A stretch of 64,000 nt of DNA from Sulfuriferula sp. AH1. Lineage in GTDB: Bacteria; Pseudomonadota; Gammaproteobacteria; Burkholderiales; Sulfuriferulaceae. Below the pieces are notes generated by a model. It had not been told where the DNA came from. It saw only the letters and a list, made by a program, of their open reading frames with translations, and did no database searches. The translations under genes and the position numbers were made by a program. How positions within the stretch are numbered: position 1 is the stretch's first letter; each line of letters starts with the position of its first letter. Shown one piece after another: positions 1-64,000 of this stretch. Location: contig NZ_CP021138.1 of NCBI RefSeq assembly GCF_002162035.1, positions 1,612,001 to 1,676,000 of the forward strand. The letters run 5' to 3'.

Positions 1-746
1 GCGCAGAGATGCTATCCGCACGCAACTATCTTCCGGAAATGACTGATATTGATGCACTATGGCTGCCCGATGTAGCGCAAGTGCGCAATCCGCGTCTGAT
101 CAAATCGCTGCGAGGCGCAGTGTCGGCGCTTGGCGTGCAGCTAATGGAACGTACGAGCATCACCGCACTGGCCGGAGACACGCATCATATTCAGCATCTG
201 GATACGACAAACGGCAAACTGCTGGCCGGCGGCTATATCACATGCGCCGGTGCGTGGAGCCAGGGCGTGTTATCAGACTTCCCTCCAGTCAAGGCCATCA
301 AGCCCATGCGCGGACAAATGCTGCTTTTCAAATCGCATCCGGATTTGCTGAAACAGGTTATTTATCGGCAAGGGATTTACCTTATCCCGAGAATGGATGG
401 GCATATCCTGGCAGGCAGTACCGTCGAAGACGTGGGCTTTGACAAAGCCACCTTACCCGATACCCGATCAGCCTTGATGGATACGGCATTTGAATTGCTT
501 CCCGCGTTACGCACTGCAAAACTGGTGCAGCACTGGAGCGGCCTACGGCCAGGTTCGCCAGACAATATACCAACCATAGCCCGGCATCCGGACGTTGATA
601 ACCTGTATATCAACGCAGGACATTTTCGCTACGGGGTAACCATGGCGCCGATCAGCGCGGATTTGATTGCAGAAGTGATACTGGGGAAAACACCGGGCAT
701 GGACATGACGGCATATCAGTGGAATGAACCGGCTTCCGTTCCTTAG
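1..746 (+). CDS. thiO: Glycine oxidase ThiO-like FAD-dependent amine oxidase, 3' part only
   Basis: The frame is open from the first bases of the window and ends with TAG at 744-746, so the N-terminus with its FAD-binding Rossmann motif lies outside. The visible roughly 245 residues are the C-terminal part of a DAO-family flavoenzyme: a substrate-domain stretch around KPMRGQMLLF, a strand with RMDGHILAGSTVEDVGFD, and the family's final FAD-contact segment around GHFRYGVTMAP. The best match I recognise is ThiO, which oxidises glycine to the imine for thiazole synthesis in thiamine biosynthesis. Another small D-amino-acid oxidase cannot be excluded without the N-terminus. The last four bases overlap the end of fliE on the other strand. 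An ATG at 9 is internal, not the start. Confidence 0.75.
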   Translation, partial: AEMLSARNYLPEMTDIDALWLPDVAQVRNPRLIKSLRGAVSALGVQLMERTSITALAGDTHHIQHLDTTNGKLLAGGYITCAGAWSQGVLSDFPPVKAIKPMRGQMLLFKSHPDLLKQVIYRQGIYLIPRMDGHILAGSTVEDVGFDKATLPDTRSALMDTAFELLPALRTAKLVQHWSGLRPGSPDNIPTIARHPDVDNLYINAGHFRYGVTMAPISADLIAEVILGKTPGMDMTAYQWNEPASVP

Positions 747-1084
747 ACTTGCATATTCATGATTTCATGGTAAGCCGACACGAGCTTGTTGCGCACTTGC
801 ACGGTTTCCTGAAATGCGATGTTGGCCTTTTGCATGGAGATCATGACTTCGGACAAACTCACCTTGTCATCACCCATCACAAAACTTTTTCCTAACTGAT
901 CGGACTGCTGCTGCAACTGATTGACCTGATCCAGCGAAGATTTAAGCGCACTGGCAAAATCCACTTTTGGGGTAGCCTGCTCCGCCGGAATGGGATTATC
1001 CGGGCCTTGTGCACGAGCCGCAGCCGCTTTCAACTGCGCCATCATCGCCTCGATTTTACTCGTATCTATCGCACTGGTTATCAT
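743..1084 (-). CDS. fliE: Flagellar hook-basal body protein FliE
   Basis: FliE is the small adapter joining the MS ring (FliF) to the proximal rod, and is exported by the flagellar type III system. The 113-residue product has the family layout: a variable N-terminal half with Ala- and Pro-rich sequence and a conserved C-terminal helix around SLSEVMISMQKANIAFQ and VRNKLVSAYHEIMNMQV, ending at Val as usual. It is transcribed away from fliF, the same divergent arrangement as in Salmonella and E. coli. A GGAG sequence lies just upstream of the ATG. It meets the 3' end of the thiO-like gene tail to tail with a 4-base overlap, leaving no room for a separate terminator. Confidence 0.95.
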   Translation of the reverse strand: MITSAIDTSKIEAMMAQLKAAAARAQGPDNPIPAEQATPKVDFASALKSSLDQVNQLQQQSDQLGKSFVMGDDKVSLSEVMISMQKANIAFQETVQVRNKLVSAYHEIMNMQV

Positions 1085-1230
1085 GATGCTGCTCCGCTTT
1101 TGCCATATTGATCGTCATGTTACGTCATGAGCACCATTAATCAGCTTAAGATTAGCGGGGTAAATCTGGCTTTATTTCCACTATTAAAATAATATCCAGC
1201 GTTGATAATGGATAATACGAATCTGTGTCT

Positions 1231-1248
1231 TGCCCATACGAATGGGCA
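1231..1248. other. Inverted repeat in the fliE-fliF divergent region
   Basis: TGCCCAT at 1231-1237 and ATGGGCA at 1242-1248 form a perfect 7-base inverted repeat around ACGA. It lies about 50 bases before the fliF start, in the 212-base gap between the divergent fliE and fliF genes. It could be an RNA hairpin in the fliF leader or a protein-binding site. No promoter in this gap stands out enough to call. Confidence 0.35.
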
Positions 1249-1296
1249 TGCATAGCTGGCAACACACTCATTCACTTAATAAACGGGAACATCACC

Positions 1297-3003
1297 ATGG
1301 CGGCAGAAGGCCAAACAGTCGCTACGTCTGGGCTAACAGACTTTACGCAATCCGCAATCGGACGCAAGCTATTCCTCATGCTTGGAGTGGCCGCGGTCGT
1401 TGCAGTGATGGCCGGGGTATGGATGTGGAGTCAGAAGCCTGACTATCGGGTGTTATTTTCCAATTTCAGCGACAGGGATGGCGGCGCCATCGTCGCTTCG
1501 CTTCAGCAAATGAATGTGCCCTACAAATACGCTGAAGGCGGTGGAGCGATCCTGGTTCCCGCCGACCAGGTTCATGACATCCGCCTCAAACTGGCTGCGC
1601 AGGGCTTGCCAAAAGGCGGCAATGTCGGCTTTGAACTGATGGAAAATCAGAAATTAGGCACCTCACAATTTCTGGAACAGGTTAATTTTCAGCGTGCCCT
1701 GGAAGGGGAACTGGCACAGACCATACAAGCGGTAAGCGCAGTACAAGCCGCACGCGTACATCTCGCACTGCCGAAAGCTTCGGTATTCGTCCGCGACCAG
1801 CAAAAACCGACCGCATCGGTATTGCTCAATCTTGAACCTGGCCGCGCATTGGACCCCGGTCAAGTCAGCGCAATTGTGCATCTGGTAGCGAGCAGCGTCC
1901 CCGACCTGACCCCCGGCAATGTCACCATCGTCGATCAGAACGGCAATCTGTTATCCGACACCAATAAAAAACTGGCCAACAATGGTCTGGACCCCAGCCA
2001 GCTCAAATACGTCCAGGAACTGCAGCAGGATGTCGCCAAACGCATCGAATCCATCATCACTCCGATCGTCGGTGCGAATAACGTGCATGCAGAAGTCACC
2101 GCAGACGTCGACTTTTCCCACAGCGAACAGGCTGCCGAGACTTACAAACCCAATGGCACACCCGATGCAGCCACCATGCGCAGCCAGCAGACCAGCGAGA
2201 CGCTGAATGACAACGGGAATGCCAGCGGCATACCCGGCGCACTCTCCAACCAGCCGCCCGCCCCTGCCACTGCACCTATTACCGCACCGGCAGCGCCAGC
2301 TCCTGCTGCGAACACTCCGGTATCCGCTGCGAATACGGCAGCCAGCACGGCTGCGACCAGCAGCACGCCGCCCGCCGTCGTGCATAAGGACGCCACCATC
2401 AACTATGAAGTCGATAAAACCATACGCTACATCCAACAGCCGATGGGTGGCCTAAAACGCTTGTCAGTCGCCGTGGTCGTTAATTACAAGCAGGTCACAG
2501 ATAAAAAGGGACAGATCAAGAACGTTCCGCTGACCGATGCCGAGAAGGCGCAAATCAGCGATCTGGTGAAAGAAGCGATGGGCTACGATCAGGCGAGAGG
2601 GGACACACTGAATGTGGTAAACAGCCCGTTTGCGGCAACCAAGGAAATCATTCCCGAAGTTCCGTTATGGAAACAACCCGACAATATTCAACTGGCCAAG
2701 GATATCGGCCGCTATATCATCGCACTCATCGCCCTGCTCTTCCTGTACAAAAAATTCCTGAAACCCCTGCTTGAAAAATTCAGCCAGATGTCGCATAAAC
2801 GCCATCATACAGCGGATGACGAAGAGGAAAAAGATGAGGATGAAGGCAGTGAAGTGCATCTATCCGGCCACGGAAAATCCGGAGAGCACACTCCCTATCC
2901 TGGTGGCGCTTACCAGAAAAATCTAGACATGGCGAAACAAATAGCCAAAGACAACCCCAAAGTTGTCGCCAATGTCGTAAAAGCATGGGTGAATAATGAG
3001 TAA
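1297..3003 (+). CDS. fliF: Flagellar MS-ring protein FliF
   Basis: FliF forms the MS ring in the inner membrane, the base on which rod, C ring and export gate assemble. The 568-residue protein has an N-terminal membrane helix (about 25-45), ring-building motifs across 50-280 including the segment around GYDQARGD nearer the C-terminal half, a long low-complexity Ala/Pro/Thr linker (about 310-365), a second membrane helix (about 475-495), and a cytoplasmic tail that should bind FliG. I chose ATG 1297 because a GTG-initiated extension to 1225 adds a sequence unlike FliF and runs through the inverted repeat at 1231-1248. The stop overlaps the fliG start by 8 bases, indicating translational coupling. 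It heads the fliFGHIJKLMNOPQR run. Confidence 0.96.
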   Translation: MAAEGQTVATSGLTDFTQSAIGRKLFLMLGVAAVVAVMAGVWMWSQKPDYRVLFSNFSDRDGGAIVASLQQMNVPYKYAEGGGAILVPADQVHDIRLKLAAQGLPKGGNVGFELMENQKLGTSQFLEQVNFQRALEGELAQTIQAVSAVQAARVHLALPKASVFVRDQQKPTASVLLNLEPGRALDPGQVSAIVHLVASSVPDLTPGNVTIVDQNGNLLSDTNKKLANNGLDPSQLKYVQELQQDVAKRIESIITPIVGANNVHAEVTADVDFSHSEQAAETYKPNGTPDAATMRSQQTSETLNDNGNASGIPGALSNQPPAPATAPITAPAAPAPAANTPVSAANTAASTAATSSTPPAVVHKDATINYEVDKTIRYIQQPMGGLKRLSVAVVVNYKQVTDKKGQIKNVPLTDAEKAQISDLVKEAMGYDQARGDTLNVVNSPFAATKEIIPEVPLWKQPDNIQLAKDIGRYIIALIALLFLYKKFLKPLLEKFSQMSHKRHHTADDEEEKDEDEGSEVHLSGHGKSGEHTPYPGGAYQKNLDMAKQIAKDNPKVVANVVKAWVNNE

Positions 3004-3997
3004 CGACGGCGTACAAAAAGCTGCGATCCTGATGCTGGCTCTGGGTCAGGATGAGGCCTCGGAAGTAATGAAACATCTGGGACCGCGCGAAGTTCACAAA
3101 CTGGGTGAAGCAATGGCCGCAATGAGTGCCATCGCCCACGAGGAAATCGCCGAGGTTCTAAGTGATTTTAGCGATGTCACTTCACTGCACTCCGGCATAG
3201 GCCTGGATTCAAACGAATACATACGCGCGGTGATGACCCAGGCATTAGGCAGCGACAAGGCATCATCCCTGTTGAACCGCATCCTGGGCGGCAATGATGC
3301 CAGCGGTATCGAAAGCCTGAAATGGATGGACTCGGAGTCCGTGGCGGATTTGATTCTCAATGAGCACCCGCAGATCATCGCCACCATTCTGGTTCACCTG
3401 GAACGGGAGCAGGCCTCGGAAGTGCTGATGAAATTCACCGAACGTCTGCGTAATGACGTATTGCTGCGCATTGCCACTCTCGACGGTGTACAGCCGACTG
3501 CACTGCGCGAACTGAACGACGTGCTCACCAAGCTGCTATCAGGGAATGAAAACAGCAACATCAAGAAACAACCGATGGGCGGCACGCGTACTGCAGCTGA
3601 CATGCTCAATTTCATGACGGGTGCAATCGAGGCTTCCGCCATGGAAGCACTCAGAAATTATGATAACGACATGGCGCAGAAGATCATGGATGAAATGTTC
3701 GGCTTCGAGAATCTGATGGACATCGATGACCGCGGTATTCAATTGTTGCTGCGCGAAGTACAGTCGGATGCATTGATCGTTGCGCTTAAAGGTGCGCCTC
3801 CGGAATTGCGGGAGAAAATCCTGAAAAACATGTCGCAGCGTGCCGCGGATATGATGCGCGAAGATCTGGAAGCCAAGGGACCTGTGCGCGTATCCGAAGT
3901 CGAAGCGCAGCAAAAAGCGATCCTGGTGATCGTGCGCCGCTTGTCGGATGAAGGTCAGATATCGCTGGGGGGCAAAGGCGAAGATGCATTCCTCTAA
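2996..3997 (+). CDS. fliG: Flagellar motor switch protein FliG
   Basis: FliG is the rotor protein that contacts MotA and transmits torque, sitting between FliF and FliM. The 333 residues cover the FliG N, middle and C domains. The N domain starts with GVQKAAILMLALGQDEASEVMKHL. The middle domain includes the EHPQIIATIL segment (EHPQ being the FliM-contact motif). The C domain includes the charged helix around DIDDRGIQLLLREV, whose charged residues face the stator. Length is typical. The start overlaps the fliF stop by 8 bases. Confidence 0.97.
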   Translation: MSNDGVQKAAILMLALGQDEASEVMKHLGPREVHKLGEAMAAMSAIAHEEIAEVLSDFSDVTSLHSGIGLDSNEYIRAVMTQALGSDKASSLLNRILGGNDASGIESLKWMDSESVADLILNEHPQIIATILVHLEREQASEVLMKFTERLRNDVLLRIATLDGVQPTALRELNDVLTKLLSGNENSNIKKQPMGGTRTAADMLNFMTGAIEASAMEALRNYDNDMAQKIMDEMFGFENLMDIDDRGIQLLLREVQSDALIVALKGAPPELREKILKNMSQRAADMMREDLEAKGPVRVSEVEAQQKAILVIVRRLSDEGQISLGGKGEDAFL

Positions 3998-4015
3998 TAT
4001 GAAACGGCCACGATC

Positions 4016-4672
4016 ATGATCCCCAAGGAACGGCTTACCGCATACCAGCGTTGGGAAATGGCCTCTTTCGATGAAGACGCCTCCAAACAGGAACAAGGGG
4101 CTGCAACGGCCATCCCGGCTGAAAAGCTCACCGCAATTCGCGAACAGACCCGCCATGAAGCCTACGCAAAAGGCCTGGCCGAAGGTTATCAGACGGGCCA
4201 CAGCGAAGGTTTAACCGCCGGATTAGCCGAAGGCCATGAACAGTCACAGCAATTGATCGCCCAGTTATCCGGCCTCGTCACCCATTTCAGCGACGAACTG
4301 GCTCAGGCCGACACGCTCATTGCCGCAGATTTACTCGAGCTTGCATTGAATATCGCACAAGCCATGCTCAAAACCGCATTGCCCATCCGTCCCGAGTTAG
4401 TATTGCCCGTCATTACCGAAGTGATCCGCGAGCTCCCGGCCTTGCAACGCAATGCCAAGCTGATACTCAATCCTGACGATGCGATACTGGTGAAACAGCA
4501 TTTGCACGAAGAGCTCAGCCAGAACGGCTGGAGCATCATCGAAGACGCAGGAATCGAGGCTGGAGGATGTCGCATAGAAACCGGTTCCAATCAGATTGAC
4601 GCAACATTGGCTACGCGCTGGCAAAGACTGGCAGCCGCGTTAGGCAAAGAGGCTCACTGGCTTAAACCATGA
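4016..4672 (+). CDS. fliH: Flagellar export apparatus regulator FliH
   Basis: FliH is the peripheral stalk-like protein that binds the export ATPase FliI and links it to the C ring. The 218-residue product has an acidic/polar N-terminal region, then a run of Gly-x-x-x-Gly-like repeats ([21 protein letters not shown], split here by reading as short GxxxG units at about residues 60-80) typical of FliH helices, and a C-terminal domain resembling the ATP synthase delta subunit ([15 protein letters not shown] onward). The TGA stop overlaps the fliI ATG in an ATGA junction. Confidence 0.93.
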
Positions 4673-6072
4673 ACACCGGCCATACCCATAGCGAGCGCTG
4701 GAAAGCATATTTCGGCAGTTGCACGAATCTGCTCGAGACGACCAACCCCGTCCTGACCGCGGGCCGGGTGACGCGTGTCGCAGGGTTGGTAATGGAAGCC
4801 GTCGGATTAAAACTTCCGGTCGGCAGCGCCTGCGTCATCCCGCTATCCAACAGGGTCCGTCTGGAAGCGGAAGTCGTCGGATTCGACGGCGAACGATTAT
4901 TCCTGATGCCGCAAAGCGATGTCGAAGGTATCGTTCCCGGCACACCGGTTTTGCCTCTGGAGGCGATGGCAATCGCCCCTACCCATCTTGCCTCAACTAC
5001 GCCCAGACGGCGTGCTGCCGACCGCACCCGCCACTTGCCTGTCGGTGGCGCACTATTGGGCCGCGTACTGGATGGTGCAGGCCGCCCCCTCGATCAGCTA
5101 GGCCCGCTCCCGCCCATGGAAACAGCGCCGCTCAGCGTTCGTGCCGCCAATCCGCTGGGGCGCGCACCGATTACCGAAATCCTTGATGTCGGCGTCCGTG
5201 CCATTAACAGCATACTGAGCGTAGGACGCGGACAACGCATGGGACTATTCGCCGGATCGGGTGTCGGCAAAAGCGTATTGCTCGGCATGATGGCACGCTA
5301 TACCAGTGCCGATGTGATCGTGGTAGGACTCATAGGCGAACGCGGCCGCGAGGTCAAGGAATTCATCGAGCAAATCCTCGGCGCCGAAGGATTGGCCCGC
5401 GCCGTGGTAATTGCCGCGCCGGCCGACACACCGCCGCTGATGCGCCTGCAGGGCGCCGCCTATGCCACCACTATCGCCGAACATTTCCGTGACCAGGGAC
5501 TGAATGTATTGCTGATCATGGATTCGCTCACCCGTTATGCCATGGCGCAGCGCGAAATAGCATTGGCGATTGGCGAACCGCCCGCAACCAAGGGCTACCC
5601 TCCCTCGGTCTTTGCCAAACTGCCGACGCTGGTCGAACGCGCCGGCAATGGCAAAGCCGGCGGCGGCTCTATTACTGCTTTTTATACCGTGCTCACCGAA
5701 GGCGACGACCAGCAAGACCCCATCGCCGATGCGGCGCGCGCAATTCTGGATGGCCATATCGTACTCAATCGCAGTCTGGCGGAGAGCGGACATTACCCCG
5801 CAATCGATATAGAACAATCCATCAGCCGGGCCATGCACAACATCGCTTCGGAAGAGCATCAGCAACGGGCGCGACGTCTCAAGCAACTGTACTCGAGTTA
5901 TCAGCGCAATCGCGACCTGATTAATGTGGGCGCGTATAGCGCAGGCAGCGATCCGTTACTGGACGAAGCTATCCTGCGCCATACGAAAATTGAAAATTTT
6001 TTACAGCAGAATATAGTGGAACGAGCAGGCATTCAGGAGAGCTTGGGGCAACTTTCCGCTCTGTTCGAGTGA
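4669..6072 (+). CDS. fliI: Flagellum-specific export ATPase FliI
   Basis: FliI is the F1-beta-like ATPase that unloads chaperones and helps feed substrates to the flagellar export gate. The 467-residue protein has an N-terminal beta-barrel domain (about 25-100), a nucleotide-binding domain with Walker A GSGVGKS at about 196-202, the family segment [15 protein letters not shown], a Walker B-type strand [11 protein letters not shown], and a C-terminal helical domain. Length matches the family (about 440-470). The start overlaps fliH by 4 bases. A gap of 82 bases to fliJ follows and holds a possible weak promoter. Confidence 0.97.
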
Positions 6073-6099
6073 TTGAAATTCGCAAAATGGCGCTACAAT
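6073..6099 (+). promoter_or_regulatory. Possible sigma-70-type promoter before fliJ
   Basis: TTGAAA (6073-6078) and TACAAT (6094-6099) each match five of six consensus bases, but the spacer is 15 bases, shorter than the preferred 16-18. The site lies in the 82-base gap between fliI and fliJ, one of the few wider gaps in the operon, so it could boost fliJ and later genes. Confidence 0.3.
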
Positions 6100-6154
6100 G
6101 AAACTGTCAGAGCATCACGGACTCGTTTCTAAGGTTTTGGTTAGAGGATAAGGC

Positions 6155-6625
6155 ATGGCGAATCATTCAGCAATTCAAACACTCATCGAGCTAGCGACAA
6201 GAGAGGTGGATGAATTTGCCAAACGACTTGGCATAGCCATGCGCGCGCACGAAGATAACGAGCAAAAACTCGCCCTGCTGCTGCAATACCGTGAAGATTA
6301 TACGAATCGCTGCCAGCGGGATTTATCCGCTGGCTTGACGACCCTGGGTTATCAGAATTTCCGTGTTTTCCTGAACAAACTCGACGACGCCATTGATGGC
6401 CAGCGCGAAATCGTCAAACAGTCAGGCAATCATGTTGAAGAAGAACGCAAGGCCTGGCAGCATGCGGAACGCAAACGCATGTCTTTTGATACGCTGGCTC
6501 AGCGTGCACAACAGCAAGCACAACAGCAGGCGGCACGCCGCGAACAAAAGGCGACCGATGAATATGCCAGCAGACATCTGGCTGGCAAAACGCATCACCA
6601 TAAACACTCCGCCGGGCACGAATAA
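6155..6625 (+). CDS. fliJ: Flagellar export protein FliJ
   Basis: FliJ is a coiled-coil protein that sits in the FliI hexamer like the gamma subunit of ATP synthase and links it to FlhA. The 156-residue product is nearly all predicted helix, rich in Glu, Gln, Arg and Ala, with a Gln-rich stretch (RAQQQAQQQAARREQK) near residue 120-135 and a His-rich C-terminus. The family is weakly conserved in sequence, so position between fliI and fliK is part of the evidence. A GAGGATAAGGC sequence gives a good ribosome site before the ATG. Confidence 0.88.
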   Translation: MANHSAIQTLIELATREVDEFAKRLGIAMRAHEDNEQKLALLLQYREDYTNRCQRDLSAGLTTLGYQNFRVFLNKLDDAIDGQREIVKQSGNHVEEERKAWQHAERKRMSFDTLAQRAQQQAQQQAARREQKATDEYASRHLAGKTHHHKHSAGHE

Positions 6626-6655
6626 TCACGTCTTATCGAGACAAGGATAAACAAA

Positions 6656-7744
6656 ATGGCAGTGACTCCTATCCATCCGGTGCAACCGGCAAACTTAGAT
6701 AAAACGACCAGCGCGAGCACGCCCGATGTGCCGTTCAATCAGGTGTTATCAAATGAAATGGCTCAGCATCAGGATCTGAAAAAGCCCGATAATAAGAATG
6801 CCAGTCAGGCGGACCAAACCGATGCCCGGCAATCCGATAGCAAGCTCGACACCAAATCGCAAGCTGACAACACCTCGCCGCAGCCGTCGGCAGAAATGCT
6901 GGCGATATTGGGGCATTTTCAATCGATGTCAGCAACGCCGCATGAGCAAACTGTGCAAGCGGGTAGCAAACTGAAAGTCGCCGACAAACAGTTAATGCCG
7001 GTTACAACGGCACCCGCTCTGGCAGCCAAAGACGTGACAGCCGAACCGGCATTGGGAATACCGCATTCCGTCAAGCAATCGGCTGGCGAAGTAGCCGACA
7101 ATCTTGCAGCAGACCCGAAATCTGCGAAAACCGATATGCGCATCGATTCGAAGTTCACCGCCATGTTGAAGAATGCCGAGACGATGAATAACAACCCGCA
7201 CGCTGCGCATGCCGAAAACGATATCACTCCAATTCCCGCTACGGTACAAAACCAACTCCTGACTACGCCGATACAGCCCGCTCTCGTCGGCATGGTCCAG
7301 AATCCGACCGGATCTGTTACCGACAAGTTGACTCCCCGCGTCGGCACTCCCGCCTGGGATCAGGGATTCAGCCAGAAAATAGTCTGGATGGCAGGCAACG
7401 CGACACAAACCGCATCCATCTCGCTCAATCCGCCCGATCTGGGCCCATTGCAAGTCGTGTTAAACGTCACCAACGACCAGGCTAACGCCACTTTTATTGC
7501 AGCTCAACCCGAAGTACGGCTGGCTATCGAGGCCGCTTTGCCGAAATTACGTGAAATGATGAGCGATGCGGGAATACAGCTCGGACAAGCCAATGTAAGT
7601 GCGGGCACTTCCAATCAGCAAGGTTCGCAATCCGATTCACGCGCTTCGCGCCAATCCATCCCTATCCGGGAAACCGTCATGGATAATGTGAATGTCCCGA
7701 TGAAAACGGTTTCAGGCCAAGGTTTGGTCAACACATTTGTGTAA
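6656..7744 (+). CDS. fliK: Flagellar hook-length control protein FliK
   Basis: FliK is the secreted ruler that switches export from rod-hook to filament substrates. The 362-residue product has a long, low-complexity N-terminal two-thirds (rich in Ala, Lys, Gln, Asp, Thr) and a compact C-terminal Flg_hook domain at about 240-330 with the hallmark SLNPPDLGPLQVVLNV, the region that contacts FlhB. The tail is Ser/Gln-rich. Disorder in the N-terminal part is normal for the family. An ACAAGGATAAAC ribosome site precedes the ATG. Confidence 0.9.
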   Translation: MAVTPIHPVQPANLDKTTSASTPDVPFNQVLSNEMAQHQDLKKPDNKNASQADQTDARQSDSKLDTKSQADNTSPQPSAEMLAILGHFQSMSATPHEQTVQAGSKLKVADKQLMPVTTAPALAAKDVTAEPALGIPHSVKQSAGEVADNLAADPKSAKTDMRIDSKFTAMLKNAETMNNNPHAAHAENDITPIPATVQNQLLTTPIQPALVGMVQNPTGSVTDKLTPRVGTPAWDQGFSQKIVWMAGNATQTASISLNPPDLGPLQVVLNVTNDQANATFIAAQPEVRLAIEAALPKLREMMSDAGIQLGQANVSAGTSNQQGSQSDSRASRQSIPIRETVMDNVNVPMKTVSGQGLVNTFV

Positions 7745-7796
7745 TTCCAATTACAATAGTCACACTAAAAATTTAACATTACAAGGTATTTGAAAA

Positions 7797-8300
7797 ATGG
7801 CAAAAGCCCCGGCAAAACCAGAAGCTGCAGAAGAGGCACCGGCTGGAAAATCCAAGAAAACATTATTCATCATTATTGGTATCGTCCTGGTGCTAATTGC
7901 CGGTGGCGGTGGCGCAGCATGGTACTTCATGCACCAGTCCGGCGGACCCAATACAAAACAGGCTGAGCCGGAAAAACCGCCTGTATTCGTGACGCTGGAT
8001 AACTTCACTGTCAACCTGTCGGCTGAGGATGGAGGGGACGGAGACAAATACCTGCAAGTTGCGTTGACGCTGCAAGTTCCGGAAGAGAAAGATGCCGAAA
8101 ACATCAAATCGCATATGCCTCAGGTACGTAGCCGTATATTGTTATTATTATCCAGCAAGCAGGCATCCGAGTTGTTAACCAGTGACGGCAAAAGCAAACT
8201 TATGAAAGAAATCGTGTCCGAAATCAATAAACCCTTTGTCCCCAAAGGCGAATCACAAAAAGTATCCAGCGTCTTTTTCACTTCCTTTGTGATCCAGTAA
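7797..8300 (+). CDS. fliL: Flagellar basal body-associated protein FliL
   Basis: FliL is a single-pass inner-membrane protein that forms a ring around the stator and supports torque. The 167-residue product has a short Lys/Ala-rich cytoplasmic N-terminus, one membrane helix (about 21-43, FIIIGIVLVLIAGGGGAAWYF) and a periplasmic domain with the family pattern FVTLDNFTVNL and YLQVALTLQV. The last residues FFTSFVIQ match the usual end of FliL. It is separated from fliM by 6 bases. Confidence 0.94.
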   Translation: MAKAPAKPEAAEEAPAGKSKKTLFIIIGIVLVLIAGGGGAAWYFMHQSGGPNTKQAEPEKPPVFVTLDNFTVNLSAEDGGDGDKYLQVALTLQVPEEKDAENIKSHMPQVRSRILLLLSSKQASELLTSDGKSKLMKEIVSEINKPFVPKGESQKVSSVFFTSFVIQ

Positions 8301-8306
8301 TACATC

Positions 8307-9305
8307 ATGGCAGAAAATTTCCTTTCTCAGGACGAAGTTGACGCGCTGCTCAAGGGCGTCACTGGCGAACAGGACGACACTGAGACTCTGGAAGATAACT
8401 CAGGCGTACGCCCGTACAATCTCGCTACGCAAGAGCGAATAGTACGCGGGCGCATGCCTACGCTTGAAATCATCAATGAACGCTTTGCCCGTTTATTTCG
8501 CATAGGACTATTCAGTTTTATGCGCCGCACGGCCGAAATCTCGGTAGGCCCGGTCAGAGTCACGAAATACAGCGAATTCATACGAAATCTGGTCGTGCCG
8601 ACCAACCTGAATCTGGTACAGATCAAACCGTTGCGCGGCACAGCGTTGATCGTGTTCGACCCGACGCTGGTGTTTCTGATCATAGATAATCTGTTCGGCG
8701 GTGACGGCCGTTTCCATACCCGGGTTGAAGGCCGGGACTTTACGCAAACCGAGCAGCGCATTATCCAGCGGGTGTTGAATATTTTCTTCGAGACCTACTC
8801 CAAATCGTGGTCGCATATTTACCCGATCGAATTTGAATATGTACGGTCGGAAATGAACACCCAATTTGCAAATATTGCCACCCCCAATGAAGTGGTGGTG
8901 ACGACTACCTTCACCGTCGAAATCGGGCCATCGCACGGCGAAATCCACTGCTGCATGCCCTATTCCATGATAGAACCTATCCGCGACTTGCTCAGCAGCA
9001 GCCTGCAAGGAGAGACCCTGGATGTGGACAAGCGCTGGACGCGGCTGATGACGCAACAAATCCAGACTGCGGAAGTGGAAATAGTCGCCAATATGGGTTC
9101 AGCGAATTCCACTTTGGGCGATGTTTTGAACATGCAGGTAGGTGATGTCATTCCATTGAACATACCGGAACTTATCCATGCCACGGTGGATCAGGTGCCC
9201 GTCATGGAATGCAGCTACGGTACTTTAAATGGGCAATACGCGTTGCGTGTCGAGAAACTCATTTCTTACACCACGCCAGAAGTCAAACAAGGAGAGAAAT
9301 CATGA
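8307..9305 (+). CDS. fliM: Flagellar motor switch protein FliM
   Basis: FliM is the main C-ring protein and the target of phosphorylated CheY. The 332-residue protein starts with the CheY-binding peptide in the form FLSQDEVDALLKGV (residues about 5-18), followed by the CheC-like middle domain and a C-terminal SpoA domain (about 250-325) that pairs with FliN. Motifs such as LFRIGLFSFMRRTAEISVG and the NLFGGDGR segment are typical. Its stop overlaps the fliN start (ATGA). Confidence 0.97.
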   Translation: MAENFLSQDEVDALLKGVTGEQDDTETLEDNSGVRPYNLATQERIVRGRMPTLEIINERFARLFRIGLFSFMRRTAEISVGPVRVTKYSEFIRNLVVPTNLNLVQIKPLRGTALIVFDPTLVFLIIDNLFGGDGRFHTRVEGRDFTQTEQRIIQRVLNIFFETYSKSWSHIYPIEFEYVRSEMNTQFANIATPNEVVVTTTFTVEIGPSHGEIHCCMPYSMIEPIRDLLSSSLQGETLDVDKRWTRLMTQQIQTAEVEIVANMGSANSTLGDVLNMQVGDVIPLNIPELIHATVDQVPVMECSYGTLNGQYALRVEKLISYTTPEVKQGEKS

Positions 9306-9721
9306 CCGAAACCACCCAGGACGACTCGGCGATGGACGACTGGGGTGCGGCAATGGCTGAACAGGCGGCTTCAGAGACCGCCCCGGAGGCTCCGGCTGCG
9401 ACTGGCAATCCTTCAATTTTCAAGGAATTTACCGGCAATAGCACCCCTACTGACACGCACAACGACATTGATTTTATTCTGGATATTCCGGTTCAGCTGA
9501 CCGTTGAACTAGGGCGTACCAAAATCGCCATCAAGAACCTGTTGCAACTGGCGCAAGGATCTGTCGTTGAATTGGCAGGCATGGCCGGCGAACCGATGGA
9601 CATACTTATCAACGGTTTTCTGATTGCACAGGGGGAAGTCGTTGTGGTTAACGATAAATTCGGTATCCGTGTAACGGATATCATCAGTCCGGCTGAACGC
9701 ATACGCAAATTAAACAAATGA
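9302..9721 (+). CDS. fliN: Flagellar motor switch protein FliN
   Basis: FliN completes the lower C ring with FliM and binds FliH. The 139-residue product has an acidic, Ala-rich N-terminal segment and a C-terminal SpoA domain (about 60-135) with DIPVQLTVELGRTKIAIKNLL and the GSVVELAG and DPMDILING-like elements (here EPMDILINGFLIAQGEVVVV). The ATG at 9302 overlaps the fliM stop and has a GGAGAAATC ribosome site. Upstream in-frame codons back to 9209 would run through fliM in another frame and are rejected as start. Confidence 0.96.
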   Translation: MTETTQDDSAMDDWGAAMAEQAASETAPEAPAATGNPSIFKEFTGNSTPTDTHNDIDFILDIPVQLTVELGRTKIAIKNLLQLAQGSVVELAGMAGEPMDILINGFLIAQGEVVVVNDKFGIRVTDIISPAERIRKLNK

Positions 9722-10131
9722 AACTCAGGCAACTTCTACTTCTATCTGCGGGAAGCATGCATTCGCTTGCGTATGCAGCAAATCCCCCGGTCAGTACAGC
9801 ATCGCCTACACTCGACCTGCTCCAGGTCGTGCTGGCACTGTTAGCGATACTCGCCCTGATTATCGGCGCTGCCTGGATGGCAAAACGTTTTCTGGCCGTG
9901 AATACCCACGCCGGCACCGCCATCAAGATGATAGGCGGTATCAATGTAGGGGGCCGTGAGCGGGTTCTGTTGCTGGAAGTCGGCGAACAATGGGTCGTGA
10001 TCGGCGTAGCCCCCGGGCATATCAGCACACTGACCACCATGCCACGTCAAACTATAATCCCTGGCAATAATGAATCGCCCAAGGCGTTCTCTGCCTGGCT
10101 CAAGCAAAAAATGGAAAAAGGTCATGCATAA
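9718..10131 (+). CDS. fliO: Flagellar biosynthesis protein FliO
   Basis: FliO is a small membrane protein that helps the FliP ring of the export gate assemble. The 137-residue product starts with a signal-like hydrophobic segment ([20 protein letters not shown]), then one strong membrane helix (about 38-58), and a soluble domain with [26 protein letters not shown], the conserved part of the family, ending in a Lys-rich tail. It overlaps fliN by 4 bases and fliP by 8 bases. Confidence 0.93.
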
Positions 10132-10882
10132 ATCATCGCGTACCCGGCCCATTCTAATCGGCATGGTAGCGGCGGCAGGTTTAATGCCGCTACTGGCTTT
10201 GGCAGAGCCGACGGCCATACCTGCATTTACCAGTACTCCTGGCGCGGGCGGGCAAACCTACTCGCTCAGCATCCAGACCCTGCTCTTTCTCACTTCCCTG
10301 TCGTTCTTGCCTGCGGCATTGCTGATGATGACCAGCTTCACCCGCATCATCATCGTGCTCTCCCTGCTGCGTCAGGCACTTGGAACGCAAGGGTCGCCCC
10401 CCAATCAGGTGTTGGTAGGCCTGGCGTTATTCCTGACACTGTTCGTCATGGGGCCGGTATTCGACAAGATTTATGCTGATGCCTATCAACCGTTTGCCGA
10501 GAACAAGATCGGATTCAACGACGCATTAAACAAAGGTGCAGTACCGTTAAAAGCGTTTATGCTGAAGCAAACTCGCCAGGCCGATCTGGCCTTGTTCGTC
10601 AAGATCTCGAATACGCCTGCGTTGCAGGGGCCGGACGATGTACCGCTACGCGTATTAATCCCGGCTTTTGTCACCAGCGAGCTGAAAACGGCCTTCCAGA
10701 TAGGCTTTGCCATTTTCATACCTTTTCTCATCATCGACATGGTGGTTGCCAGCGTGTTGATGTCTATGGGCATGATGATGGTTTCACCGTCCATAGTCGC
10801 TCTGCCCTTCAAGCTCATGCTGTTTGTACTGGTGGACGGCTGGCAATTGCTAATGGGCTCGCTTGCCCAAAGTTTTTATTAA
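10124..10882 (+). CDS. fliP: Flagellar export gate protein FliP
   Basis: FliP forms the core of the export gate channel with FliQ and FliR. The 252-residue protein has a cleavable signal peptide (about 1-27, ending near LALA), then membrane segments around 45-90, 190-215 and 220-250. Family motifs include the [19 protein letters not shown] region, [11 protein letters not shown], and [16 protein letters not shown] near the end. I chose ATG 10124 because the signal peptide then begins properly; the open frame extends upstream to 10070 only inside fliO. Confidence 0.96.
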
Positions 10883-10897
10883 CGACAAGGAATAGAT

Positions 10898-11167
10898 ATG
10901 ACCCCGGAAAGTGTTATGACCATCGGTCGGCATGCACTGGAAGTCACCTTGATGGTTTCAGCGCCGATGCTGCTGGTAGCCCTAATCATCGGCCTGATCG
11001 TCAGCATTTTCCAGGCAGCCACGCAAATCAATGAAACCACGCTGTCATTTATTCCAAAACTGGTAGGCATTTTCATCACCCTCGTTGTGGCTGGCCCCTG
11101 GATGCTGTCAGTCTTGCTGGATTACATGCGTGAGGTCTTCACCAATATCCCCAACCTTGTAGGATAG
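10898..11167 (+). CDS. fliQ: Flagellar export gate protein FliQ
   Basis: FliQ is a two-helix subunit wrapped around FliP/FliR in the export gate. The 89-residue product has the typical start TPESVMTIGRHALEVTLMVS, two membrane helices (about 16-38 and 52-72) and the conserved loop FQAATQINETTLSFIPKL. Length equals the family norm of 89. An AAGGAATAG sequence precedes the ATG. Confidence 0.96.
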   Translation: MTPESVMTIGRHALEVTLMVSAPMLLVALIIGLIVSIFQAATQINETTLSFIPKLVGIFITLVVAGPWMLSVLLDYMREVFTNIPNLVG

Positions 11168-11181
11168 TTCAAGCGCTATCC

Positions 11182-11958
11182 ATGATTTCATTTACCGATA
11201 CTGCAATTTATGCATGGCTGGGCGGATTCATATGGCCGCTCACGCGCATACTGGGCTTGATCAGTGCCGCTCCGGTTTTAAGTCATGACAGCATTCCCAT
11301 AACAAGCAAAATAGGTCTGGCAGTCATACTGGCGCTCATCATCGGCCCCACCCTTCCCCACATGCCGGCTGTAAATCCGGCCTCGCTCACCGGCATACTG
11401 ATACTGGTGCAACAACTGGTCATCGGCTTGGCCATGGGCTTTGCGATGCGCATTGTCTTCATGGCAGTGGATATGGCAGGTACGATTACGGGCATGACCA
11501 TGGGGCTGGGATTCGCCAGTTTCTTTGACCCGCAAACCCGTGGTCAGAGCGTTGCCATTAGCCAGTTTCTGAGCATGCTTGCGACGCTGATCTTCCTTGC
11601 GATTAACGGCCATTTAATGCTTATCGATGAGTTGGTACAAAGTTTTACTTCACTGCCCATTTCCATGGCATTTCCTGACACTCACGGATTTCTGCAAATG
11701 GCGAACTGGGGAGGAACCATTTTCAGCGCGGGGGTGCAACTTGCCATGCCTATGATCGCTGCGTTGCTCATCACCAATATTGCGCTGGGCATACTTACCC
11801 GTTCGGCGCCTCAGCTCAATTTATTCGGAATAGGTTTCCCCATTACATTGGGGATAGGTTTTGTTGTCCTGGCGTTGGCATTACCCTATCTGGCAACACC
11901 CCTGCAGGCATTAATTCAACAAGGATTCAACTTTACGCAACGCCTGTTTCATAATTGA
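11182..11958 (+). CDS. fliR: Flagellar export gate protein FliR
   Basis: FliR is the single-copy subunit that closes the export gate ring. The 258-residue protein is hydrophobic with about six membrane segments. Family features include the N-terminal FIWPLTRILGLISAAPVL, the GLAMGFAMRIVFMAVDMAGTI segment, the FFDPQ motif in a short loop, and the region GILTRSAPQLNLFGIGFPITL. It is the last fli gene on this strand. Only 14 bases separate it from the convergent HDOD gene, and I see no terminator hairpin there. Confidence 0.95.
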   Translation: MISFTDTAIYAWLGGFIWPLTRILGLISAAPVLSHDSIPITSKIGLAVILALIIGPTLPHMPAVNPASLTGILILVQQLVIGLAMGFAMRIVFMAVDMAGTITGMTMGLGFASFFDPQTRGQSVAISQFLSMLATLIFLAINGHLMLIDELVQSFTSLPISMAFPDTHGFLQMANWGGTIFSAGVQLAMPMIAALLITNIALGILTRSAPQLNLFGIGFPITLGIGFVVLALALPYLATPLQALIQQGFNFTQRLFHN

Positions 11959-11972
11959 TCTTTGAAAATATC

Positions 11973-13184
11973 TCAGGCTTCCAGACTTTGCGCCCAGGCC
12001 AGTGCGGCCAGATGAGCACGATTAACGGTATCTGTATCGATATTCAGTTCTGACGACTGCATCATTGGCGCATCGGCAGAGTGCTCACATGCCTCTGCCA
12101 GATTCAGGAAAGGCGCATAAATACCTTCACGGGAAAGGAGAGCATCCAATACCGAATCCGGTAGCTGAATCTGTTCCAATGCCTGTTCCATCGGTACACC
12201 AAGCAATCGATCCAGTAACGAAAACATGCCGGTTATAAACAGGTTCTCCGCGTCACTTCTGGATAAATAGGCCTTGCCCAGCAGCTCGGTCAAGCGCCCA
12301 CGGGTAATCGCCGTTTGCATCAGAATGAGTGAAGCCGTCGCAGGATTGGCGCTGGCCAGCAACACCGATAACCAGCGATATAACGGATTGTAGCCGAGCA
12401 CCTGAATTGCATGACGCATGGATTCGATCTCGAAGCCCAGACCGAAACCCGCAGAATTGATGTAGTGCAATAACTTGTAAGAGATTGCAGGATCGTGTTT
12501 CAGCATTTCTTCAATCTGGTGGATGTCCGCATTATTGCGAACCAGCTCCATCAGTTGCAACAGCATGGCCTGGGATGGATTCAACTCGGCCGATTTCTGT
12601 ATCGCTACCCTTGGCGTCAGATAAAACCGGCCTGCAAACGCTTGCAAGCCCAGTGTGCCGCAGGCGTCGTATTCCTGCCAATTACTTACTTTGCGCGCCA
12701 ACATGCGGATAGGCGAGTTTTTCAGAACACCGTAAATACGCGCTTGCGAGGCAAAATTGTCGGGATCGAAATACACTTCAATCGCGGTAGAAAGAACCAG
12801 CTGTTTGGGATCCAGGGCTTTCATGTCTACCCCCCGCAACAAGATACCATAGCCTCCCTTACGCAAAAGTTTCACGGCTGCATACACTGCCGCATCAGCC
12901 AGATCTTCTACTGTAACAATTAAACTGGTATTGCCGGCGGGAAGGAGCGCAAAGGCTTCTTCCAGCAATAATGCTGCAGGCGCGCGCATGAAGCGCCTGT
13001 ATCTGAACGATGCCAAGGCATCTTCATCATCAGCGCTATTGATGATCAGATCGATAAGTTTATGAGTGTCCTCAATTTCATCTGATGCGCCCAATGAATC
13101 GTGCATCCATGAAAACTCATAACCGGCTACTTGCTGCTGGGCATCCAATAATGGTTCACGAACAACCAACCGCACATCACTCAT
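11973..13184 (-). CDS. HDOD domain signalling protein with degenerate EAL-like N-terminus
   Basis: The 403-residue product has the layout of YuxH-type proteins: an N-terminal EAL-like half (about 1-200; VREPLLDAQQQVAGYEFSW, with no intact EAL catalytic motif) and a C-terminal HDOD domain (about 205-400; PAISYKLLHYINSAGFGL and HAIQVLGYNPLYRWLSVL). HDOD domains are HD-related but lack phosphohydrolase residues and act in signalling. The half is unlikely to hydrolyse cyclic di-GMP. I set the start at ATG 13184, which has a GGAAAAGTT ribosome site; the open frame upstream to 13277 overlaps cheZ. It closes the chemotaxis operon, so a role in motility signalling is likely but unproven. Confidence 0.85.
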   Translation of the reverse strand: MSDVRLVVREPLLDAQQQVAGYEFSWMHDSLGASDEIEDTHKLIDLIINSADDEDALASFRYRRFMRAPAALLLEEAFALLPAGNTSLIVTVEDLADAAVYAAVKLLRKGGYGILLRGVDMKALDPKQLVLSTAIEVYFDPDNFASQARIYGVLKNSPIRMLARKVSNWQEYDACGTLGLQAFAGRFYLTPRVAIQKSAELNPSQAMLLQLMELVRNNADIHQIEEMLKHDPAISYKLLHYINSAGFGLGFEIESMRHAIQVLGYNPLYRWLSVLLASANPATASLILMQTAITRGRLTELLGKAYLSRSDAENLFITGMFSLLDRLLGVPMEQALEQIQLPDSVLDALLSREGIYAPFLNLAEACEHSADAPMMQSSELNIDTDTVNRAHLAALAWAQSLEA

Positions 13185-13203
13185 AACTTTTCCAGTACAT
13201 ACA

Positions 13204-13848
13204 TCAGAAACCCAAACTATCCAACAAGTCATCCACTTGGGTCTGATTCGAGACCACTCCCTCCTGAGCAGGATCAATTTGAGGGCCGTTCAGCAATCCT
13301 GAGTTTTTCTCGCGTTTAATTTCTGCTGGTGCATATTCCAGCAGCAGCTTAACTAATTGATGTTCCAGATTATGCGCAATATCAGTCACTTTACGAATAA
13401 CCTGTCCGGTCAGATCCTGGAAATCCTGAGCCATCATGATTTCCATTAATTGCTGTTTGGTTGCATCAGTATTCGTACAAGCCTCGCCCAGATAGCACAC
13501 GGTCGAATCTGCCATCTTCCGATATGCGGCCTCGTCAAAAGGTTGTTTTAAAAGTGACTGCCAGTCATTGGCAAGTACGGAAGCGTCCTTGGAAATGGTT
13601 TCCTGCAACGGGATTGCCCGATCGATTGCGTTTAGTACACGCTGCGCGGCCTGATCGGTCATATTAACTACATAATTCAGGCGATCGCGCACATCCGGGA
13701 TTTCCTGCGCCGCATTTTGTATGGCCTGATCGTAACCCAGCTCACGCAAATTATCATGCAAAGTGCGAGTCAGGTGCCCCACTCTGGACAATAATTCGTC
13801 AGGTACGGCTATATCATCCTCCGTCGTCGGCATCGGCTTATTATTCAT
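13204..13848 (-). CDS. cheZ: CheY-P phosphatase CheZ
   Basis: CheZ speeds dephosphorylation of CheY-P and ends the tumble signal. The 214-residue helical protein carries the active-site segment AQDFQDLTGQVIRK, with Asp145 and Gln149 matching the catalytic Asp and Gln of enterobacterial CheZ. It also has the C-terminal CheY-binding peptide VDDLLDSLGF at the very end. A flexible linker (about 180-200) joins the two, as in the family. It lies 8 bases after cheY. Confidence 0.97.
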   Translation of the reverse strand: MNNKPMPTTEDDIAVPDELLSRVGHLTRTLHDNLRELGYDQAIQNAAQEIPDVRDRLNYVVNMTDQAAQRVLNAIDRAIPLQETISKDASVLANDWQSLLKQPFDEAAYRKMADSTVCYLGEACTNTDATKQQLMEIMMAQDFQDLTGQVIRKVTDIAHNLEHQLVKLLLEYAPAEIKREKNSGLLNGPQIDPAQEGVVSNQTQVDDLLDSLGF

Positions 13849-13856
13849 AACGCCCC

Positions 13857-14246
13857 TTACATGCCTAGTTTTTCGAATATTTTGGTTAGTTTTTCATCCA
13901 GCGTCGCGGCAGTAAACGGTTTCACTACATATCCGTTAGCACCAGCTTGTGCTGCGGCAATGATATTTTCTTTCTTGGCTTCCGCCGTAACCATCAGCAC
14001 AGGCAATTTTGCCAAAGCCGGATCAGCACGAATATGCTGCAACATCGTCAAACCATCCATATTGGGCATGTTCCAGTCCGATACGACAAAATCGAAATGT
14101 TCGCTTCTCAGTTTTGACAAACCGATCACGCCGTCTTCGGCCTCATCCACATTGGAGTAACCCAGTTCTTTTAACAAGTTTCGAACGATACGCCGCATTG
14201 TTGAGAAATCATCTACCACCAAAAACTTTAAATTTGCATCTGCCAT
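13857..14246 (-). CDS. cheY: Chemotaxis response regulator CheY
   Basis: This single receiver domain (129 residues) is the motor-binding output of the pathway. Asp12 and Asp13 bind metal, Asp57 (VVSDWNMP) is the phosphorylation site, Thr87 (MVTAEA) and Lys109 (VVKPF) are the switch residues. The sequence [23 protein letters not shown] is close to enterobacterial CheY. Together with cheZ next door, this is the copy expected to bind FliM. A second CheY-like gene lies at 24585-24950. Confidence 0.97.
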
Positions 14247-14293
14247 ATGTCACTCCATCATCAACAATCTATAAATCAGGCAACCGGAATAAA

Positions 14294-15361
14294 CTACACT
14301 CGCAAAGAACGGCTTCCGTGCGTAGCCAGGTAATTTATCACCTTGCCAGGTAAATCCTTAATTGCAGCGACCTCGTCGACTGCACCAATCGCAATAGCCT
14401 CACGCGGCATACCAAATACCACACAGGAAGCCTCATCCTGAGCAAAATTCTGTGCGCCCGCATGCTTCATTTCCAGCATTCCCTGAGCACCGTCCTTGCC
14501 CATGCCGGTCATAATGACACCAACCGCATTTTTGCCCGCGAATTTTGCCGCTGACCCGAACAATACGTCCACCGAGGGGCGATGCCGGTTTACCGGCGGC
14601 CCCTGGTCTAATTGTGTCATATAATTCGCTCCGCTGCGCGTTAGCAATAAATGCGAATGACCGGGAGCAATATATGCATGCCCAGGCAAGATACGTTCGC
14701 CGCCCTCAGCTTCCTTAACAGCGATCTTGCATAGACTGTTAAGGCGATTCGCAAACGATTTGGTAAAGCCTTCCGGCATGTGCTGTGTAATCAGGATGCC
14801 GGGACAGTCCGGCGGCATTTGTATTAAAAATTCCTTGATCGCTTCCGTACCTCCGGTCGATGCACCTATCATAATCAGCTTTTCACTACTTAATAACGGA
14901 TTACCCATTGAAGGCAATAAAACAGAAGTACCATCCGGCTGAATTTTCCGCGCTGTCACTCGAGCCCTGGCTGCCGCACGAATCTTGTCGCTAATCAGCT
15001 CAGCATACTCCATCATACCGTTTTTTATCGACATCTTAGGTTTGGTAACAAAATCGACCGCCCCTAACTCCAATGCCCGCATTGTGATCTCGGAGCCACG
15101 CTCAGTCAGGGAAGAAACCATCACAACCGGCATGGGCCGTAGACGCATCAACTTTTCAAGAAAATCCAGACCATCCATCTTCGGCATCTCAACATCCAGC
15201 GTCAGCACGTCGGGATTTGTGGCCTTGATCATCTCGCGCGCTACAATTGGATCCGGTGCGACGCCAACCACCTCCATGTCAGGCTGATCCGAAATGATTT
15301 CGGACATGACACTACGTATCAATGCGGAGTCATCAACTATCAGTACTTTTATTTTCATCAT
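14294..15361 (-). CDS. cheB: Receptor methylesterase/deamidase CheB
   Basis: CheB removes methyl groups from receptors when phosphorylated by CheA. The 355-residue protein has a receiver domain (1-120; phosphorylation site Asp56 in [12 protein letters not shown]) and a methylesterase domain (about 160-350) with the catalytic triad Ser168 (GASTGG), His194 (ITQHMPEG) and Asp290 (MTGMGKDG). Two ATG codons in tandem at 15361 and 15358 follow an AGGAAT ribosome site; either may be used. The upstream GTG at 15379 lies before that site and is rejected. Confidence 0.96.
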
Positions 15362-15406
15362 GCTATTCCTGTATACCACGCCGACAATGCAGCAATGTAG
15401 TGGAAT

Positions 15407-16018
15407 TCAAAACAAATCGATTGCACCGCACACGGTGTCGACCTTTAAACGACTTGCGTATTCCGCCTCGCGCTGTGCCAGCGTAGAGTTGCGCAATTCT
15501 TTTATCTTACGCACCAGTACCTTGCCGGTGCGTGGGAAAAAATAGACTTTCCTGGGATAAATATCATTCAAATCTTCTGCTACGACACGCATTCGTTCCG
15601 CGCGCAGAAAATCACGCACAAACTGGGCATTGCGTTCGCCGACATTGATACTGCTAAAACCTTTCAAAACATTACCGCCGCCAAAAACCTTGGCTTCCAG
15701 ATTGTCACGTTTCGCCCCGGCTTTGAGCAAATCATTGATCAGGATTTCCATGGCGTACGTGCCATAGCGCATTGATGGCGACACCGGACTATCGGCCTCA
15801 GCCCCGGAATCCGGCAACATGAAATGATTCATCCCGCCAATACCCTTAACCCGATCCCTTATACATGCCGAAACACATGATCCGAGAACGGTCACGATCA
15901 GCATATCTTTATCAGTATAATAATATTCGCCAGGCAGCAACTTTGCCGCATCACATTTAAATGTAGCGTCATAGTAAACATTACTAGCGAAGTGTTCTTC
16001 TGCCGCCTCCCAGCCCAT
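15407..16018 (-). CDS. cheD: Chemoreceptor glutamine deamidase CheD
   Basis: CheD deamidates glutamines in receptor methylation helices. The 203-residue protein shows the catalytic Cys48 (VLGSCVSACIRD) and His65 (GGMNHFMLP), plus the MEILINDLLKAGAKR and KVFGGGNVL segments of the family. The ATG at 16018 has an AAGGGAG ribosome site five bases upstream; the TTG one codon earlier is too close to it. It sits between cheR and cheB, the usual place. Confidence 0.95.
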   Translation of the reverse strand: MGWEAAEEHFASNVYYDATFKCDAAKLLPGEYYYTDKDMLIVTVLGSCVSACIRDRVKGIGGMNHFMLPDSGAEADSPVSPSMRYGTYAMEILINDLLKAGAKRDNLEAKVFGGGNVLKGFSSINVGERNAQFVRDFLRAERMRVVAEDLNDIYPRKVYFFPRTGKVLVRKIKELRNSTLAQREAEYASRLKVDTVCGAIDLF

Positions 16019-16028
16019 CAATACTCCC

Positions 16029-16895
16029 TTACCCTTGCGATTTAGATTTTGCTGATTGGTGGTTCAATTCATATACAGTCTTGCTGATCAAACTAAAAGT
16101 GTCGGTAATGTTCAGGAAATTCTCGGAGTGCCCGGCAAACAGCAGTCCATCACGCCGCATTAATGGCGCAAACCGATTCAGAATTTTGGCTTGTGTCGGC
16201 TTATCGAAATAAATCATGACATTACGGCAAAAAATCACATCAAATGGGCCGGTAATCGGCCAATGCGCACTGAGCAAATTCAGTTGCTCAAAAGTAACCA
16301 TGTCCCGCAGTTCTTTCCTGATGCGCACCATGCCTTCGTTTCCCCCTTTACCTTTCAGGAAGAAACGGCGCACCCTTTCCGCTGACATTTTATCAAGCCT
16401 ATCAGCTGCATATATGCCATTTTCGGCCACTTCCAGCACATTGGTATCAATATCGGTCGCAATAATCCTAACCGGCGGGGTCAAGGTATTAAAAGCTTCA
16501 CATGCTGTCATTGCGATCGAATAAGGCTCTTCTCCGGTCGAGCTTGCTGAACACCAGACATTGATTTCGGCAGGTCTTGTTTTTACAAAACTTGCCAGCA
16601 TCGGAAAATGATGAGCTTCCCGAAAAAAGGAAGTCAGATTCGTTGTCAATGCATTGGTAAACGCTTCCCATTCTTTACTATTCGGGTCAAGCTCCAATGC
16701 ACTCAGATATTTGGCGAAAGTATCGACTCCAACCGCTCTTAATCGCCGAGCCAGCCGGCTATAAACCATATCCTGCTTGTTCTCAGACAATGAAATTCCG
16801 GCACACCGGTATATCATTTCACGCACAAGCGCAAAATCGCGAGCGGTGAAGGTAAATTCCTTCGCTGTTACTGAGTCTTTACCCGCCACAGCCAT
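16029..16895 (-). CDS. cheR: Chemoreceptor glutamate methyltransferase CheR
   Basis: CheR methylates receptor glutamates using S-adenosylmethionine. The 288-residue protein has the small N-terminal helical domain (about 15-75) and the SAM-binding domain with INVWCSASSTGEEPYSIAM, ATDIDTNVLEVAENGIY and FDVIFCRNVMIYF. I chose ATG 16895 because AGGATGG lies seven bases upstream. Two other in-frame starts exist, ATG 16928 and TTG 16958, and lack a comparable ribosome site. All three receptors upstream end in a W-x-x-F tail that would tether this enzyme. Confidence 0.93.
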   Translation of the reverse strand: MAVAGKDSVTAKEFTFTARDFALVREMIYRCAGISLSENKQDMVYSRLARRLRAVGVDTFAKYLSALELDPNSKEWEAFTNALTTNLTSFFREAHHFPMLASFVKTRPAEINVWCSASSTGEEPYSIAMTACEAFNTLTPPVRIIATDIDTNVLEVAENGIYAADRLDKMSAERVRRFFLKGKGGNEGMVRIRKELRDMVTFEQLNLLSAHWPITGPFDVIFCRNVMIYFDKPTQAKILNRFAPLMRRDGLLFAGHSENFLNITDTFSLISKTVYELNHQSAKSKSQG

Positions 16896-16993
16896 GCTCG
16901 CCCATCCTATCTTCACCGGAAAATCCATACCGCGGCATAATTGCCACCAATCGCTCAAATCAAATCGACAGTCATTCTACCCGGCAAGCACAT

Positions 16994-18682
16994 TCAAAAC
17001 TCATCCCACTCTTCCCCCACGCCCTCGATATCCGTAGATTTTTTGGATGTCGCTTTAACCGATTGCGGCTGCTCTGATTTGTATGAACCGGTATCGAATT
17101 GATGATTGGTGCGTTCGTTTTTAGCCAGCTTAAACACACTGACTGCGCCTTCCAGTGCAATTGCCTGATCCTGCATGCTTTGTGCAGCAGCAGCGGCCTG
17201 TTCCACCAACGCGGCATTCTGCTGGGTCATTTCATCCATTTCGGAAACAGACTGGTTGATATTGGCGATACCCGAACTTTGCTGGCTGGATGCGTTATAG
17301 ATTGTGTCCAGCAAATCGGTAAACAAGCCAACCACAGTCAAAATTTCTTCCATGTTCTCGCCAGCTTCTTCAACCAGCCGCGAACCATCTTTCACTTTCG
17401 TAACTGAATGATTTATCAGCGTCTTGATTTCCTTTGCAGCAGCCGAACTGCGCTGCGCCAGACTTCTGACCTCACCGGCGACTACCGCAAAACCGCGACC
17501 TTGCTCTCCGGCACGGGCCGCCTCGACAGCGGCATTAAGCGCCAGTATATTGGTTTGAAAAGCGATGCCCTCAATAACACTGATAATATCGACGATTTTC
17601 TTCGAACTGGTACTGATTTCGGCCATGGTGCTCACTACCTCACTCATGGTTTGGCCGCCGGCTTCAGCGATTTCGCGCGTAGTCGCGGCAACCTTCTGTG
17701 CGTGATGTGCGCTTTCAGTATTTTGCTGGACAGTGGAAGTCATCTGCGCAGTTGCAGCAGCCGTCATCGACAAAGCATGCGCCTGGGATTCCGTGCGATT
17801 GGATAAATCCAGATTGCCTGTTGCGATTTCCTGCGAAGCCAAAGCAATTGCTTCGGTGCCTGTTCTGACCTGGCTCACGATATCGAGCAAACCGTCATTC
17901 ATGTCCTTCATGGCCTGCATGAGCACACCGGTCTCATCATTGGATTTAACAGTGATTTCCTGACTCAAATCTCCTGCAGCGACACGTTTCGCTACATTCA
18001 CAGCTTCCGCCAGCGGACGGGTAATCGAAGTAAGCAACCACCAAGCCATAAAGGCAGCCACTACCACACCGAAAATCGTTAATAAAATGGCAAGCGTCCG
18101 CACCAGATTATAGTGCGCCTGTCCTTGATCATAAGCTGATTTGGAAGCTTCAATCTGAAGCTTGATCAACTCATTAAAATTAACGGTTAAACTCAAAAAG
18201 CGTTCGAGTAGCGGCCCTTGCAAAATTTCCGTAGCTTGCTGGTAATCATGGGCTTTCAATGCTGCCAGTGCCGGACGAACGGCCTCCCCTCCATATCTTT
18301 TCCGGGCTATAACTATCTTATCCAATAGCGCCCTTTCATCTGGCGACCACTGTTTGGCAAGCAACTCTTCTTGCATGTGATTAATCTTCTCAATAAATTG
18401 ATCAATCTCAACAATGTATTTGTCAGTTTTAGCATCGTCATCTGGAAACGTGGCCATTTTCCCTGCAATCGCCTGCGCCAGCATTAATTGATTTTGATTC
18501 ATTAAGCGCACCGTTGCGTCCAGCTCGCTTAATTTAGTAACCTTATCTTCATACATGTTTTTCACGGTGTCATTGGATAACCCCAGAAAATAAATTCCCA
18601 TAAGACCACCAGCAATCAATGACACGCTAAGGAAACTAATCACGAAAATGAGTCTTGATTTAATTGTTAGATTTTTAAACAT
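16994..18682 (-). CDS. Methyl-accepting chemotaxis protein with four-helix-bundle sensor
   Basis: This 562-residue receptor has an N-terminal membrane helix (about 11-32), a periplasmic helical domain (about 33-188) of the 4HB/Tar type, a second membrane helix (about 190-212), a HAMP domain (about 213-265) and a signalling hairpin with the conserved tip ...FQTNILALNAAVEAARAGEQGRG. It ends in EEWDEF, the W-x-x-F kind of tail that tethers CheR and CheB. Its signalling domain is clearly diverged from those of the two neighbouring receptors. The ligand cannot be read from the sequence. It is the third receptor in the operon, preceding cheR. Confidence 0.95.
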   Translation of the reverse strand: MFKNLTIKSRLIFVISFLSVSLIAGGLMGIYFLGLSNDTVKNMYEDKVTKLSELDATVRLMNQNQLMLAQAIAGKMATFPDDDAKTDKYIVEIDQFIEKINHMQEELLAKQWSPDERALLDKIVIARKRYGGEAVRPALAALKAHDYQQATEILQGPLLERFLSLTVNFNELIKLQIEASKSAYDQGQAHYNLVRTLAILLTIFGVVVAAFMAWWLLTSITRPLAEAVNVAKRVAAGDLSQEITVKSNDETGVLMQAMKDMNDGLLDIVSQVRTGTEAIALASQEIATGNLDLSNRTESQAHALSMTAAATAQMTSTVQQNTESAHHAQKVAATTREIAEAGGQTMSEVVSTMAEISTSSKKIVDIISVIEGIAFQTNILALNAAVEAARAGEQGRGFAVVAGEVRSLAQRSSAAAKEIKTLINHSVTKVKDGSRLVEEAGENMEEILTVVGLFTDLLDTIYNASSQQSSGIANINQSVSEMDEMTQQNAALVEQAAAAAQSMQDQAIALEGAVSVFKLAKNERTNHQFDTGSYKSEQPQSVKATSKKSTDIEGVGEEWDEF

Positions 18683-18786
18683 AGCACTGCTCCTAATAAT
18701 TTACTTTTTCTGCTAAAACTCATTTCACTTTCAAACATCTTGCTTAAACATTCACATTGATACAAACGCAGCGCTTCCTGCCACCT

Positions 18787-20031
18787 TTAGAAGGTCTCCC
18801 ACTCGTCACCACGATCAGTTGCAGCCGCCAGGCTTTGAACAGGCTTTGACTGATATTTACCCGGACTGACTGCTATAGAAGAAGCAATACGCCGACGGCT
18901 GGCATCTGCTTGCGATGTACGTTTCTTCCCGGATAATGACCTGGCATCGCCCAATTTAAACTTGTAAACCAATTCCTCGAGATGCCCGGCCTGATCCTGC
19001 ATCGACTTGGCAGCCGCAGCAGCTTCTTCCACCAGCGCGGCGTTCTGCTGGGTGGTTTCGTCCATCTGACTGATCGCACGGTTGATCTCTTCGATGCCCA
19101 TGCTTTGTTCGTGGCTGGCAGCCGTGATCTCGCTCATGATGTCGGTGACGCGCTGCACGCTCGATACCACTTCATTCATCGTCGTACCGGCCTGGCCTGC
19201 CTGTTTGTTGCCAACTTCGATTTTCTCTACCGAGTCGTCAATCAGTGATTTGATTTCCTTCGCGGCCGCCGCGCTGCGCTGCGCAAGGCTGCGTACTTCG
19301 GAAGCAACTACCGCGAAGCCTCGCCCCTGTTCACCTGCGCGCGCCGCTTCCACCGCAGCATTCAATGCAAGGATATTGGTCTGGAAGGCGATACCGTCAA
19401 TCACGCCGATGATATCGGCAATCTTGCGCGCCGAGTCATTGATGGCACCCATGGTGGCGACGACTTCCGACACCACGGTGCCGCCTTTGACCGCAACTTC
19501 CGATGCCGTTTCTGCCAGTTGATTAGCCTGACGTGCGTTGTCGGCGTTCTGTTTGACCGTCGAGGTCAGCTCTTCCATCGCCGAAGCGGTCTCTTCCAAT
19601 GATCCAGCCTGGGCTTCCGTGCGGCTGGACAGGTCAAGGTTACCGGCTGCGATCTGGCCTGAAGCAGACGCGATGGTCTCGGTACCAAGACGCACTTCAT
19701 CGACGATCTTGACCAAACTGGCGTTCATCTCCCGCAAACCGGAGAACAATCGGCCCAGTCCGTCCTTGGCCACAAAATCGATTTCGGCGGTCAAATCACC
19801 TTCAGCAATCTTATGAGTAATCTCTATCGCCTGACGCAACGGACCGGTGATACTGCGCACGAACAGCGTCCCGATCACTACCCCCATAACAGCACCGACC
19901 ACCAACAAAGCTATCACGATAATTTGCGCATTTTCCCAGCCGGAAAATGCAATCAGCGCGATCACAATCATGAATAGAAAACATAGCCCAAATGCCAATG
20001 CCAAACGTGTACTAATATTTATATTATTCAT
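18787..20031 (-). CDS. Methyl-accepting chemotaxis protein lacking a periplasmic sensor domain
   Basis: The 414-residue receptor begins with two membrane helices (about 10-29 and 37-58) joined by only some seven residues (SGWENAQ), so there is no periplasmic ligand domain. HAMP (about 60-110) and the full signalling hairpin follow, then a basic Ser-rich linker and the tail DEWETF. Positions 18967-19695 are identical base for base to 20263-20991 in the neighbouring receptor. I set the start at ATG 20031; an in-frame ATG at 20055 gives MDGFGVNK before it and is possible. Such minimal receptors may sense membrane or cytoplasmic states, or signal by pairing with other receptors. That is inference. 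Confidence 0.92.
   Translation of the reverse strand: MNNINISTRLALAFGLCFLFMIVIALIAFSGWENAQIIVIALLVVGAVMGVVIGTLFVRSITGPLRQAIEITHKIAEGDLTAEIDFVAKDGLGRLFSGLREMNASLVKIVDEVRLGTETIASASGQIAAGNLDLSSRTEAQAGSLEETASAMEELTSTVKQNADNARQANQLAETASEVAVKGGTVVSEVVATMGAINDSARKIADIIGVIDGIAFQTNILALNAAVEAARAGEQGRGFAVVASEVRSLAQRSAAAAKEIKSLIDDSVEKIEVGNKQAGQAGTTMNEVVSSVQRVTDIMSEITAASHEQSMGIEEINRAISQMDETTQQNAALVEEAAAAAKSMQDQAGHLEELVYKFKLGDARSLSGKKRTSQADASRRRIASSIAVSPGKYQSKPVQSLAAATDRGDEWETF
18967..19695. repeat. Perfect direct repeat, copy 1 of 2 (receptor signalling domain)
   Basis: This 729-base block matches 20263-20991 with no mismatch that I can find on line-by-line comparison. The offset is 1296 bases, a multiple of three, and both copies are read in the same frame on the minus strand. 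It encodes about 243 residues from VRLGTETIAS to HLEELV. Identity stops sharply at both ends. Confidence 0.95.
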
Positions 20032-20100
20032 CTTATTTACCCCAAACCCGTCCAATCAGCCCCAACCCAAACAATCTTCTCCCGTGCGATTCAATCCGGG

Positions 20101-21810
20101 CTAAAACTCTTCCCATTCATCGTTATTCACCGTGGCCGCCAGTTTCTTGTTGGCGCTGGTTGAAGGCTTACTCGCTACCCGCTGACTTTGCTGGGCAGAC
20201 AGTTTCTTTAACTTGGCACGCGCAGGCGCACTGCGTTGCGGGTGATCGACTTGGAATTTATTAACCAATTCCTCGAGATGCCCGGCCTGATCCTGCATCG
20301 ACTTGGCAGCCGCAGCAGCTTCTTCCACCAGCGCGGCGTTCTGCTGGGTGGTTTCGTCCATCTGACTGATCGCACGGTTGATCTCTTCGATGCCCATGCT
20401 TTGTTCGTGGCTGGCAGCCGTGATCTCGCTCATGATGTCGGTGACGCGCTGCACGCTCGATACCACTTCATTCATCGTCGTACCGGCCTGGCCTGCCTGT
20501 TTGTTGCCAACTTCGATTTTCTCTACCGAGTCGTCAATCAGTGATTTGATTTCCTTCGCGGCCGCCGCGCTGCGCTGCGCAAGGCTGCGTACTTCGGAAG
20601 CAACTACCGCGAAGCCTCGCCCCTGTTCACCTGCGCGCGCCGCTTCCACCGCAGCATTCAATGCAAGGATATTGGTCTGGAAGGCGATACCGTCAATCAC
20701 GCCGATGATATCGGCAATCTTGCGCGCCGAGTCATTGATGGCACCCATGGTGGCGACGACTTCCGACACCACGGTGCCGCCTTTGACCGCAACTTCCGAT
20801 GCCGTTTCTGCCAGTTGATTAGCCTGACGTGCGTTGTCGGCGTTCTGTTTGACCGTCGAGGTCAGCTCTTCCATCGCCGAAGCGGTCTCTTCCAATGATC
20901 CAGCCTGGGCTTCCGTGCGGCTGGACAGGTCAAGGTTACCGGCTGCGATCTGGCCTGAAGCAGACGCGATGGTCTCGGTACCAAGACGCACCTCGCCAAC
21001 TATGTGCGCCAGACTCGCATTCATATCCTTCAATGCATTTAGCAGCTTACCGATTTCGTCCTGATTAATGATGCTTACATCCGAACGCAAATCGCCATCT
21101 GCAACACGACGCGCCACTTCCACCGCATGCTGCAAAGGTATGGTAATACCGCGAATCAGCCACCATCCCGTTATCACTGCCATAATCACGCCAAGCAGAA
21201 TGACAGCGATCAGCAGATAACTCATTTGAGCAATATTTGTATCAACCTGCGCCCGGTTTTTTTCTGCACGGCGCATCAGATATTCGGCTAAGGCTTTTGA
21301 ATCTGCATCACTCTTGATAAATAACGGATTAATGACCTTAACAGTCATGGTTTCCGCTGTTTCCCACTGACCGGCCTGAACAGCAGCCATTACCTGATGA
21401 ATCGTATCCACAGCCATATTATTGGAATCCGCTACCCAGCTATCAAATAGCTCCTTTTCCTTCGGGTCGGCAATCCCGGCCTTGTAATCCCCAAGCTTGT
21501 CCTGCAGTATTTTATTGCTTGCCTCGATACTCGCCACATGCTTGTCCACGGAATGATCATGCAGTGTCGAGATGCTGAATGAAGGATCATGCTGTATGGC
21601 ACGCAGCAATTCGCTGCGATTGAATTCCATGCGATACTTGATCCGCAAGACATCCGCTTCTGCAGTTTTGTCCTTAATCGTCAGTGTTTTCAACAGCGCC
21701 ACATTATGCTGCGCGCTATAAATCCCTAACCCGCCGACAAAAAACAACAAGAAGGTAAATAGTCCGAATGCGCCTATCAACCGGGTTTTAATACTCATCT
21801 GACTAAACAT
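20101..21810 (-). CDS. Methyl-accepting chemotaxis protein with four-helix-bundle sensor
   Basis: This 569-residue receptor has a first membrane helix (about 13-32), a periplasmic helical domain of the 4HB/Tar type (about 33-190), a second membrane helix (about 192-212), HAMP (about 213-265), the signalling hairpin, a basic linker (SAPARAKLKKLSAQQ) and the tail DEWEEF for CheR/CheB tethering. It follows cheW by 33 bases and is the first of three tandem receptors. Its signalling domain is identical in DNA to that of the next receptor over 729 bases, whereas HAMP and linker are only related. The ligand is unknown. Confidence 0.95.
   Translation of the reverse strand: MFSQMSIKTRLIGAFGLFTFLLFFVGGLGIYSAQHNVALLKTLTIKDKTAEADVLRIKYRMEFNRSELLRAIQHDPSFSISTLHDHSVDKHVASIEASNKILQDKLGDYKAGIADPKEKELFDSWVADSNNMAVDTIHQVMAAVQAGQWETAETMTVKVINPLFIKSDADSKALAEYLMRRAEKNRAQVDTNIAQMSYLLIAVILLGVIMAVITGWWLIRGITIPLQHAVEVARRVADGDLRSDVSIINQDEIGKLLNALKDMNASLAHIVGEVRLGTETIASASGQIAAGNLDLSSRTEAQAGSLEETASAMEELTSTVKQNADNARQANQLAETASEVAVKGGTVVSEVVATMGAINDSARKIADIIGVIDGIAFQTNILALNAAVEAARAGEQGRGFAVVASEVRSLAQRSAAAAKEIKSLIDDSVEKIEVGNKQAGQAGTTMNEVVSSVQRVTDIMSEITAASHEQSMGIEEINRAISQMDETTQQNAALVEEAAAAAKSMQDQAGHLEELVNKFQVDHPQRSAPARAKLKKLSAQQSQRVASKPSTSANKKLAATVNNDEWEEF
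20263..20991. repeat. Perfect direct repeat, copy 2 of 2 (receptor signalling domain)
   Basis: Second copy of the 729-base block at 18967-19695, identical including third codon positions. Homologous recombination between the copies would remove 1296 bases and fuse the sensor part of the receptor at 20101-21810 in frame to the tail of the one at 18787-20031. Confidence 0.95.
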
Positions 21811-21843
21811 GATGTAATCCTTTTATGCTAATTATCAATCTGA

Positions 21844-22338
21844 TCAAGCAACCATCTCGTCTATCAGACCCATTTCACTGCTGGACATCAATTTATCGAT
21901 ATCAACCAAAATCAGCATACGATCGTCTACGGTGCCCAAACCTATCAGATAGCTGGTATCGAGTGCGCTGGTCATCGACGGGGCAGGTTTGATCTGTTCG
22001 GGATTAAGCGTAATGACATCGGATACGCTATCTACCACCATCCCGACCACGCGACCGCCAATATTCAGAATGATGACGACCGTCAGGTTGTCGTAATTGG
22101 CCGTACCCAGTGCAAATTTAATCCGCATGTCCACTATCGGCACAATCAGCCCACGCAGATTAATGACGCCCTTGATGAAGTCAGGCGCGTTGGCGATGCG
22201 CGTAGGACTCTCATACCCCCTGATTTCCTGAACCTTCAGAATATCGATGCCATATTCTTCAGCACCCAATGTAAACGCCAGAAACTCGTGTCCTGCGGTA
22301 TCTTCCGCATTACCGCTCATGTGCATATTAGTTTGCAT
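21844..22338 (-). CDS. cheW: Chemotaxis coupling protein CheW
   Basis: CheW couples receptors to CheA in the signalling array. The 164-residue product is a single CheW/SH3-like domain (about 17-155) with [42 protein letters not shown] and [13 protein letters not shown], the family landmarks. It lies 25 bases after cheA and before the receptor genes. An AAGAGGTCAG sequence serves as ribosome site. Confidence 0.97.
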
Positions 22339-22363
22339 AACTGACCTCTTGACCTAAATAGAT

Positions 22364-24439
22364 TTATCCAAGTGAACGTATCAAAGCGGACACGTCCACG
22401 ATTAACGATACGCCACCATCACCCAGAATAGTCGCACCGGATATGCCGGGCACTTTGCGGAAATTGGATTCCAGATTCTTGACTACGACTTGCTGCTGTC
22501 CAACCAGGCTGTCGACGAACATGGCCGCTTTTTTGCCGTCCATACCCAGAATTATCACGATTCCTTCCGAAGGTTCGGTATGGGATGGCTTGATTGAAAA
22601 CTGTTCGTAAAGGTAAATTAACGGCAGGTATTCCTCACGCACCTTGATTAATCGTCCCTGACCAGCTACTTCCTTGAGCTCGGTCGTTGCCGGTTGCAAT
22701 GATTCGATCACGTATGCAAGCGGCACGATGTATATTTCCTCACCGACCTTGACCGACATCCCGTCCAGAATGGCCAAAGTCAATGGCAATGAAATGCGCA
22801 TGGTGGAGCCAAATCCGCGTGCAGAGCGAATTTCCACTGTCCCGCCCATTGCAGTAATATTTCGTTTTACCACATCCATGCCCACACCGCGGCCGGAAAT
22901 ATCTGTAACCGCTTCTGCAGTGGAGAACCCGGGCGCAAATATCAATTGCCAGACATCTTCATCGGGCATGTTGTCCGTCACAGGGATACCTTGCTGTCGC
23001 GCCTTGGACAAAATGCGATCGCGATTAAGCCCCGCGCCATCATCGCTGACTTCAATGACGATATTTCCCCCTTGATGGGAAGCAGCCAGCGTCAATTTAC
23101 CCGCTTCAGACTTGCCGGCGGCCCGGCGTATATCCGGCAACTCAATGCCATGGTCGACGCTGTTGCGCACCAGATGGGTCAACGGATCGACAATGCGCTC
23201 GATCAGCCCTTTATCAAGCTCGGTCGCAGCGCCCTGGGTCACAAAATCTATTTTCTTGCCCAGTTTCCCGGCCAGATCGCGCACCATGCGCGGGAAACGG
23301 GAAAAGACGTAATCCATCGGCATCATGCGTATGGACATGACCGCTTCCTGAAGGTCATGGGTATTGCGGGTGAGTTGTCCAACACTATTCAATAAGCCTT
23401 CGTGCAACATCGGATCGAGATTGCCGATGCGCTGTTCAATCATCGCCTGGGTAATAACAAGCTCGCCCACCAGATTGATAAGCTGATCCACTTTTTCCAC
23501 GCTTACCCGGATCGAGCTGGATTCCGCATTGTGTCCGGCCGACTTCTCACCATCCCGTTTACCTGATTTCTTATCCACCGCTTCAGCCGAGGCTGCACTT
23601 GCTTGTGCGGCTTCGGTCGCGGCGGCAGCAGCTTCCTTTGCTTCGATTTCCGTGCGCATCGGCTCGAAGAAACCGTACCCCACATCTTCGCCGGCAGATG
23701 CCGGAGTAGCCGCGGGGGGTGTTTGCTCCGGCGTGATATCGGTAATTTTCAAGGCATCGGCATCAAGCACAAAAGAACAAATCGCGACGATGTCATCAAC
23801 GCTCTCCTCCGTCACCAGCACGAACACTGCGCGCTGATCATCCAGACGGGATTGCGTAATATCGCCAAGCAGGCCAAGCTCGCTTGCCAGCGCGTCTATA
23901 TCGCGTTGCGGGGTCTCTGGTAACTCTATGCGAAAATGCTGTAGCGATGCAGCTGCTGCCGGGGGAACGATGGCATCCGTCTGGGCAGGTACGGCATGAG
24001 TCGATGCCGTCTTATCATTTGCAGTTTGCGGCATGCCCCCCGGCACCGCTCCTAGGGCGGACAGCGCATTCAAACGCGTGCTGATCTGTTCAACGGCCTC
24101 ATGGTCCACGTCGCTGCCGTTTTTATGGCCGTCAATTAACATCTCGAGCACATCTTTTGCCGTCAGAAATGCGTCGACATGCTCGGAAGTTAAAGGTATT
24201 TCACCCTTACGGATACGGTCCAGCAAGGATTCCAGAACATGGGTCACTTCAGTAATATCATTGAATCCGAATGTCGCCGCCCCGCCCTTAATGGAATGCG
24301 CCGTACGAAAGATGGCATCCAGATCTTCCGAGTCCGGCGCTGCGATATCCACATCAAGCAATAATCTTTCTTTTTCAGCCAGTAATTCAGCGGCTTCATC
24401 AAAAAACACCTGGTAAAACTGACTCATGTCAACCGTCAT
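22364..24439 (-). CDS. cheA: Chemotaxis histidine kinase CheA
   Basis: CheA autophosphorylates in response to receptors and donates phosphate to CheY and CheB. The 691-residue protein has the P1 phosphotransfer domain (1-105; His48 in RTAHSIKGGAATFG), a P2-like region (about 165-245), an Ala/Lys-rich linker, the P3 dimerisation helices, the P4 ATPase domain with HLVRNSVDHGIE, VSDDGAGLNRDRI and GRGVGMDVVK boxes, and the P5 CheW-like domain (about 555-690). ATG 24439 follows an AGGGAG ribosome site by six bases; the TTG two codons upstream is less likely. Confidence 0.97.
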   Translation of the reverse strand: MTVDMSQFYQVFFDEAAELLAEKERLLLDVDIAAPDSEDLDAIFRTAHSIKGGAATFGFNDITEVTHVLESLLDRIRKGEIPLTSEHVDAFLTAKDVLEMLIDGHKNGSDVDHEAVEQISTRLNALSALGAVPGGMPQTANDKTASTHAVPAQTDAIVPPAAAASLQHFRIELPETPQRDIDALASELGLLGDITQSRLDDQRAVFVLVTEESVDDIVAICSFVLDADALKITDITPEQTPPAATPASAGEDVGYGFFEPMRTEIEAKEAAAAATEAAQASAASAEAVDKKSGKRDGEKSAGHNAESSSIRVSVEKVDQLINLVGELVITQAMIEQRIGNLDPMLHEGLLNSVGQLTRNTHDLQEAVMSIRMMPMDYVFSRFPRMVRDLAGKLGKKIDFVTQGAATELDKGLIERIVDPLTHLVRNSVDHGIELPDIRRAAGKSEAGKLTLAASHQGGNIVIEVSDDGAGLNRDRILSKARQQGIPVTDNMPDEDVWQLIFAPGFSTAEAVTDISGRGVGMDVVKRNITAMGGTVEIRSARGFGSTMRISLPLTLAILDGMSVKVGEEIYIVPLAYVIESLQPATTELKEVAGQGRLIKVREEYLPLIYLYEQFSIKPSHTEPSEGIVIILGMDGKKAAMFVDSLVGQQQVVVKNLESNFRKVPGISGATILGDGGVSLIVDVSALIRSLG

Positions 24440-24584
24440 TGCCAACTCCCTAAATTACGCGTTCCTGCTTTATTCCATGCGGGGTTACCGGAAAAGCATA
24501 TCTTCAAAAAAGATCCGCTGTCCAGATTGAATCGGCAATCACTGCCATAAAATACAATATAAAAACAAATGCGTACCCCTGAAA

Positions 24585-24950
24585 TCAGCCAATCACTTTT
24601 TTAACCACTTCCGTTAATTTTTGCGGATCAAACGGTTTTACCAGCCAGCCATTCGCACCGGCAGCCCGTCCCTGGGATTTCATTTCATCACTGGATTCGG
24701 TCGTTAGCATCAGAATCGGAACATGCTGATAATTTGCCATGCCGCGCAACATTTTGATGAGGGTCAAACCATCCATCCGCGGCATGTTCTGGTCGGTCAA
24801 TACCAGATCAAAAGTGTGCTGTTTCGCTTTATTCAAGCCATCCTGCCCATCGACAGCTTCCGTCACTTCATAACCAGCCGCTTTTAGACTAAAGCTCACC
24901 ATTTGCCGAAGGGAGCCTGAATCGTCCACTGCTAATATGGTCTTGGCCAT
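24585..24950 (-). CDS. CheY-like single-domain response regulator
   Basis: The 121-residue receiver domain has Asp9/Asp10 for metal, phosphorylation site Asp53 (LVLTDQNMPRMDG), Thr (LMLTTES) and Lys (WLVKPF) switch residues. It is distinct in sequence from the CheY at 13857-14246, being closer to the CheY type often found just ahead of cheA. It may be a phosphate sink or may serve another output. Of two adjacent ATG codons, 24950 has the better distance to the GAGG ribosome site. It follows the CheZ-like gene at 25010-25543 and precedes cheA by 145 bases. Confidence 0.93.
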   Translation of the reverse strand: MAKTILAVDDSGSLRQMVSFSLKAAGYEVTEAVDGQDGLNKAKQHTFDLVLTDQNMPRMDGLTLIKMLRGMANYQHVPILMLTTESSDEMKSQGRAAGANGWLVKPFDPQKLTEVVKKVIG

Positions 24951-25009
24951 CATATTCCTCTTTATATACTCTCTGTTCACAACCTGACGAATGCCGTCGT
25001 TCAGTACCT

Positions 25010-25543
25010 TTAAAACAATTCGATATCACCGCTATCCAGATGCTGCTGCGTCACTTTCTTGCGTGAAACGTCATCAAAAATCAGCCTCTGCCGTTGTAAA
25101 TCCGCATTCATGGCATTTACGATTGCCAGGATATCCGCCTCGTCTGCAACCGCAGGGATTTGACGATCAGGCCTATCCATTACCGCGAACACATCGTGCA
25201 GTTCGGCTATATGCTTTGTCATTTTGGTAATAAGCTGGCTGGTCATATCCTGAAATTGCAGACCAGTAATGGCAGCATTGATATGCTGATTGATTTCCGC
25301 TTGCAGCCTTGTCAATTCCTCGCCTGACTGCCCATCCAGTAAATCCGCCGCCAAATTCTGATGCGATGACAAGCCCTGGTGTATGGACAGAAAGCTCTCG
25401 CCCAGTTTACGGATCGCTTCCTCCAGCAGGCTATTCGTTTGAGCCAGATCACGTTCTATTTCCAGCACATGCTGATTGCCGTGGATAGAAATCGCGGTCA
25501 GCAATTGCTGTAATTGCGCACCCATGGTCTGGTTATCCTGCAT
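25010..25543 (-). CDS. CheZ-like helical chemotaxis protein
   Basis: The 177-residue, mostly helical product carries GLQFQDMTSQLITKM, in which Asp99 and Gln103 sit in the D-x-T-x-Q spacing of the CheZ active site (compare DFQDLTGQVIRK in the cheZ of this window). Its last residues SGDIELF form an acidic/aromatic C-terminal tail after a polar stretch, resembling the CheY-binding tail of CheZ. It lies directly ahead of a CheY-like gene and cheA. A phosphatase for that second CheY is a reasonable inference, not shown. ATG 25543 has a GGAG ribosome site; the codons back to 25582 are rejected. Confidence 0.75.
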   Translation of the reverse strand: MQDNQTMGAQLQQLLTAISIHGNQHVLEIERDLAQTNSLLEEAIRKLGESFLSIHQGLSSHQNLAADLLDGQSGEELTRLQAEINQHINAAITGLQFQDMTSQLITKMTKHIAELHDVFAVMDRPDRQIPAVADEADILAIVNAMNADLQRQRLIFDDVSRKKVTQQHLDSGDIELF

Positions 25544-25648
25544 TGTATTCTCCTTCCAGGAAGCCTCATTAAACGCATGCAAATATTTACATGCAACGGC
25601 TACTCAGGAATATTTATTTTTATTTTTCTGAAAACAGAGAATTACCTG

Positions 25649-26581
25649 TTAATTAATATAATTAAATAGAGATAAATTCGATATTTTCACAAAAGACTGC
25701 TGCGCTGCTTGCAAGGTCGTCTGTTGTTGTGCCAGCTTGGTTGCGGCTTTAGCATAATCCAGATCTTGCAGACTTGACAAGCTCTGGCTGTACTGGAGAT
25801 CGAGATTCGAACCGTAACTATTAAGCGAATCCAGCTCCTGCAACTTTGAACCAGCCGAAGCGCGCGCCGTCAGGACATTGTCCATCGTCGCTGAAATATT
25901 CGTATTCGCTGTTTGCAGTGCAGTGGTGATCTGGCTGGGTGTACTGGCCGGATTCTCCAGCACCGTTGCGAAAGCGTCCAGGGTTTTGAAAATATCCTGA
26001 GTGCCGGTTTGGAAAATACCCTGACCGGATTCGCTGATTCCAAGCTGACGCGTACTGCCCACCTGTAATTGGCGCTGACCCTGATCGCCAACGTATTGCG
26101 CACCGGTAACGGTGACACCACTTACCACGGTACTGGTTTTCACAAATGGCGGAGTCGCCGTGTGGTAACCACCAAATAAATAATTCCCGCTTGCATCTGT
26201 CGCATTAGCCAAAGATAGCAGACTGTCAAACCCCTGGCGGAACTGAGCGGCGATGGAAGCGAGTTGAGTGCTGGTCATGTTCGGGTTGCCGGCAGTAACA
26301 GTCAGTGTCCTCAAGCTCTGGAGCAGATCCGTAGCGCTTGATAAAGCCCCATCCACGGCACTTAACGAAGTCGTCGCTGTCTGGCGGTTCGTTGAAAACT
26401 GCGTGTTTACCGATTGCGATTGCGTAAGGTCCAGCACTTGTGCCATCGCATTAGGGTCATCGGCGGGCGTCAGCATCCGTTTACCTGTAGCCAGCTGTTG
26501 TTGCGTCGTTACCAGCGCACTTTGCAAGTCACTGATTTTGGCCGAACCCTGTTCATAAAGAGTACTGGTACTGATCCGCAT
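25649..26581 (-). CDS. flgL: Hook-filament junction protein FlgL (HAP3)
   Basis: FlgL joins hook and filament together with FlgK. The 310-residue product has the flagellin-like N-terminus (MRISTSTLYEQGSAKISDLQ) and the heptad-rich C-terminal helix (LQDLDYAKAATKLAQQQTTLQAAQ, read as the D-Y-A-x-A-x-x-x-L flagellin end pattern), with a variable Thr/Ser-rich centre. It lies 12 bases after flgK and shares its presumed sigma-28 promoter. Confidence 0.95.
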   Translation of the reverse strand: MRISTSTLYEQGSAKISDLQSALVTTQQQLATGKRMLTPADDPNAMAQVLDLTQSQSVNTQFSTNRQTATTSLSAVDGALSSATDLLQSLRTLTVTAGNPNMTSTQLASIAAQFRQGFDSLLSLANATDASGNYLFGGYHTATPPFVKTSTVVSGVTVTGAQYVGDQGQRQLQVGSTRQLGISESGQGIFQTGTQDIFKTLDAFATVLENPASTPSQITTALQTANTNISATMDNVLTARASAGSKLQELDSLNSYGSNLDLQYSQSLSSLQDLDYAKAATKLAQQQTTLQAAQQSFVKISNLSLFNYIN

Positions 26582-26593
26582 GATTACCCCCCG

Positions 26594-28528
26594 TTACTGA
26601 CCTAAAGACAGCAACACGCTAAATAACTGACTGGCCACTTGCATCACTTTACCTGCAGCCTGATAAGCCTGCTGATAACGCAACAGATTGGTAGCCTCTT
26701 CATCAAGATTCACGCCGGACGTAGACTGCTGTGCCGCCACAAGATTCGACAATGTCTGACCCTCGGCGGTACTCGTCACATTGATCTCATTCGTCTTACT
26801 GCCGATGGTGGCAACCATCTGGGAAAAAGCCCCTTGATAACTGGCTGTCCCATTCGCCAGCGTATTGGCAGTTTGCAGTGCACCCAACAGCAACGCATTA
26901 CGATTATCGCCCACGCCGCCCGTATTCGGACCGACCGTAAACGTATCGGCATTCGCAGGCGTGCCGCTCAAAGTGAAACTGATGCCCCCGAAGCTGATGG
27001 TTGCTCCCGGCGTGTAAGTGACAGGCGCGCCTGCTGCAAAGGTAGTCGTGGTGCCATTGCTGGTCACCGTCACCGGCTGGGATGCCGGAAAGCCGGTCAA
27101 CTGATTGGTTCCCGATGCATAAGTCAGCGTGACTGGCGCCGTTAATGGCGAAGCCAGATAGGCGCTGTCTACGCTCCCGGCACTGATTACCCCAGTACCT
27201 GTGTTACTGATGGTCGCCGATGTCACGATAGGGGCCGCGGCGGCAATCAGGCTTGGATCGCTAATATTCACGCCGAAAACGGTTGCGCCGGTCGCCGTAG
27301 GCTTGATCAGAAAATTGTCACCTGCCGCGGGCGTTCCCGTTAAATTGAACGAAACTCCGTCTATCGTTTGCGGAAAGCTGGCAAAGGTCGTAGCTTTGCC
27401 ATCGGAAACACGTGTAACCGTGTAATTGGCGCCATCATATTGAAGGCGGTAATCGCTAACGGTCAAGGCATTGACGTCGCTAATGCTCGCCGTTGCCACA
27501 CCGGATCCGAGATTACCGGTATTTGCGGTCACGGAAGGTGTACCGACGGTAAAGAAATCTCCCCCGAGATTGCCGTTCTGATCCTGCCCCAGACGATGCT
27601 GGGCATTGAAAGTCGTGGCCAGGCCAATCGCCACTCGTCCCAATGCATTCTTTGCAGGGTCCAGTGTCTGATTGCGGAAATCCAGCAAGCCGCCCAACTG
27701 ACCGCCAGTGAGTGCACTGCCGTCCAGAAGCACTGTTTTACCTGGCGTATTGTAAGCAGGTACAACCCGGCTTGAGTCGGTAGGCGATACTGCGGTAGTC
27801 AGGCTGTAGGCCTGAGAGCCGACTACCAACGATTGCCCATTACCGATAAAGATGTTGTACTTGCCATCATCCTGTGGCACAACGCTGGTTTTAATCTGCT
27901 TGCTCAGATCCAGTACCAGTTGATCGCGCTGATCCAGCAAATCGTTCGGCGGCTGTCCGGAACCTTGCGCCAGTGCGATATTGGAATTCAGCTGGGCAAT
28001 CTGGGTCGCTAGCGAATTGATTGTAGCAACGCTGCTGGTAACCTGGGCGTTAACGCTTTGGTTCATCTGATCAAGCTGGCTCCCCATATTCTGAAAAGTC
28101 GAGGCCAATGCATTAGCTGATGACAAAGTCGTCTGGCGCGCTGCGCCCGAGGAAGGATCTGAAGCCAGGTTCTGAATACCGCTGAAAAAACCCTGCAAGG
28201 TCGGCGACAAGCCCGACGTTGAATCTGCAAACATATTGTTGACTTGGGTAATCTGGGCGTAATAGCTATCCAGTCCGCTCTTCGCACTTTGCGTACTACG
28301 GACTTGCGCTGCCTGAAAATCGGAATAGATGCGCTGTATCGTCGTGACATCTACACCCTGGCCAACAAACCCGTAACCAAAGTTCTGCGCGAGGGCAGCT
28401 CCCTGCACGACCACTTGCCGGCTATAACCCGGCGTCGATGCATTAGCGATATTATGGCCTGTCGTGCTGATGCCCACCTGGGCTGCAGCAAGCGCGCTTT
28501 GTCCGATGCTAAGAATATTAGTGGCCAT
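26594..28528 (-). CDS. flgK: Hook-filament junction protein FlgK (HAP1)
   Basis: FlgK caps the finished hook and starts the junction to the filament. The 644-residue protein has the conserved N-terminus (LSIGQSALAAAQVGISTTGHNIANASTPGYSRQ), a coiled N-terminal region, a long variable beta-rich centre with repeated G-T-P-A-x-x-D-x-F motifs (GTPAAGDNFLI, GTPANADTFTV), and the C-terminal helix LDEEATNLLRYQQAYQAAGKV. It begins 62 bases after flgJ, and a strong sigma-28 promoter match lies in that gap. Confidence 0.96.
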   Translation of the reverse strand: MATNILSIGQSALAAAQVGISTTGHNIANASTPGYSRQVVVQGAALAQNFGYGFVGQGVDVTTIQRIYSDFQAAQVRSTQSAKSGLDSYYAQITQVNNMFADSTSGLSPTLQGFFSGIQNLASDPSSGAARQTTLSSANALASTFQNMGSQLDQMNQSVNAQVTSSVATINSLATQIAQLNSNIALAQGSGQPPNDLLDQRDQLVLDLSKQIKTSVVPQDDGKYNIFIGNGQSLVVGSQAYSLTTAVSPTDSSRVVPAYNTPGKTVLLDGSALTGGQLGGLLDFRNQTLDPAKNALGRVAIGLATTFNAQHRLGQDQNGNLGGDFFTVGTPSVTANTGNLGSGVATASISDVNALTVSDYRLQYDGANYTVTRVSDGKATTFASFPQTIDGVSFNLTGTPAAGDNFLIKPTATGATVFGVNISDPSLIAAAAPIVTSATISNTGTGVISAGSVDSAYLASPLTAPVTLTYASGTNQLTGFPASQPVTVTSNGTTTTFAAGAPVTYTPGATISFGGISFTLSGTPANADTFTVGPNTGGVGDNRNALLLGALQTANTLANGTASYQGAFSQMVATIGSKTNEINVTSTAEGQTLSNLVAAQQSTSGVNLDEEATNLLRYQQAYQAAGKVMQVASQLFSVLLSLGQ

Positions 28529-28557
28529 GATATTTTTACTCTAATACGTTACTCAGG

Positions 28558-28584
28558 TTAGCGGCAGATACGGGGGAAACTTTA
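28558..28584 (-). promoter_or_regulatory. Sigma-28 (FliA) promoter for flgKL
   Basis: On the minus strand TAAAGTTT (28584-28577), an 11-base spacer and GCCGCTAA (28565-28558) match the enterobacterial sigma-28 consensus TAAAGTTT-N11-GCCGATAA in 15 of 16 positions. It lies in the flgJ-flgK gap about 30 bases before the flgK start, giving flgKL late-gene expression independent of the flgB operon. Confidence 0.78.
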
Positions 28585-28589
28585 ACGAA

Positions 28590-29459
28590 TCAGGCTGATA
28601 ACGATTGATTAATAATTTTGGTCAGCTTATCTGCGTAGTGTGGATCGGTCGCGTAACCGGCTTGTTGCAAACCCTGGGCGAAGCCTGCCACATCATGCGC
28701 ATTGGCAATCACGTTCTGATAGCGCGGATTACTGCGCAAAAGGTGGGCGTAGTCGCGGAAGGAATCTGCGTAACTGTCATAAGCCCGGAATTTCTCCACT
28801 CGCCTGTGTGCGACGCCGTTCACATACTCTGTCGTAACGGCATCGACGGTCTTGCCATTCCAGGATGATCCGGCCTTGATACCAAACAGATTATGGCTGG
28901 TCGAGCCATCCGCCGTTAGGATTTCCTTGCGACCCCAGCCGCTTTCCAGAGCAGCCTGTCCAAGCATGAATTTGGCCGGGATACCGGTCGTGCGGCTGGC
29001 TTCTTCGGCATGAGTCCGCAATTTATTCTGGAATGACCGTGCAAGCGCAGATTGCAGATGACCCGATTGAGCAGCGCTGTCAGACGCACCGGACTGAGCG
29101 GCGGCATGATTGTCAATCCCCGCCTTGGCAGATGCGGCGGCAGCCAAGGGAGCGCCGGCAAATGCGGATAATTGCCGTGTCAGCACATCTGCCAGACCGA
29201 TGCCGCGGCTGGCCATGCTCTGACTCAATTGCTGATCCAGCATGGAGGTATACAAACGACTCTGTTCGTTATCGAACATGCCGTCCTGCGACGTGGCTTC
29301 ACGCATGCTTTTCAGCATCATGTTCATGAACACCGCTTCAAACTGCTTGGCAACCGTCTTGATTGCTTCAGGAGAATTATCCTTGGCGGACCGGCGCAGC
29401 TCGGCCAGGCCCTGAGTATCGACTGCCAGACTGCTGGTAATGTCAGTTGAGCTGATCAT
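28590..29459 (-). CDS. flgJ: Rod cap and peptidoglycan hydrolase FlgJ
   Basis: FlgJ caps the growing rod and cuts peptidoglycan to let it pass. The 289-residue product has both parts: the N-terminal rod-binding domain (about 25-100; VAKQFEAVFMNMMLKSMREA) and the C-terminal glucosaminidase/muramidase domain (about 145-285) with FMLGQAALESGWGRKEI, where the Glu of ALESG is the expected catalytic acid, and SHNLFGIKAG. The dual form is typical of beta- and gammaproteobacteria. Confidence 0.95.
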   Translation of the reverse strand: MISSTDITSSLAVDTQGLAELRRSAKDNSPEAIKTVAKQFEAVFMNMMLKSMREATSQDGMFDNEQSRLYTSMLDQQLSQSMASRGIGLADVLTRQLSAFAGAPLAAAASAKAGIDNHAAAQSGASDSAAQSGHLQSALARSFQNKLRTHAEEASRTTGIPAKFMLGQAALESGWGRKEILTADGSTSHNLFGIKAGSSWNGKTVDAVTTEYVNGVAHRRVEKFRAYDSYADSFRDYAHLLRSNPRYQNVIANAHDVAGFAQGLQQAGYATDPHYADKLTKIINQSLSA

Positions 29460-29467
29460 GGCCGGCC

Positions 29468-30580
29468 TCAGATGATTTCCAGCTCGGCCCGCAAGGCGCC
29501 GGCCGATTTCATCGCCTGCAGAATTGCCAGCAGATCTTGCGGTGTCGCACCGATTGCGTTAAGCGCTTTCACCACGTCCGACAATGAAGCACCGCCTTTT
29601 ACCATCATCATTTCGCCGGGTTCGCTTTTGATCTCGATCTGCGAACTCTGGGTGACGGTCGTCTTGCCTCTGGAGAAAGGAGCCGGCTGGCTGACTGACG
29701 GCTCGGACTTGATCACCACCGACAGATTGCCGTGCGAAACGGCACAAGGATCCAGTGTCACGGACTGATTCATCACCACCGAGCCGGTGCGCGCGTTCAT
29801 GATTACCTTGGCGATGGTTTGTGCAGGATTAACGTTAATGCTTTCCAGATTGCCCAAAAACGCGACCCGTTCGTTACTGCCGACCGGTGTGCGCACCTGA
29901 ATGACACGTCCGTCGAGTGCGGCAGCAGTATCCTTGCCAAAGCGCTGATTGATCGCGTCGACCACCCTGCTCGCAGTGGAGAAATCGGTATCATTGAGCT
30001 CCAGGTGAATCACATTGTCCTGCCCCAGCGCGCTGGCAACCGCACGTTCCACGGTCGCACCGGAAGAAATCCGCCCCACGCTGAGATGGTTGATTTGCGC
30101 TTTCGCGCCATTCACCGCAGCACCTGCGCCACTCACCACCACATTGCCCTGCGCCATTGCGTAGATCTGGCCATCCGCACCTTTTAACGGCGTCATCAAT
30201 AGCGTACCGCCGCGGATACTCTTGGCATTACCCATGGACGACACGGTGACATCCAGCAACTGGCCAGGCTGGGCAAATGCCGGCAATGACGAGGTGACCA
30301 TGACCGCAGCCACATTCTTCAGCTGTAACGTAGTGCCGGGCGGCAGGTTCACCCCCATGCCCTTCAGCATGCTTGCCACACTTTGTACCGTAAAAGGCGT
30401 CTGCGTCGTCTGGTCGCCGCTGCCATCAAGGCCGACCACCAGACCGTAGCCGATCAGCTGGTTCTGGCGCACGCCCTGTATGCTTGCCAGATCCTTAAGC
30501 CGGTCGGCATGCGCGACGCCTGACAGCGGCATCGCCAGCAAGGCAAAAATCAGTGATAACGATAATTTCCATGAAATCAT
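29468..30580 (-). CDS. flgI: Flagellar P-ring protein FlgI
   Basis: FlgI forms the periplasmic P ring around the rod. The 370-residue precursor has a signal peptide (about 1-25, ending near GVAHA) and the mature start DRLKDLASIQGVRQNQLIGYGLVVGL, followed by the family motifs SMLKGMGV and ARTGSVVMNQ. I chose ATG 30580 so that the signal peptide begins correctly; in-frame codons to 30613 add an unlikely extension. It lies 16 bases after flgH. Confidence 0.96.
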   Translation of the reverse strand: MISWKLSLSLIFALLAMPLSGVAHADRLKDLASIQGVRQNQLIGYGLVVGLDGSGDQTTQTPFTVQSVASMLKGMGVNLPPGTTLQLKNVAAVMVTSSLPAFAQPGQLLDVTVSSMGNAKSIRGGTLLMTPLKGADGQIYAMAQGNVVVSGAGAAVNGAKAQINHLSVGRISSGATVERAVASALGQDNVIHLELNDTDFSTASRVVDAINQRFGKDTAAALDGRVIQVRTPVGSNERVAFLGNLESINVNPAQTIAKVIMNARTGSVVMNQSVTLDPCAVSHGNLSVVIKSEPSVSQPAPFSRGKTTVTQSSQIEIKSEPGEMMMVKGGASLSDVVKALNAIGATPQDLLAILQAMKSAGALRAELEII

Positions 30581-30596
30581 GATGTGCTCACTATCG

Positions 30597-31259
30597 TTAG
30601 AAAGGTAATACATTCATAAAAAACCGTGCCATCCATGCCATGGCCGCCGCTTTATCGATACGGCTATTGGTGCGATATTCGATCCGCGCATCGGCAACCT
30701 GGGTCGAAGAAACCACATTCCCTGACTGGATCGTATCTGGATTGACCACGCCGGAGAAACGGATGTACTCCACGCCTTTATCCAGCGCCACCTGTTTTTC
30801 CCCGCTGACGACCAGATTGCCGTTGGACAGCACATCGACCACCGTAACCGTCAACGTACTGGTGAAGTTATTGGTCGCCGAAAGCACATCGCTATCCGCA
30901 TTCTTGCCGGAAGAGCTTGCGGCTACCGACATGCCCTGCAAGGTCTTGAACGGCAGGCCGAAGATGGTCGGAATGCTCGAATTGATACTGCCGGTCTTGC
31001 TGCCTGAACTCGATGCCGCCTTGCCCGCGCTGGTTTTCTCGCTGATCGCGATCGTGATCACATCCCCGATCAGGCGGGCACGTCTGTCTTCGAACAACGG
31101 CCGGTAGGCGTTCGCCTGATAGATTGCACCGTTATTCGGCTGGACAGTGGAAACCGGCTGCGGTTTTGCCGTCATCGGCTGCTGCACGATACTCTCGGGC
31201 ACGACTGCACAACCTGCCAATAGCGCCGACATACCCAATAATATCGCGTTGATTTTCAT
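30597..31259 (-). CDS. flgH: Flagellar L-ring lipoprotein FlgH
   Basis: FlgH forms the outer-membrane L ring. The 220-residue precursor has a lipoprotein signal with lipobox LAGC (Cys17). The conserved FEDRRARLIGDVITIAISE motif is present, as is the ending RIEYRTNSRIDKAAAMAWMARFFMNVLPF. Position between flgG and flgI is standard. Confidence 0.97.
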   Translation of the reverse strand: MKINAILLGMSALLAGCAVVPESIVQQPMTAKPQPVSTVQPNNGAIYQANAYRPLFEDRRARLIGDVITIAISEKTSAGKAASSSGSKTGSINSSIPTIFGLPFKTLQGMSVAASSSGKNADSDVLSATNNFTSTLTVTVVDVLSNGNLVVSGEKQVALDKGVEYIRFSGVVNPDTIQSGNVVSSTQVADARIEYRTNSRIDKAAAMAWMARFFMNVLPF

Positions 31260-31275
31260 AACGGGCTCAAACCAT

Positions 31276-32058
31276 TTACATCTGCGTCAGCTTTTGCAAC
31301 ATCTGGTCGGATGTCGTTATCGCCTTGCTGTTAATCTCATAGGCGCGTTGCGTCTGTATCATGTTGACCAGCTCGACCGCCACATTCACATTGGAAGCTT
31401 CGACATAACCCTGATTGACCGAACCCGCGCCATTCGTACCCGGTGTATTCGTATTCGGGCTACCCGATGCCGCGGTCTCGATATACAGATTCTCGCCGCG
31501 GCTTTCCAGACCGGCCGGGTTGATAAACGTAGCCAGTTGCAGCGATCCCACCTGAACCGGCGCAGTAACTCCGGGCTGGGTCACGGAAACGGTACCGTCT
31601 TTCGCGATCGTGAGACTCACTGCATTGGCCGGGATCGTAATAGCCGGTTGCACCGTATATCCGCTGGAAGTCACCAGCTGGCCCTGATTATCCACCTGGA
31701 ACGATCCATCACGCGTATACGCGGTGGTGCCATCGGGCAGCAGCACCTGAAAGAAGCCCGCGCCCTGGATCGCGACATCCTTGTCGTTACCGGTCTGCTG
31801 CAGGTTGCCTTGAGTGAAGAGGCGCTCGGTCGCCACAGGACGCACGCCGGTACCGATTTGCAGGCCGGACGGCAGCTGGGTCTGCTGGGAGGATTGCGCA
31901 CCCGGCTGACGCATGGTCTGGTACAGCAAATCTTCAAATACTGCGCGCGAGCTTTTGAATCCGTTAGTGCTGACGTTGGCCAGGTTATTGGAAATAACAT
32001 CCATCTGCGTTTGCTGGGCGTCAAGTCCGGTTCTGGCTATCCATAATGAACGTATCAT
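31276..32058 (-). CDS. flgG: Flagellar distal rod protein FlgG
   Basis: FlgG builds the distal rod. The 260-residue protein starts with the family signature [35 protein letters not shown] and ends with the rod/hook C-terminal helix [24 protein letters not shown]. Length is exactly that of typical FlgG. A long open frame on the opposite strand (31147-32046) is a shadow of this gene. Confidence 0.97.
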
Positions 32059-32108
32059 ATTGTTCTCCGCGAAAATTTGCTTATGGTGGAATTATGCGCT
32101 TGTCAGTT

Positions 32109-32849
32109 TCAAGTCAAAGTCAGGATCTGACTGGCTTTATTGGCGTTATTCTCGGCGTTCGTCAATAACTTCATCTGCATTTCAAACTGGCGGCCGAGGC
32201 TGATCATATCGACCATCGCCGAGACCACGCTGACATTGCTCCCCTCTACCGCGCCTTCCACCAGGGTCACCGCCGCATCGGCATCCGCCGGCTTGCCGTC
32301 CCTGGTACGAAAGAATCCGTCGTCCCCGCGGGTCAGCGCCGTTTCCGGCGGATTGACCAGTTTGATGCGGCCCAATACATTGACCGAAGTCGCAACGCCG
32401 GTCCGGGGGATGGTCGATACCGTTCCGTCCTTTGCGATCGTCACGTTTTCATCCGGGGGAATGGTGATAGGGCCGGTCTCGCCCAGGACGTTCAGACCAT
32501 TCTGGGTTTGCAACAGGCCATTCTCATTGATCTTCAAGCCGCCGTTACGGGTATAGCCTTCGGTTCCATTCCCCATATCCACCGCAATCCAGCCGTTACC
32601 CTGCACGGCGACATCCAGCGGATTGCCGGTTTGCTGGATCGGACCGGGAGTAAAGTCCGTACCCACAGTCGAATCGACAACGAATGTGCGCGTCGGTAGC
32701 CCGTCGCTTATTACCGGTACAGCACGAAATGAATCCAACTGGGCGCGAAATCCTGTCGTCGTCGCATTGGCCAAGTTGTGCGAGACATTGCTTTGCTGTT
32801 CCAGCACATGCTTCGCACCCGTCATTGCTGTGTAAATCAGACGATCCAT
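32109..32849 (-). CDS. flgF: Flagellar proximal rod protein FlgF
   Basis: FlgF is a proximal rod subunit. The 246-residue protein begins MDRLIYTAMTGAKHVLEQQSNVSHNLANATTTGF and ends with the rod helix VVSAMVDMISLGRQFEMQMKLL. The central GNPLDVAVQGNGWIAVDMG is the usual FlgE/F/G core. It lies 25 bases after flgE. Confidence 0.96.
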   Translation of the reverse strand: MDRLIYTAMTGAKHVLEQQSNVSHNLANATTTGFRAQLDSFRAVPVISDGLPTRTFVVDSTVGTDFTPGPIQQTGNPLDVAVQGNGWIAVDMGNGTEGYTRNGGLKINENGLLQTQNGLNVLGETGPITIPPDENVTIAKDGTVSTIPRTGVATSVNVLGRIKLVNPPETALTRGDDGFFRTRDGKPADADAAVTLVEGAVEGSNVSVVSAMVDMISLGRQFEMQMKLLTNAENNANKASQILTLT

Positions 32850-32874
32850 GGTACGCTCCCCGCCCGGCTATTTA

Positions 32875-34107
32875 TTAACGCAAGTTAACCAATGTCTGCA
32901 TCACTTGGTCCTGGGTTTTAATGGTTTGCGCATTCGCCTGATAATTGCGCTGCGCGGTAATCATGTTCACCAGCTCGGCAGTCAGATCCACATTGGAATC
33001 CTCCGTCGCCGACGACTGCAGCGAGCCCAGCGGCCCTGATCCGGGCGCACCAACCAGGGCGGCACCCGAAGCGGCTGTTTCGGCCCACGCATTATCGCCC
33101 AACGGCTGCAATCCGTTCGGGTCTGTAAAGCTGGCCAACACGACCTGACCGAGCGTGGCCGATTGGCCATTGGTATAGCGCCCGACTATCGTGCCATCGG
33201 GCCCGGTGCTGAAACCGCTCAACTTGCCCGACGTATAACCATCCTGCTTCAGCGAATTGACGCTGAAGGCCGAACCAAACTGGGTCGTGCCGGTATAATC
33301 GACATTGACCGTAAATGGCGTTCCGGCACCTGTCGTCACCGGCACCGCGATGGGGACAGGCGAACCACCGGTCAATGTGCCCGAGCTATTGAAAGTCAGG
33401 GTGCCGACCGGCACGGCTGCGGCTGGCGGAGTATAGCCAATCGCCACACCGTCATCTGCGGCGTAGACATCCCAGGTATTGGCTGCGGTTTTCACATAGA
33501 ATGTTTGCAAGGTATGTGAATTACCCAGGCTATCGTATATCGACACCGAGGTTGCGTTGTTGTAAGTGGTTGGGTTGGTCATATCGAATGCCCCTCCCGT
33601 AGGAACGGCACTACTCGAATCCAGATTGAGCACCGCATTGACGGTAGAGGTTACTTGCGGCGGAATATCGGCGGCGTTGATATTGATCTCCGCAGGCGCA
33701 CCAGTCGACAGCACACCGCTGGAATTCGCCGTATAACCGGTTAATCGTGCGCCAGTAGCGTTGATGATATAACCCGACTTATCAAGCTGGAACTGTCCGT
33801 TACGCGAATAGCTGACCGTACCGTTATTACTTAGACGAAAAAAACCGTTACCGTTGATCGCGATATCCAGCGGATTATTGGAAGACGTGATATTCCCCTG
33901 GGTAAACTGCTGCGCTACCTGGGAGACTTTCGTACCGATACCTACCTGAGAAGATCCTGAGCCATTCAAGGAACTGGCATAGACGTCAGCGAATTGGGCT
34001 TGCGATTGCTTGAAGCCAACCGTGCCCGAGTTGGCAACGTTATTGCCGATCACATCCAGATTCTTGGAAGCTGCATTCAAGCCACTCAACCCTTGTTGGA
34101 AACTCAT
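32875..34107 (-). CDS. flgE: Flagellar hook protein FlgE
   Basis: FlgE polymerises into the hook. The 410-residue protein has the hook/rod N-terminus (FQQGLSGLNAASKNLDVIGNNVANSGTVGFK), the GNGFFRLSNNG core, a central Thr/Val-rich beta domain, and the C-terminal helix VDLTAELVNMITAQRNYQANAQTI. Length is close to the usual 400. It follows flgD. Confidence 0.97.
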   Translation of the reverse strand: MSFQQGLSGLNAASKNLDVIGNNVANSGTVGFKQSQAQFADVYASSLNGSGSSQVGIGTKVSQVAQQFTQGNITSSNNPLDIAINGNGFFRLSNNGTVSYSRNGQFQLDKSGYIINATGARLTGYTANSSGVLSTGAPAEININAADIPPQVTSTVNAVLNLDSSSAVPTGGAFDMTNPTTYNNATSVSIYDSLGNSHTLQTFYVKTAANTWDVYAADDGVAIGYTPPAAAVPVGTLTFNSSGTLTGGSPVPIAVPVTTGAGTPFTVNVDYTGTTQFGSAFSVNSLKQDGYTSGKLSGFSTGPDGTIVGRYTNGQSATLGQVVLASFTDPNGLQPLGDNAWAETAASGAALVGAPGSGPLGSLQSSATEDSNVDLTAELVNMITAQRNYQANAQTIKTQDQVMQTLVNLR

Positions 34108-34133
34108 TTTATTCTCCTCGTCTTTCCGGTTAT

Positions 34134-34805
34134 TTAAAGAATCTGAAGCACATCAGCCATATTGACGGTACCCAGACCGGATACATTCAATGTCACCCCT
34201 TGGCTGCCATTCGCCACACTTGCTACTTGCCCATAAGACAAACTCTGAGCCGACACGGCCTGACCGGCCGAAGTGGCATTCACCTTGAACGTATACGCGC
34301 CATCTGCCGCGGCCACACCGCTATCAGTGGTGCCGTCCCACTGGACGGGAATCAGGCCTGCCTGCTGCGCGCCCAGATCGTAGGTTCGCACCGGCAGCCC
34401 GTTTGCGTCCATCACCGTGACATTCACACTGTCGGCAGCGCCTGCCAAATCCACGCCAAACAACGCACTGCCATTGCTCAAAGTCGTTTCCGAGCCATTC
34501 ACCATGACGCCGTGCCCTATCATGCTGGCAGCCTGGAATGTTTGATTCGACTGGTAATTGGTCATCATCGACGTCAACGTAGCATTCATTTTCTCAATGC
34601 CCGACACCGTGGAGAGCTGCGCCAGCTGGCTGGTTATCTGCGCATTATCCATAGGATTAAGCGGGTCCTGATTCTGCATTTGCGTGACCAGCAGTTTCAT
34701 AAACTGATCCTGCGCCGCTGCAGTCGAACTCTGGGTCGAAATCGAACCCGGATTCATCGTCGATAACAGACTGGATGAAACGGTATTAGCCTGAACTGTG
34801 CTCAT
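34134..34805 (-). CDS. flgD: Flagellar hook capping protein FlgD
   Basis: FlgD is the scaffold cap for hook assembly. The 223-residue product has the conserved N-terminal region with QDQFMKLLVTQMQNQDPLNPMDNAQITSQLAQ, followed by the FlgD Ig-like/TUDOR domains, including VPVQWDGTTDSG-like sequence (here IPVQWDGTTDSGVAAADG). It lies between flgC and flgE. Confidence 0.95.
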   Translation of the reverse strand: MSTVQANTVSSSLLSTMNPGSISTQSSTAAAQDQFMKLLVTQMQNQDPLNPMDNAQITSQLAQLSTVSGIEKMNATLTSMMTNYQSNQTFQAASMIGHGVMVNGSETTLSNGSALFGVDLAGAADSVNVTVMDANGLPVRTYDLGAQQAGLIPVQWDGTTDSGVAAADGAYTFKVNATSAGQAVSAQSLSYGQVASVANGSQGVTLNVSGLGTVNMADVLQIL

Positions 34806-34823
34806 GATGGCTCCTTAAATTAA

Positions 34824-35228
34824 TTACTGACCGATAGTCAGCGTTTTCTGCAACATGGATTTGGCCGCGTTCATCGTGTCCACGTTGGTTTGATATGAAC
34901 GCGAAGCAGAGATCATATTGACCATTTCTTCCACCACATTGACATTCGGCATCGCAACATAACCCTTCGCGTCGGCCAGCGGATTTTTGGGATCGTACAT
35001 CATGCGGGGCGAGGATTTGTCCTCAACCACCTGATCGACTTTTACCCCGGTCGCCTCTACTCCATTCACCGGCACTGCGGAAAAAACCACTTGCTTGGCT
35101 TTATAGACCTGTCCAGTGGAGCTGGTTGCGCTGTCCGCATTGGCAAGATTGCTTGCCACCACATTCAAGCGCTGCGCCTGGGCACTCATCGCCGAGCCGG
35201 CCACATTAAATATGCTGAATAATGACAT
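34824..35228 (-). CDS. flgC: Flagellar proximal rod protein FlgC
   Basis: FlgC is a proximal rod subunit. The 134-residue protein has the start [32 protein letters not shown] and the end helix [30 protein letters not shown], both standard for FlgC. It follows flgB by 5 bases. Confidence 0.97.
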
Positions 35229-35233
35229 GATGA

Positions 35234-35641
35234 TTACCCCTGTATGGCTGCCAGCATGGCTTTGATTCGATCAGTGACCATCGTCAGACTGGCCTCATAA
35301 CGCAGCGCGTTGTCAGTAAATTGATTGCGCTCGGTGTCCATATCCACGGTATTCCCGTCCACACTGCCCTGCTTCACAGTACGATACTGCAAGGACGCGC
35401 CACCAAAATCAGCCTCATTAACACCAGGCAGATGCGCGGCTGCAGTTTTGGACAACTCAGTGGGCGAATTGGCATTTCGCGACAGCACGCCCTGCAATGC
35501 CTGATTAAAATCGAAATCGCGCGCTTTGTAATTAGGTGTATCGGCATTCGCAATATTGGAAGCCAATAACTGCTGGCGCTGTTCACGCAACCGTAACGCG
35601 GCTTCATGAAACTGCATATTATTGTCAAACTGTCCTATCAT
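35234..35641 (-). CDS. flgB: Flagellar proximal rod protein FlgB
   Basis: FlgB is the proximal rod subunit nearest FliE. The 135-residue product contains [28 protein letters not shown], the family hallmark, and the end region [24 protein letters not shown] 35641 has a GGAGG ribosome site five bases upstream, so I prefer it to the in-frame start at 35656. It heads the flgBCDEFGHIJ run and is divergent from flgA with a 162-base gap. Confidence 0.95.
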
Positions 35642-35730
35642 TGCAGCCTCCATCAACGTAATAACACTACGATACAGTTCCTATCTTAATCGCCTTACTC
35701 AATATCAAACTGTCGAATAAGAGAACAATC

Positions 35731-35763
35731 CCCGGCTTATTCTTAGCTTTAAGAAAAACCGGG
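35731..35763 (+). promoter_or_regulatory. Hairpin and possible sigma-54-like element between flgB and flgA
   Basis: CCCGG (35731-35735) with TTCTTA (35740-35745) pairs to TAAGAA (35750-35755) and CCGGG (35759-35763), giving an interrupted hairpin. Within it, GG (35734-35735) and GC (35746-35747) are ten bases apart, the spacing of sigma-54 promoters, pointing toward flgA. The -12 element reads TAGC rather than TTGC, so the promoter reading is weak. Confidence 0.25.
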
Positions 35764-35803
35764 TGATTTAATATGCAATCAGAATATCGGATACGGTTGC
35801 CTC

Positions 35804-36493
35804 ATGAAAACACTGCTTACCATCTTATGCTTGCTGCCAATGCTTGGTTTTGCTCAAACATCTGCGCCGCGTCAGGATCCGGCTCGAATTCTGCATAGCG
35901 TCGAACAATTCCTGCGGACGCAGACTACCGGATTGCCGGGCCAGGTAAAAATCAGCGTTGGCAATCTTGATAGCCGTCTAAATCTGGCTGACTGCGACGC
36001 GCTGGAACCGTTCATCCCCACCGGCAGCCGTATCTGGGGCAAAACCACGGTAGGCGTACGTTGCAACGCACCGGCCAACTGGACTATCTATGTGCAGGCG
36101 GACATTCGGGTAATCGGACAATACGTCATGAGTGCAGCGCCGCTGGCGCAAGGACAACTGGTGAGCGCCAATCAGCTGAGTTTTGCTTCCGGCGACCTGA
36201 CCAAATTGCCAAACGGCATCATTACCGACGCAAATCAGGCCATTGGAAAAACGGTTGCCATGTCCATCCCGGCTGGCACACCGTTACGTATGGATGCATT
36301 GCGCGTGCAATTAGCCATTCAGCAAGGCCAAAGCGTCAGGCTGATATCCGGCGGCAACGGCTTTGAAGTCTCTGCCGAAGGACGCGCCCTTACTTCTGCC
36401 AATGCAGGACAATCAGTACAGATCAGGATTGCCAATGGCCAAGTTATCAGCGGTATCGCCCAGGCAGATGGTATAGTTGAAGTGGGTTACTGA
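35804..36493 (+). CDS. flgA: P-ring assembly chaperone FlgA
   Basis: FlgA is a periplasmic chaperone for P-ring formation. The 229-residue precursor has a signal peptide (about 1-18, ending near GFAQ), an N-terminal beta domain, and a C-terminal SAF-type domain (about 105-225) with LAQGQLVSANQLSFASGDL and GQSVRLISGGNGFEVSAEG. It is divergent from flgB and followed by flgMN, which have their own promoter. Confidence 0.94.
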   Translation: MKTLLTILCLLPMLGFAQTSAPRQDPARILHSVEQFLRTQTTGLPGQVKISVGNLDSRLNLADCDALEPFIPTGSRIWGKTTVGVRCNAPANWTIYVQADIRVIGQYVMSAAPLAQGQLVSANQLSFASGDLTKLPNGIITDANQAIGKTVAMSIPAGTPLRMDALRVQLAIQQGQSVRLISGGNGFEVSAEGRALTSANAGQSVQIRIANGQVISGIAQADGIVEVGY

Positions 36494-36521
36494 AGTTGAT
36501 AATTTTTTTTGCAGATTATGT

Positions 36522-36548
36522 TAAAGTTTGCAAAGATATTGCCGACAA
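36522..36548 (+). promoter_or_regulatory. Sigma-28 (FliA) promoter for flgMN
   Basis: TAAAGTTT (36522-36529), an 11-base spacer and GCCGACAA (36541-36548) match the sigma-28 consensus TAAAGTTT-N11-GCCGATAA in 15 of 16 positions. It lies between the flgA stop and flgM, about 50 bases before the flgM ATG. FlgM inhibits sigma-28, so this would close a feedback loop. Confidence 0.78.
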
Positions 36549-36597
36549 TTCAGTTGTAGCTCGGATTACCCGAGCGCTCACTAAAGAGATAAACATC

Positions 36598-36909
36598 ATG
36601 AAAGTCAATGACTCTGTTAAAAACATCGCGGGCGTAACCGTAGGGTCGACCACCGCTGGCAAGGCAAAAACGACTGACAAAGCTGCCGGGGCACAACCAA
36701 GCAGCAGCGGTGCAACCGTTACCTTGTCGCCTTTGTCTTCCCAGCTTCAGGCGTTGCAAACGCAAATATCGGGCAGCAGCGCATTTGATGCGAAAAAAGT
36801 GGACGCGATCAAGCTGGCTATCGCCGACGGGCAGTTCCAGGTCAACTCTGAAAAGATCGCCAACGAACTGATTTCGTCAGTCAAGGATTTATTACAAGGC
36901 AGGAAATAG
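36598..36909 (+). CDS. flgM: Anti-sigma-28 factor FlgM
   Basis: FlgM holds sigma-28 inactive until it is exported through the completed hook. The 103-residue product has a disordered, Ala/Lys/Thr/Ser-rich N-terminal half and a C-terminal helical half with FDAKKVDAIKLAIADGQFQVNSEKIANELISSVKDLL, the FlgM family region. ATG 36598 is preceded by AAAGAGATAAAC; the open frame upstream to 36496 runs through the promoter and is rejected. It is followed by flgN after 6 bases. Confidence 0.94.
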   Translation: MKVNDSVKNIAGVTVGSTTAGKAKTTDKAAGAQPSSSGATVTLSPLSSQLQALQTQISGSSAFDAKKVDAIKLAIADGQFQVNSEKIANELISSVKDLLQGRK

Positions 36910-36915
36910 TCGACC

Positions 36916-37389
36916 ATGAGCACTTTTGGCACAAGATTACTGGAGAATCTGGATGAAGAGAATCAGGCCATTCATAATCTGGTGAAACTGATTCAGGACG
37001 AACAAGCTCTGCTGATCGATGCCAATATTGAAGAAATCAAACAAATAGTAGAGCAAAAGGCTCAGCACGTCGCCAAGTTGGCAGAACTATCGAACAAGCG
37101 CCATTTAATTCTAGCCATGGCTGGACATCAACCGGATGAAACCGGCATGCAAACCTGGATACAGCAGAATTCCGCGCACGCCGTCAATGACGCCTGGCAA
37201 GCTCTGCTAGGCCAGGTAAAAGCGGCCAAAGAACTCAACCATACCAATGGATTGCTGATCAATACCCATTTAAGCCGCAATCAGAATACGCTTAATGTAC
37301 TACGCGGGTCAACGAAGACCGGGAACTTCTACGGCCCTGACGGCAAAACCAGTAGCGTAACCAAATCCCGCAGTATCGTCGCAGGATAG
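36916..37389 (+). CDS. flgN: FlgK/FlgL export chaperone FlgN
   Basis: FlgN is the cytoplasmic chaperone that brings FlgK and FlgL to the export gate. The 157-residue helical product has LLENLDEENQAIHNLVKLIQDEQALLIDANIEEIKQIVEQKAQHV, the family N-terminal helices, and a Gly/Ser/Thr-rich tail. The position after flgM is standard. It runs tail to tail with rimO; the 39 bases between contain no clear terminator. Confidence 0.93.
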   Translation: MSTFGTRLLENLDEENQAIHNLVKLIQDEQALLIDANIEEIKQIVEQKAQHVAKLAELSNKRHLILAMAGHQPDETGMQTWIQQNSAHAVNDAWQALLGQVKAAKELNHTNGLLINTHLSRNQNTLNVLRGSTKTGNFYGPDGKTSSVTKSRSIVAG

Positions 37390-37428
37390 CATTTGCCTCC
37401 CGCGATTTTCAGCATATTCGTGCCGAAA

Positions 37429-38742
37429 TCAGACAGCCTCACCCCATAAATCATGTTCGCCGCTATCGATAATTTTAACGGTAGCGAATTCGCCGGGTAC
37501 CAGACCGGCAGCCTCTTCGATAATGACAACACCGTCTATTTCCGGCGCATCGGCATAGCTGCGGCCTATGGCGCCTTCTTCGCTAATTTCGTCAATCAGC
37601 ACCGTGAGCGTCTGGCCGATACGCGCCGCAAGACGATCCGCGCTGATATCCGCTTGCCGCTCCATTAAGCGGGCACGACGCTCTTCCTTGATTTCCTCCG
37701 GGACCTGATCAGGCAAGGCATTGGCCGACGCGCCCTCGACTGCAGAATAGGTAAAGCAGCCCACGCGATCCAGCTCGGCCGCATCGATAAAATCCATAAG
37801 CTGTTCGAAATCCGCTTCGGTCTCACCCGGGAAACCGGTAATAAAGGTACTGCGTATCACCAGCTCGGGACAAATCTCGCGCCATGCGCGTATGCGCGCC
37901 AGGGTGTTTTCGGCTGCAGCCGGACGCTTCATGGCCTTGAGGATGCGGGGGCTGGCATGCTGAAACGGAATGTCCAGATAAGGCAATATCTTGCCTTCCG
38001 CCATCATTGGAACCACCTCATCGACATGCGGGTAAGGATAAACATAATGCAATCGCACCCAGACATCCAGTTCGGATAATGCCGCTGCCAATTCGGTCAT
38101 GCGTGTCTTCAAGGGGCGACCCTGCCAGAATCCGGTACGGTATTTGATATCGACACCGTAAGCGCTGGTATCCTGCGAAATCACCAGCAGCTCTTTGACG
38201 CCGGCCTCTGCCAGACGCTCGGCTTCCTGCATCACCTCGCCTACAGGGCGGCTTGCCAGATCGCCGCGCATGGAAGGGATAATACAAAAACTGCAACGAT
38301 GATTGCAGCCTTCGGATATTTTGAGATAGGCATAATGATCAGGCGTTAAACGTATACCCTGCGGCGGCACCAGATCGAGATAAGGGTCATGCGGTTTCGG
38401 CAAATGCGCATGCACTGCTGCCATTACTTCAGCGGTCGCATGCGGCCCGGTCACCGCCAGCACGCTTGGATGCGCCTGCTGTACCACATTCGACTTTGCG
38501 CCCAGACAGCCGGTAACGATCACTTTGCCGTTCTCGGCCAGCGCCTCACCAATCGCATCAAGCGATTCTTCAACCGCCGCATCGATAAAACCGCAGGTAT
38601 TGACCACCACCAGATCCGCATCCTGATAGTTCGGCGCAATTAAATAGCCTTCTGCCCGCAATTCAGTCAAAATACGTTCGGAGTCTGAAGTTGCCTTTGG
38701 ACAACCCAATGAAACAAAGCCTACTTTTGGAATCATATTCAT
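37429..38742 (-). CDS. rimO: Ribosomal protein S12 methylthiotransferase RimO
   Basis: RimO adds a methylthio group to an aspartate of ribosomal protein S12 using two iron-sulfur clusters. The 437-residue protein has the N-terminal UPF0004 domain with Cys14, Cys50 and Cys79, the radical-SAM motif Cys146-x3-Cys150-x2-Cys153 (GCNHRCSFC), and a C-terminal TRAM domain (about 370-437). The sequence [19 protein letters not shown] identifies RimO rather than MiaB. Start may be the ATG at 38742 or the ATG two codons later. Confidence 0.96.
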
Positions 38743-38773
38743 CTAAACAATCTTTCTTTGGCATTAAACCACT

Positions 38774-38962
38774 ATGTACATTATATTTTTTGCGTTTGCC
38801 TACATCTGGATCATGCTTATCGTCACGGCATCCAGCTGGATCAGTAGCGCGATGGTATTTATTTTTGGTGGCACCTTATTGGCGGTGATTTACTATCTGC
38901 TCGACACACCGGGAAGAAAACATCGCCGCATGAAAGCAGAAGAGCAGGAGAATCAGGCATAA
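38774..38962 (+). CDS. Small two-helix membrane protein, function unknown
   Basis: The 62-residue product consists of two hydrophobic helices (about 4-20 and 25-44) and a basic/acidic C-terminal tail (GRKHRRMKAEEQENQA). I do not recognise a named family. The gene is divergent from rimO and overlaps the end of the convergent ZIP transporter gene by 10 bases. The clean helix-helix-charged-tail pattern argues that it is real. Confidence 0.6.
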   Translation: MYIIFFAFAYIWIMLIVTASSWISSAMVFIFGGTLLAVIYYLLDTPGRKHRRMKAEEQENQA

Positions 38963-39735
38963 CCGCGCGCCAGCCATTCGGTCAATGCAATCGATGCGAC
39001 ACCTGCCGCAATCAACGCAGCCTGTTCGATCGTCGCCGCCAGCCCTACCCGTTTATGCAACCCGGGGATCAAATCGGCTACAGCAACGTAAATCATGCTT
39101 GCTGCCGCCAACCCCAGAAACACCGGAATCAAATTCTGCATGGACTGCAATGCAAAATATGCCAGCAATCCGCCCACTAACGTGGCGGCACTCGATAATA
39201 AATTAAATGCCAATGCGCGGGATTTGGTAAATCCGGAATGCAATAGAATCAGGAAATCGCCTACTTCCTGCGGAATTTCATGGGCAATAATTGCCACTGC
39301 GGTAATGATGCCTAACTGCACGTCAGCCAGAAATGCTGCTGCGATCAGTATCCCGTCGACGAAATTATGGAAAGTATCGCCTACCAGTATCATCAAGCCA
39401 CTGCGGCCATGGTCATGGGCATCATGCTCGTGCATCACGCCGTGCGTTTCACAAGTTTCATGATGGCAATGGCGCCACAACACCAGTTTTTCGAGTATGA
39501 AGAACCCGAAAATCCCTGCCAGTACCGTAGCCGCGGTAGTATGCGCGTTACCGGAAACCTCGATTGCATGCGGCAGTATCTCTAAAAACACCGCACCCAG
39601 CAACGCACCTATCGCATAACTCACCAGACCGCCAATCCAGCTCGGCCGGGCCGCAAATGCAAATACAGCCGCAGCGAAGACACTCAACGCTCCGCCGACA
39701 AAACTACTTACAACAACCCAGGCAAGTACAGACAT
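38953..39735 (-). CDS. ZIP-family divalent metal transporter
   Basis: The 260-residue product is an integral membrane protein with about eight helices. The signature HEIPQEVGDFLILLHSG in helix 5 and HNFVDGILIAAAF in helix 4 give the ZIP metal-site residues (His, Asn, Asp, His, Glu). A cytoplasmic loop between helices 3 and 4 is His-rich (HCHHETCETHGVMHEHDAHDHG, at about 88-112), as is common in ZIP proteins for Zn2+ binding. Substrate is probably zinc or another divalent cation. There is no regulator next to it. Confidence 0.92.
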   Translation of the reverse strand: MSVLAWVVVSSFVGGALSVFAAAVFAFAARPSWIGGLVSYAIGALLGAVFLEILPHAIEVSGNAHTTAATVLAGIFGFFILEKLVLWRHCHHETCETHGVMHEHDAHDHGRSGLMILVGDTFHNFVDGILIAAAFLADVQLGIITAVAIIAHEIPQEVGDFLILLHSGFTKSRALAFNLLSSAATLVGGLLAYFALQSMQNLIPVFLGLAAASMIYVAVADLIPGLHKRVGLAATIEQAALIAAGVASIALTEWLARGYA

Positions 39736-39819
39736 GAACGGCCAACTCTAAATCGAAAGCATGATTATACGCTACCCTGCGCGCTAGCGTGCCAACCCCT
39801 CAGGCAGGCACCGAACAGA

Positions 39820-40554
39820 CTAACGCCCCGCAATCCAGATCAGACTGCCCATACGCCCTGTCATGCCATCGCGCCGATACGAATAAAACCGCGCCGCATC
39901 ACTGTAGGTACAGAGATCGCCGCCATAAACCCGGGTCACGCCGATACGTTCAAGACGCAATCTGGCAAGCTGGTATATATCCGCCATCCATTTACCCGCC
40001 TTCCCCGCACGAAACGCACTGGCGGCCTGCGGCAGATCATCAACGAACGCCTGCCTCACTTCACTACCCACTTCAAATGCGGCAGGACCTATCGCCGGCC
40101 CGAACCACGCCATGATCCGTGCAGGCGGATGCGCCATGACCTCGACCGTCTGTTCCAGCACGCCTGCCGCCAACCCGCGCCATCCGGCATGTGCGGCTCC
40201 AACGACACTTCCGTCCGTGGCGCAAAAAAGTACCGGCAGACAATCGGCTGTCAGCACTGCACATATCGTATTCACTTGCGTGGCTACCGCCGCGTCGGCT
40301 TCCACCTGCTCTTTCAATTGATCGGCGTATGCGACCGCAGTACCATGCAGCTGCTTTAACCAGTGCGGCTCGCTCGGCAATGCTTCCCGTACCAGAGTGC
40401 GGTTCTGGGCGACATCAACCCAGCTGTCACCTACATGATCCCCCAGATTCAGCCCATGATATATTCCCTGGCTTACGCCTTTTTCGCGCGTAGTCACCAG
40501 CGTTTTAACTTTTTCCGGCGCCGGCCAGTCGGGAGTGATCAGATTTAAATTCAT
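39820..40554 (-). CDS. pgeF: Laccase-domain purine nucleoside phosphorylase PgeF/YfiH
   Basis: The 244-residue product is a multicopper-oxidase-like (DUF152) protein. Family members act as purine nucleoside phosphorylase or adenosine deaminase, and the E. coli protein edits peptidoglycan precursors. The metal-site residues lie in VLTADCLPVLFC and VGAAHAGWRGLAAGV, and GPAIGPAAFEVG is also conserved. I prefer ATG 40554 to the TTG at 40563. It is commonly found next to rluD, as here (45 bases apart). Confidence 0.92.
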   Translation of the reverse strand: MNLNLITPDWPAPEKVKTLVTTREKGVSQGIYHGLNLGDHVGDSWVDVAQNRTLVREALPSEPHWLKQLHGTAVAYADQLKEQVEADAAVATQVNTICAVLTADCLPVLFCATDGSVVGAAHAGWRGLAAGVLEQTVEVMAHPPARIMAWFGPAIGPAAFEVGSEVRQAFVDDLPQAASAFRAGKAGKWMADIYQLARLRLERIGVTRVYGGDLCTYSDAARFYSYRRDGMTGRMGSLIWIAGR

Positions 40555-40598
40555 GCGATTCAATCAATTGAAAATAATGCGGTTTTGGTAAAAAATCA

Positions 40599-41573
40599 TC
40601 AATCCGATGTTGCCGTCAGACATTCAATCAGCCGGGAAAAATCATCCGGCGGCTCGGCTTGCCATGTCATCATTTCACCGGTGGCCGGATGGATCAAGCC
40701 CAGCTGTGTGGCATGCAGCGCCTGACGCTGAAAATCCCGTGCGCACTGGATATCATTCGCTCTGCTGCGATTGTAAACGCTGTCACCCACTAACGGATAA
40801 CCGATCGACTGCATATGCACCCGGATCTGATGGGTACGTCCGGTTTCCAGCGCGCAACGCACCAAAGTATGTCTGGCGAAACGTGTCACCACACTATAGT
40901 GGGTAACCGCCTCGCGGCCATTGCTCACCACGGCCATCTTGGTGCGCTGGCTCGGATGACGGCCGATAGGCGCATCCACACGCCCATTCTGGGCAATGAC
41001 CCCATGCGTTACTGCAAGATATTCGCGTTTCACAGTACGCGCCTGCAATTGGCGAACCAGATGAGTTTGCGCAATCAGGGTTTTGGCCACCACCATCAGG
41101 CCGCTCGTATCTTTGTCCAGCCTGTGCACGATGCCGGCGCGTGGTATGTGCGTTAATTCCGGTACATGATAAAGTAGCGCATTCAATAATGTACCTTGCC
41201 AGTTGCCGCTACCTGGATGCACGACCAATCCTGCAGGTTTGTTGATGATGAGGATGCTATCATCCTCATAAACGATATCCAGTGCGATGTCTTCGGCAAC
41301 GGCCGGCAGCTCGGCAGGATGGGGTTCCGGATGGAGAGCGACTGTTTCGCCTCCCCATACCTTATCCTTGGGAGTAAGGACGCGACCGTTGACGAGCACT
41401 AATGACTGCCTGATCCAGTCCTGAATACGGCTGCGTGAATATTCGGGCATTAATGCGGCCAGTGCGCTATCGAGTCGGGAGCCAGCGCTGGAAAATGGAA
41501 TTTCCAGTTCGATAACGCTGCTGGCTGTTGGCTTTAATGTATAATCTATTAACTGTTTTTCGGATGATGTCAT
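40599..41573 (-). CDS. rluD: 23S rRNA pseudouridine synthase RluD
   Basis: RluD makes pseudouridines in helix 69 of 23S rRNA. The 324-residue protein has an N-terminal S4 domain (about 28-90; RLDSALAALMPEYSRSRIQDWI) and the catalytic domain with HRLDKDTSGLM at 150-160, whose Asp153 is the expected nucleophile. The ATG at 41571-41573 shares the palindrome CATG with the bamD start on the other strand. No later start codon lies before the S4 domain, so this is either the start or lies inside bamD. Confidence 0.94.
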   Translation of the reverse strand: MTSSEKQLIDYTLKPTASSVIELEIPFSSAGSRLDSALAALMPEYSRSRIQDWIRQSLVLVNGRVLTPKDKVWGGETVALHPEPHPAELPAVAEDIALDIVYEDDSILIINKPAGLVVHPGSGNWQGTLLNALLYHVPELTHIPRAGIVHRLDKDTSGLMVVAKTLIAQTHLVRQLQARTVKREYLAVTHGVIAQNGRVDAPIGRHPSQRTKMAVVSNGREAVTHYSVVTRFARHTLVRCALETGRTHQIRVHMQSIGYPLVGDSVYNRSRANDIQCARDFQRQALHATQLGLIHPATGEMMTWQAEPPDDFSRLIECLTATSD

Positions 41574-42363
41574 GAAACGAAGTTTACTTGTTTTACTGCT
41601 AATTGGGTTGGTTGGTTGTGGCAGCACGCCCACCACCAATGACGAAACCAAAAATTGGTCAGCTCAAAAGATTTACGCCGAAGCCAAAGATATGCTCAAT
41701 TCGGGTAGTTATGATAAATCCATCAAATTATTCGAAACCCTGGAAGCGCGTTATCCCTACGGGCGTTATGCTCAACAGGCGCAACTCGAGGTGGCTTACG
41801 CATATTATAAAGACAATGAACCCGTCTCGGCAGTTGCCGCATGCGACCGCTTCATCAAATTGCATCCGAATCATCCCAATGTCGATTACGCCTACTATCT
41901 CAAGGGGCTGGCGAACTTTACCGAAGACCAAAGCCTGTTCGCTCGCATAGCAGATCAGGATATGACCGAACGCGACCCTCGTTCTGCGAATAGCTCGTTT
42001 GAGTCATTTCGAGAATTGTCTACTCGTTTTCCTAACAGCAAATACACCCCGGATGCCATTGCGCGAATGAAGTATCTGGTAGACGCGCTTGCCTGGCATG
42101 AAGTTCACGTCGCGCAATATTATTACAAGCGCGGCGCCTACATTGCTGCAGTCAATCGTGCTCAATATGCGTTGGTACATTATCCACAAGCCCCTGCCAA
42201 TGAACTCGGGCTGGCGATAATGGTTCGCGCTTATGACGCAATGGGCACCAACGATCTGCGCGATGACGCATTACGCGTGTTGCAAAAGAACTTTCCTGCC
42301 AGCAAATATGTCAATGGCAACTTCGATCGCAAGAAACCATGGTGGAGATTCTGGGAATTATAA
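41572..42363 (+). CDS. bamD: Outer membrane assembly lipoprotein BamD
   Basis: BamD is the essential lipoprotein of the BAM complex that inserts outer-membrane proteins. The 263-residue precursor has a lipoprotein signal with lipobox LVGC (Cys16) and TPR-like helical repeats (about 30-240) with the family sequence LFETLEARYPYGRYAQQAQLEVAYAYYKDNE and AACDRFIKLHPNHPNVDYAYYLKGL. Its start overlaps the rluD start codon head to head. Confidence 0.96.
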   Translation: MKRSLLVLLLIGLVGCGSTPTTNDETKNWSAQKIYAEAKDMLNSGSYDKSIKLFETLEARYPYGRYAQQAQLEVAYAYYKDNEPVSAVAACDRFIKLHPNHPNVDYAYYLKGLANFTEDQSLFARIADQDMTERDPRSANSSFESFRELSTRFPNSKYTPDAIARMKYLVDALAWHEVHVAQYYYKRGAYIAAVNRAQYALVHYPQAPANELGLAIMVRAYDAMGTNDLRDDALRVLQKNFPASKYVNGNFDRKKPWWRFWEL

Positions 42364-42369
42364 ATTAAT

Positions 42370-43038
42370 ATGAAACTGGTTTTATTTGATTTGGACAACA
42401 CGCTGCTGGCAGGCGATTCTGACTATGAATGGGGCCAGTTTCTCATCGAACGCGGCATTGTTGATCGTGATTTGCATGAAGCCCGGAACCTCGAATTCTA
42501 CCGGCAGTACAAAGCAGGCACATTGAACATCCACGAGTTTCTTGACTTCCAGCTGCGGCCGTTAGCCCGGCTAGCCCGCGCCGAACTGGATGCCTTGCAC
42601 GCTGAATTCATGCAGCAGAAAATCCAGCCCATGATCACCCCGGTCGCCCGCAATCTGGTGAATCGGGCATTGGACGAGGCCGCGCTGGTTGCACTTATCA
42701 CTGCGACCAACAGCTTTGTCACCGCGCCGATCGCGCGCGCATTCGACATTCCCCACCTGATCGCCACCGAACCCGAACAGATTAACGGCGAATTTACCGG
42801 TAAAGTCAGCGGCACCCCAAGTTTCCGCGAAGGTAAAGTCACGCGTTTACATGAATGGCTGGCCAGTCAGAACAAACAGCTCAACGATTTCGATGAAAGC
42901 TGGTTTTACAGTGACTCATTAAACGACTTGCCACTGCTGGAACTCGTCAGCCACCCAGTTGCCGTGGATGCTGACCCTACCCTGCACGCTCACGCTCAAG
43001 CCCACGGTTGGCCCAGCATCAGCCTGCGCAATCATTGA
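42370..43038 (+). CDS. HAD-superfamily subfamily IB phosphatase
   Basis: The 222-residue product has HAD motif I (FDLDNTLLAGDSDYEW), motif II around ITATNSF, motif III Lys (EGKVTRL) and motif IV DSLNDLPLLELV, with the helical cap of the SerB-like IB group. It is likely a phosphomonoesterase. The exact substrate is unknown. It lies 6 bases after bamD and probably shares its transcript. Confidence 0.9.
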   Translation: MKLVLFDLDNTLLAGDSDYEWGQFLIERGIVDRDLHEARNLEFYRQYKAGTLNIHEFLDFQLRPLARLARAELDALHAEFMQQKIQPMITPVARNLVNRALDEAALVALITATNSFVTAPIARAFDIPHLIATEPEQINGEFTGKVSGTPSFREGKVTRLHEWLASQNKQLNDFDESWFYSDSLNDLPLLELVSHPVAVDADPTLHAHAQAHGWPSISLRNH

Positions 43039-43086
43039 CCAACATGCCCACTTTGCCAAGCGCGTCACAAGACACGCGTTCACCAC

Positions 43087-44439
43087 ATGATTAAACGCTT
43101 CATCCGACGCATTTTGGGTAACAAACCTCAAGCAACCAAAAAACCCCGCTTACAACGTTTACCCGTTAGCCAGCACGGTTTGACACGAACGCAAATATTA
43201 CCTTGCGCGCTAAAAGTCACCGATACGCTGCAACAAGCCGGATTCAGCGCTTTTGTTGTCGGCGGTGCGGTTCGCGATCTGCTGCTGGGTAAAACGCCCA
43301 AGGATTTTGACGTTGCCACCAACGCGACCCCGGAACAGATACATAACTTATTCCGGCGTTCCCGCATTATCGGGCGCAGATTCCGTCTGGTACATGTCAT
43401 GTGTGGCGGCGACACCATAGAAGTATCGACTTTCCGTGCCAGCGCAATGACTGAAGATGACACCAGCCACGTTACCGATGATAACGGGCGTATCGTGCGC
43501 GATAACGTTTTCGGTGATCAGGAGAGCGATGCCGAGCGCCGCGACTTTACCATCAACGCACTGTATTACGATCCAAACACTGAAGAAATCTGGGATTACC
43601 GGGGCGGGGTAGCCGATATTAAACGCAAGACTTTGCGCATCATCGGCGATCCCGCCACCCGCTATCGCGAAGATCCGGTACGCATGCTGCGAGCCGCGCG
43701 ATTCGCGGCCAAACTCGATTTCCATATTGACGAAACCACGCGTGCGCCGATTGCCGAATTAGCCGAACTCCTGAGTAATGTACCGCCTTCGCGCTTATTC
43801 GACGAAATGCTGAAGCTGCTGCTGTCAGGTCATGCTTTGCGCGCTGTGCATCAGCTACGGGCTGAAGGTTTGCATCAGGGCATGCTGCCGATGCTGGACA
43901 GCATATTGGAACAGGACGCAGGCAAGCGTTTTATCACCGCCGCATTGCACAACACCGACCAGCGTTTGCAAGCCGGCAAATCGGTATCCCCTGCATTCCT
44001 ATTTGCCAGCCTGCTCTGGCACGAGCTGCAAGTTCATTACCAGACACGCCTGGATGCGGGCGAGACAGCCGCACCTGCGTTATTCGCGGCCATGGACGAT
44101 ACACTCGACCATCAGCGTGCGCGGCTGGCCGTGCCCCGCCGCCTGGACGGCATGATGAAGGAAATCTGGAGCTTACAATCGCGCTTTGAACAGCGTTCGG
44201 GCAGTCGCCCTTACCGGCTGCTAAGCCACCCCCGCTTCCGTGCCGGTTATGATTTCCTGTTATTGCGGGCAGAGAGCGGTGAAATAGAGCAAACCCTCGC
44301 CGACTGGTGGACAGCTTTCCAGGACGCAGATGAAGCTCAACGAGCCGACATGCTTGTCAAGGAACCGGCCGCCGCCAAATCGAAACGCCGCAGACGTCCA
44401 AAAAAACCCATATCAACACCCCAGCTTATCAATGACTAA
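43087..44439 (+). CDS. pcnB: Poly(A) polymerase I PcnB
   Basis: PcnB adds poly(A) tails to RNA 3' ends and marks them for decay. The 450-residue protein has the class II nucleotidyltransferase head (about 50-190) with VVGGAVRDLLLGKTPKDFDVATNATPEQI, the metal-binding Asp pair in DFDVAT and the RRDFTINALYYDP motif, then a helical RNA-binding region and a very basic tail (KSKRRRRPKKP). The tail, length and absence of an HD domain support PcnB rather than a CCA-adding enzyme. It overlaps folK by 8 bases. Confidence 0.95.
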   Translation: MIKRFIRRILGNKPQATKKPRLQRLPVSQHGLTRTQILPCALKVTDTLQQAGFSAFVVGGAVRDLLLGKTPKDFDVATNATPEQIHNLFRRSRIIGRRFRLVHVMCGGDTIEVSTFRASAMTEDDTSHVTDDNGRIVRDNVFGDQESDAERRDFTINALYYDPNTEEIWDYRGGVADIKRKTLRIIGDPATRYREDPVRMLRAARFAAKLDFHIDETTRAPIAELAELLSNVPPSRLFDEMLKLLLSGHALRAVHQLRAEGLHQGMLPMLDSILEQDAGKRFITAALHNTDQRLQAGKSVSPAFLFASLLWHELQVHYQTRLDAGETAAPALFAAMDDTLDHQRARLAVPRRLDGMMKEIWSLQSRFEQRSGSRPYRLLSHPRFRAGYDFLLLRAESGEIEQTLADWWTAFQDADEAQRADMLVKEPAAAKSKRRRRPKKPISTPQLIND

Positions 44440-44947
44440 CACTGCCACCCCTGCGCATGCATTTGTCGCAATCGGTAGCAATCTGGCAGATCCGGCGCAG
44501 CAAGCATTACACGCCTTTAGTGCCATTGCCGCATTACCGCATACCCGTCTTTGTTCCCGGTCATCGCTCTACCTGACAGCGCCCGTCGGCTATGCCGACC
44601 AGCCTGATTTCATAAACGCCGTTGCGCACATCCAGACTTCGCTCACCCCGCATCAACTGCTCAACGCACTGCTGGAAATAGAGCTGCTGTTCGGACGTGA
44701 GCGAACTTTCCGCAATGCGCCGCGCGTCATTGATCTGGACTTGTTGTTATATAATGAGTTACAACAGCATGATACGGGCCTGACTCTGCCTCATCCACGA
44801 ATGCACGAGCGCGCATTTGTCCTGGCGCCACTCGTCGAAATCGCGCCGGACATTGCTATTCCGGGACATGGGCGAGCGGCCGACTGCTTGCACGCGACCC
44901 ACGATCAGGACTTGCAACGGGTTGACGACGGCTGGCAGCGACACTAA
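44432..44947 (+). CDS. folK: 2-amino-4-hydroxy-6-hydroxymethyldihydropteridine pyrophosphokinase FolK
   Basis: FolK transfers pyrophosphate from ATP to the pterin in folate synthesis. The 171-residue product shows FVAIGSNL, LYLTAPVGYADQPDFINAVAHIQT, LLNALLEIELLFGRER and RVIDLDLLLY with the metal-binding Asp pair, then LPHPRMHERAFVLAPL. The ATG at 44432 overlaps the pcnB stop; the open frame upstream to 44330 lies in pcnB and is rejected. Confidence 0.96.
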   Translation: MTNTATPAHAFVAIGSNLADPAQQALHAFSAIAALPHTRLCSRSSLYLTAPVGYADQPDFINAVAHIQTSLTPHQLLNALLEIELLFGRERTFRNAPRVIDLDLLLYNELQQHDTGLTLPHPRMHERAFVLAPLVEIAPDIAIPGHGRAADCLHATHDQDLQRVDDGWQRH

Positions 44948-45028
44948 CCCGATACAGAAAATGATGCAGGATTTGCCCTGCCATATTTCAATAAATATGC
45001 ACATAACGGCAAACACCCTAACCCGGTA

Positions 45029-45048
45029 AAACCCTTCTGTGAGGGTTT
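45029..45048. other. Small hairpin between folK and the deoxynucleoside kinase gene
   Basis: AAACCCT (45029-45035) and AGGGTTT (45042-45048) are perfectly complementary around a 6-base loop. No T-run follows, so it is not a normal intrinsic terminator. It may slow or stabilise the transcript in the 134-base gap. Confidence 0.35.
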
Positions 45049-45081
45049 CACGAATTCGACCATGATCGTTTCCATAACAAT

Positions 45082-45726
45082 ATGAACATACTCGACAAGT
45101 CTCCCTATATTGCAATAGAAGGACCGATTGGCGCAGGCAAAACCAGCCTGGCCAAACGCCTTGCCGCTCACCTCAATGCGGAGTTATTGCTCGAAAACGC
45201 TGGTGAGAACCCGTTCATGGCGCGCTTTTACCAGGATCCGAAACGCCATGCGCTAGCAACCCAATTATTCTTTCTGTTTCAACGCAGTGGCCAGGTCAAC
45301 ACATTGCAGCAGAATGACCTGTTCCACAACGCCATAGTCGGCGATTTCCTATTGGATAAAGACCCATTGTTCGCCGAGCTCAATCTGGATGATGACGAAT
45401 TCCGGTTGTATCAGACAATTTACAAAGAACTGCAACCGCAAGCGCCGGTCCCGGACCTGGTCATTTATCTGCAAGCCAAACCAAGCGTATTATTAACGCG
45501 CGTGCATAAACGCGGCATCGACTATGAGCACAATATCAGCATCCATTATCTGGAACGTTTGACGGACAGCTACACGCGATATTTTTATCGTTACGAAGCC
45601 GCCCCGCTGTTGATCGTCAATTGCGAACATTTCAATTTCGTGGACAATGACGAACACTTTGCCTTATTAATGCAGAAAATCACCTCCATGCGCAGTCCGC
45701 GCGAGTTTCTCAATCAGGCGATGTAA
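45082..45726 (+). CDS. Deoxynucleoside kinase
   Basis: The 214-residue product is a dNK-family kinase with P-loop EGPIGAGKTSLAKRL (about 13-27), the ENPFMARFYQDPKRHALATQLFFLFQR segment that holds the substrate, the DLVIYLQAKPSVLLTRVHKRG strand and LID, and a short C-terminal helix. It phosphorylates deoxynucleosides, probably deoxyadenosine or deoxyguanosine, with ATP. This gene is often found between folK and panB in betaproteobacteria, as here. It precedes panB by 9 bases. Confidence 0.92.
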   Translation: MNILDKSPYIAIEGPIGAGKTSLAKRLAAHLNAELLLENAGENPFMARFYQDPKRHALATQLFFLFQRSGQVNTLQQNDLFHNAIVGDFLLDKDPLFAELNLDDDEFRLYQTIYKELQPQAPVPDLVIYLQAKPSVLLTRVHKRGIDYEHNISIHYLERLTDSYTRYFYRYEAAPLLIVNCEHFNFVDNDEHFALLMQKITSMRSPREFLNQAM

Positions 45727-45735
45727 GGGATAAAT

Positions 45736-46533
45736 ATGGCTGATTTATTATCATTGCAGCAACGCGCCGCCCAAGGCGAAAAGCTCGCCATCCTGACCGG
45801 CTATGACGCGAGCTTTGCCGCACAACTTGAAGCCGCCGGAGTTGATGCCATACTGGTCGGCGATTCATTGGGGATGGTCGTACAGGGACAACGTTCAACC
45901 TTGCCCGTCACGCTTGCCGAGATGGCTTATCACACGGCAGCCGTCGCACGCGGCGCAGCCAATACGCTGATTATTGCCGACTTGCCGTTCGGCAGCTATC
46001 AAGCCAACCCTGCCCAGGCATTGCAATCTGCCAGTACACTCATGGCAGCCGGAGCGCATTGCGTCAAGCTCGAAGGCGGCGCGATCATGGCCGAGACTGT
46101 TGCATTTCTCAGCGCTCGCGGCATCCCGGTATGCGGGCATCTCGGGTTGCTGCCACAATCGGTGAACAGCCTTGGCGGCTATAAGGTACAGGCGAAAACC
46201 GACGCTGCTGCCCAGCAGCTGATCGCAGACGCTCACTCACTCACCCATGCCGGCGCAGCCATGATCGTGCTTGAAGCCATTCCAGCAACATTAGCCAAGC
46301 AGGTTACCGACTCGATTGCGATCCCGACCATAGGGATAGGCGCCGGCGTGGACTGCAACGGTCAGGTGCTGGTGCTCTATGATATGCTGGGTATTAACCC
46401 GGGCAAGCCGCCACGCTTCGCCCATAATTTCATGGAGGGCGCGGGTAGCGTTGCAGCTGCCATTACGGCTTATGTCACTGCAGTCAAGAAGAGCACGTTC
46501 CCTACCGAAAAACACAGCTTCCATTCCGCCTAG
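45736..46533 (+). CDS. panB: 3-methyl-2-oxobutanoate hydroxymethyltransferase PanB
   Basis: PanB makes ketopantoate from 2-oxoisovalerate and methylenetetrahydrofolate, the first step of pantothenate synthesis. The 265-residue TIM-barrel protein shows ILTGYDASFAAQLEAAGVDAILVGDSLGMV, the metal-site residues in VGDSLG and IADLPFGSY, and GHLGLLPQSVNSLGGYKVQ. It is followed after 3 bases by panC. Confidence 0.97.
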   Translation: MADLLSLQQRAAQGEKLAILTGYDASFAAQLEAAGVDAILVGDSLGMVVQGQRSTLPVTLAEMAYHTAAVARGAANTLIIADLPFGSYQANPAQALQSASTLMAAGAHCVKLEGGAIMAETVAFLSARGIPVCGHLGLLPQSVNSLGGYKVQAKTDAAAQQLIADAHSLTHAGAAMIVLEAIPATLAKQVTDSIAIPTIGIGAGVDCNGQVLVLYDMLGINPGKPPRFAHNFMEGAGSVAAAITAYVTAVKKSTFPTEKHSFHSA

Positions 46534-46536
46534 ACC

Positions 46537-47364
46537 ATGCAAATCATTCACAGCATCGAAGCATTACGCGCCTGGCGGGCACACCATAATGATGTCGCTT
46601 TTGTCCCTACGATGGGCAATCTTCATGCAGGACATCTCGCGCTGGTTGCTCAAGCACGGCATTGTGCCAAGCAAGTCGTAGTCAGCATCTTTGTCAATCC
46701 GCTGCAATTCGGTGCACATGAAGATTACTCACGCTATCCGCGCACGTTGCCGCAGGATGCGGAATTATTGCATAGCGCAGGGGCCGATATTGTTTTTGCG
46801 CCCACCGTCGATGAGCTCTTCCCTGTGCCGCAAAGTTTTCATATAGAGCCGCCGCCGTTCGCAAACGAACTTTGCGGTGCATTCCGCCCAGGACATTTTC
46901 GCGGCGTTGCCACCATCGTGATGAAGCTATTCAATATAGCCCAGCCTAAAACTGCGGTATTCGGCAAAAAGGATTATCAACAGCTTGCGATCATTCGTGG
47001 CATGGTCGCCGATTTTGCAATGCCGATCGAAATCGTCGCCGGTGACACGATGCGGGCAGGTGATGGTCTGGCTTTATCTTCCCGCAATGGTTTCCTCAAT
47101 GAGAGCGAACGACGGGCAGCACCTCAGCTTTATCAGGTGTTGACGGACTTAAAGGCTCAAATCCTGAACGGAGCGAAAGATTTCAGCCGGCTTGAACGAA
47201 GCGCACAAGATCATCTTACTGCGCAAGGCTGGCGCGTTGATTATGTCGCCATTCGTACCCCTGAGCTGACTCTCCCCGGCATTGGCAGCAGGCAACTGGT
47301 GATCTTGGCAGCAGCCCATTTGGGTCAGACGCGACTGATAGACAACATCGAAATCGAGCGATAA
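46537..47364 (+). CDS. panC: Pantoate-beta-alanine ligase PanC
   Basis: PanC joins pantoate and beta-alanine with ATP to give pantothenate. The 275-residue protein has the nucleotidyltransferase signature VPTMGNLHAGHLALV (HxGH-type), SIFVNPLQFGAHEDYSRYPRTLP, VFGKKDYQQLAIIRGMV and LALSSRNGFLNESERRAAPQLYQ. It ends the pan operon and is convergent with motB, 39 bases away. Confidence 0.97.
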   Translation: MQIIHSIEALRAWRAHHNDVAFVPTMGNLHAGHLALVAQARHCAKQVVVSIFVNPLQFGAHEDYSRYPRTLPQDAELLHSAGADIVFAPTVDELFPVPQSFHIEPPPFANELCGAFRPGHFRGVATIVMKLFNIAQPKTAVFGKKDYQQLAIIRGMVADFAMPIEIVAGDTMRAGDGLALSSRNGFLNESERRAAPQLYQVLTDLKAQILNGAKDFSRLERSAQDHLTAQGWRVDYVAIRTPELTLPGIGSRQLVILAAAHLGQTRLIDNIEIER

Positions 47365-47403
47365 AAGCATGGGCCGCTTCGGTCGCTAGCGGAAGGAACC
47401 GGC

Positions 47404-48327
47404 TTACTTGTTTACCGTCAAACCCGCTTTAACATCCTGCGCATCGGTAACCGACAACGGCAATTTACCTCCGTCTTTCATGACGGCGTCTTCGGTCTTT
47501 TTGTTCATCACGATAATGCTGATACGGCGATTAACCGGGTTCATCGGATTGTCTTTATCAAAAGGTATCGCTGAAGCCAAACCTATCACTCGCAGCACTT
47601 TGGATTCATCCATGCCGCCAGCAATCAATTCACGCCGTGAAGCATTAGCGCGGTCGGTCGATAATTCCCAGTTACTGTAAGATGTTCCGCCATTGGCGTA
47701 AGGTGCGGCATCCGTATGGCCTGACAGGGTGATCTTGTTGGGCACTTCGTTCAGCATTTTGCCTATTTCATGCAGAATTTCCTTGGTATAAGGCTGCAAT
47801 TCTGCTTTAGCGGAAGCGAACATGGGACGATTCTTCTCATCCACTATCTGGATGCGCAAACCTTCCGTAGTGATATCAAGCAACAATTGTTTCTTGAATT
47901 GCTTAAGCATGGGATTGGCATCAATCGAGCTTTCAAGCCGCGCTTTAAGGGCTTTTAAGCGCATGGCTTCCAATTTCTCCAGATCGGCTTGCGCAGCCTT
48001 CAAATCATAGGTTTTTTTCTGGACAGGGTCTGACGCTTTATTTACCTGTCCGTCTTTGCGTGTCAAATCCTTACCCCCGGCTTGAATAACACTTGAACTG
48101 TCACCGCTTCCGGAACCGCCAGCCATCGCCACCTTCAGTGGAGTCGAAAAATACTCGGAAATACCTTTCAAATCAGCCTTGGTAGTCGAACCCAGTAACC
48201 ACATCAACAGGAAAAAAGCCATCATCGCCGTCACAAAGTCGGCGTAAGCGATTTTCCAGGCCCCGCCATGATGGCCGCCAGCGGTTTTCTTGATCCGCTT
48301 TACAATAATGGGGCGTACTTCAGCCAT
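47404..48327 (-). CDS. motB: Flagellar stator protein MotB
   Basis: MotB anchors the stator to peptidoglycan and forms the proton channel with MotA. The 307-residue product has one membrane helix (about 27-47) with the proton-carrying Asp30 (IAYADFVTAMMAFFLLMWLL), a periplasmic linker, and an OmpA-like domain (about 155-275) with ITLSGHTDAAPY and RANASRRELIAGG. It follows motA by 12 bases. Confidence 0.97.
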   Translation of the reverse strand: MAEVRPIIVKRIKKTAGGHHGGAWKIAYADFVTAMMAFFLLMWLLGSTTKADLKGISEYFSTPLKVAMAGGSGSGDSSSVIQAGGKDLTRKDGQVNKASDPVQKKTYDLKAAQADLEKLEAMRLKALKARLESSIDANPMLKQFKKQLLLDITTEGLRIQIVDEKNRPMFASAKAELQPYTKEILHEIGKMLNEVPNKITLSGHTDAAPYANGGTSYSNWELSTDRANASRRELIAGGMDESKVLRVIGLASAIPFDKDNPMNPVNRRISIIVMNKKTEDAVMKDGGKLPLSVTDAQDVKAGLTVNK

Positions 48328-48339
48328 AATTTATCTCAC

Positions 48340-49203
48340 TTACGATTTGGATTTGGCCTGCTTGACATGGTCTTCCAGCTCAAGGAAGCTGGGACGCTCG
48401 GTGGAATAAAGCACTTTACGCCCGAATTCAACCGCCAATGCCGGCGCATAACCATTCAGGCTCGCCAACAACGTGATTTTGGTGCACTGCAGCATTTTGC
48501 TTGATTCATCCAGCTTCTGTTCCAGCAAACTGGCCAGGGGTCCGACAAATCCATATGCCAGCAGAATACCCAGAAAGGTGCCAACCAGCGCATGTGCAAT
48601 CAGCATGCCCAGTTCGGCGGGTGGCAGGCCAACCGATTCCATCGTATGCACCACCCCCATGACAGCGGCGACAATACCGAAAGCCGGCAGGCCATCGCCC
48701 AATTTGGCAATACAGTGCGCGGGCACAGACCCTTCATGATGATGGGTGTCCAGTTCATTATCCATCAGGTTTTCGATCTGAAACGCATCCATATTGCCCG
48801 ACACCATCAATCGCAGGTAATCGGTCATAAATTCCATGACATGATGATCTTTCAGAATCGTCGGATATTTACTAAAAAGCGGACTCGATTCAGGCGTCTC
48901 GATATCGCCTTCGATCGACATCAGACCTTCTTTGCGCACTTTGCTCAAAATCTCGTACAACAATGCGAGCAAATCCATATACAGCGCTTTGGTGTAATGG
49001 GAACCCTTGAATATCGAAGGCAACGCTTTCAAAGTCGCCTTAACCGATTTGCCATTATTACCTACAAAAAAAGCACCCGCCGCACCGCCGCCTATCATCA
49101 GCAATTCCAGCGGCTGAAGCAAAGCCGCCAAATGACCGCCCGCCAAAGCAAAGCCCCCGAAAACGGCGCCCAATACGACTACATAGCCAACAATTACTAA
49201 CAC
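48340..49203 (-). CDS. motA: Flagellar stator protein MotA
   Basis: MotA forms the stator ring that turns against FliG. The 287-residue protein has four membrane helices (about 3-23, 32-50, 168-192 and 202-224), a large cytoplasmic loop with the charged residues that contact FliG, and conserved segments KLGDGLPAFGIVAAVMGVVHTM and VGTFLGILLAYGFVGPLA with the functional prolines. The start is GTG 49203, supported by GGGAG upstream. It belongs to the flhDC-motAB cluster but has its own sigma-28 promoter. Confidence 0.96.
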   Translation of the reverse strand: MLVIVGYVVVLGAVFGGFALAGGHLAALLQPLELLMIGGGAAGAFFVGNNGKSVKATLKALPSIFKGSHYTKALYMDLLALLYEILSKVRKEGLMSIEGDIETPESSPLFSKYPTILKDHHVMEFMTDYLRLMVSGNMDAFQIENLMDNELDTHHHEGSVPAHCIAKLGDGLPAFGIVAAVMGVVHTMESVGLPPAELGMLIAHALVGTFLGILLAYGFVGPLASLLEQKLDESSKMLQCTKITLLASLNGYAPALAVEFGRKVLYSTERPSFLELEDHVKQAKSKS

Positions 49204-49310
49204 GTGCCGCTCCCAGTAAAATGAGGTGGTGCCATCGTCATTCTTATCCTGAACAGGATCAAAGATACTTTCGCCGCGTACCTACCACCGAAAAATTGTC
49301 TCTGCAGATA

Positions 49311-49337
49311 TTGTCGGCTTTTATTGATCGAACTTAA
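49311..49337 (-). promoter_or_regulatory. Sigma-28 (FliA) promoter for motAB
   Basis: On the minus strand TTAAGTTC (49337-49330), an 11-base spacer and GCCGACAA (49318-49311) match 13 of 16 positions of TAAAGTTT-N11-GCCGATAA. The -10 element equals that of flgM. It lies between the methyltransferase stop and motA, about 110 bases before the start, so motAB would be a late operon. Confidence 0.6.
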
Positions 49338-49355
49338 GCTCATGGCCACAAGCAG

Positions 49356-50177
49356 TTAAATATACCATGCATAAAGCGGCGTGCGCATCCGTTCCGTTTG
49401 TATTATCAGATCCGCCGCCTGATTTTCTATCGCAAATTCGTTGCTCAACAATAACGACCCTGGGCGCATTTCCACGCGGGCTTTCTCCCATACCGCCGAC
49501 ATCACAGCCGGCGACAAATAAGCAAATACCACATCAAACCGGGAGAAATCCATATCTGCATAGTCTGCTCGTATAAATCGCCCTCGACTCTGCGAAAATT
49601 GCGCGCGCACCCAGCTGATAAACCACGGTAACGGTGCCAGTTCGATGCCTATTATCTCACTATCCTCGCGCTTTGACGCCAGATTCAATACCAGACCGCC
49701 CAAACCGCTGCCAATATCGGCCATACGAATGGCACGGTCTGCTGGCAATAATTGGGCAACGGCGTCCCACACTCCGGCACTGGAAGGAAAATAAGGCACC
49801 TGCGTACGGAAGGTATGCCAATACAATACGAAAAACAGCAGGAATGCGACTAAAAACATGACAGGAGGGAGTTGCAGCGCCAGCGCAAAAAACAGAGCCA
49901 AAGGGAAACAGAATTGTATTACCCACCACCACCCAGCCAAATTACGCCAGCGCGCCAGAAACGCAGCGATGGCACCTTGCAGGATAACAGCGACCCCAAT
50001 CGAAACGGGCATGACCGGAAACAAGCGCTCATACACCATCAAAAACAGACCGAGCATAAGCGCCGCCAGCCCTTGCAGTAACAATGCCTGCACGGCAGGT
50101 AAATGCCAGGCGCTACGCAGTCGATTTATTCTGGATCCGGAAGAAAAGAGATTTACCAAAAACAAGCCAGAAAACAA
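49356..50177 (-). CDS. Membrane-anchored class I SAM-dependent methyltransferase
   Basis: The product of up to 273 residues has about four hydrophobic helices in the first 125 residues and a Rossmann methyltransferase domain after that: motif I ADIGSGLGGLVLNLA, motif II IIGIELAPLPW, and FDVVFAYLSPAVMSAVW. The substrate is unknown. A TTG at 50177 directly follows the flhC stop; no strong ribosome site marks a start, so the true N-terminus is uncertain. It lies between flhC and motA, where motA would normally follow, and may be co-transcribed with flhDC. Confidence 0.75.
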   Translation of the reverse strand: MFSGLFLVNLFSSGSRINRLRSAWHLPAVQALLLQGLAALMLGLFLMVYERLFPVMPVSIGVAVILQGAIAAFLARWRNLAGWWWVIQFCFPLALFFALALQLPPVMFLVAFLLFFVLYWHTFRTQVPYFPSSAGVWDAVAQLLPADRAIRMADIGSGLGGLVLNLASKREDSEIIGIELAPLPWFISWVRAQFSQSRGRFIRADYADMDFSRFDVVFAYLSPAVMSAVWEKARVEMRPGSLLLSNEFAIENQAADLIIQTERMRTPLYAWYI

Positions 50178-50728
50178 TCAGATGGAACGTGCGAGCGCAA
50201 CTTCCTCGCGCAATTTTTTGGTTTTACCTGCACGAGATGGCAGATGACACAAACCGCACACATAATTGCTGTTCAAATCGAAGCGATCGATCACGAAATG
50301 GCCACTGCACTGGGAGCACGCAATCTTTGCCAGCATATTGCGTTCGACAAAGCGAACCAGCGTCCAGGCTCTGGTTAGAGACAGCACCGCTTCCTCGCCC
50401 TCCAGGATCCCCACCTGTTCCAGATAGAGCTTATAGGCTTTCATGATGGCACGAATTCCCTGGATTTCTGCGTGCTGGACCAGATAATGATAAATATTGA
50501 TGAACATCGACGAATGGATGTTCGGCTGCCAGGTTAAGAACCAGTCTGTCGAAAATGGCAACATGCCTTTTGGGGGGAGACGCCTTTTAATTCCTTATAG
50601 AGCTTGAGTAAACGTTCACGGGAAAGCGATGTTTCGGATTCTAGTAATTGCAAACGCGCGCCCAGATTTATCAACTCAATCGCAAGCTGGATGTCCTGGG
50701 CTTCTGTTATGACACTTTTTTTATTCAT
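50178..50728 (-). pseudogene. flhC: Flagellar master regulator subunit FlhC, frameshifted
   Basis: FlhC with FlhD activates the flagellar hierarchy. The N-terminal part from ATG 50728 ([20 protein letters not shown] ... [10 protein letters not shown]) and the C-terminal part ([17 protein letters not shown] onward) lie in different frames. The switch is at a run of six C in the gene (complement of G 50572-50577). A seventh C would restore PPKGMLPFS, as in E. coli, giving about 183 residues. As it stands, the first frame ends after 64 codons (stop 50534-50536). The C-terminal part keeps the four zinc Cys (CSQC and CGLC). It may be a recent mutation, phase variation, ribosomal or transcriptional slippage, or a sequencing error. 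Confidence 0.88.
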
Positions 50729-50769
50729 TTTTATTTGCCTCATGTCCCCGGTGAATCAGCAATCAGTAC

Positions 50770-51087
50770 TTAAGCGCATTCCTCAACGGCCTGGCCCGCC
50801 ATTAAAATGGCCGCATGTGAGTGCGCTAACGCGCGATCTTTATTATAGTTGGTCAGCATCCCCAATATGGCACCATCGTCGAAACGGAAGCGCGCCAGCA
50901 TCATATTCGTGCCGGACAGTTTCAGCAACTGCGCATTGCTCAGACCTTCGATCAATTCGGCAATTTGTGCATCAATACCAAGGCGAAAAATAGCTGTTGC
51001 CTTATCAGCACGAATCATCTGCTGAGCCAGCATCAAATAGCTCAGATTAGCATCACGGATTTCAGCCAACATATCATTTACAGTCAT
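50770..51087 (-). CDS. flhD: Flagellar master regulator subunit FlhD
   Basis: FlhD forms the FlhD4C2 complex that activates early flagellar genes. The 105-residue product matches the family along its length, with INLSYL-like sequence in DANLSYLMLAQQMIRADKATAIFRLGI and ALLGMLTNY-like sequence near the end. ATG 51087 is seven bases after GGGGAG and gives the usual N-terminus; the ATG at 51093 is too close to that site. The FlhC gene follows after 41 bases and is frameshifted. Confidence 0.95.
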   Translation of the reverse strand: MTVNDMLAEIRDANLSYLMLAQQMIRADKATAIFRLGIDAQIAELIEGLSNAQLLKLSGTNMMLARFRFDDGAILGMLTNYNKDRALAHSHAAILMAGQAVEECA

Positions 51088-51113
51088 TCCCATTCTCCCC
51101 AAAAGCCAACTCT

Positions 51114-51141
51114 ATTATGTGCCGCGCGATTTGCGTGACAA
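51114..51141 (-). promoter_or_regulatory. Sigma-70-type promoter for flhDC
   Basis: On the minus strand TTGTCA (51141-51136) and CATAAT (51119-51114) each match five of six consensus bases with a 16-base spacer. The -10 ends 27 bases before the flhD ATG, giving a short leader. Confidence 0.55.
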
Positions 51142-51549
51142 GTGGTTAGCATATTGAAACGGGAACAAAAAAGCGCAAATAAGCCCTAATCGGTATTTTT
51201 GATAAGACGGCAATAAACAGGAAAGACGGCATTCATCTTACGAATGCGTCAGAAATCATGAAAAAAATCAGAAGATATTTTCATGAGCGGAGTAAAAAAA
51301 CCAGTATTTACAAGGACAAAATCACTTATAAACAGTAAGCAGGAAAAGGCGACTATGTAAGTACTAAACACCCTTAAAAGTTAAAAACCATAATTTTTAC
51401 GGAGAAAAATATTTCTCATATTGGTGTTATCGGACAACATTCGGAAAACTTTAGGAGTTTTTCGAAAAAAATTCACTTTTTTTCGAAAAAAAACTTAATC
51501 AATTGATTTATAATAAAATTTTTTTAAATAAATTTAAAAATAATTTAAT
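51142..51549. other. AT-rich region upstream of flhDC with two TTTTTCGAAAAA palindromes
   Basis: No gene is seen in these 408 bases. From about 51290 on the sequence is rich in A and T runs. TTTTTCGAAAAA occurs at 51458-51469 and inside a longer copy at 51477-51493, with centres 21 bases apart (two helical turns). Phased A-tracts suggest bent DNA. The region may hold regulator sites for flhDC, and the part next to 51550 may also end the S4-gene transcript. Confidence 0.5.
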
Positions 51550-51792
51550 TTATTTATTAACGTCACTTTTTGACCAAACTTTAATCTCGATATCACCGAC
51601 TGTCACAATTTGACCTTCGTGGATTTTACAAGTCTTGCGCAACTCGACCAACCCATTCACCCGCACTATCCCTTCTGCTACCAGATGCTTGCCTGCTCCG
51701 CCACTATCCACGATCCCTGCCAGTTTCAACAACTGGTTCAACTCAACAAAATCGCGTTCCAGTACAAAATCCACGTGTTGTACAGGTTCCAT
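51550..51792 (-). CDS. S4-domain RNA-binding protein (YbcJ-like)
   Basis: The 80-residue product is a single S4 RNA-binding domain: VLERDFVELNQLLKLAGIVDSGGAGKHLVAEGIVRVNGLVELRKTCKI, followed by a short beta end. It resembles E. coli YbcJ, whose role in RNA metabolism is not well known. ATG 51792 is six bases from AAGGA; the ATG at 51798 is adjacent to it and less likely. It sits downstream of relA on the same strand, 58 bases away. Confidence 0.88.
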   Translation of the reverse strand: MEPVQHVDFVLERDFVELNQLLKLAGIVDSGGAGKHLVAEGIVRVNGLVELRKTCKIHEGQIVTVGDIEIKVWSKSDVNK

Positions 51793-51849
51793 TTTCATTC
51801 CTTACCAAATCGCGCCTGATGAGCGCTACAAAATACTGATAGGCACGGA

Positions 51850-54024
51850 TTAATTAACCCGTGCCGCATTAACTACGTTGGATAATCGCTTGATACGCGC
51901 CAAGGCACGATTTAACTGTTGCAAACTGGTGAAATGCAAATGGAAATGCATAGTCGCCATACCTTCTGCGGTATCTGTATTAACACGGATTACCGGCATA
52001 TGCTCTTTGGTAAAGATATCCGAGATATCGCGCAACAAACCATGCCGGTCGAACGCCTCCACTGCAATTTCGCAAACAAAACGCTCGCTTTCCTCGCCCC
52101 AGCTCGCCGCAAGCAACCGCGCCTTGCGCTCACCTTCTACACGCAACATATTAGGACAGTCGCGGCGATGAATGGTCACGCCGCGACCCTGCGTGGCATA
52201 ACCGACAATCGCCGCGGGAGGCGCAGGCTGACAGCACCGCGCAAGCGTCACCGGCAGATTGTCCACCCCTTCAATCAGAATGTCGTGCCCGCTCGATTTC
52301 GCCGCCGGGCGCGGACCGCGTTTGACCGGCTCCAATACAGGCTGCGGCGCCATTTGCGTCTGAATGGCATCCACTAATTGACGGGCACTGATATCCCCGC
52401 GACCGATCGCAGCCAGAAACTCATCCCCTTTGGGCTCGCCCAGCTTGACCGCCAGCTTGTCCAGATTCACGTCGGACACGCCTAACCGCCGTACTTCGCG
52501 ATCCAATATATCCCGACCCTGCGCAACATTTTCCTCGAAATGCTGGTAACGGAACCAGTGCCGTACCTTGGCACGCGCCCGCGGCGTGACCAGATAACCC
52601 AGTGCCGGATTCAGCCAGTCGCGGCTGGGCGCACCCTGTTTCACCGTCAGTATCTCGACGCGCTGGCCATTTTTCAACGGCGTATTCAGCGGCACAATGA
52701 CGCCGTCCACCTTCGCTCCGCGACAACGATGTCCCAGATCGGAGTGGACATGATAGGCAAAGTCCACCGGACTCGCACCGGCAGCCAGATCGATCACCCG
52801 CCCTTGCGGGGTCAGCACGTAAATACGATCCTGGAACAACTCGTTCTTGAACAGCTCCGCCAGTTCGCGGCCGTCGGCAACCTCATCCTTCCACTGCAGA
52901 ATCTGCCGCAGCCAGGCGATTCTGTCCTCGGCCCCCGTCGCTTTGGTCGCGCCTTCCTTGTAACGCCAGTGCGCCGCCACCCCCAGTTCAGCATGACGGT
53001 GCATATCAAAGGTGCGTATCTGCACTTCCAGCGCCTTGTTTTCCGGACCGATGACGCCCGTGTGCAGTGAGCGGTAATCATTGCTCTTGGGATTGGCGAT
53101 ATAGTCGTCGAATTCGCCCGAAATCGGCTGCCACAAGTGATGTATCATCCCCAATGCGGTGTAGCAGTCCTTCAATTCCGGCACCAGGATGCGTACTGCA
53201 CGAATGTCGTACAGCTGCTCGAACGCCAGCCGCTTGCGATTCATCTTGTTGATGATGCTGACAATATGCTTGGGGCGTCCGGTGACTTCGGCCGCTATCC
53301 CCGCCGCAGCCAGCTCTTTCTGCAGGATATCCACCACATCCGCAATGTAGCGTTCGCGATCCAGCCGCTTTTCATCCAGCAGACGCGCGATGCGCTTGTA
53401 ATTGTCCGGCTCCAGAATGCGATAGGACAGATCCTCCATTTCCCATTTGATTTGCCATACCCCCAGACGATTCGCCAGAGGCGCAAACAACTCGCGCACT
53501 TCGCGCGCCACCTGATGCCGCGCCGCTTCATCGTCGCTTTGCGTCAGCACGCGCAAGGTGTAGGCGCGTTCCGCCAGCTTGATCAATACTACGCGCACAT
53601 CTTCCACCATCGCCAGCAACATTTGCCGCAAGCTCTCGACCTGACTGTGCCCATCGCGGCGTTCGCCTTCATTACCGGCAATCAGCTGCCCCACCGCATC
53701 CATTTTTGCCACACCGCGCGCCAGTGCCAGAACCGGCTCCGCGACCGGCAAAGGCTCTTCCAGCGAAACACCGTGTAGCAATGCGGCTGCCACGCTTTCC
53801 GCATCCAGATGCAATTCCGCTACTTGCAATGCGGTCCCCAATGCATGCTGCCAGCGCGCATTACCGACCTCGGAATCCGCATCCGGCAATGTGCTAGCCC
53901 ACTTTGCGACATCTGCAATCAGCGCGGCACCAGCTGCATCCACTTCTGCCGTCAAGCGCGGCATGACGGTTTCCATATCCGGTAATTCGTTATCGAGCAC
54001 TGCGTTATTCTGTGTTGTGACCAT
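51850..54024 (-). CDS. relA: (p)ppGpp synthetase RelA
   Basis: RelA makes (p)ppGpp on stalled ribosomes in the stringent response. The 724-residue protein has a degenerate hydrolase region (about 50-190; LLHGVSLEEP in place of the HD motif), the synthetase domain (about 240-350) with EFDDYIANPKSNDYRSLHT, a TGS domain (about 400-460; VLTPQGRVIDLAAGASPVDFAYHVH) and a C-terminal zinc-finger/ACT region (about 590-720). The loss of the HD residues and the EFDD motif point to RelA, not SpoT. Confidence 0.94.
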   Translation of the reverse strand: MVTTQNNAVLDNELPDMETVMPRLTAEVDAAGAALIADVAKWASTLPDADSEVGNARWQHALGTALQVAELHLDAESVAAALLHGVSLEEPLPVAEPVLALARGVAKMDAVGQLIAGNEGERRDGHSQVESLRQMLLAMVEDVRVVLIKLAERAYTLRVLTQSDDEAARHQVAREVRELFAPLANRLGVWQIKWEMEDLSYRILEPDNYKRIARLLDEKRLDRERYIADVVDILQKELAAAGIAAEVTGRPKHIVSIINKMNRKRLAFEQLYDIRAVRILVPELKDCYTALGMIHHLWQPISGEFDDYIANPKSNDYRSLHTGVIGPENKALEVQIRTFDMHRHAELGVAAHWRYKEGATKATGAEDRIAWLRQILQWKDEVADGRELAELFKNELFQDRIYVLTPQGRVIDLAAGASPVDFAYHVHSDLGHRCRGAKVDGVIVPLNTPLKNGQRVEILTVKQGAPSRDWLNPALGYLVTPRARAKVRHWFRYQHFEENVAQGRDILDREVRRLGVSDVNLDKLAVKLGEPKGDEFLAAIGRGDISARQLVDAIQTQMAPQPVLEPVKRGPRPAAKSSGHDILIEGVDNLPVTLARCCQPAPPAAIVGYATQGRGVTIHRRDCPNMLRVEGERKARLLAASWGEESERFVCEIAVEAFDRHGLLRDISDIFTKEHMPVIRVNTDTAEGMATMHFHLHFTSLQQLNRALARIKRLSNVVNAARVN

Positions 54025-54039
54025 TATTTACCAAGCTTT

Positions 54040-56388
54040 CTAACTATCCTGCCAATAATGCTGTTGCAGCCGCCGCCAGCGGCTGACCTCAGGCACAGCA
54101 TCTGGCGTAAAACGCACATTCACCAAACCATCCGCATCGGAGCGAAACAATTGACTGCCCGCGTCGCGATAACGCGCCACCACATCGCTGCGCGGATGTC
54201 CGAAACGGTTGTTGTAACCCACCGTAAACACCGTCATCGCCGGCTGCACTGCAGCAATGAATTCCGGAATGGATGAGGTTCGGCTGCCGTGATGCGGGGC
54301 AATCAGCAAATTGGCGCGCAATGCTGCCGGCTCTGTCGCCAGCAATTGAATTTCGTCCTTCGCTTCTATATCCGCGGGCAATAATACACTACCGCCCGCA
54401 CTACTGAGCTTGAGCACGCAGCTACGATGATTGTCCTTGACTGCATTGTCCGCATAACTGCCCGCAGTCGGATGCAGTACGGCAAAGTGCACGCCATCCC
54501 AATCCCAGCTCTGCCCCGCTTCACAACGCAATATCGACTGGGCGTAATGATCAAAGACCGGATGCGTAGCCGGCAATGAAGTCATCACAGCCGCAACCGG
54601 CATTGCGCCCAGTATCGATGCAGCGCCGCCCGTATGATCATTGTCGTCATGCGACAGCACCAGCCTGTCCAGACGGGTGATGCCTTCCCCGCGCAGATAA
54701 GGCGCGATTATCCGGCTGCCGCTATCCGCCTCGCTGTTGTAACGCGGTCCGGCATCGAACAGCAGCGCATGATGCGCGGTGCGCACCAGCACGGCCAGCC
54801 CCTGCCCCACATCAATCGCACTTATCCATATCGCCCCTGGCACAGGTTGCGGAACAGTTACCAGCAATGCGGGCAGCATCCATACCGCTCCCAGCCAGCG
54901 TGCAGGAAATCCTCGTGGCATAAGCCACCATAACGCGCCCAACAACGCCAATCCGACTGCCCAGCGGCCCGGCTCCGCTTGCTGCCACATCGGCCAGTGC
55001 GCCAGCATTTGCAATAACCAGACGCATGCCGCCATCAACGCATGTGCCCAGTGCAGCGGCGCATCCATGCCAGGGAAACTGCCCAATAGCGCCAATGGTG
55101 TTATCAGAAAACTCAGCAGCGGAATCGCGAAAGCATTCGCCAGTGGCGATACCGTAGACAGTTGCCCGAACAGCAACAGCAATATCGGCGCCAGCGCCAG
55201 CGTCACGGCCCACTGCGTTTGCCACCACTCGCGCAGCCAATGCTGTTCGCCCACCCGCGAACCGGTGGCGAACAGCAATACCGCGACCGCGCCGAACGAC
55301 AGCCAGAATCCCGCCGCCAGCACTGCCCACGGATCGATCAGCACCACGACCAGCAGCGCCCAGGCCAGTATTCGCGTCGGTGCCAGAGTGCGCCCTGTCC
55401 ATAACGCAATCGCGACCACCCACAACATATACAGCGTACGCTGCGCCGGCACGCCGAACCCCGCCAGCACCACATAAGCCAGCGCAGCCAGCGCGCCGAT
55501 CAGCACCGCTGCCCGCCGTGCCGGCAGCCATAACGTCAATCGTGTACTGCGCCGCCATAACGCATAGCACAATGCAAAGGCCAGACCGGACAGCATGGTC
55601 ACATGCAGCCCTGAAATACTGATTAAATGCGTAATACCGGTACGCTGATAAAGCTGCCATTGCGCAGACGGAATAGCAGACTGATCGCCGATCGCCAGTG
55701 CCTTCAGCACCCCGGCGTAAGGCGCATCCGCCAATACACGATCAAAGCGTGCGGCAATGTGCTCTCGCACGGCCTCGACCAGATAGTGCGGTTCCGCAAC
55801 TTGTACTGTCAGCAACCGGTGTTCGCTCCGCTCGCGCACCATTCCCAGAGTGCGTATGTCATGCGCGAACCACTGCGCTTCCATATCCATCACATGAGGA
55901 TTCTGCGTGGCATGCGGGCGTCGCAGGCGCACCGTCAGTTGCCAGCGCTGCGCAGCATGCACTGTCAGCGCATCGGGTAGCGGCTTGCCGTTGAAACCGG
56001 TACGATACGTCGACAGTTGCACATGCTGCGGCACCACTGCGCCCGGTGTCAGCACCCGTTCGATATCGAATCCGAAACGCTGGCCGCGCTCAGTCGTCAC
56101 CGGCAAACCCGCTACCACGCCCACCACTGCGACATCCACACCCTCCCATGCCGATGGCAAGGCATCCGCCAGACGCTGTTGCGCCAGCCCCGCCGTATAA
56201 AAAAACCCCAGCGCGAACCAGAATCCCAACAAAACCGAACCGCGCACCCGCCGCCAAGCGCCTTCTTTCGGCAACCCCCATGCCGAAGCCAGCAACGGCA
56301 AACCCCATGCCCAGGCCAGATCAGGCAACGCGGCTTGCAGCTGCAAGCACATTACCCCCGCCACAAACGCGAGTACGGCTAAGCGCAT
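54040..56388 (-). CDS. comEC: DNA uptake channel protein ComEC/Rec2
   Basis: ComEC is the inner-membrane channel for single-stranded DNA during natural transformation. The 782-residue protein has an N-terminal DUF4131 region, a Competence domain with about ten helices (about 215-500; SGLHVTMLSGLAFAL), and a C-terminal metallo-beta-lactamase domain (about 515-760) with VLSHDDNDHTGGAASI, APHHGSRTSS and VGYNNRFGHP motifs. It lies between relA and uvrB. Competence would require other genes not in the window. Confidence 0.94.
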   Translation of the reverse strand: MRLAVLAFVAGVMCLQLQAALPDLAWAWGLPLLASAWGLPKEGAWRRVRGSVLLGFWFALGFFYTAGLAQQRLADALPSAWEGVDVAVVGVVAGLPVTTERGQRFGFDIERVLTPGAVVPQHVQLSTYRTGFNGKPLPDALTVHAAQRWQLTVRLRRPHATQNPHVMDMEAQWFAHDIRTLGMVRERSEHRLLTVQVAEPHYLVEAVREHIAARFDRVLADAPYAGVLKALAIGDQSAIPSAQWQLYQRTGITHLISISGLHVTMLSGLAFALCYALWRRSTRLTLWLPARRAAVLIGALAALAYVVLAGFGVPAQRTLYMLWVVAIALWTGRTLAPTRILAWALLVVVLIDPWAVLAAGFWLSFGAVAVLLFATGSRVGEQHWLREWWQTQWAVTLALAPILLLLFGQLSTVSPLANAFAIPLLSFLITPLALLGSFPGMDAPLHWAHALMAACVWLLQMLAHWPMWQQAEPGRWAVGLALLGALWWLMPRGFPARWLGAVWMLPALLVTVPQPVPGAIWISAIDVGQGLAVLVRTAHHALLFDAGPRYNSEADSGSRIIAPYLRGEGITRLDRLVLSHDDNDHTGGAASILGAMPVAAVMTSLPATHPVFDHYAQSILRCEAGQSWDWDGVHFAVLHPTAGSYADNAVKDNHRSCVLKLSSAGGSVLLPADIEAKDEIQLLATEPAALRANLLIAPHHGSRTSSIPEFIAAVQPAMTVFTVGYNNRFGHPRSDVVARYRDAGSQLFRSDADGLVNVRFTPDAVPEVSRWRRLQQHYWQDS

Positions 56389-56391
56389 GGC

Positions 56392-58428
56392 TTAGTCGCC
56401 TTCATGCGTCCCGTCTGCGCCAAACAACACGGCTTTCAGATGCTTCAGCTCATCGCGCAATTCGGCTGCGCGCTCGAACTCCAGATTTTTGGCGGCAGTG
56501 AGCATGTCTTTTTCCACCTGCTTCAATTCGCGGGTCAGCGTCTTCTCATCCTTGGCATGATAGCTCGCCAGCTTTCGCGCCGCCTTATGGTTGGCTTGTG
56601 CGCTTTCCATATCATATGCGCCCTCGATGATATCCTTGATGCCTTTCACCACCCCGCGCGGCGTGATGCCATGCTCAAGGTTATATGCCACTTGCTTATG
56701 GCGGCGGCGTTCGGTCTCATCCATCGCCCGCCGCATCGAGTTGGTAATGCGGTCAGCGTACAGGATCGCACGGCCATGCAAGTTGCGCGCCGCCCGGCCG
56801 ATGGTCTGGATCAGCGAGCGTTCCGAACGCAGGAAACCCTCCTTGTCCGCATCCAGGATCGCGACCAGCGACACTTCAGGGATATCCAGCCCCTCGCGCA
56901 GCAGATTGATGCCAACCAGCACGTCAAACACGCCCAGCCGCAGATCGCGGATGATCTCGACGCGCTCCACCGTATCCACATCGGAATGCAGATAGCGTAC
57001 CTTCACCCCATGTTCCGACAAGTAATCGGTGAGGTCTTCCGACATGCGCTTGGTCAGCGTGGTCACCAGCACGCGCTCGTTAACCGCGACGCGTTTGGTG
57101 ATTTCGGAGAGCACGTCATCCACCTGAGTCGCTACCGGCCGCACTTCGATCTCGGGATCGACCAGACCGGTCGGGCGCACTACCTGCTCCACCACCTGTC
57201 CCTGATGCTGCTGTTCATACTCGGCCGGCGTCGCCGATACGAACACCGTCTGGCGCATGATGCGCTCGAACTCATCGAAACGCAGCGGGCGGTTATCCAT
57301 CGCCGACGGCAGGCGAAAGCCGTAATTGACCAGATTTTCCTTGCGTGCACGGTCACCCTTGTACATGCCGCCGATCTGCGGGATGGTGACGTGCGATTCG
57401 TCGATGATCATCAGCGCCTGCGGTGGCAGATAATCGATCAGCGTCGGCGGCGGCTCGCCCGGTTTGCGCCCGGACAGATGCCGCGAGTAATTTTCAATAC
57501 CTTTGCAGAACCCCAGCTCGTTCATCATCTCCAGATCGAATCGCGTGCGCTGCTCCAGCCGTTGCGCTTCGACCAGCTTGTTCTCGCGGTAATATTCTTC
57601 CAGTTGTTCACGCAATTCGAGCTTGATCGCCTCGATCGCCCGCAAGGTGGTGCTGCGCGGGGTGACATAATGGCTGGACGGGTACACGGTGAACCGTGGC
57701 AGTTTCTGCAACAAATGGCCGGTAAGCGGATCGAACAGGCGGATGCTTTCCACCTCGTCGTCAAACAGCGAAATGCGCACCGCATGTTCGGCACTCTCCG
57801 CCGGAAAAATATCCAGTACGTCGCCGCGCACGCGAAACACGCCGCGTTTGAATTCGTATTCGTTCCTGTCGTATTGCATCGCAATCAACCGCTGGATCGC
57901 ATCGCGCTGCGACAGTTTCTCGCCCTGGCGCAGATGCAAAATCATCTGATGATAATCGCCCGGATCGCCGATACCGTAAATCGCGGAAACCGTCGCCACG
58001 ATGATGCTGTCCTTGCGCTCCAGCAGCGCCTTGGTTGCCGACAGGCGCATCTGCTCGATATGCTCGTTGATGCTGGAATCCTTCTCGATGAACAGGTCAC
58101 GCGCTGGCACATATGCCTCGGGCTGATAGTAATCGTAGTAGGAAACGAAATACTCGACCGAATTCTCCGGAAAAAACTCGCGCATTTCCGCATACAGCTG
58201 CGCTGCCAGAGTCTTGTTCGGCGCCATGATCATCGCCGGCCGCCCCAATTGCGCGATGACATGCGCCATCGTGTAGGTCTTGCCGGAGCCGGTCACGCCG
58301 AGCAAAGTCTGAAACGCCAGTCCGTCGTTGATCCCCTCTACCAGCTTCTCTATGGCCTGCGGCTGATCGCCTGCCGGTAAAAAAGGTTGATGCAATCGAA
58401 AAGGACTATTGGGAAAAGTGACAATCAC
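56392..58428 (-). CDS. uvrB: Excinuclease ABC subunit UvrB
   Basis: UvrB verifies DNA damage and recruits UvrC in nucleotide excision repair. The 678-residue protein has Walker A GVTGSGKT (44-51), the beta-hairpin region with [16 protein letters not shown], helicase motifs including [25 protein letters not shown] and IGRAARN, and the C-terminal UVR domain (about 630-665). The start is GTG 58428, close to the divergent aminotransferase gene. A 658-codon open frame on the opposite strand is a shadow. Confidence 0.97.
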
Positions 58429-58501
58429 GAGTAAAATCCGTCTGTTTTTAACCTGTCAATCTTATCATGTCGGCGAATTCGCTCTGACATACTACTCAAG
58501 G

Positions 58502-59704
58502 ATGTTTAAGTTGGAACTCTCAAATCGCGTTCAGGCCATCAAACCCTCACCTACCCTTGCTGTTACCGCACGCGCAGCAAAGCTCAAAGCTGAAGGCAAA
58601 GACATCATCGGCCTGGGTGCAGGCGAACCCGATTTCGACACCCCGGAGCATATTAAAGTTGCGGCGATCAATGCAATCAACAGCGGTTTCACCAAATACA
58701 CCGCCGTGGGCGGTACGCCGTCGTTAAAACAGGCCGTCATCGCCAAATTCAGGCGCGATAACGGCCTGGACTATACCGCCAAACAAATTCTGGTGTCCTG
58801 CGGTGGCAAGCAAAGTTTCTTCAATCTGGTGCAGGCGCTGATTAATCCGGGTGATGAAGTGATAATCCCGGCACCATACTGGGTATCCTATCCCGACATC
58901 GTCATTCTTGCCGGCGGTACGCCGGTAATTATTGAAGCCGGCATCGCGCAAGGCTTCAAAATCACCCCGGCACAGTTGCAGGCCGCGATCACACCTCGCA
59001 CTCGCCTGGTAGTGCTGAACAGCCCGAGCAATCCTAGCGGCGCCGTGTACAGCCTGGAAGAGCTGACGGCATTAGGTGCCGTGCTGCGCAATCATCCCGG
59101 CATCATCATTGCCACCGATGACATGTACGAACACATCCGCCTGCAGGATGGCCCGTTCAGCAATATACTCAACGCCTGCCCCGACCTCTATGACCGCACC
59201 ATGGTGCTCAACGGCGTATCCAAAGCCTATGCGATGACCGGCTGGCGTATCGGCTATTGCGCAGGTCCGGAAAAACTCATTACCGCGATGGAAAATGTGC
59301 AATCGCAGTCGACTTCCAACCCTACCTCGATTTCGCAAGTGGCCGCCGAAGCAGCACTCAACGGCGATCAGAATTGCATCGTACCGATGATCGCCGCGTT
59401 CCGTGAGCGTCATGAATTCGTCGTCGCCAATCTGAACAAGATACCGGGCGTTAATTGCCTGCATGCCGGCGGCGCATTCTATGCCTTCCCGGATGTCAGC
59501 AATGCGATCCGGCGCCTGCATCAGGCAGGCAAAATCGCCGCGACCACCGACATCGCATTGAGCGAGTTTCTGCTGGAAAAAGCGGGCGTCGCAGTCGTGC
59601 CGGGTTCTGCATTCGGGAGCGAAGGTTATATTCGCCTGTCGTTCGCCACCTCGATGGACAATCTCAAAGCGGCATTGTCACGTCTACAGACCTGGATGGC
59701 CTAA
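58502..59704 (+). CDS. aspC: Aspartate aminotransferase, class I/II (PLP-dependent)
   Basis: This 400-residue enzyme moves amino groups between aspartate and 2-oxoglutarate, and relatives also accept prephenate. It has the subgroup Ib layout: LGAGEPDFDTPEHI, APYWVSYPDIV, NSPSNPSGAVY, the PLP Lys in NGVSKAYAMTGWRIGY, and RLSFATS near the end. The start is uncertain: ATG 58502 immediately follows AAGG, and TTG 58511 lies at a better distance and would give MELSNRVQAIKPS. It is divergent from uvrB. Confidence 0.93.
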   Translation: MFKLELSNRVQAIKPSPTLAVTARAAKLKAEGKDIIGLGAGEPDFDTPEHIKVAAINAINSGFTKYTAVGGTPSLKQAVIAKFRRDNGLDYTAKQILVSCGGKQSFFNLVQALINPGDEVIIPAPYWVSYPDIVILAGGTPVIIEAGIAQGFKITPAQLQAAITPRTRLVVLNSPSNPSGAVYSLEELTALGAVLRNHPGIIIATDDMYEHIRLQDGPFSNILNACPDLYDRTMVLNGVSKAYAMTGWRIGYCAGPEKLITAMENVQSQSTSNPTSISQVAAEAALNGDQNCIVPMIAAFRERHEFVVANLNKIPGVNCLHAGGAFYAFPDVSNAIRRLHQAGKIAATTDIALSEFLLEKAGVAVVPGSAFGSEGYIRLSFATSMDNLKAALSRLQTWMA

Positions 59705-59756
59705 AGCCACCTGTCAATACACGGGTGTCAGCCGCGGCCTTTACACCGGCACGCCG

Positions 59757-59930
59757 TTGACGACCCTGCTGCCTGACTATGATTACAGTCGGCAGAATCC
59801 AGGTGTAGCAGTCAATAATTTACTTCATGCTTGTCCGGAATCGAAGGACACAACAAGAAAGCGTATGCATGCGGTATTGAAGCATGAACTGCGGATGGGA
59901 AACTTGCGGGAAAGAATTGAAGCAATCTGA
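59757..59930 (+). CDS. Possible short ORF or gene remnant downstream of aspC
   Basis: The frame from a TTG at 59757 to TGA 59930 encodes 57 residues (ending HAVLKHELRMGNLRERIEAI). The same frame stays open upstream into the aspC end and reads YTGVSRGLYTGTPLTTLLPDY without a good start. It has a protein-like look, with a charged C-terminal helix, but I see no ribosome site and do not recognise a family. It may be a remnant. The rest of the 294-base gap between aspC and the next gene holds nothing else I can identify. Confidence 0.22.
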   Translation: MTTLLPDYDYSRQNPGVAVNNLLHACPESKDTTRKRMHAVLKHELRMGNLRERIEAI

Positions 59931-59998
59931 CTAGCTCAATTACAGAATACTGCTCGCAACACTCGCTCTCACATGAGCATAGTGCAGGTACTGACCAA

Positions 59999-60232
59999 TC
60001 AAAGCCCCAATGCAGTCGCACGCAAGCCCTGGTTCGTAACGTTTTCCAGAATAACCTTTGAGTTAGCACATTCGGGATTATAAGCGACCAGCATCAGATG
60101 CGGCGTTTTGTCATTCGCGCCGGCACTCACAACACAGGCATTTTCCCGAATCGAACTTTCCAGCCGATCCAGCTGTTCCCGAGTCAAGGACTCGTCAACA
60201 TGTATAATGAAGTCAGAAATGGAAATATTCAT
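59999..60232 (-). CDS. Small HMA-like domain protein
   Basis: The 77-residue product has the beta-alpha-beta-beta-alpha-beta length and pattern of ferredoxin-like HMA proteins (ISDFIIHVDESLTREQLDRLESSIRENACVVSAG, then HLMLVAYNPECANSKVILENVTNQGLRATALGL). The usual CxxC metal motif is missing, so metal binding is doubtful. ATG 60232 has a strong AAAGGAG ribosome site seven bases upstream, which supports it as a real gene. The function is unknown. Confidence 0.68.
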   Translation of the reverse strand: MNISISDFIIHVDESLTREQLDRLESSIRENACVVSAGANDKTPHLMLVAYNPECANSKVILENVTNQGLRATALGL

Positions 60233-60417
60233 GATAATCTCCTTTCGCAATCAGTTAATGTTCCGTGTGGTTCACGTATTTCAACTCCTCATTTATTTAT
60301 AGCACAAAACTGGATTTCGTCGAGCTGTATTCGTCCCATGTCTCGGGCAGATATAGCTAAATAGCTACCGCATGCATCAGTCCGGTCCCCATTGTTTACC
60401 TGCATCGGAACAGTCCC

Positions 60418-61017
60418 ATGAATGAAAAAATCAATAACTTGCTGACCCAAATGCATGCTCTGGATGAAGAACTACGCACCGCCCTGCATGAGCAGGAAAC
60501 ACGCGTTCTTTACGAAATCAGGGGCAAACACATCGAATTTGAACAGACTATCAAACAGGCGCATCGCAAACTCAAGCTGGGATTCTTTCGCTGGCTGGTG
60601 ACCAATCGTCCGCAAAATCTGATTACCGGGCCTATCATTTACAGCATGGCCATCCCGCTGCTCATGATGGATTTGTTGATAAGTTTTTACCAGGCAACCT
60701 GTTTCCCGATTTACAAGATCGCCAGGGTGCATCGTGCCGATTTCATCCTATTCGACCGCAGCCAATTGCACTACCTTAATTTCATCGAAAAATTTCACTG
60801 TTTTTACTGTGAATACGCCAATGGTCTGATTGCCTATATTCAGGAAATCATCGCCAGAACCGAACAATATTTCTGCCCGATCAAACATGCGCGCAAAATA
60901 CTCGGCTCTCACAAACGCTATGCCTATTTCCTGGATTACGGCGAAGCCGAGAGCTATGAAACAAAACTTGAGGCGTTCCGCACATCCCTTGCCAAAACGG
61001 ATAAGACCGATGACTGA
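60418..61017 (+). CDS. Conserved hypothetical protein with central hydrophobic helix
   Basis: The 199-residue product has an N-terminal coiled-coil-like helix (about 1-50), a basic stretch, a hydrophobic segment (about 66-95; GPIIYSMAIPLLMMDLLISFYQ) and a C-terminal part with FIEKFHCFYCEYANGLIAY (a CxxC pair) and QYFCPIKHARKILGSHKRY. The pattern looks strongly conserved, but I cannot name a function. The gene overlaps the next methyltransferase gene by 8 bases, indicating coupling. Confidence 0.75.
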   Translation: MNEKINNLLTQMHALDEELRTALHEQETRVLYEIRGKHIEFEQTIKQAHRKLKLGFFRWLVTNRPQNLITGPIIYSMAIPLLMMDLLISFYQATCFPIYKIARVHRADFILFDRSQLHYLNFIEKFHCFYCEYANGLIAYIQEIIARTEQYFCPIKHARKILGSHKRYAYFLDYGEAESYETKLEAFRTSLAKTDKTDD

Positions 61018-62203
61018 AGTCGCCTTCCTGAGCTGGACAGAGGCAGATGCCGTACACACGGCCATCTGGCGTTCGGAAAATAAAATGCCGGCACCCAAAC
61101 GGGTAGTGATCGCTGACGACACCATGCCAGCCGATACTGCTTACCGGCTCGCCTGCGAGGGCACTACGTTGTTGTGGCGCGGCGATTTCCAGAATGCGCG
61201 TCAATTGCTGCAAGCATTGGCACGACGTATCGACCGACCGCCGCGTAAACCCAAAAAACCGGATAGTCAGGCAGTCTCCCCCACAGAGGCTTTCAATCTG
61301 CATCGTCGAGCACAATCGCTGCGCGCCCGCGTGCTGGCGATGCTGCTGATCCCGCTGGATGCCGATTACGTCATCCCGCTACGGCGCGCTCCGGACGTAC
61401 GCGAAGCCTGCATTGAAGCCTACGGCACAGCGACTGCCGCTTCCGTTGTCTCGTTACGCGAACTGCAAGGTCTGATCGGCGCACACGAATGGCGCAAAAA
61501 GGGCGTGGCCGTCCCCGCGCTGGGCGATCGCATCCATCCATATTACGGGGTATTCTCGCCGGTACGTGGCGAGTATGCGGATCTGGTCGCAAAAACCCCG
61601 CTGCCTTCGACCGTGCTGGCATTCGACATCGGCACCGGCACCGGCGTGCTGGCAGCAATCCTCGCTCGTCGCGGAGTTGAACATGTTGTCGCCACCGATC
61701 AGGATCCGCGAGCTTTGGCCTGCGCCCGCGACAACATCGATCGGCTCGGCTTAAACAAGCGGGTAGAAGTCATCCAGGCAGACATGTTCCCGGCAGGACG
61801 CGCACCGTTGATAATCTGCAATCCGCCGTGGATACCGGCACGCCCCAATGCCGCGATTGAATACGCCATCTACGATCCGGATAGCCGCATGCTGCGCGGA
61901 TTTCTCAACGGCTTGGCAGCACATCTTGAGCCAGAGGGGGAAGGCTGGCTGATACTTTCCGATTTTGCCGAACATCTCGGATTGCGCTCACGCAATGAAC
62001 TGCTCGCGCTGATCGCCGATGCAGGACTGCAAGTATTGGAGCGTCTGGACATAAAGCCGCATCACCCCAAAAGCAACGATGCTGCCGACCCGCTGCACAG
62101 CGCGCGCGCAGTCGAGATTACCTCGTTATGGCGTCTCACCGCACGCCAGGACTTGAGCATATCCGATACAACCCGGAGCAAACAGTCCAAAACTACCAGA
62201 TAA
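61010..62203 (+). CDS. SAM-dependent methyltransferase of the N-P-P-W (HemK/RsmC-like) type
   Basis: The 397-residue product has an N-terminal domain of about 190 residues and a C-terminal Rossmann domain with motif I FDIGTGTGVLAAILARRG, the acidic motif II VATDQDPRALACARDNI, and motif IV IICNPPWIPARP. The NPPW motif is typical of methyltransferases acting on a planar amide or amino group, such as glutamine N5 or adenine/guanine N. The target is not evident. The start at 61010 overlaps the preceding gene; the open frame upstream to 60830 lies in that gene. Confidence 0.85.
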   Translation: MTEVAFLSWTEADAVHTAIWRSENKMPAPKRVVIADDTMPADTAYRLACEGTTLLWRGDFQNARQLLQALARRIDRPPRKPKKPDSQAVSPTEAFNLHRRAQSLRARVLAMLLIPLDADYVIPLRRAPDVREACIEAYGTATAASVVSLRELQGLIGAHEWRKKGVAVPALGDRIHPYYGVFSPVRGEYADLVAKTPLPSTVLAFDIGTGTGVLAAILARRGVEHVVATDQDPRALACARDNIDRLGLNKRVEVIQADMFPAGRAPLIICNPPWIPARPNAAIEYAIYDPDSRMLRGFLNGLAAHLEPEGEGWLILSDFAEHLGLRSRNELLALIADAGLQVLERLDIKPHHPKSNDAADPLHSARAVEITSLWRLTARQDLSISDTTRSKQSKTTR

Positions 62204-62526
62204 TTTATCGATACAAATCGCTATAATTGTTAAGTATTTGTTACCGTGGTTAGTCGCGGTTATATTCGCAAGTTGCAATGCATTGTCATTTTGAATTTAA
62301 CCGGCCCGCTCGTTATATTAGAATAATCTAATATAACGATAAATTTATATATCATATAGATGTCAGATATCCAAGCTTCACAATACCCATCCAAGCCTGA
62401 CACATCATCAGGCAATTAACATTTTTATCTGCATGGCGATTAAATAATCTGATTATTTGTTAAGCAATAGCTATACACTCTGACTAATTCATCTTTACCA
62501 TTACCTCAGTGCTGAAGGAGCATATT
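62204..62526. other. Intergenic region ahead of tsdBA
   Basis: These 323 bases are AT-rich and hold no gene I can support. The notable element is a perfect inverted repeat at 62310-62339. No promoter is clear enough to call. Confidence 0.5.
62310..62339. promoter_or_regulatory. Perfect 12-base inverted repeat upstream of tsdBA (operator-like)
   Basis: TCGTTATATTAG (62310-62321) and CTAATATAACGA (62328-62339) are exact reverse complements separated by AATAAT. The AT-rich palindrome is about 190 bases before the tsdB start. It has the size of an operator for a dimeric winged-helix regulator such as the ArsR/SmtB type, but no regulator gene is nearby. A DNA hairpin or a weak terminator after the methyltransferase gene are alternatives. 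Confidence 0.5.
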
Positions 62527-63168
62527 TTGAAGCATATCTTACTAGCCGCCATGACCTGCATCCCGCTCATGGCTCAAGCAGACGATGCTGCCCGGACCAT
62601 TACCACCCAAGGCAATAAGCAAGGCGCCACGGCATGCATGGCATGTCACGGTGCTGACGGCGGCGGCACAGCGGCAGCCGGATTTCCTCGCCTGGCCGGT
62701 CTCAACGCAGCTTATATCGCTCGCCAATTGCACGATTTCCGCTCTGGCAAACGCAATAATCCGTTAATGCAACCTATCGCCAAAGCGTTGTCAGATACCG
62801 AGATCCAGCAAGTCGCAGCCTACTATGCCGCAATGCCTGCTCCCGCCGCTGCTCCGGCCGGGGGCGATCCTGCCTTGCTGCGCAAGGGCGAAGCACTTGC
62901 CACTACCGGCGACTGGAATCATGAAATCCCGGCATGTTTCCAATGCCACGGCCCCGCTGGCAAAGGCATAGAACCTGACTTCCCCGCTATCACCGGTCAA
63001 TCTGCAGTGTACATTTCCAACCAGATCGCAGCCTGGAAATCCGGCGCCCGCGCCAATGACCCTGTCGGTTTGATGAAATCTGTGGCCACCAAGTTATCGG
63101 CAGATCAGGTAAAGGCCGTTTCGACCTATCTTGCCAATCACCCCTTAACCAATGGAAATCAACAATGA
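62527..63168 (+). CDS. tsdB: Diheme cytochrome c, TsdB-like electron acceptor
   Basis: The 213-residue precursor has a signal peptide (about 1-18, ending MAQA) and two cytochrome c domains, with heme motifs CMACH (37-41) and CFQCH (137-141). Candidate Met ligands are Met81 and Met183. This is the cytochrome c4-like build of TsdB, the partner that takes electrons from thiosulfate dehydrogenase TsdA. The next gene, TsdA, overlaps it by 4 bases. The start is TTG 62527, seven bases after AAGGAG; a GTG at 62509 lies in front of that site and is rejected. Confidence 0.87.
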   Translation: MKHILLAAMTCIPLMAQADDAARTITTQGNKQGATACMACHGADGGGTAAAGFPRLAGLNAAYIARQLHDFRSGKRNNPLMQPIAKALSDTEIQQVAAYYAAMPAPAAAPAGGDPALLRKGEALATTGDWNHEIPACFQCHGPAGKGIEPDFPAITGQSAVYISNQIAAWKSGARANDPVGLMKSVATKLSADQVKAVSTYLANHPLTNGNQQ

Positions 63169-64000
63169 AGAACACAATCGCAACTGCCATGGCTTTGGCA
63201 TTGTTCGCCATGTCCGGCATGACCGCTGCCGCCAGCAAAACCACAACGCCTGAACCAGTCAAAGCGCCGGTCTTCACCCCGCCGAGTGAAGACAGCATCC
63301 CCAACGATGAGTTTGGTCAGATCGTGCGTCAAGGCAAAAACATTTTCGACGACACTCAGCATTACGCGAAACAATATGTAGGCAATAGCCTGAACTGCGT
63401 AAACTGCCACCTCGCTTCCGGTCGCAAGCCCGACTCTGCGCCGTTATGGGGAGCCTATGTGCGTTACCCGGCTTATCGCGCCAAGAACAAAAAGGTGAAT
63501 ACGTTTGAGCAAAGAATCCAGGGTTGCTTCAAATTCAGCATGAACGGTAAAGCGCCTTCGGCCGACAGCCCGGAAATGATCGCATTGGTAACCTATTCGT
63601 ACTGGATGGCAAACGGCGCACCGGTTGGCGCGAAACTTGATGGCGCAGGTTATAAGGCATTGCCGAAACCGGCCATCGCTCCCGATTTTAATCGGGGCAA
63701 AGCCATTTACGCTGCCAGCTGCCAGATTTGCCATGGCGCAGATGGAGAAGGCAAGAAAGTTGACGGTAAAACCATATTCCCGCCATTATGGGGATCCGAA
63801 TCCTTTAACTGGGGCGCAGGCATGCATCAGATAAACAATGCCGCAGCCTTTATCAAGGCCAACATGCCGCTGTCCAAAGGCAATACGCTTACTGATCAGG
63901 AGGCATGGGATGTCGCCACATTCGTCATGTCACACGAGCGCCCGCAAGATCCGCGTTTCAAGGGCAGCCTTGAAGAAACCAAGAAGGAATTCCACAACGA
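63165..64000 (+). CDS. tsdA: Thiosulfate dehydrogenase TsdA, 3' end outside window
   Basis: TsdA couples two thiosulfates to tetrathionate in the periplasm and can work in reverse. The visible 278 residues start with a signal peptide (about 1-23) and hold two heme motifs, CVNCH (78-82) and CQICH (186-190). The segments LASGRKPDSAPLWGAYVRYP, RIQGCFKFSMNGKAP and WGSESFNWGAGMHQI are TsdA hallmarks. Cys121 would be the unusual axial ligand of the active-site heme. At the second heme, Asn233-Met234 stands where the Allochromatium enzyme has Lys-Met. The gene overlaps tsdB (ATGA) and is open at the end. Confidence 0.93.
   Translation, partial: MKNTIATAMALALFAMSGMTAAASKTTTPEPVKAPVFTPPSEDSIPNDEFGQIVRQGKNIFDDTQHYAKQYVGNSLNCVNCHLASGRKPDSAPLWGAYVRYPAYRAKNKKVNTFEQRIQGCFKFSMNGKAPSADSPEMIALVTYSYWMANGAPVGAKLDGAGYKALPKPAIAPDFNRGKAIYAASCQICHGADGEGKKVDGKTIFPPLWGSESFNWGAGMHQINNAAAFIKANMPLSKGNTLTDQEAWDVATFVMSHERPQDPRFKGSLEETKKEFHN

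Follow-up and report, generated by a model that had tools for sequence, protein, structure and literature searches.

A tsdBA operon at the edge of a Sulfuriferula sp. AH1 sequence window, and the differently organised tsd operons of its genome

The window analysed here, a stretch of 64,000 nucleotides from Sulfuriferula sp. AH1, closes on two overlapping genes encoding diheme cytochromes, which form an ordinary tsdBA operon. The features of the locus, in window coordinates, are as follows.

62515..62520, plus strand: AAGGAG, the ribosome-binding site of tsdB, read from the sequence; L010 and L178 keep both it and the TTG start
62527..63168, plus strand: tsdB, periplasmic c4-type diheme cytochrome, presumed electron acceptor of TsdA; in the PDB it is closest to the TsdB half of 5lo9
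62635..62649, plus strand: TsdB heme motif CMACH, from the sequence
62935..62949, plus strand: TsdB heme motif CFQCH, from the sequence
63165..64000, plus strand: tsdA, thiosulfate dehydrogenase / tetrathionate reductase, running 55 bases beyond the window to the equivalent of position 64055
63396..63410, plus strand: TsdA heme 1 motif CVNCH (His82), the His kept in 80/80 and 46/46 relatives
63525..63527, plus strand: TsdA Cys121, predicted heme 1 distal ligand and catalytic residue, aligned to the A. vinosum cysteine
63720..63734, plus strand: TsdA heme 2 motif CQICH (His190), the His kept in 80/80 and 46/46 relatives
63861..63866, plus strand: TsdA Asn233-Met234, Met234 being the predicted heme 2 distal ligand; Met in 80/80 and 46/46 relatives, Asn in 79/80 and 43/46

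The TTG codon of tsdB (213 residues) lies 6 nt after AAGGAG, an arrangement kept in two other Sulfuriferula genomes (L010 and L178), and the start of tsdA overlaps the tsdB stop as ATGA. The window covers 278 of the 296 tsdA codons; the final 18 residues lie outside it, and the remainder of the gene, through 64055, is likewise TsdA rather than a different enzyme. Each protein carries two CxxCH motifs, those of TsdA at residues 78 and 186, and a signal-like stretch is discernible by eye at the TsdA N-terminus. No conserved regulatory element was found upstream of tsdB, as the three upstream regions compared align poorly except at the ribosome site and start, and promoter-like and terminator-like sites are no more frequent than in shuffled sequence. 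The operon is flanked by a methyltransferase and RNase R, with no oxidase or other sulfur gene adjoining; this placement recurs in L010, while in G414 the methyltransferase is kept and RNase R was not seen within the stretch read. Among the closest loci (the best 80 of 373 relatives), tsdB lies upstream of tsdA in at least 74 of 80.

The assignment rests on both sequence and fold, and the match to TsdB-TsdA is not a chance one. TsdA aligns with the TsdBA fusion of M. purpuratum (5lo9) at E 6.7e-84 and with A. vinosum TsdA (4v2k/4wq7) at about 1e-56, and the same entries are the best solved-structure matches of its predicted fold (mean pLDDT 82.5; rmsd about 2 A to 5lo9 and 4v2k over 230-250 columns). 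TsdB, a c4-type diheme cytochrome encoded beside tsdA, has its best match in the TsdB half of 5lo9 (E 1.3e-45), followed by cytochromes c4. With two heme motifs, a Cys ligand at heme 1 accompanied by the active-site Arg and Ser, a Met at heme 2 and the expected fold, the second protein belongs to TsdA; a SoxA identity was rejected, its score of 65.6 bits falling below the family cut-off of 110. The initial annotation, which had named the pair TsdB and TsdA from the overlapping genes, the heme motifs and Cys121 in RIQGCF, was therefore sound in each of these particulars.

It had further pointed to Asn-Met at the second heme where the Allochromatium enzyme has Lys-Met. The heme 2 site reads FIKANMPL in AH1 TsdA, FIKHKMPL in wild-type A. 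vinosum and FIAANMPL in M. purpuratum, and because of this alignment we regard Asn233-Met234 as correctly placed. To gauge how common the pair is, two surveys were compared: set A (L010-L089), the best 80 of 373 relatives and hence close ones, and set B, all 46 distinct non-own proteins at E 1e-20 or better from a 398-genome phylum sample (one duplicate row, L125/L094, dropped), in which 43 genomes, AH1 included, hold a TsdA at that threshold. Cys121, Arg117, both heme His and Met234 are present in every member of both sets (80/80 and 46/46), and Ser125, matching A. vinosum Ser127, is invariant in 20/20 aligned rows; active-site roles have been described for A. vinosum Arg119 and Ser127 (PMC4423706). 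The residue before the Met is Asn in 79 members of set A, with a single Asp (L039), and in 43 of set B, the others being one Ser (L092), one Ala (L099) and one Lys (L112); all four TsdA of AH1 have Asn-Met. From these counts, Asn-Met is the family state and Lys-Met the exception, so that the pair is not the notable departure it had been taken for, and indeed the conservation of this Asn has already been published (PMC9237845). With Asn233 in place, the window enzyme is not a ligand-switch TsdA of the A. vinosum Lys/Met type; among the 46 sampled proteins only L112 has Lys, and in our quick tree it joins A. vinosum TsdA at a weakly supported, open fork (81) with long branches. The gene identity, the ligand residues and their conservation are established here.

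It is tempting to read the direction of catalysis from this pair, and the earlier suggestion was that Asn-Met leaves the direction open, given that C. jejuni TsdA also has Asn there and performs well as a tetrathionate reductase. The latter point agrees with published work (Asn254-Met255 in a reductase-biased enzyme); the pair itself, however, carries no information on direction. M. purpuratum TsdBA is biased to oxidation and C. jejuni TsdA to reduction (PMC5146829), and in our alignment the oxidation-biased enzyme is also Asn-Met. The C. jejuni N254K variant does not gain A. vinosum behaviour; in A. vinosum K208N the residual reductase activity is unchanged from the wild type, and from this the authors of that work conclude that directionality is not caused by lysine ligation (PMC6879331). 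With Asn almost everywhere in the family and the mutants at odds with such a rule, the heme 2 pair cannot decide direction, and it was rejected as a marker on the strength of both surveys and the published swaps. A second candidate was the Lys two residues before the Asn, since the same K-x-N-M pattern occurs in C. jejuni TsdA, a reductase (Lys252, Asn254, Met255), and a Lys252 Gly variant of that enzyme shifts toward oxidation. This too was rejected, as the oxidative A. vinosum enzyme has Lys there, M. purpuratum has Ala, and the position varies in both surveys. The TsdA tree, a quick one with long branches that leaves A. vinosum TsdA uncertainly placed, puts the window TsdA and the oxidation-biased M. 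purpuratum TsdBA in one broad clade (a 96-row fork, support 95, drawn open), the latter on a long branch.

The host offers some guidance. AH1 grows on thiosulfate and forms sulfate, acid and elemental sulfur (PMC12285272), which bears out the earlier hint that the organism uses reduced sulfur, and its genome holds a partial Sox cluster in which soxX, soxY, soxZ, soxA and soxB each score above the family cut-off. Both the physiology of the host and the gene context point to thiosulfate oxidation as the likeliest role of the window operon, TsdB being the presumed acceptor. From characterised relatives we infer the chemistry, the heme 2 ligation, TsdB as acceptor and the direction; by the same analogy the window TsdA probably interconverts thiosulfate and tetrathionate, and it is probably reversible in vitro. 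In the mechanism we propose, TsdA would couple two thiosulfates into tetrathionate at the His82/Cys121 heme, with Cys121 taking up thiosulfate, and two electrons would pass from heme 1 to the His190/Met234 heme 2 and thence to TsdB, which would deliver them to a terminal oxidase. Asn233 would be simply the family-typical neighbour of the Met ligand, and a Lys-to-Met ligand switch is not to be expected. It has been proposed that TsdB may donate electrons to cbb3 oxidases (PMC9237845), a view that a paralogous AH1 tsdBA directly joined to cbb3-like oxidase genes (described below) fits.

The alternative that fares best, albeit an unlikely one, is that the window TsdA serves as a cellular tetrathionate reductase in the manner of C. 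jejuni, forming thiosulfate, under low oxygen, from tetrathionate that the other TsdA copies have made. Four TsdA copies would allow such a division of labour, the window operon is without an oxidase link, and its K-x-N-M heme 2 pattern is common to C. jejuni; however, this pattern is the family norm and is present in an oxidation-biased enzyme, the known acceptor TsdB is encoded alongside, and AH1 did not grow on tetrathionate in one study's media, nor was its anaerobic growth demonstrated there (PMC12285272). It is less probable still that the four AH1 enzymes are redundant and the window operon (tsdBA1) has no role of its own since, although all four are full length with a complete ligand set, they are just 42-61% identical and occupy three distinct regions of the tree, and copy 1 keeps its methyltransferase neighbour in two further Sulfuriferula genomes. 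We accordingly hold, with good confidence, to an ordinary AH1 tsdBA operon in which TsdA would oxidise thiosulfate to tetrathionate with TsdB as its acceptor.

The AH1 genome comprises a chromosome of 2,877,007 bases and a plasmid of 39,138 bases (PMC5552976). Within it, four full TsdA are encoded in three operons, of different ancestry in the quick tree; the two beyond the window are these.

L007:3593-9904 (C1:2107592-2113903), minus strand: a tsdB2-tsdA2-ccoN-like-ccoO/P-like operon and a second SoxB; locus position C1:2112339
L008:5738-15396 (C1:1127737-1137395): SoxB-like protein, tsdB3, tsdA3, tsdA4, SulP permease, DsrE-like protein, second SoxB-like protein and sulfur-transport proteins; locus position C1:1130657

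The reading frames of the first, from tsdB2 through the ccoO/P-like gene, overlap, and the second SoxB follows about 230 bases on, scoring 784 bits, above the SoxB cut-off of 550. The CcoN-like protein is divergent, at 154 against a ccoN cut-off of 583, far below it. In alignment it nevertheless keeps the residues of 3mk7 that presumably serve as copper and heme histidines and active-site tyrosine. It occurs in 3 of 18 family genomes, adjoining tsdA2 in each; in G399 two stretches about 2.3 kb apart make up the O/P part, and soxB2 was not seen within the 14 kb read, and in G402 the contig end falls inside the O/P part. At E 1e-90 the protein was found in 2 of 399 genomes of the order, both of the same genus and one of them AH1 itself, and at 1e-70 in AH1 alone among 369 genomes of the class, so that neither sample yielded it outside the genus at these thresholds. 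TsdA2, for its part, is nested within a group of Burkholderiaceae enzymes (28 rows, support 96, quick tree), and its place among these enzymes suggests transfer: the TsdA2 lineage may have been acquired and then coupled to the oxidase. It is conceivable, at somewhat short of even chances in our estimation, that this second module is a dedicated thiosulfate:O2 electron-transfer unit, in which TsdA2 would form tetrathionate and TsdB2 would pass electrons directly to the divergent cbb3-like oxidase. SoxB2 may act on the product of TsdA2, by analogy with the TsdA and SoxB route to sulfur proposed for Erythrobacter flavus (PMC7608252).

In the L008 cluster, both SoxB-like proteins score below the SoxB cut-off. 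The cluster is wholly conserved in G399, and the tandem tsdA3-tsdA4 arrangement recurs in 5 of 18 family genomes. Five sampled TsdA of the IRECFV/IRECFA type (L113, L115, L116, L117 and L130) each adjoin a SulP-family permease, as tsdA4 does here.

Other observations were made along the way. Three proteins (L125:5985-8108, L184:362-2488 and L185:4406-6451), each about 680-710 residues long and bearing five CxxCH motifs, combine a three-heme part at the N-terminus with a complete TsdA domain that has the Cys and Asn-Met; they are possibly membrane- or quinone-linked TsdA fusions. In 9 of 18 family genomes there are reading frames of 680-758 residues that match TsdA. Elsewhere in AH1, L009:5361-8035 (minus strand; near C1:803333) encodes a 139-residue monoheme SoxA/TsdA-like cytochrome with Cys kept at the ligand position, neighboured by a Tat-signal phosphoesterase and a di-heme peroxidase-like protein, and these genes may constitute a small Sox-like set. 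The AH1 plasmid contig C2 carries an 8.5 kb mercury-resistance transposon region (L176:761-9233) that is 99.9% identical to one on the Enterobacter hormaechei plasmid NZ_CP059713.

As regards earlier work, the main text of the AH1 study contains no tsdA, and the only thiosulfate dehydrogenase that appears there is doxDA of strain GW1 (PMC12285272). A separate gene survey includes TsdA and discusses AH1, and one of its figures may therefore show AH1 tsdA (PMC6397845); another paper reports tsdA in fewer than 80% of its Sulfuriferula genomes (PMC11294248). No report of a tsdBA-cbb3 operon came up in the literature listings searched. The present analysis finds four tsdA genes in a bacterium of mine waste for which the published pathway, in the main text of the AH1 study, gives none, and these genes bear on how such bacteria make tetrathionate in mine water. 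It also removes a tempting but wrong shortcut, in that Asn or Lys beside the heme 2 Met is unusable as a marker of TsdA direction. The part most worth following is the set of three differently organised tsd operons in the surrounding genome. Its tsdBA-oxidase member would allow the proposed electron transfer from TsdB to cbb3 oxidases to be tested directly by genetics. Should our reading of that operon hold, tsdBA1, the second module and the tandem tsdA3-tsdA4 would represent three differently wired thiosulfate dehydrogenases in one small genome.

Among the characterised systems, we know of no TsdB gene adjacent to tsdA in either A. vinosum or C. jejuni. The A. vinosum enzyme (4v2k, 4wq7) resembles that of AH1 in its fold, its Cys ligand and the Met at heme 2, but has Lys-Met and a ligand switch in place of Asn-Met, and its Arg109 corresponds to a Lys in AH1 TsdA (the position matched by eye on the alignment). 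Its partner is a HiPIP, whereas C. jejuni 81116 TsdA, which has the same Lys-x-Asn-Met pattern and is expected to have His/Met ligation at heme 2, differs in that it acts physiologically as a tetrathionate reductase and is partnered by a monoheme cytochrome c (PMC6879331). The tsdBA genes of Thiomonas, Sideroxydans and Halomonas are alike in having tsdB directly upstream of tsdA and Asn at the Lys position (PMC9237845), and differ in host and neighbouring genes. M. purpuratum TsdBA (5lo9), the top fold match, shares the TsdB and TsdA domains, the Cys-ligated heme 1 and the Asn-Met heme 2; it differs in being fused into a single chain where AH1 has two overlapping genes, and in having Ala rather than Lys two residues before the Asn.
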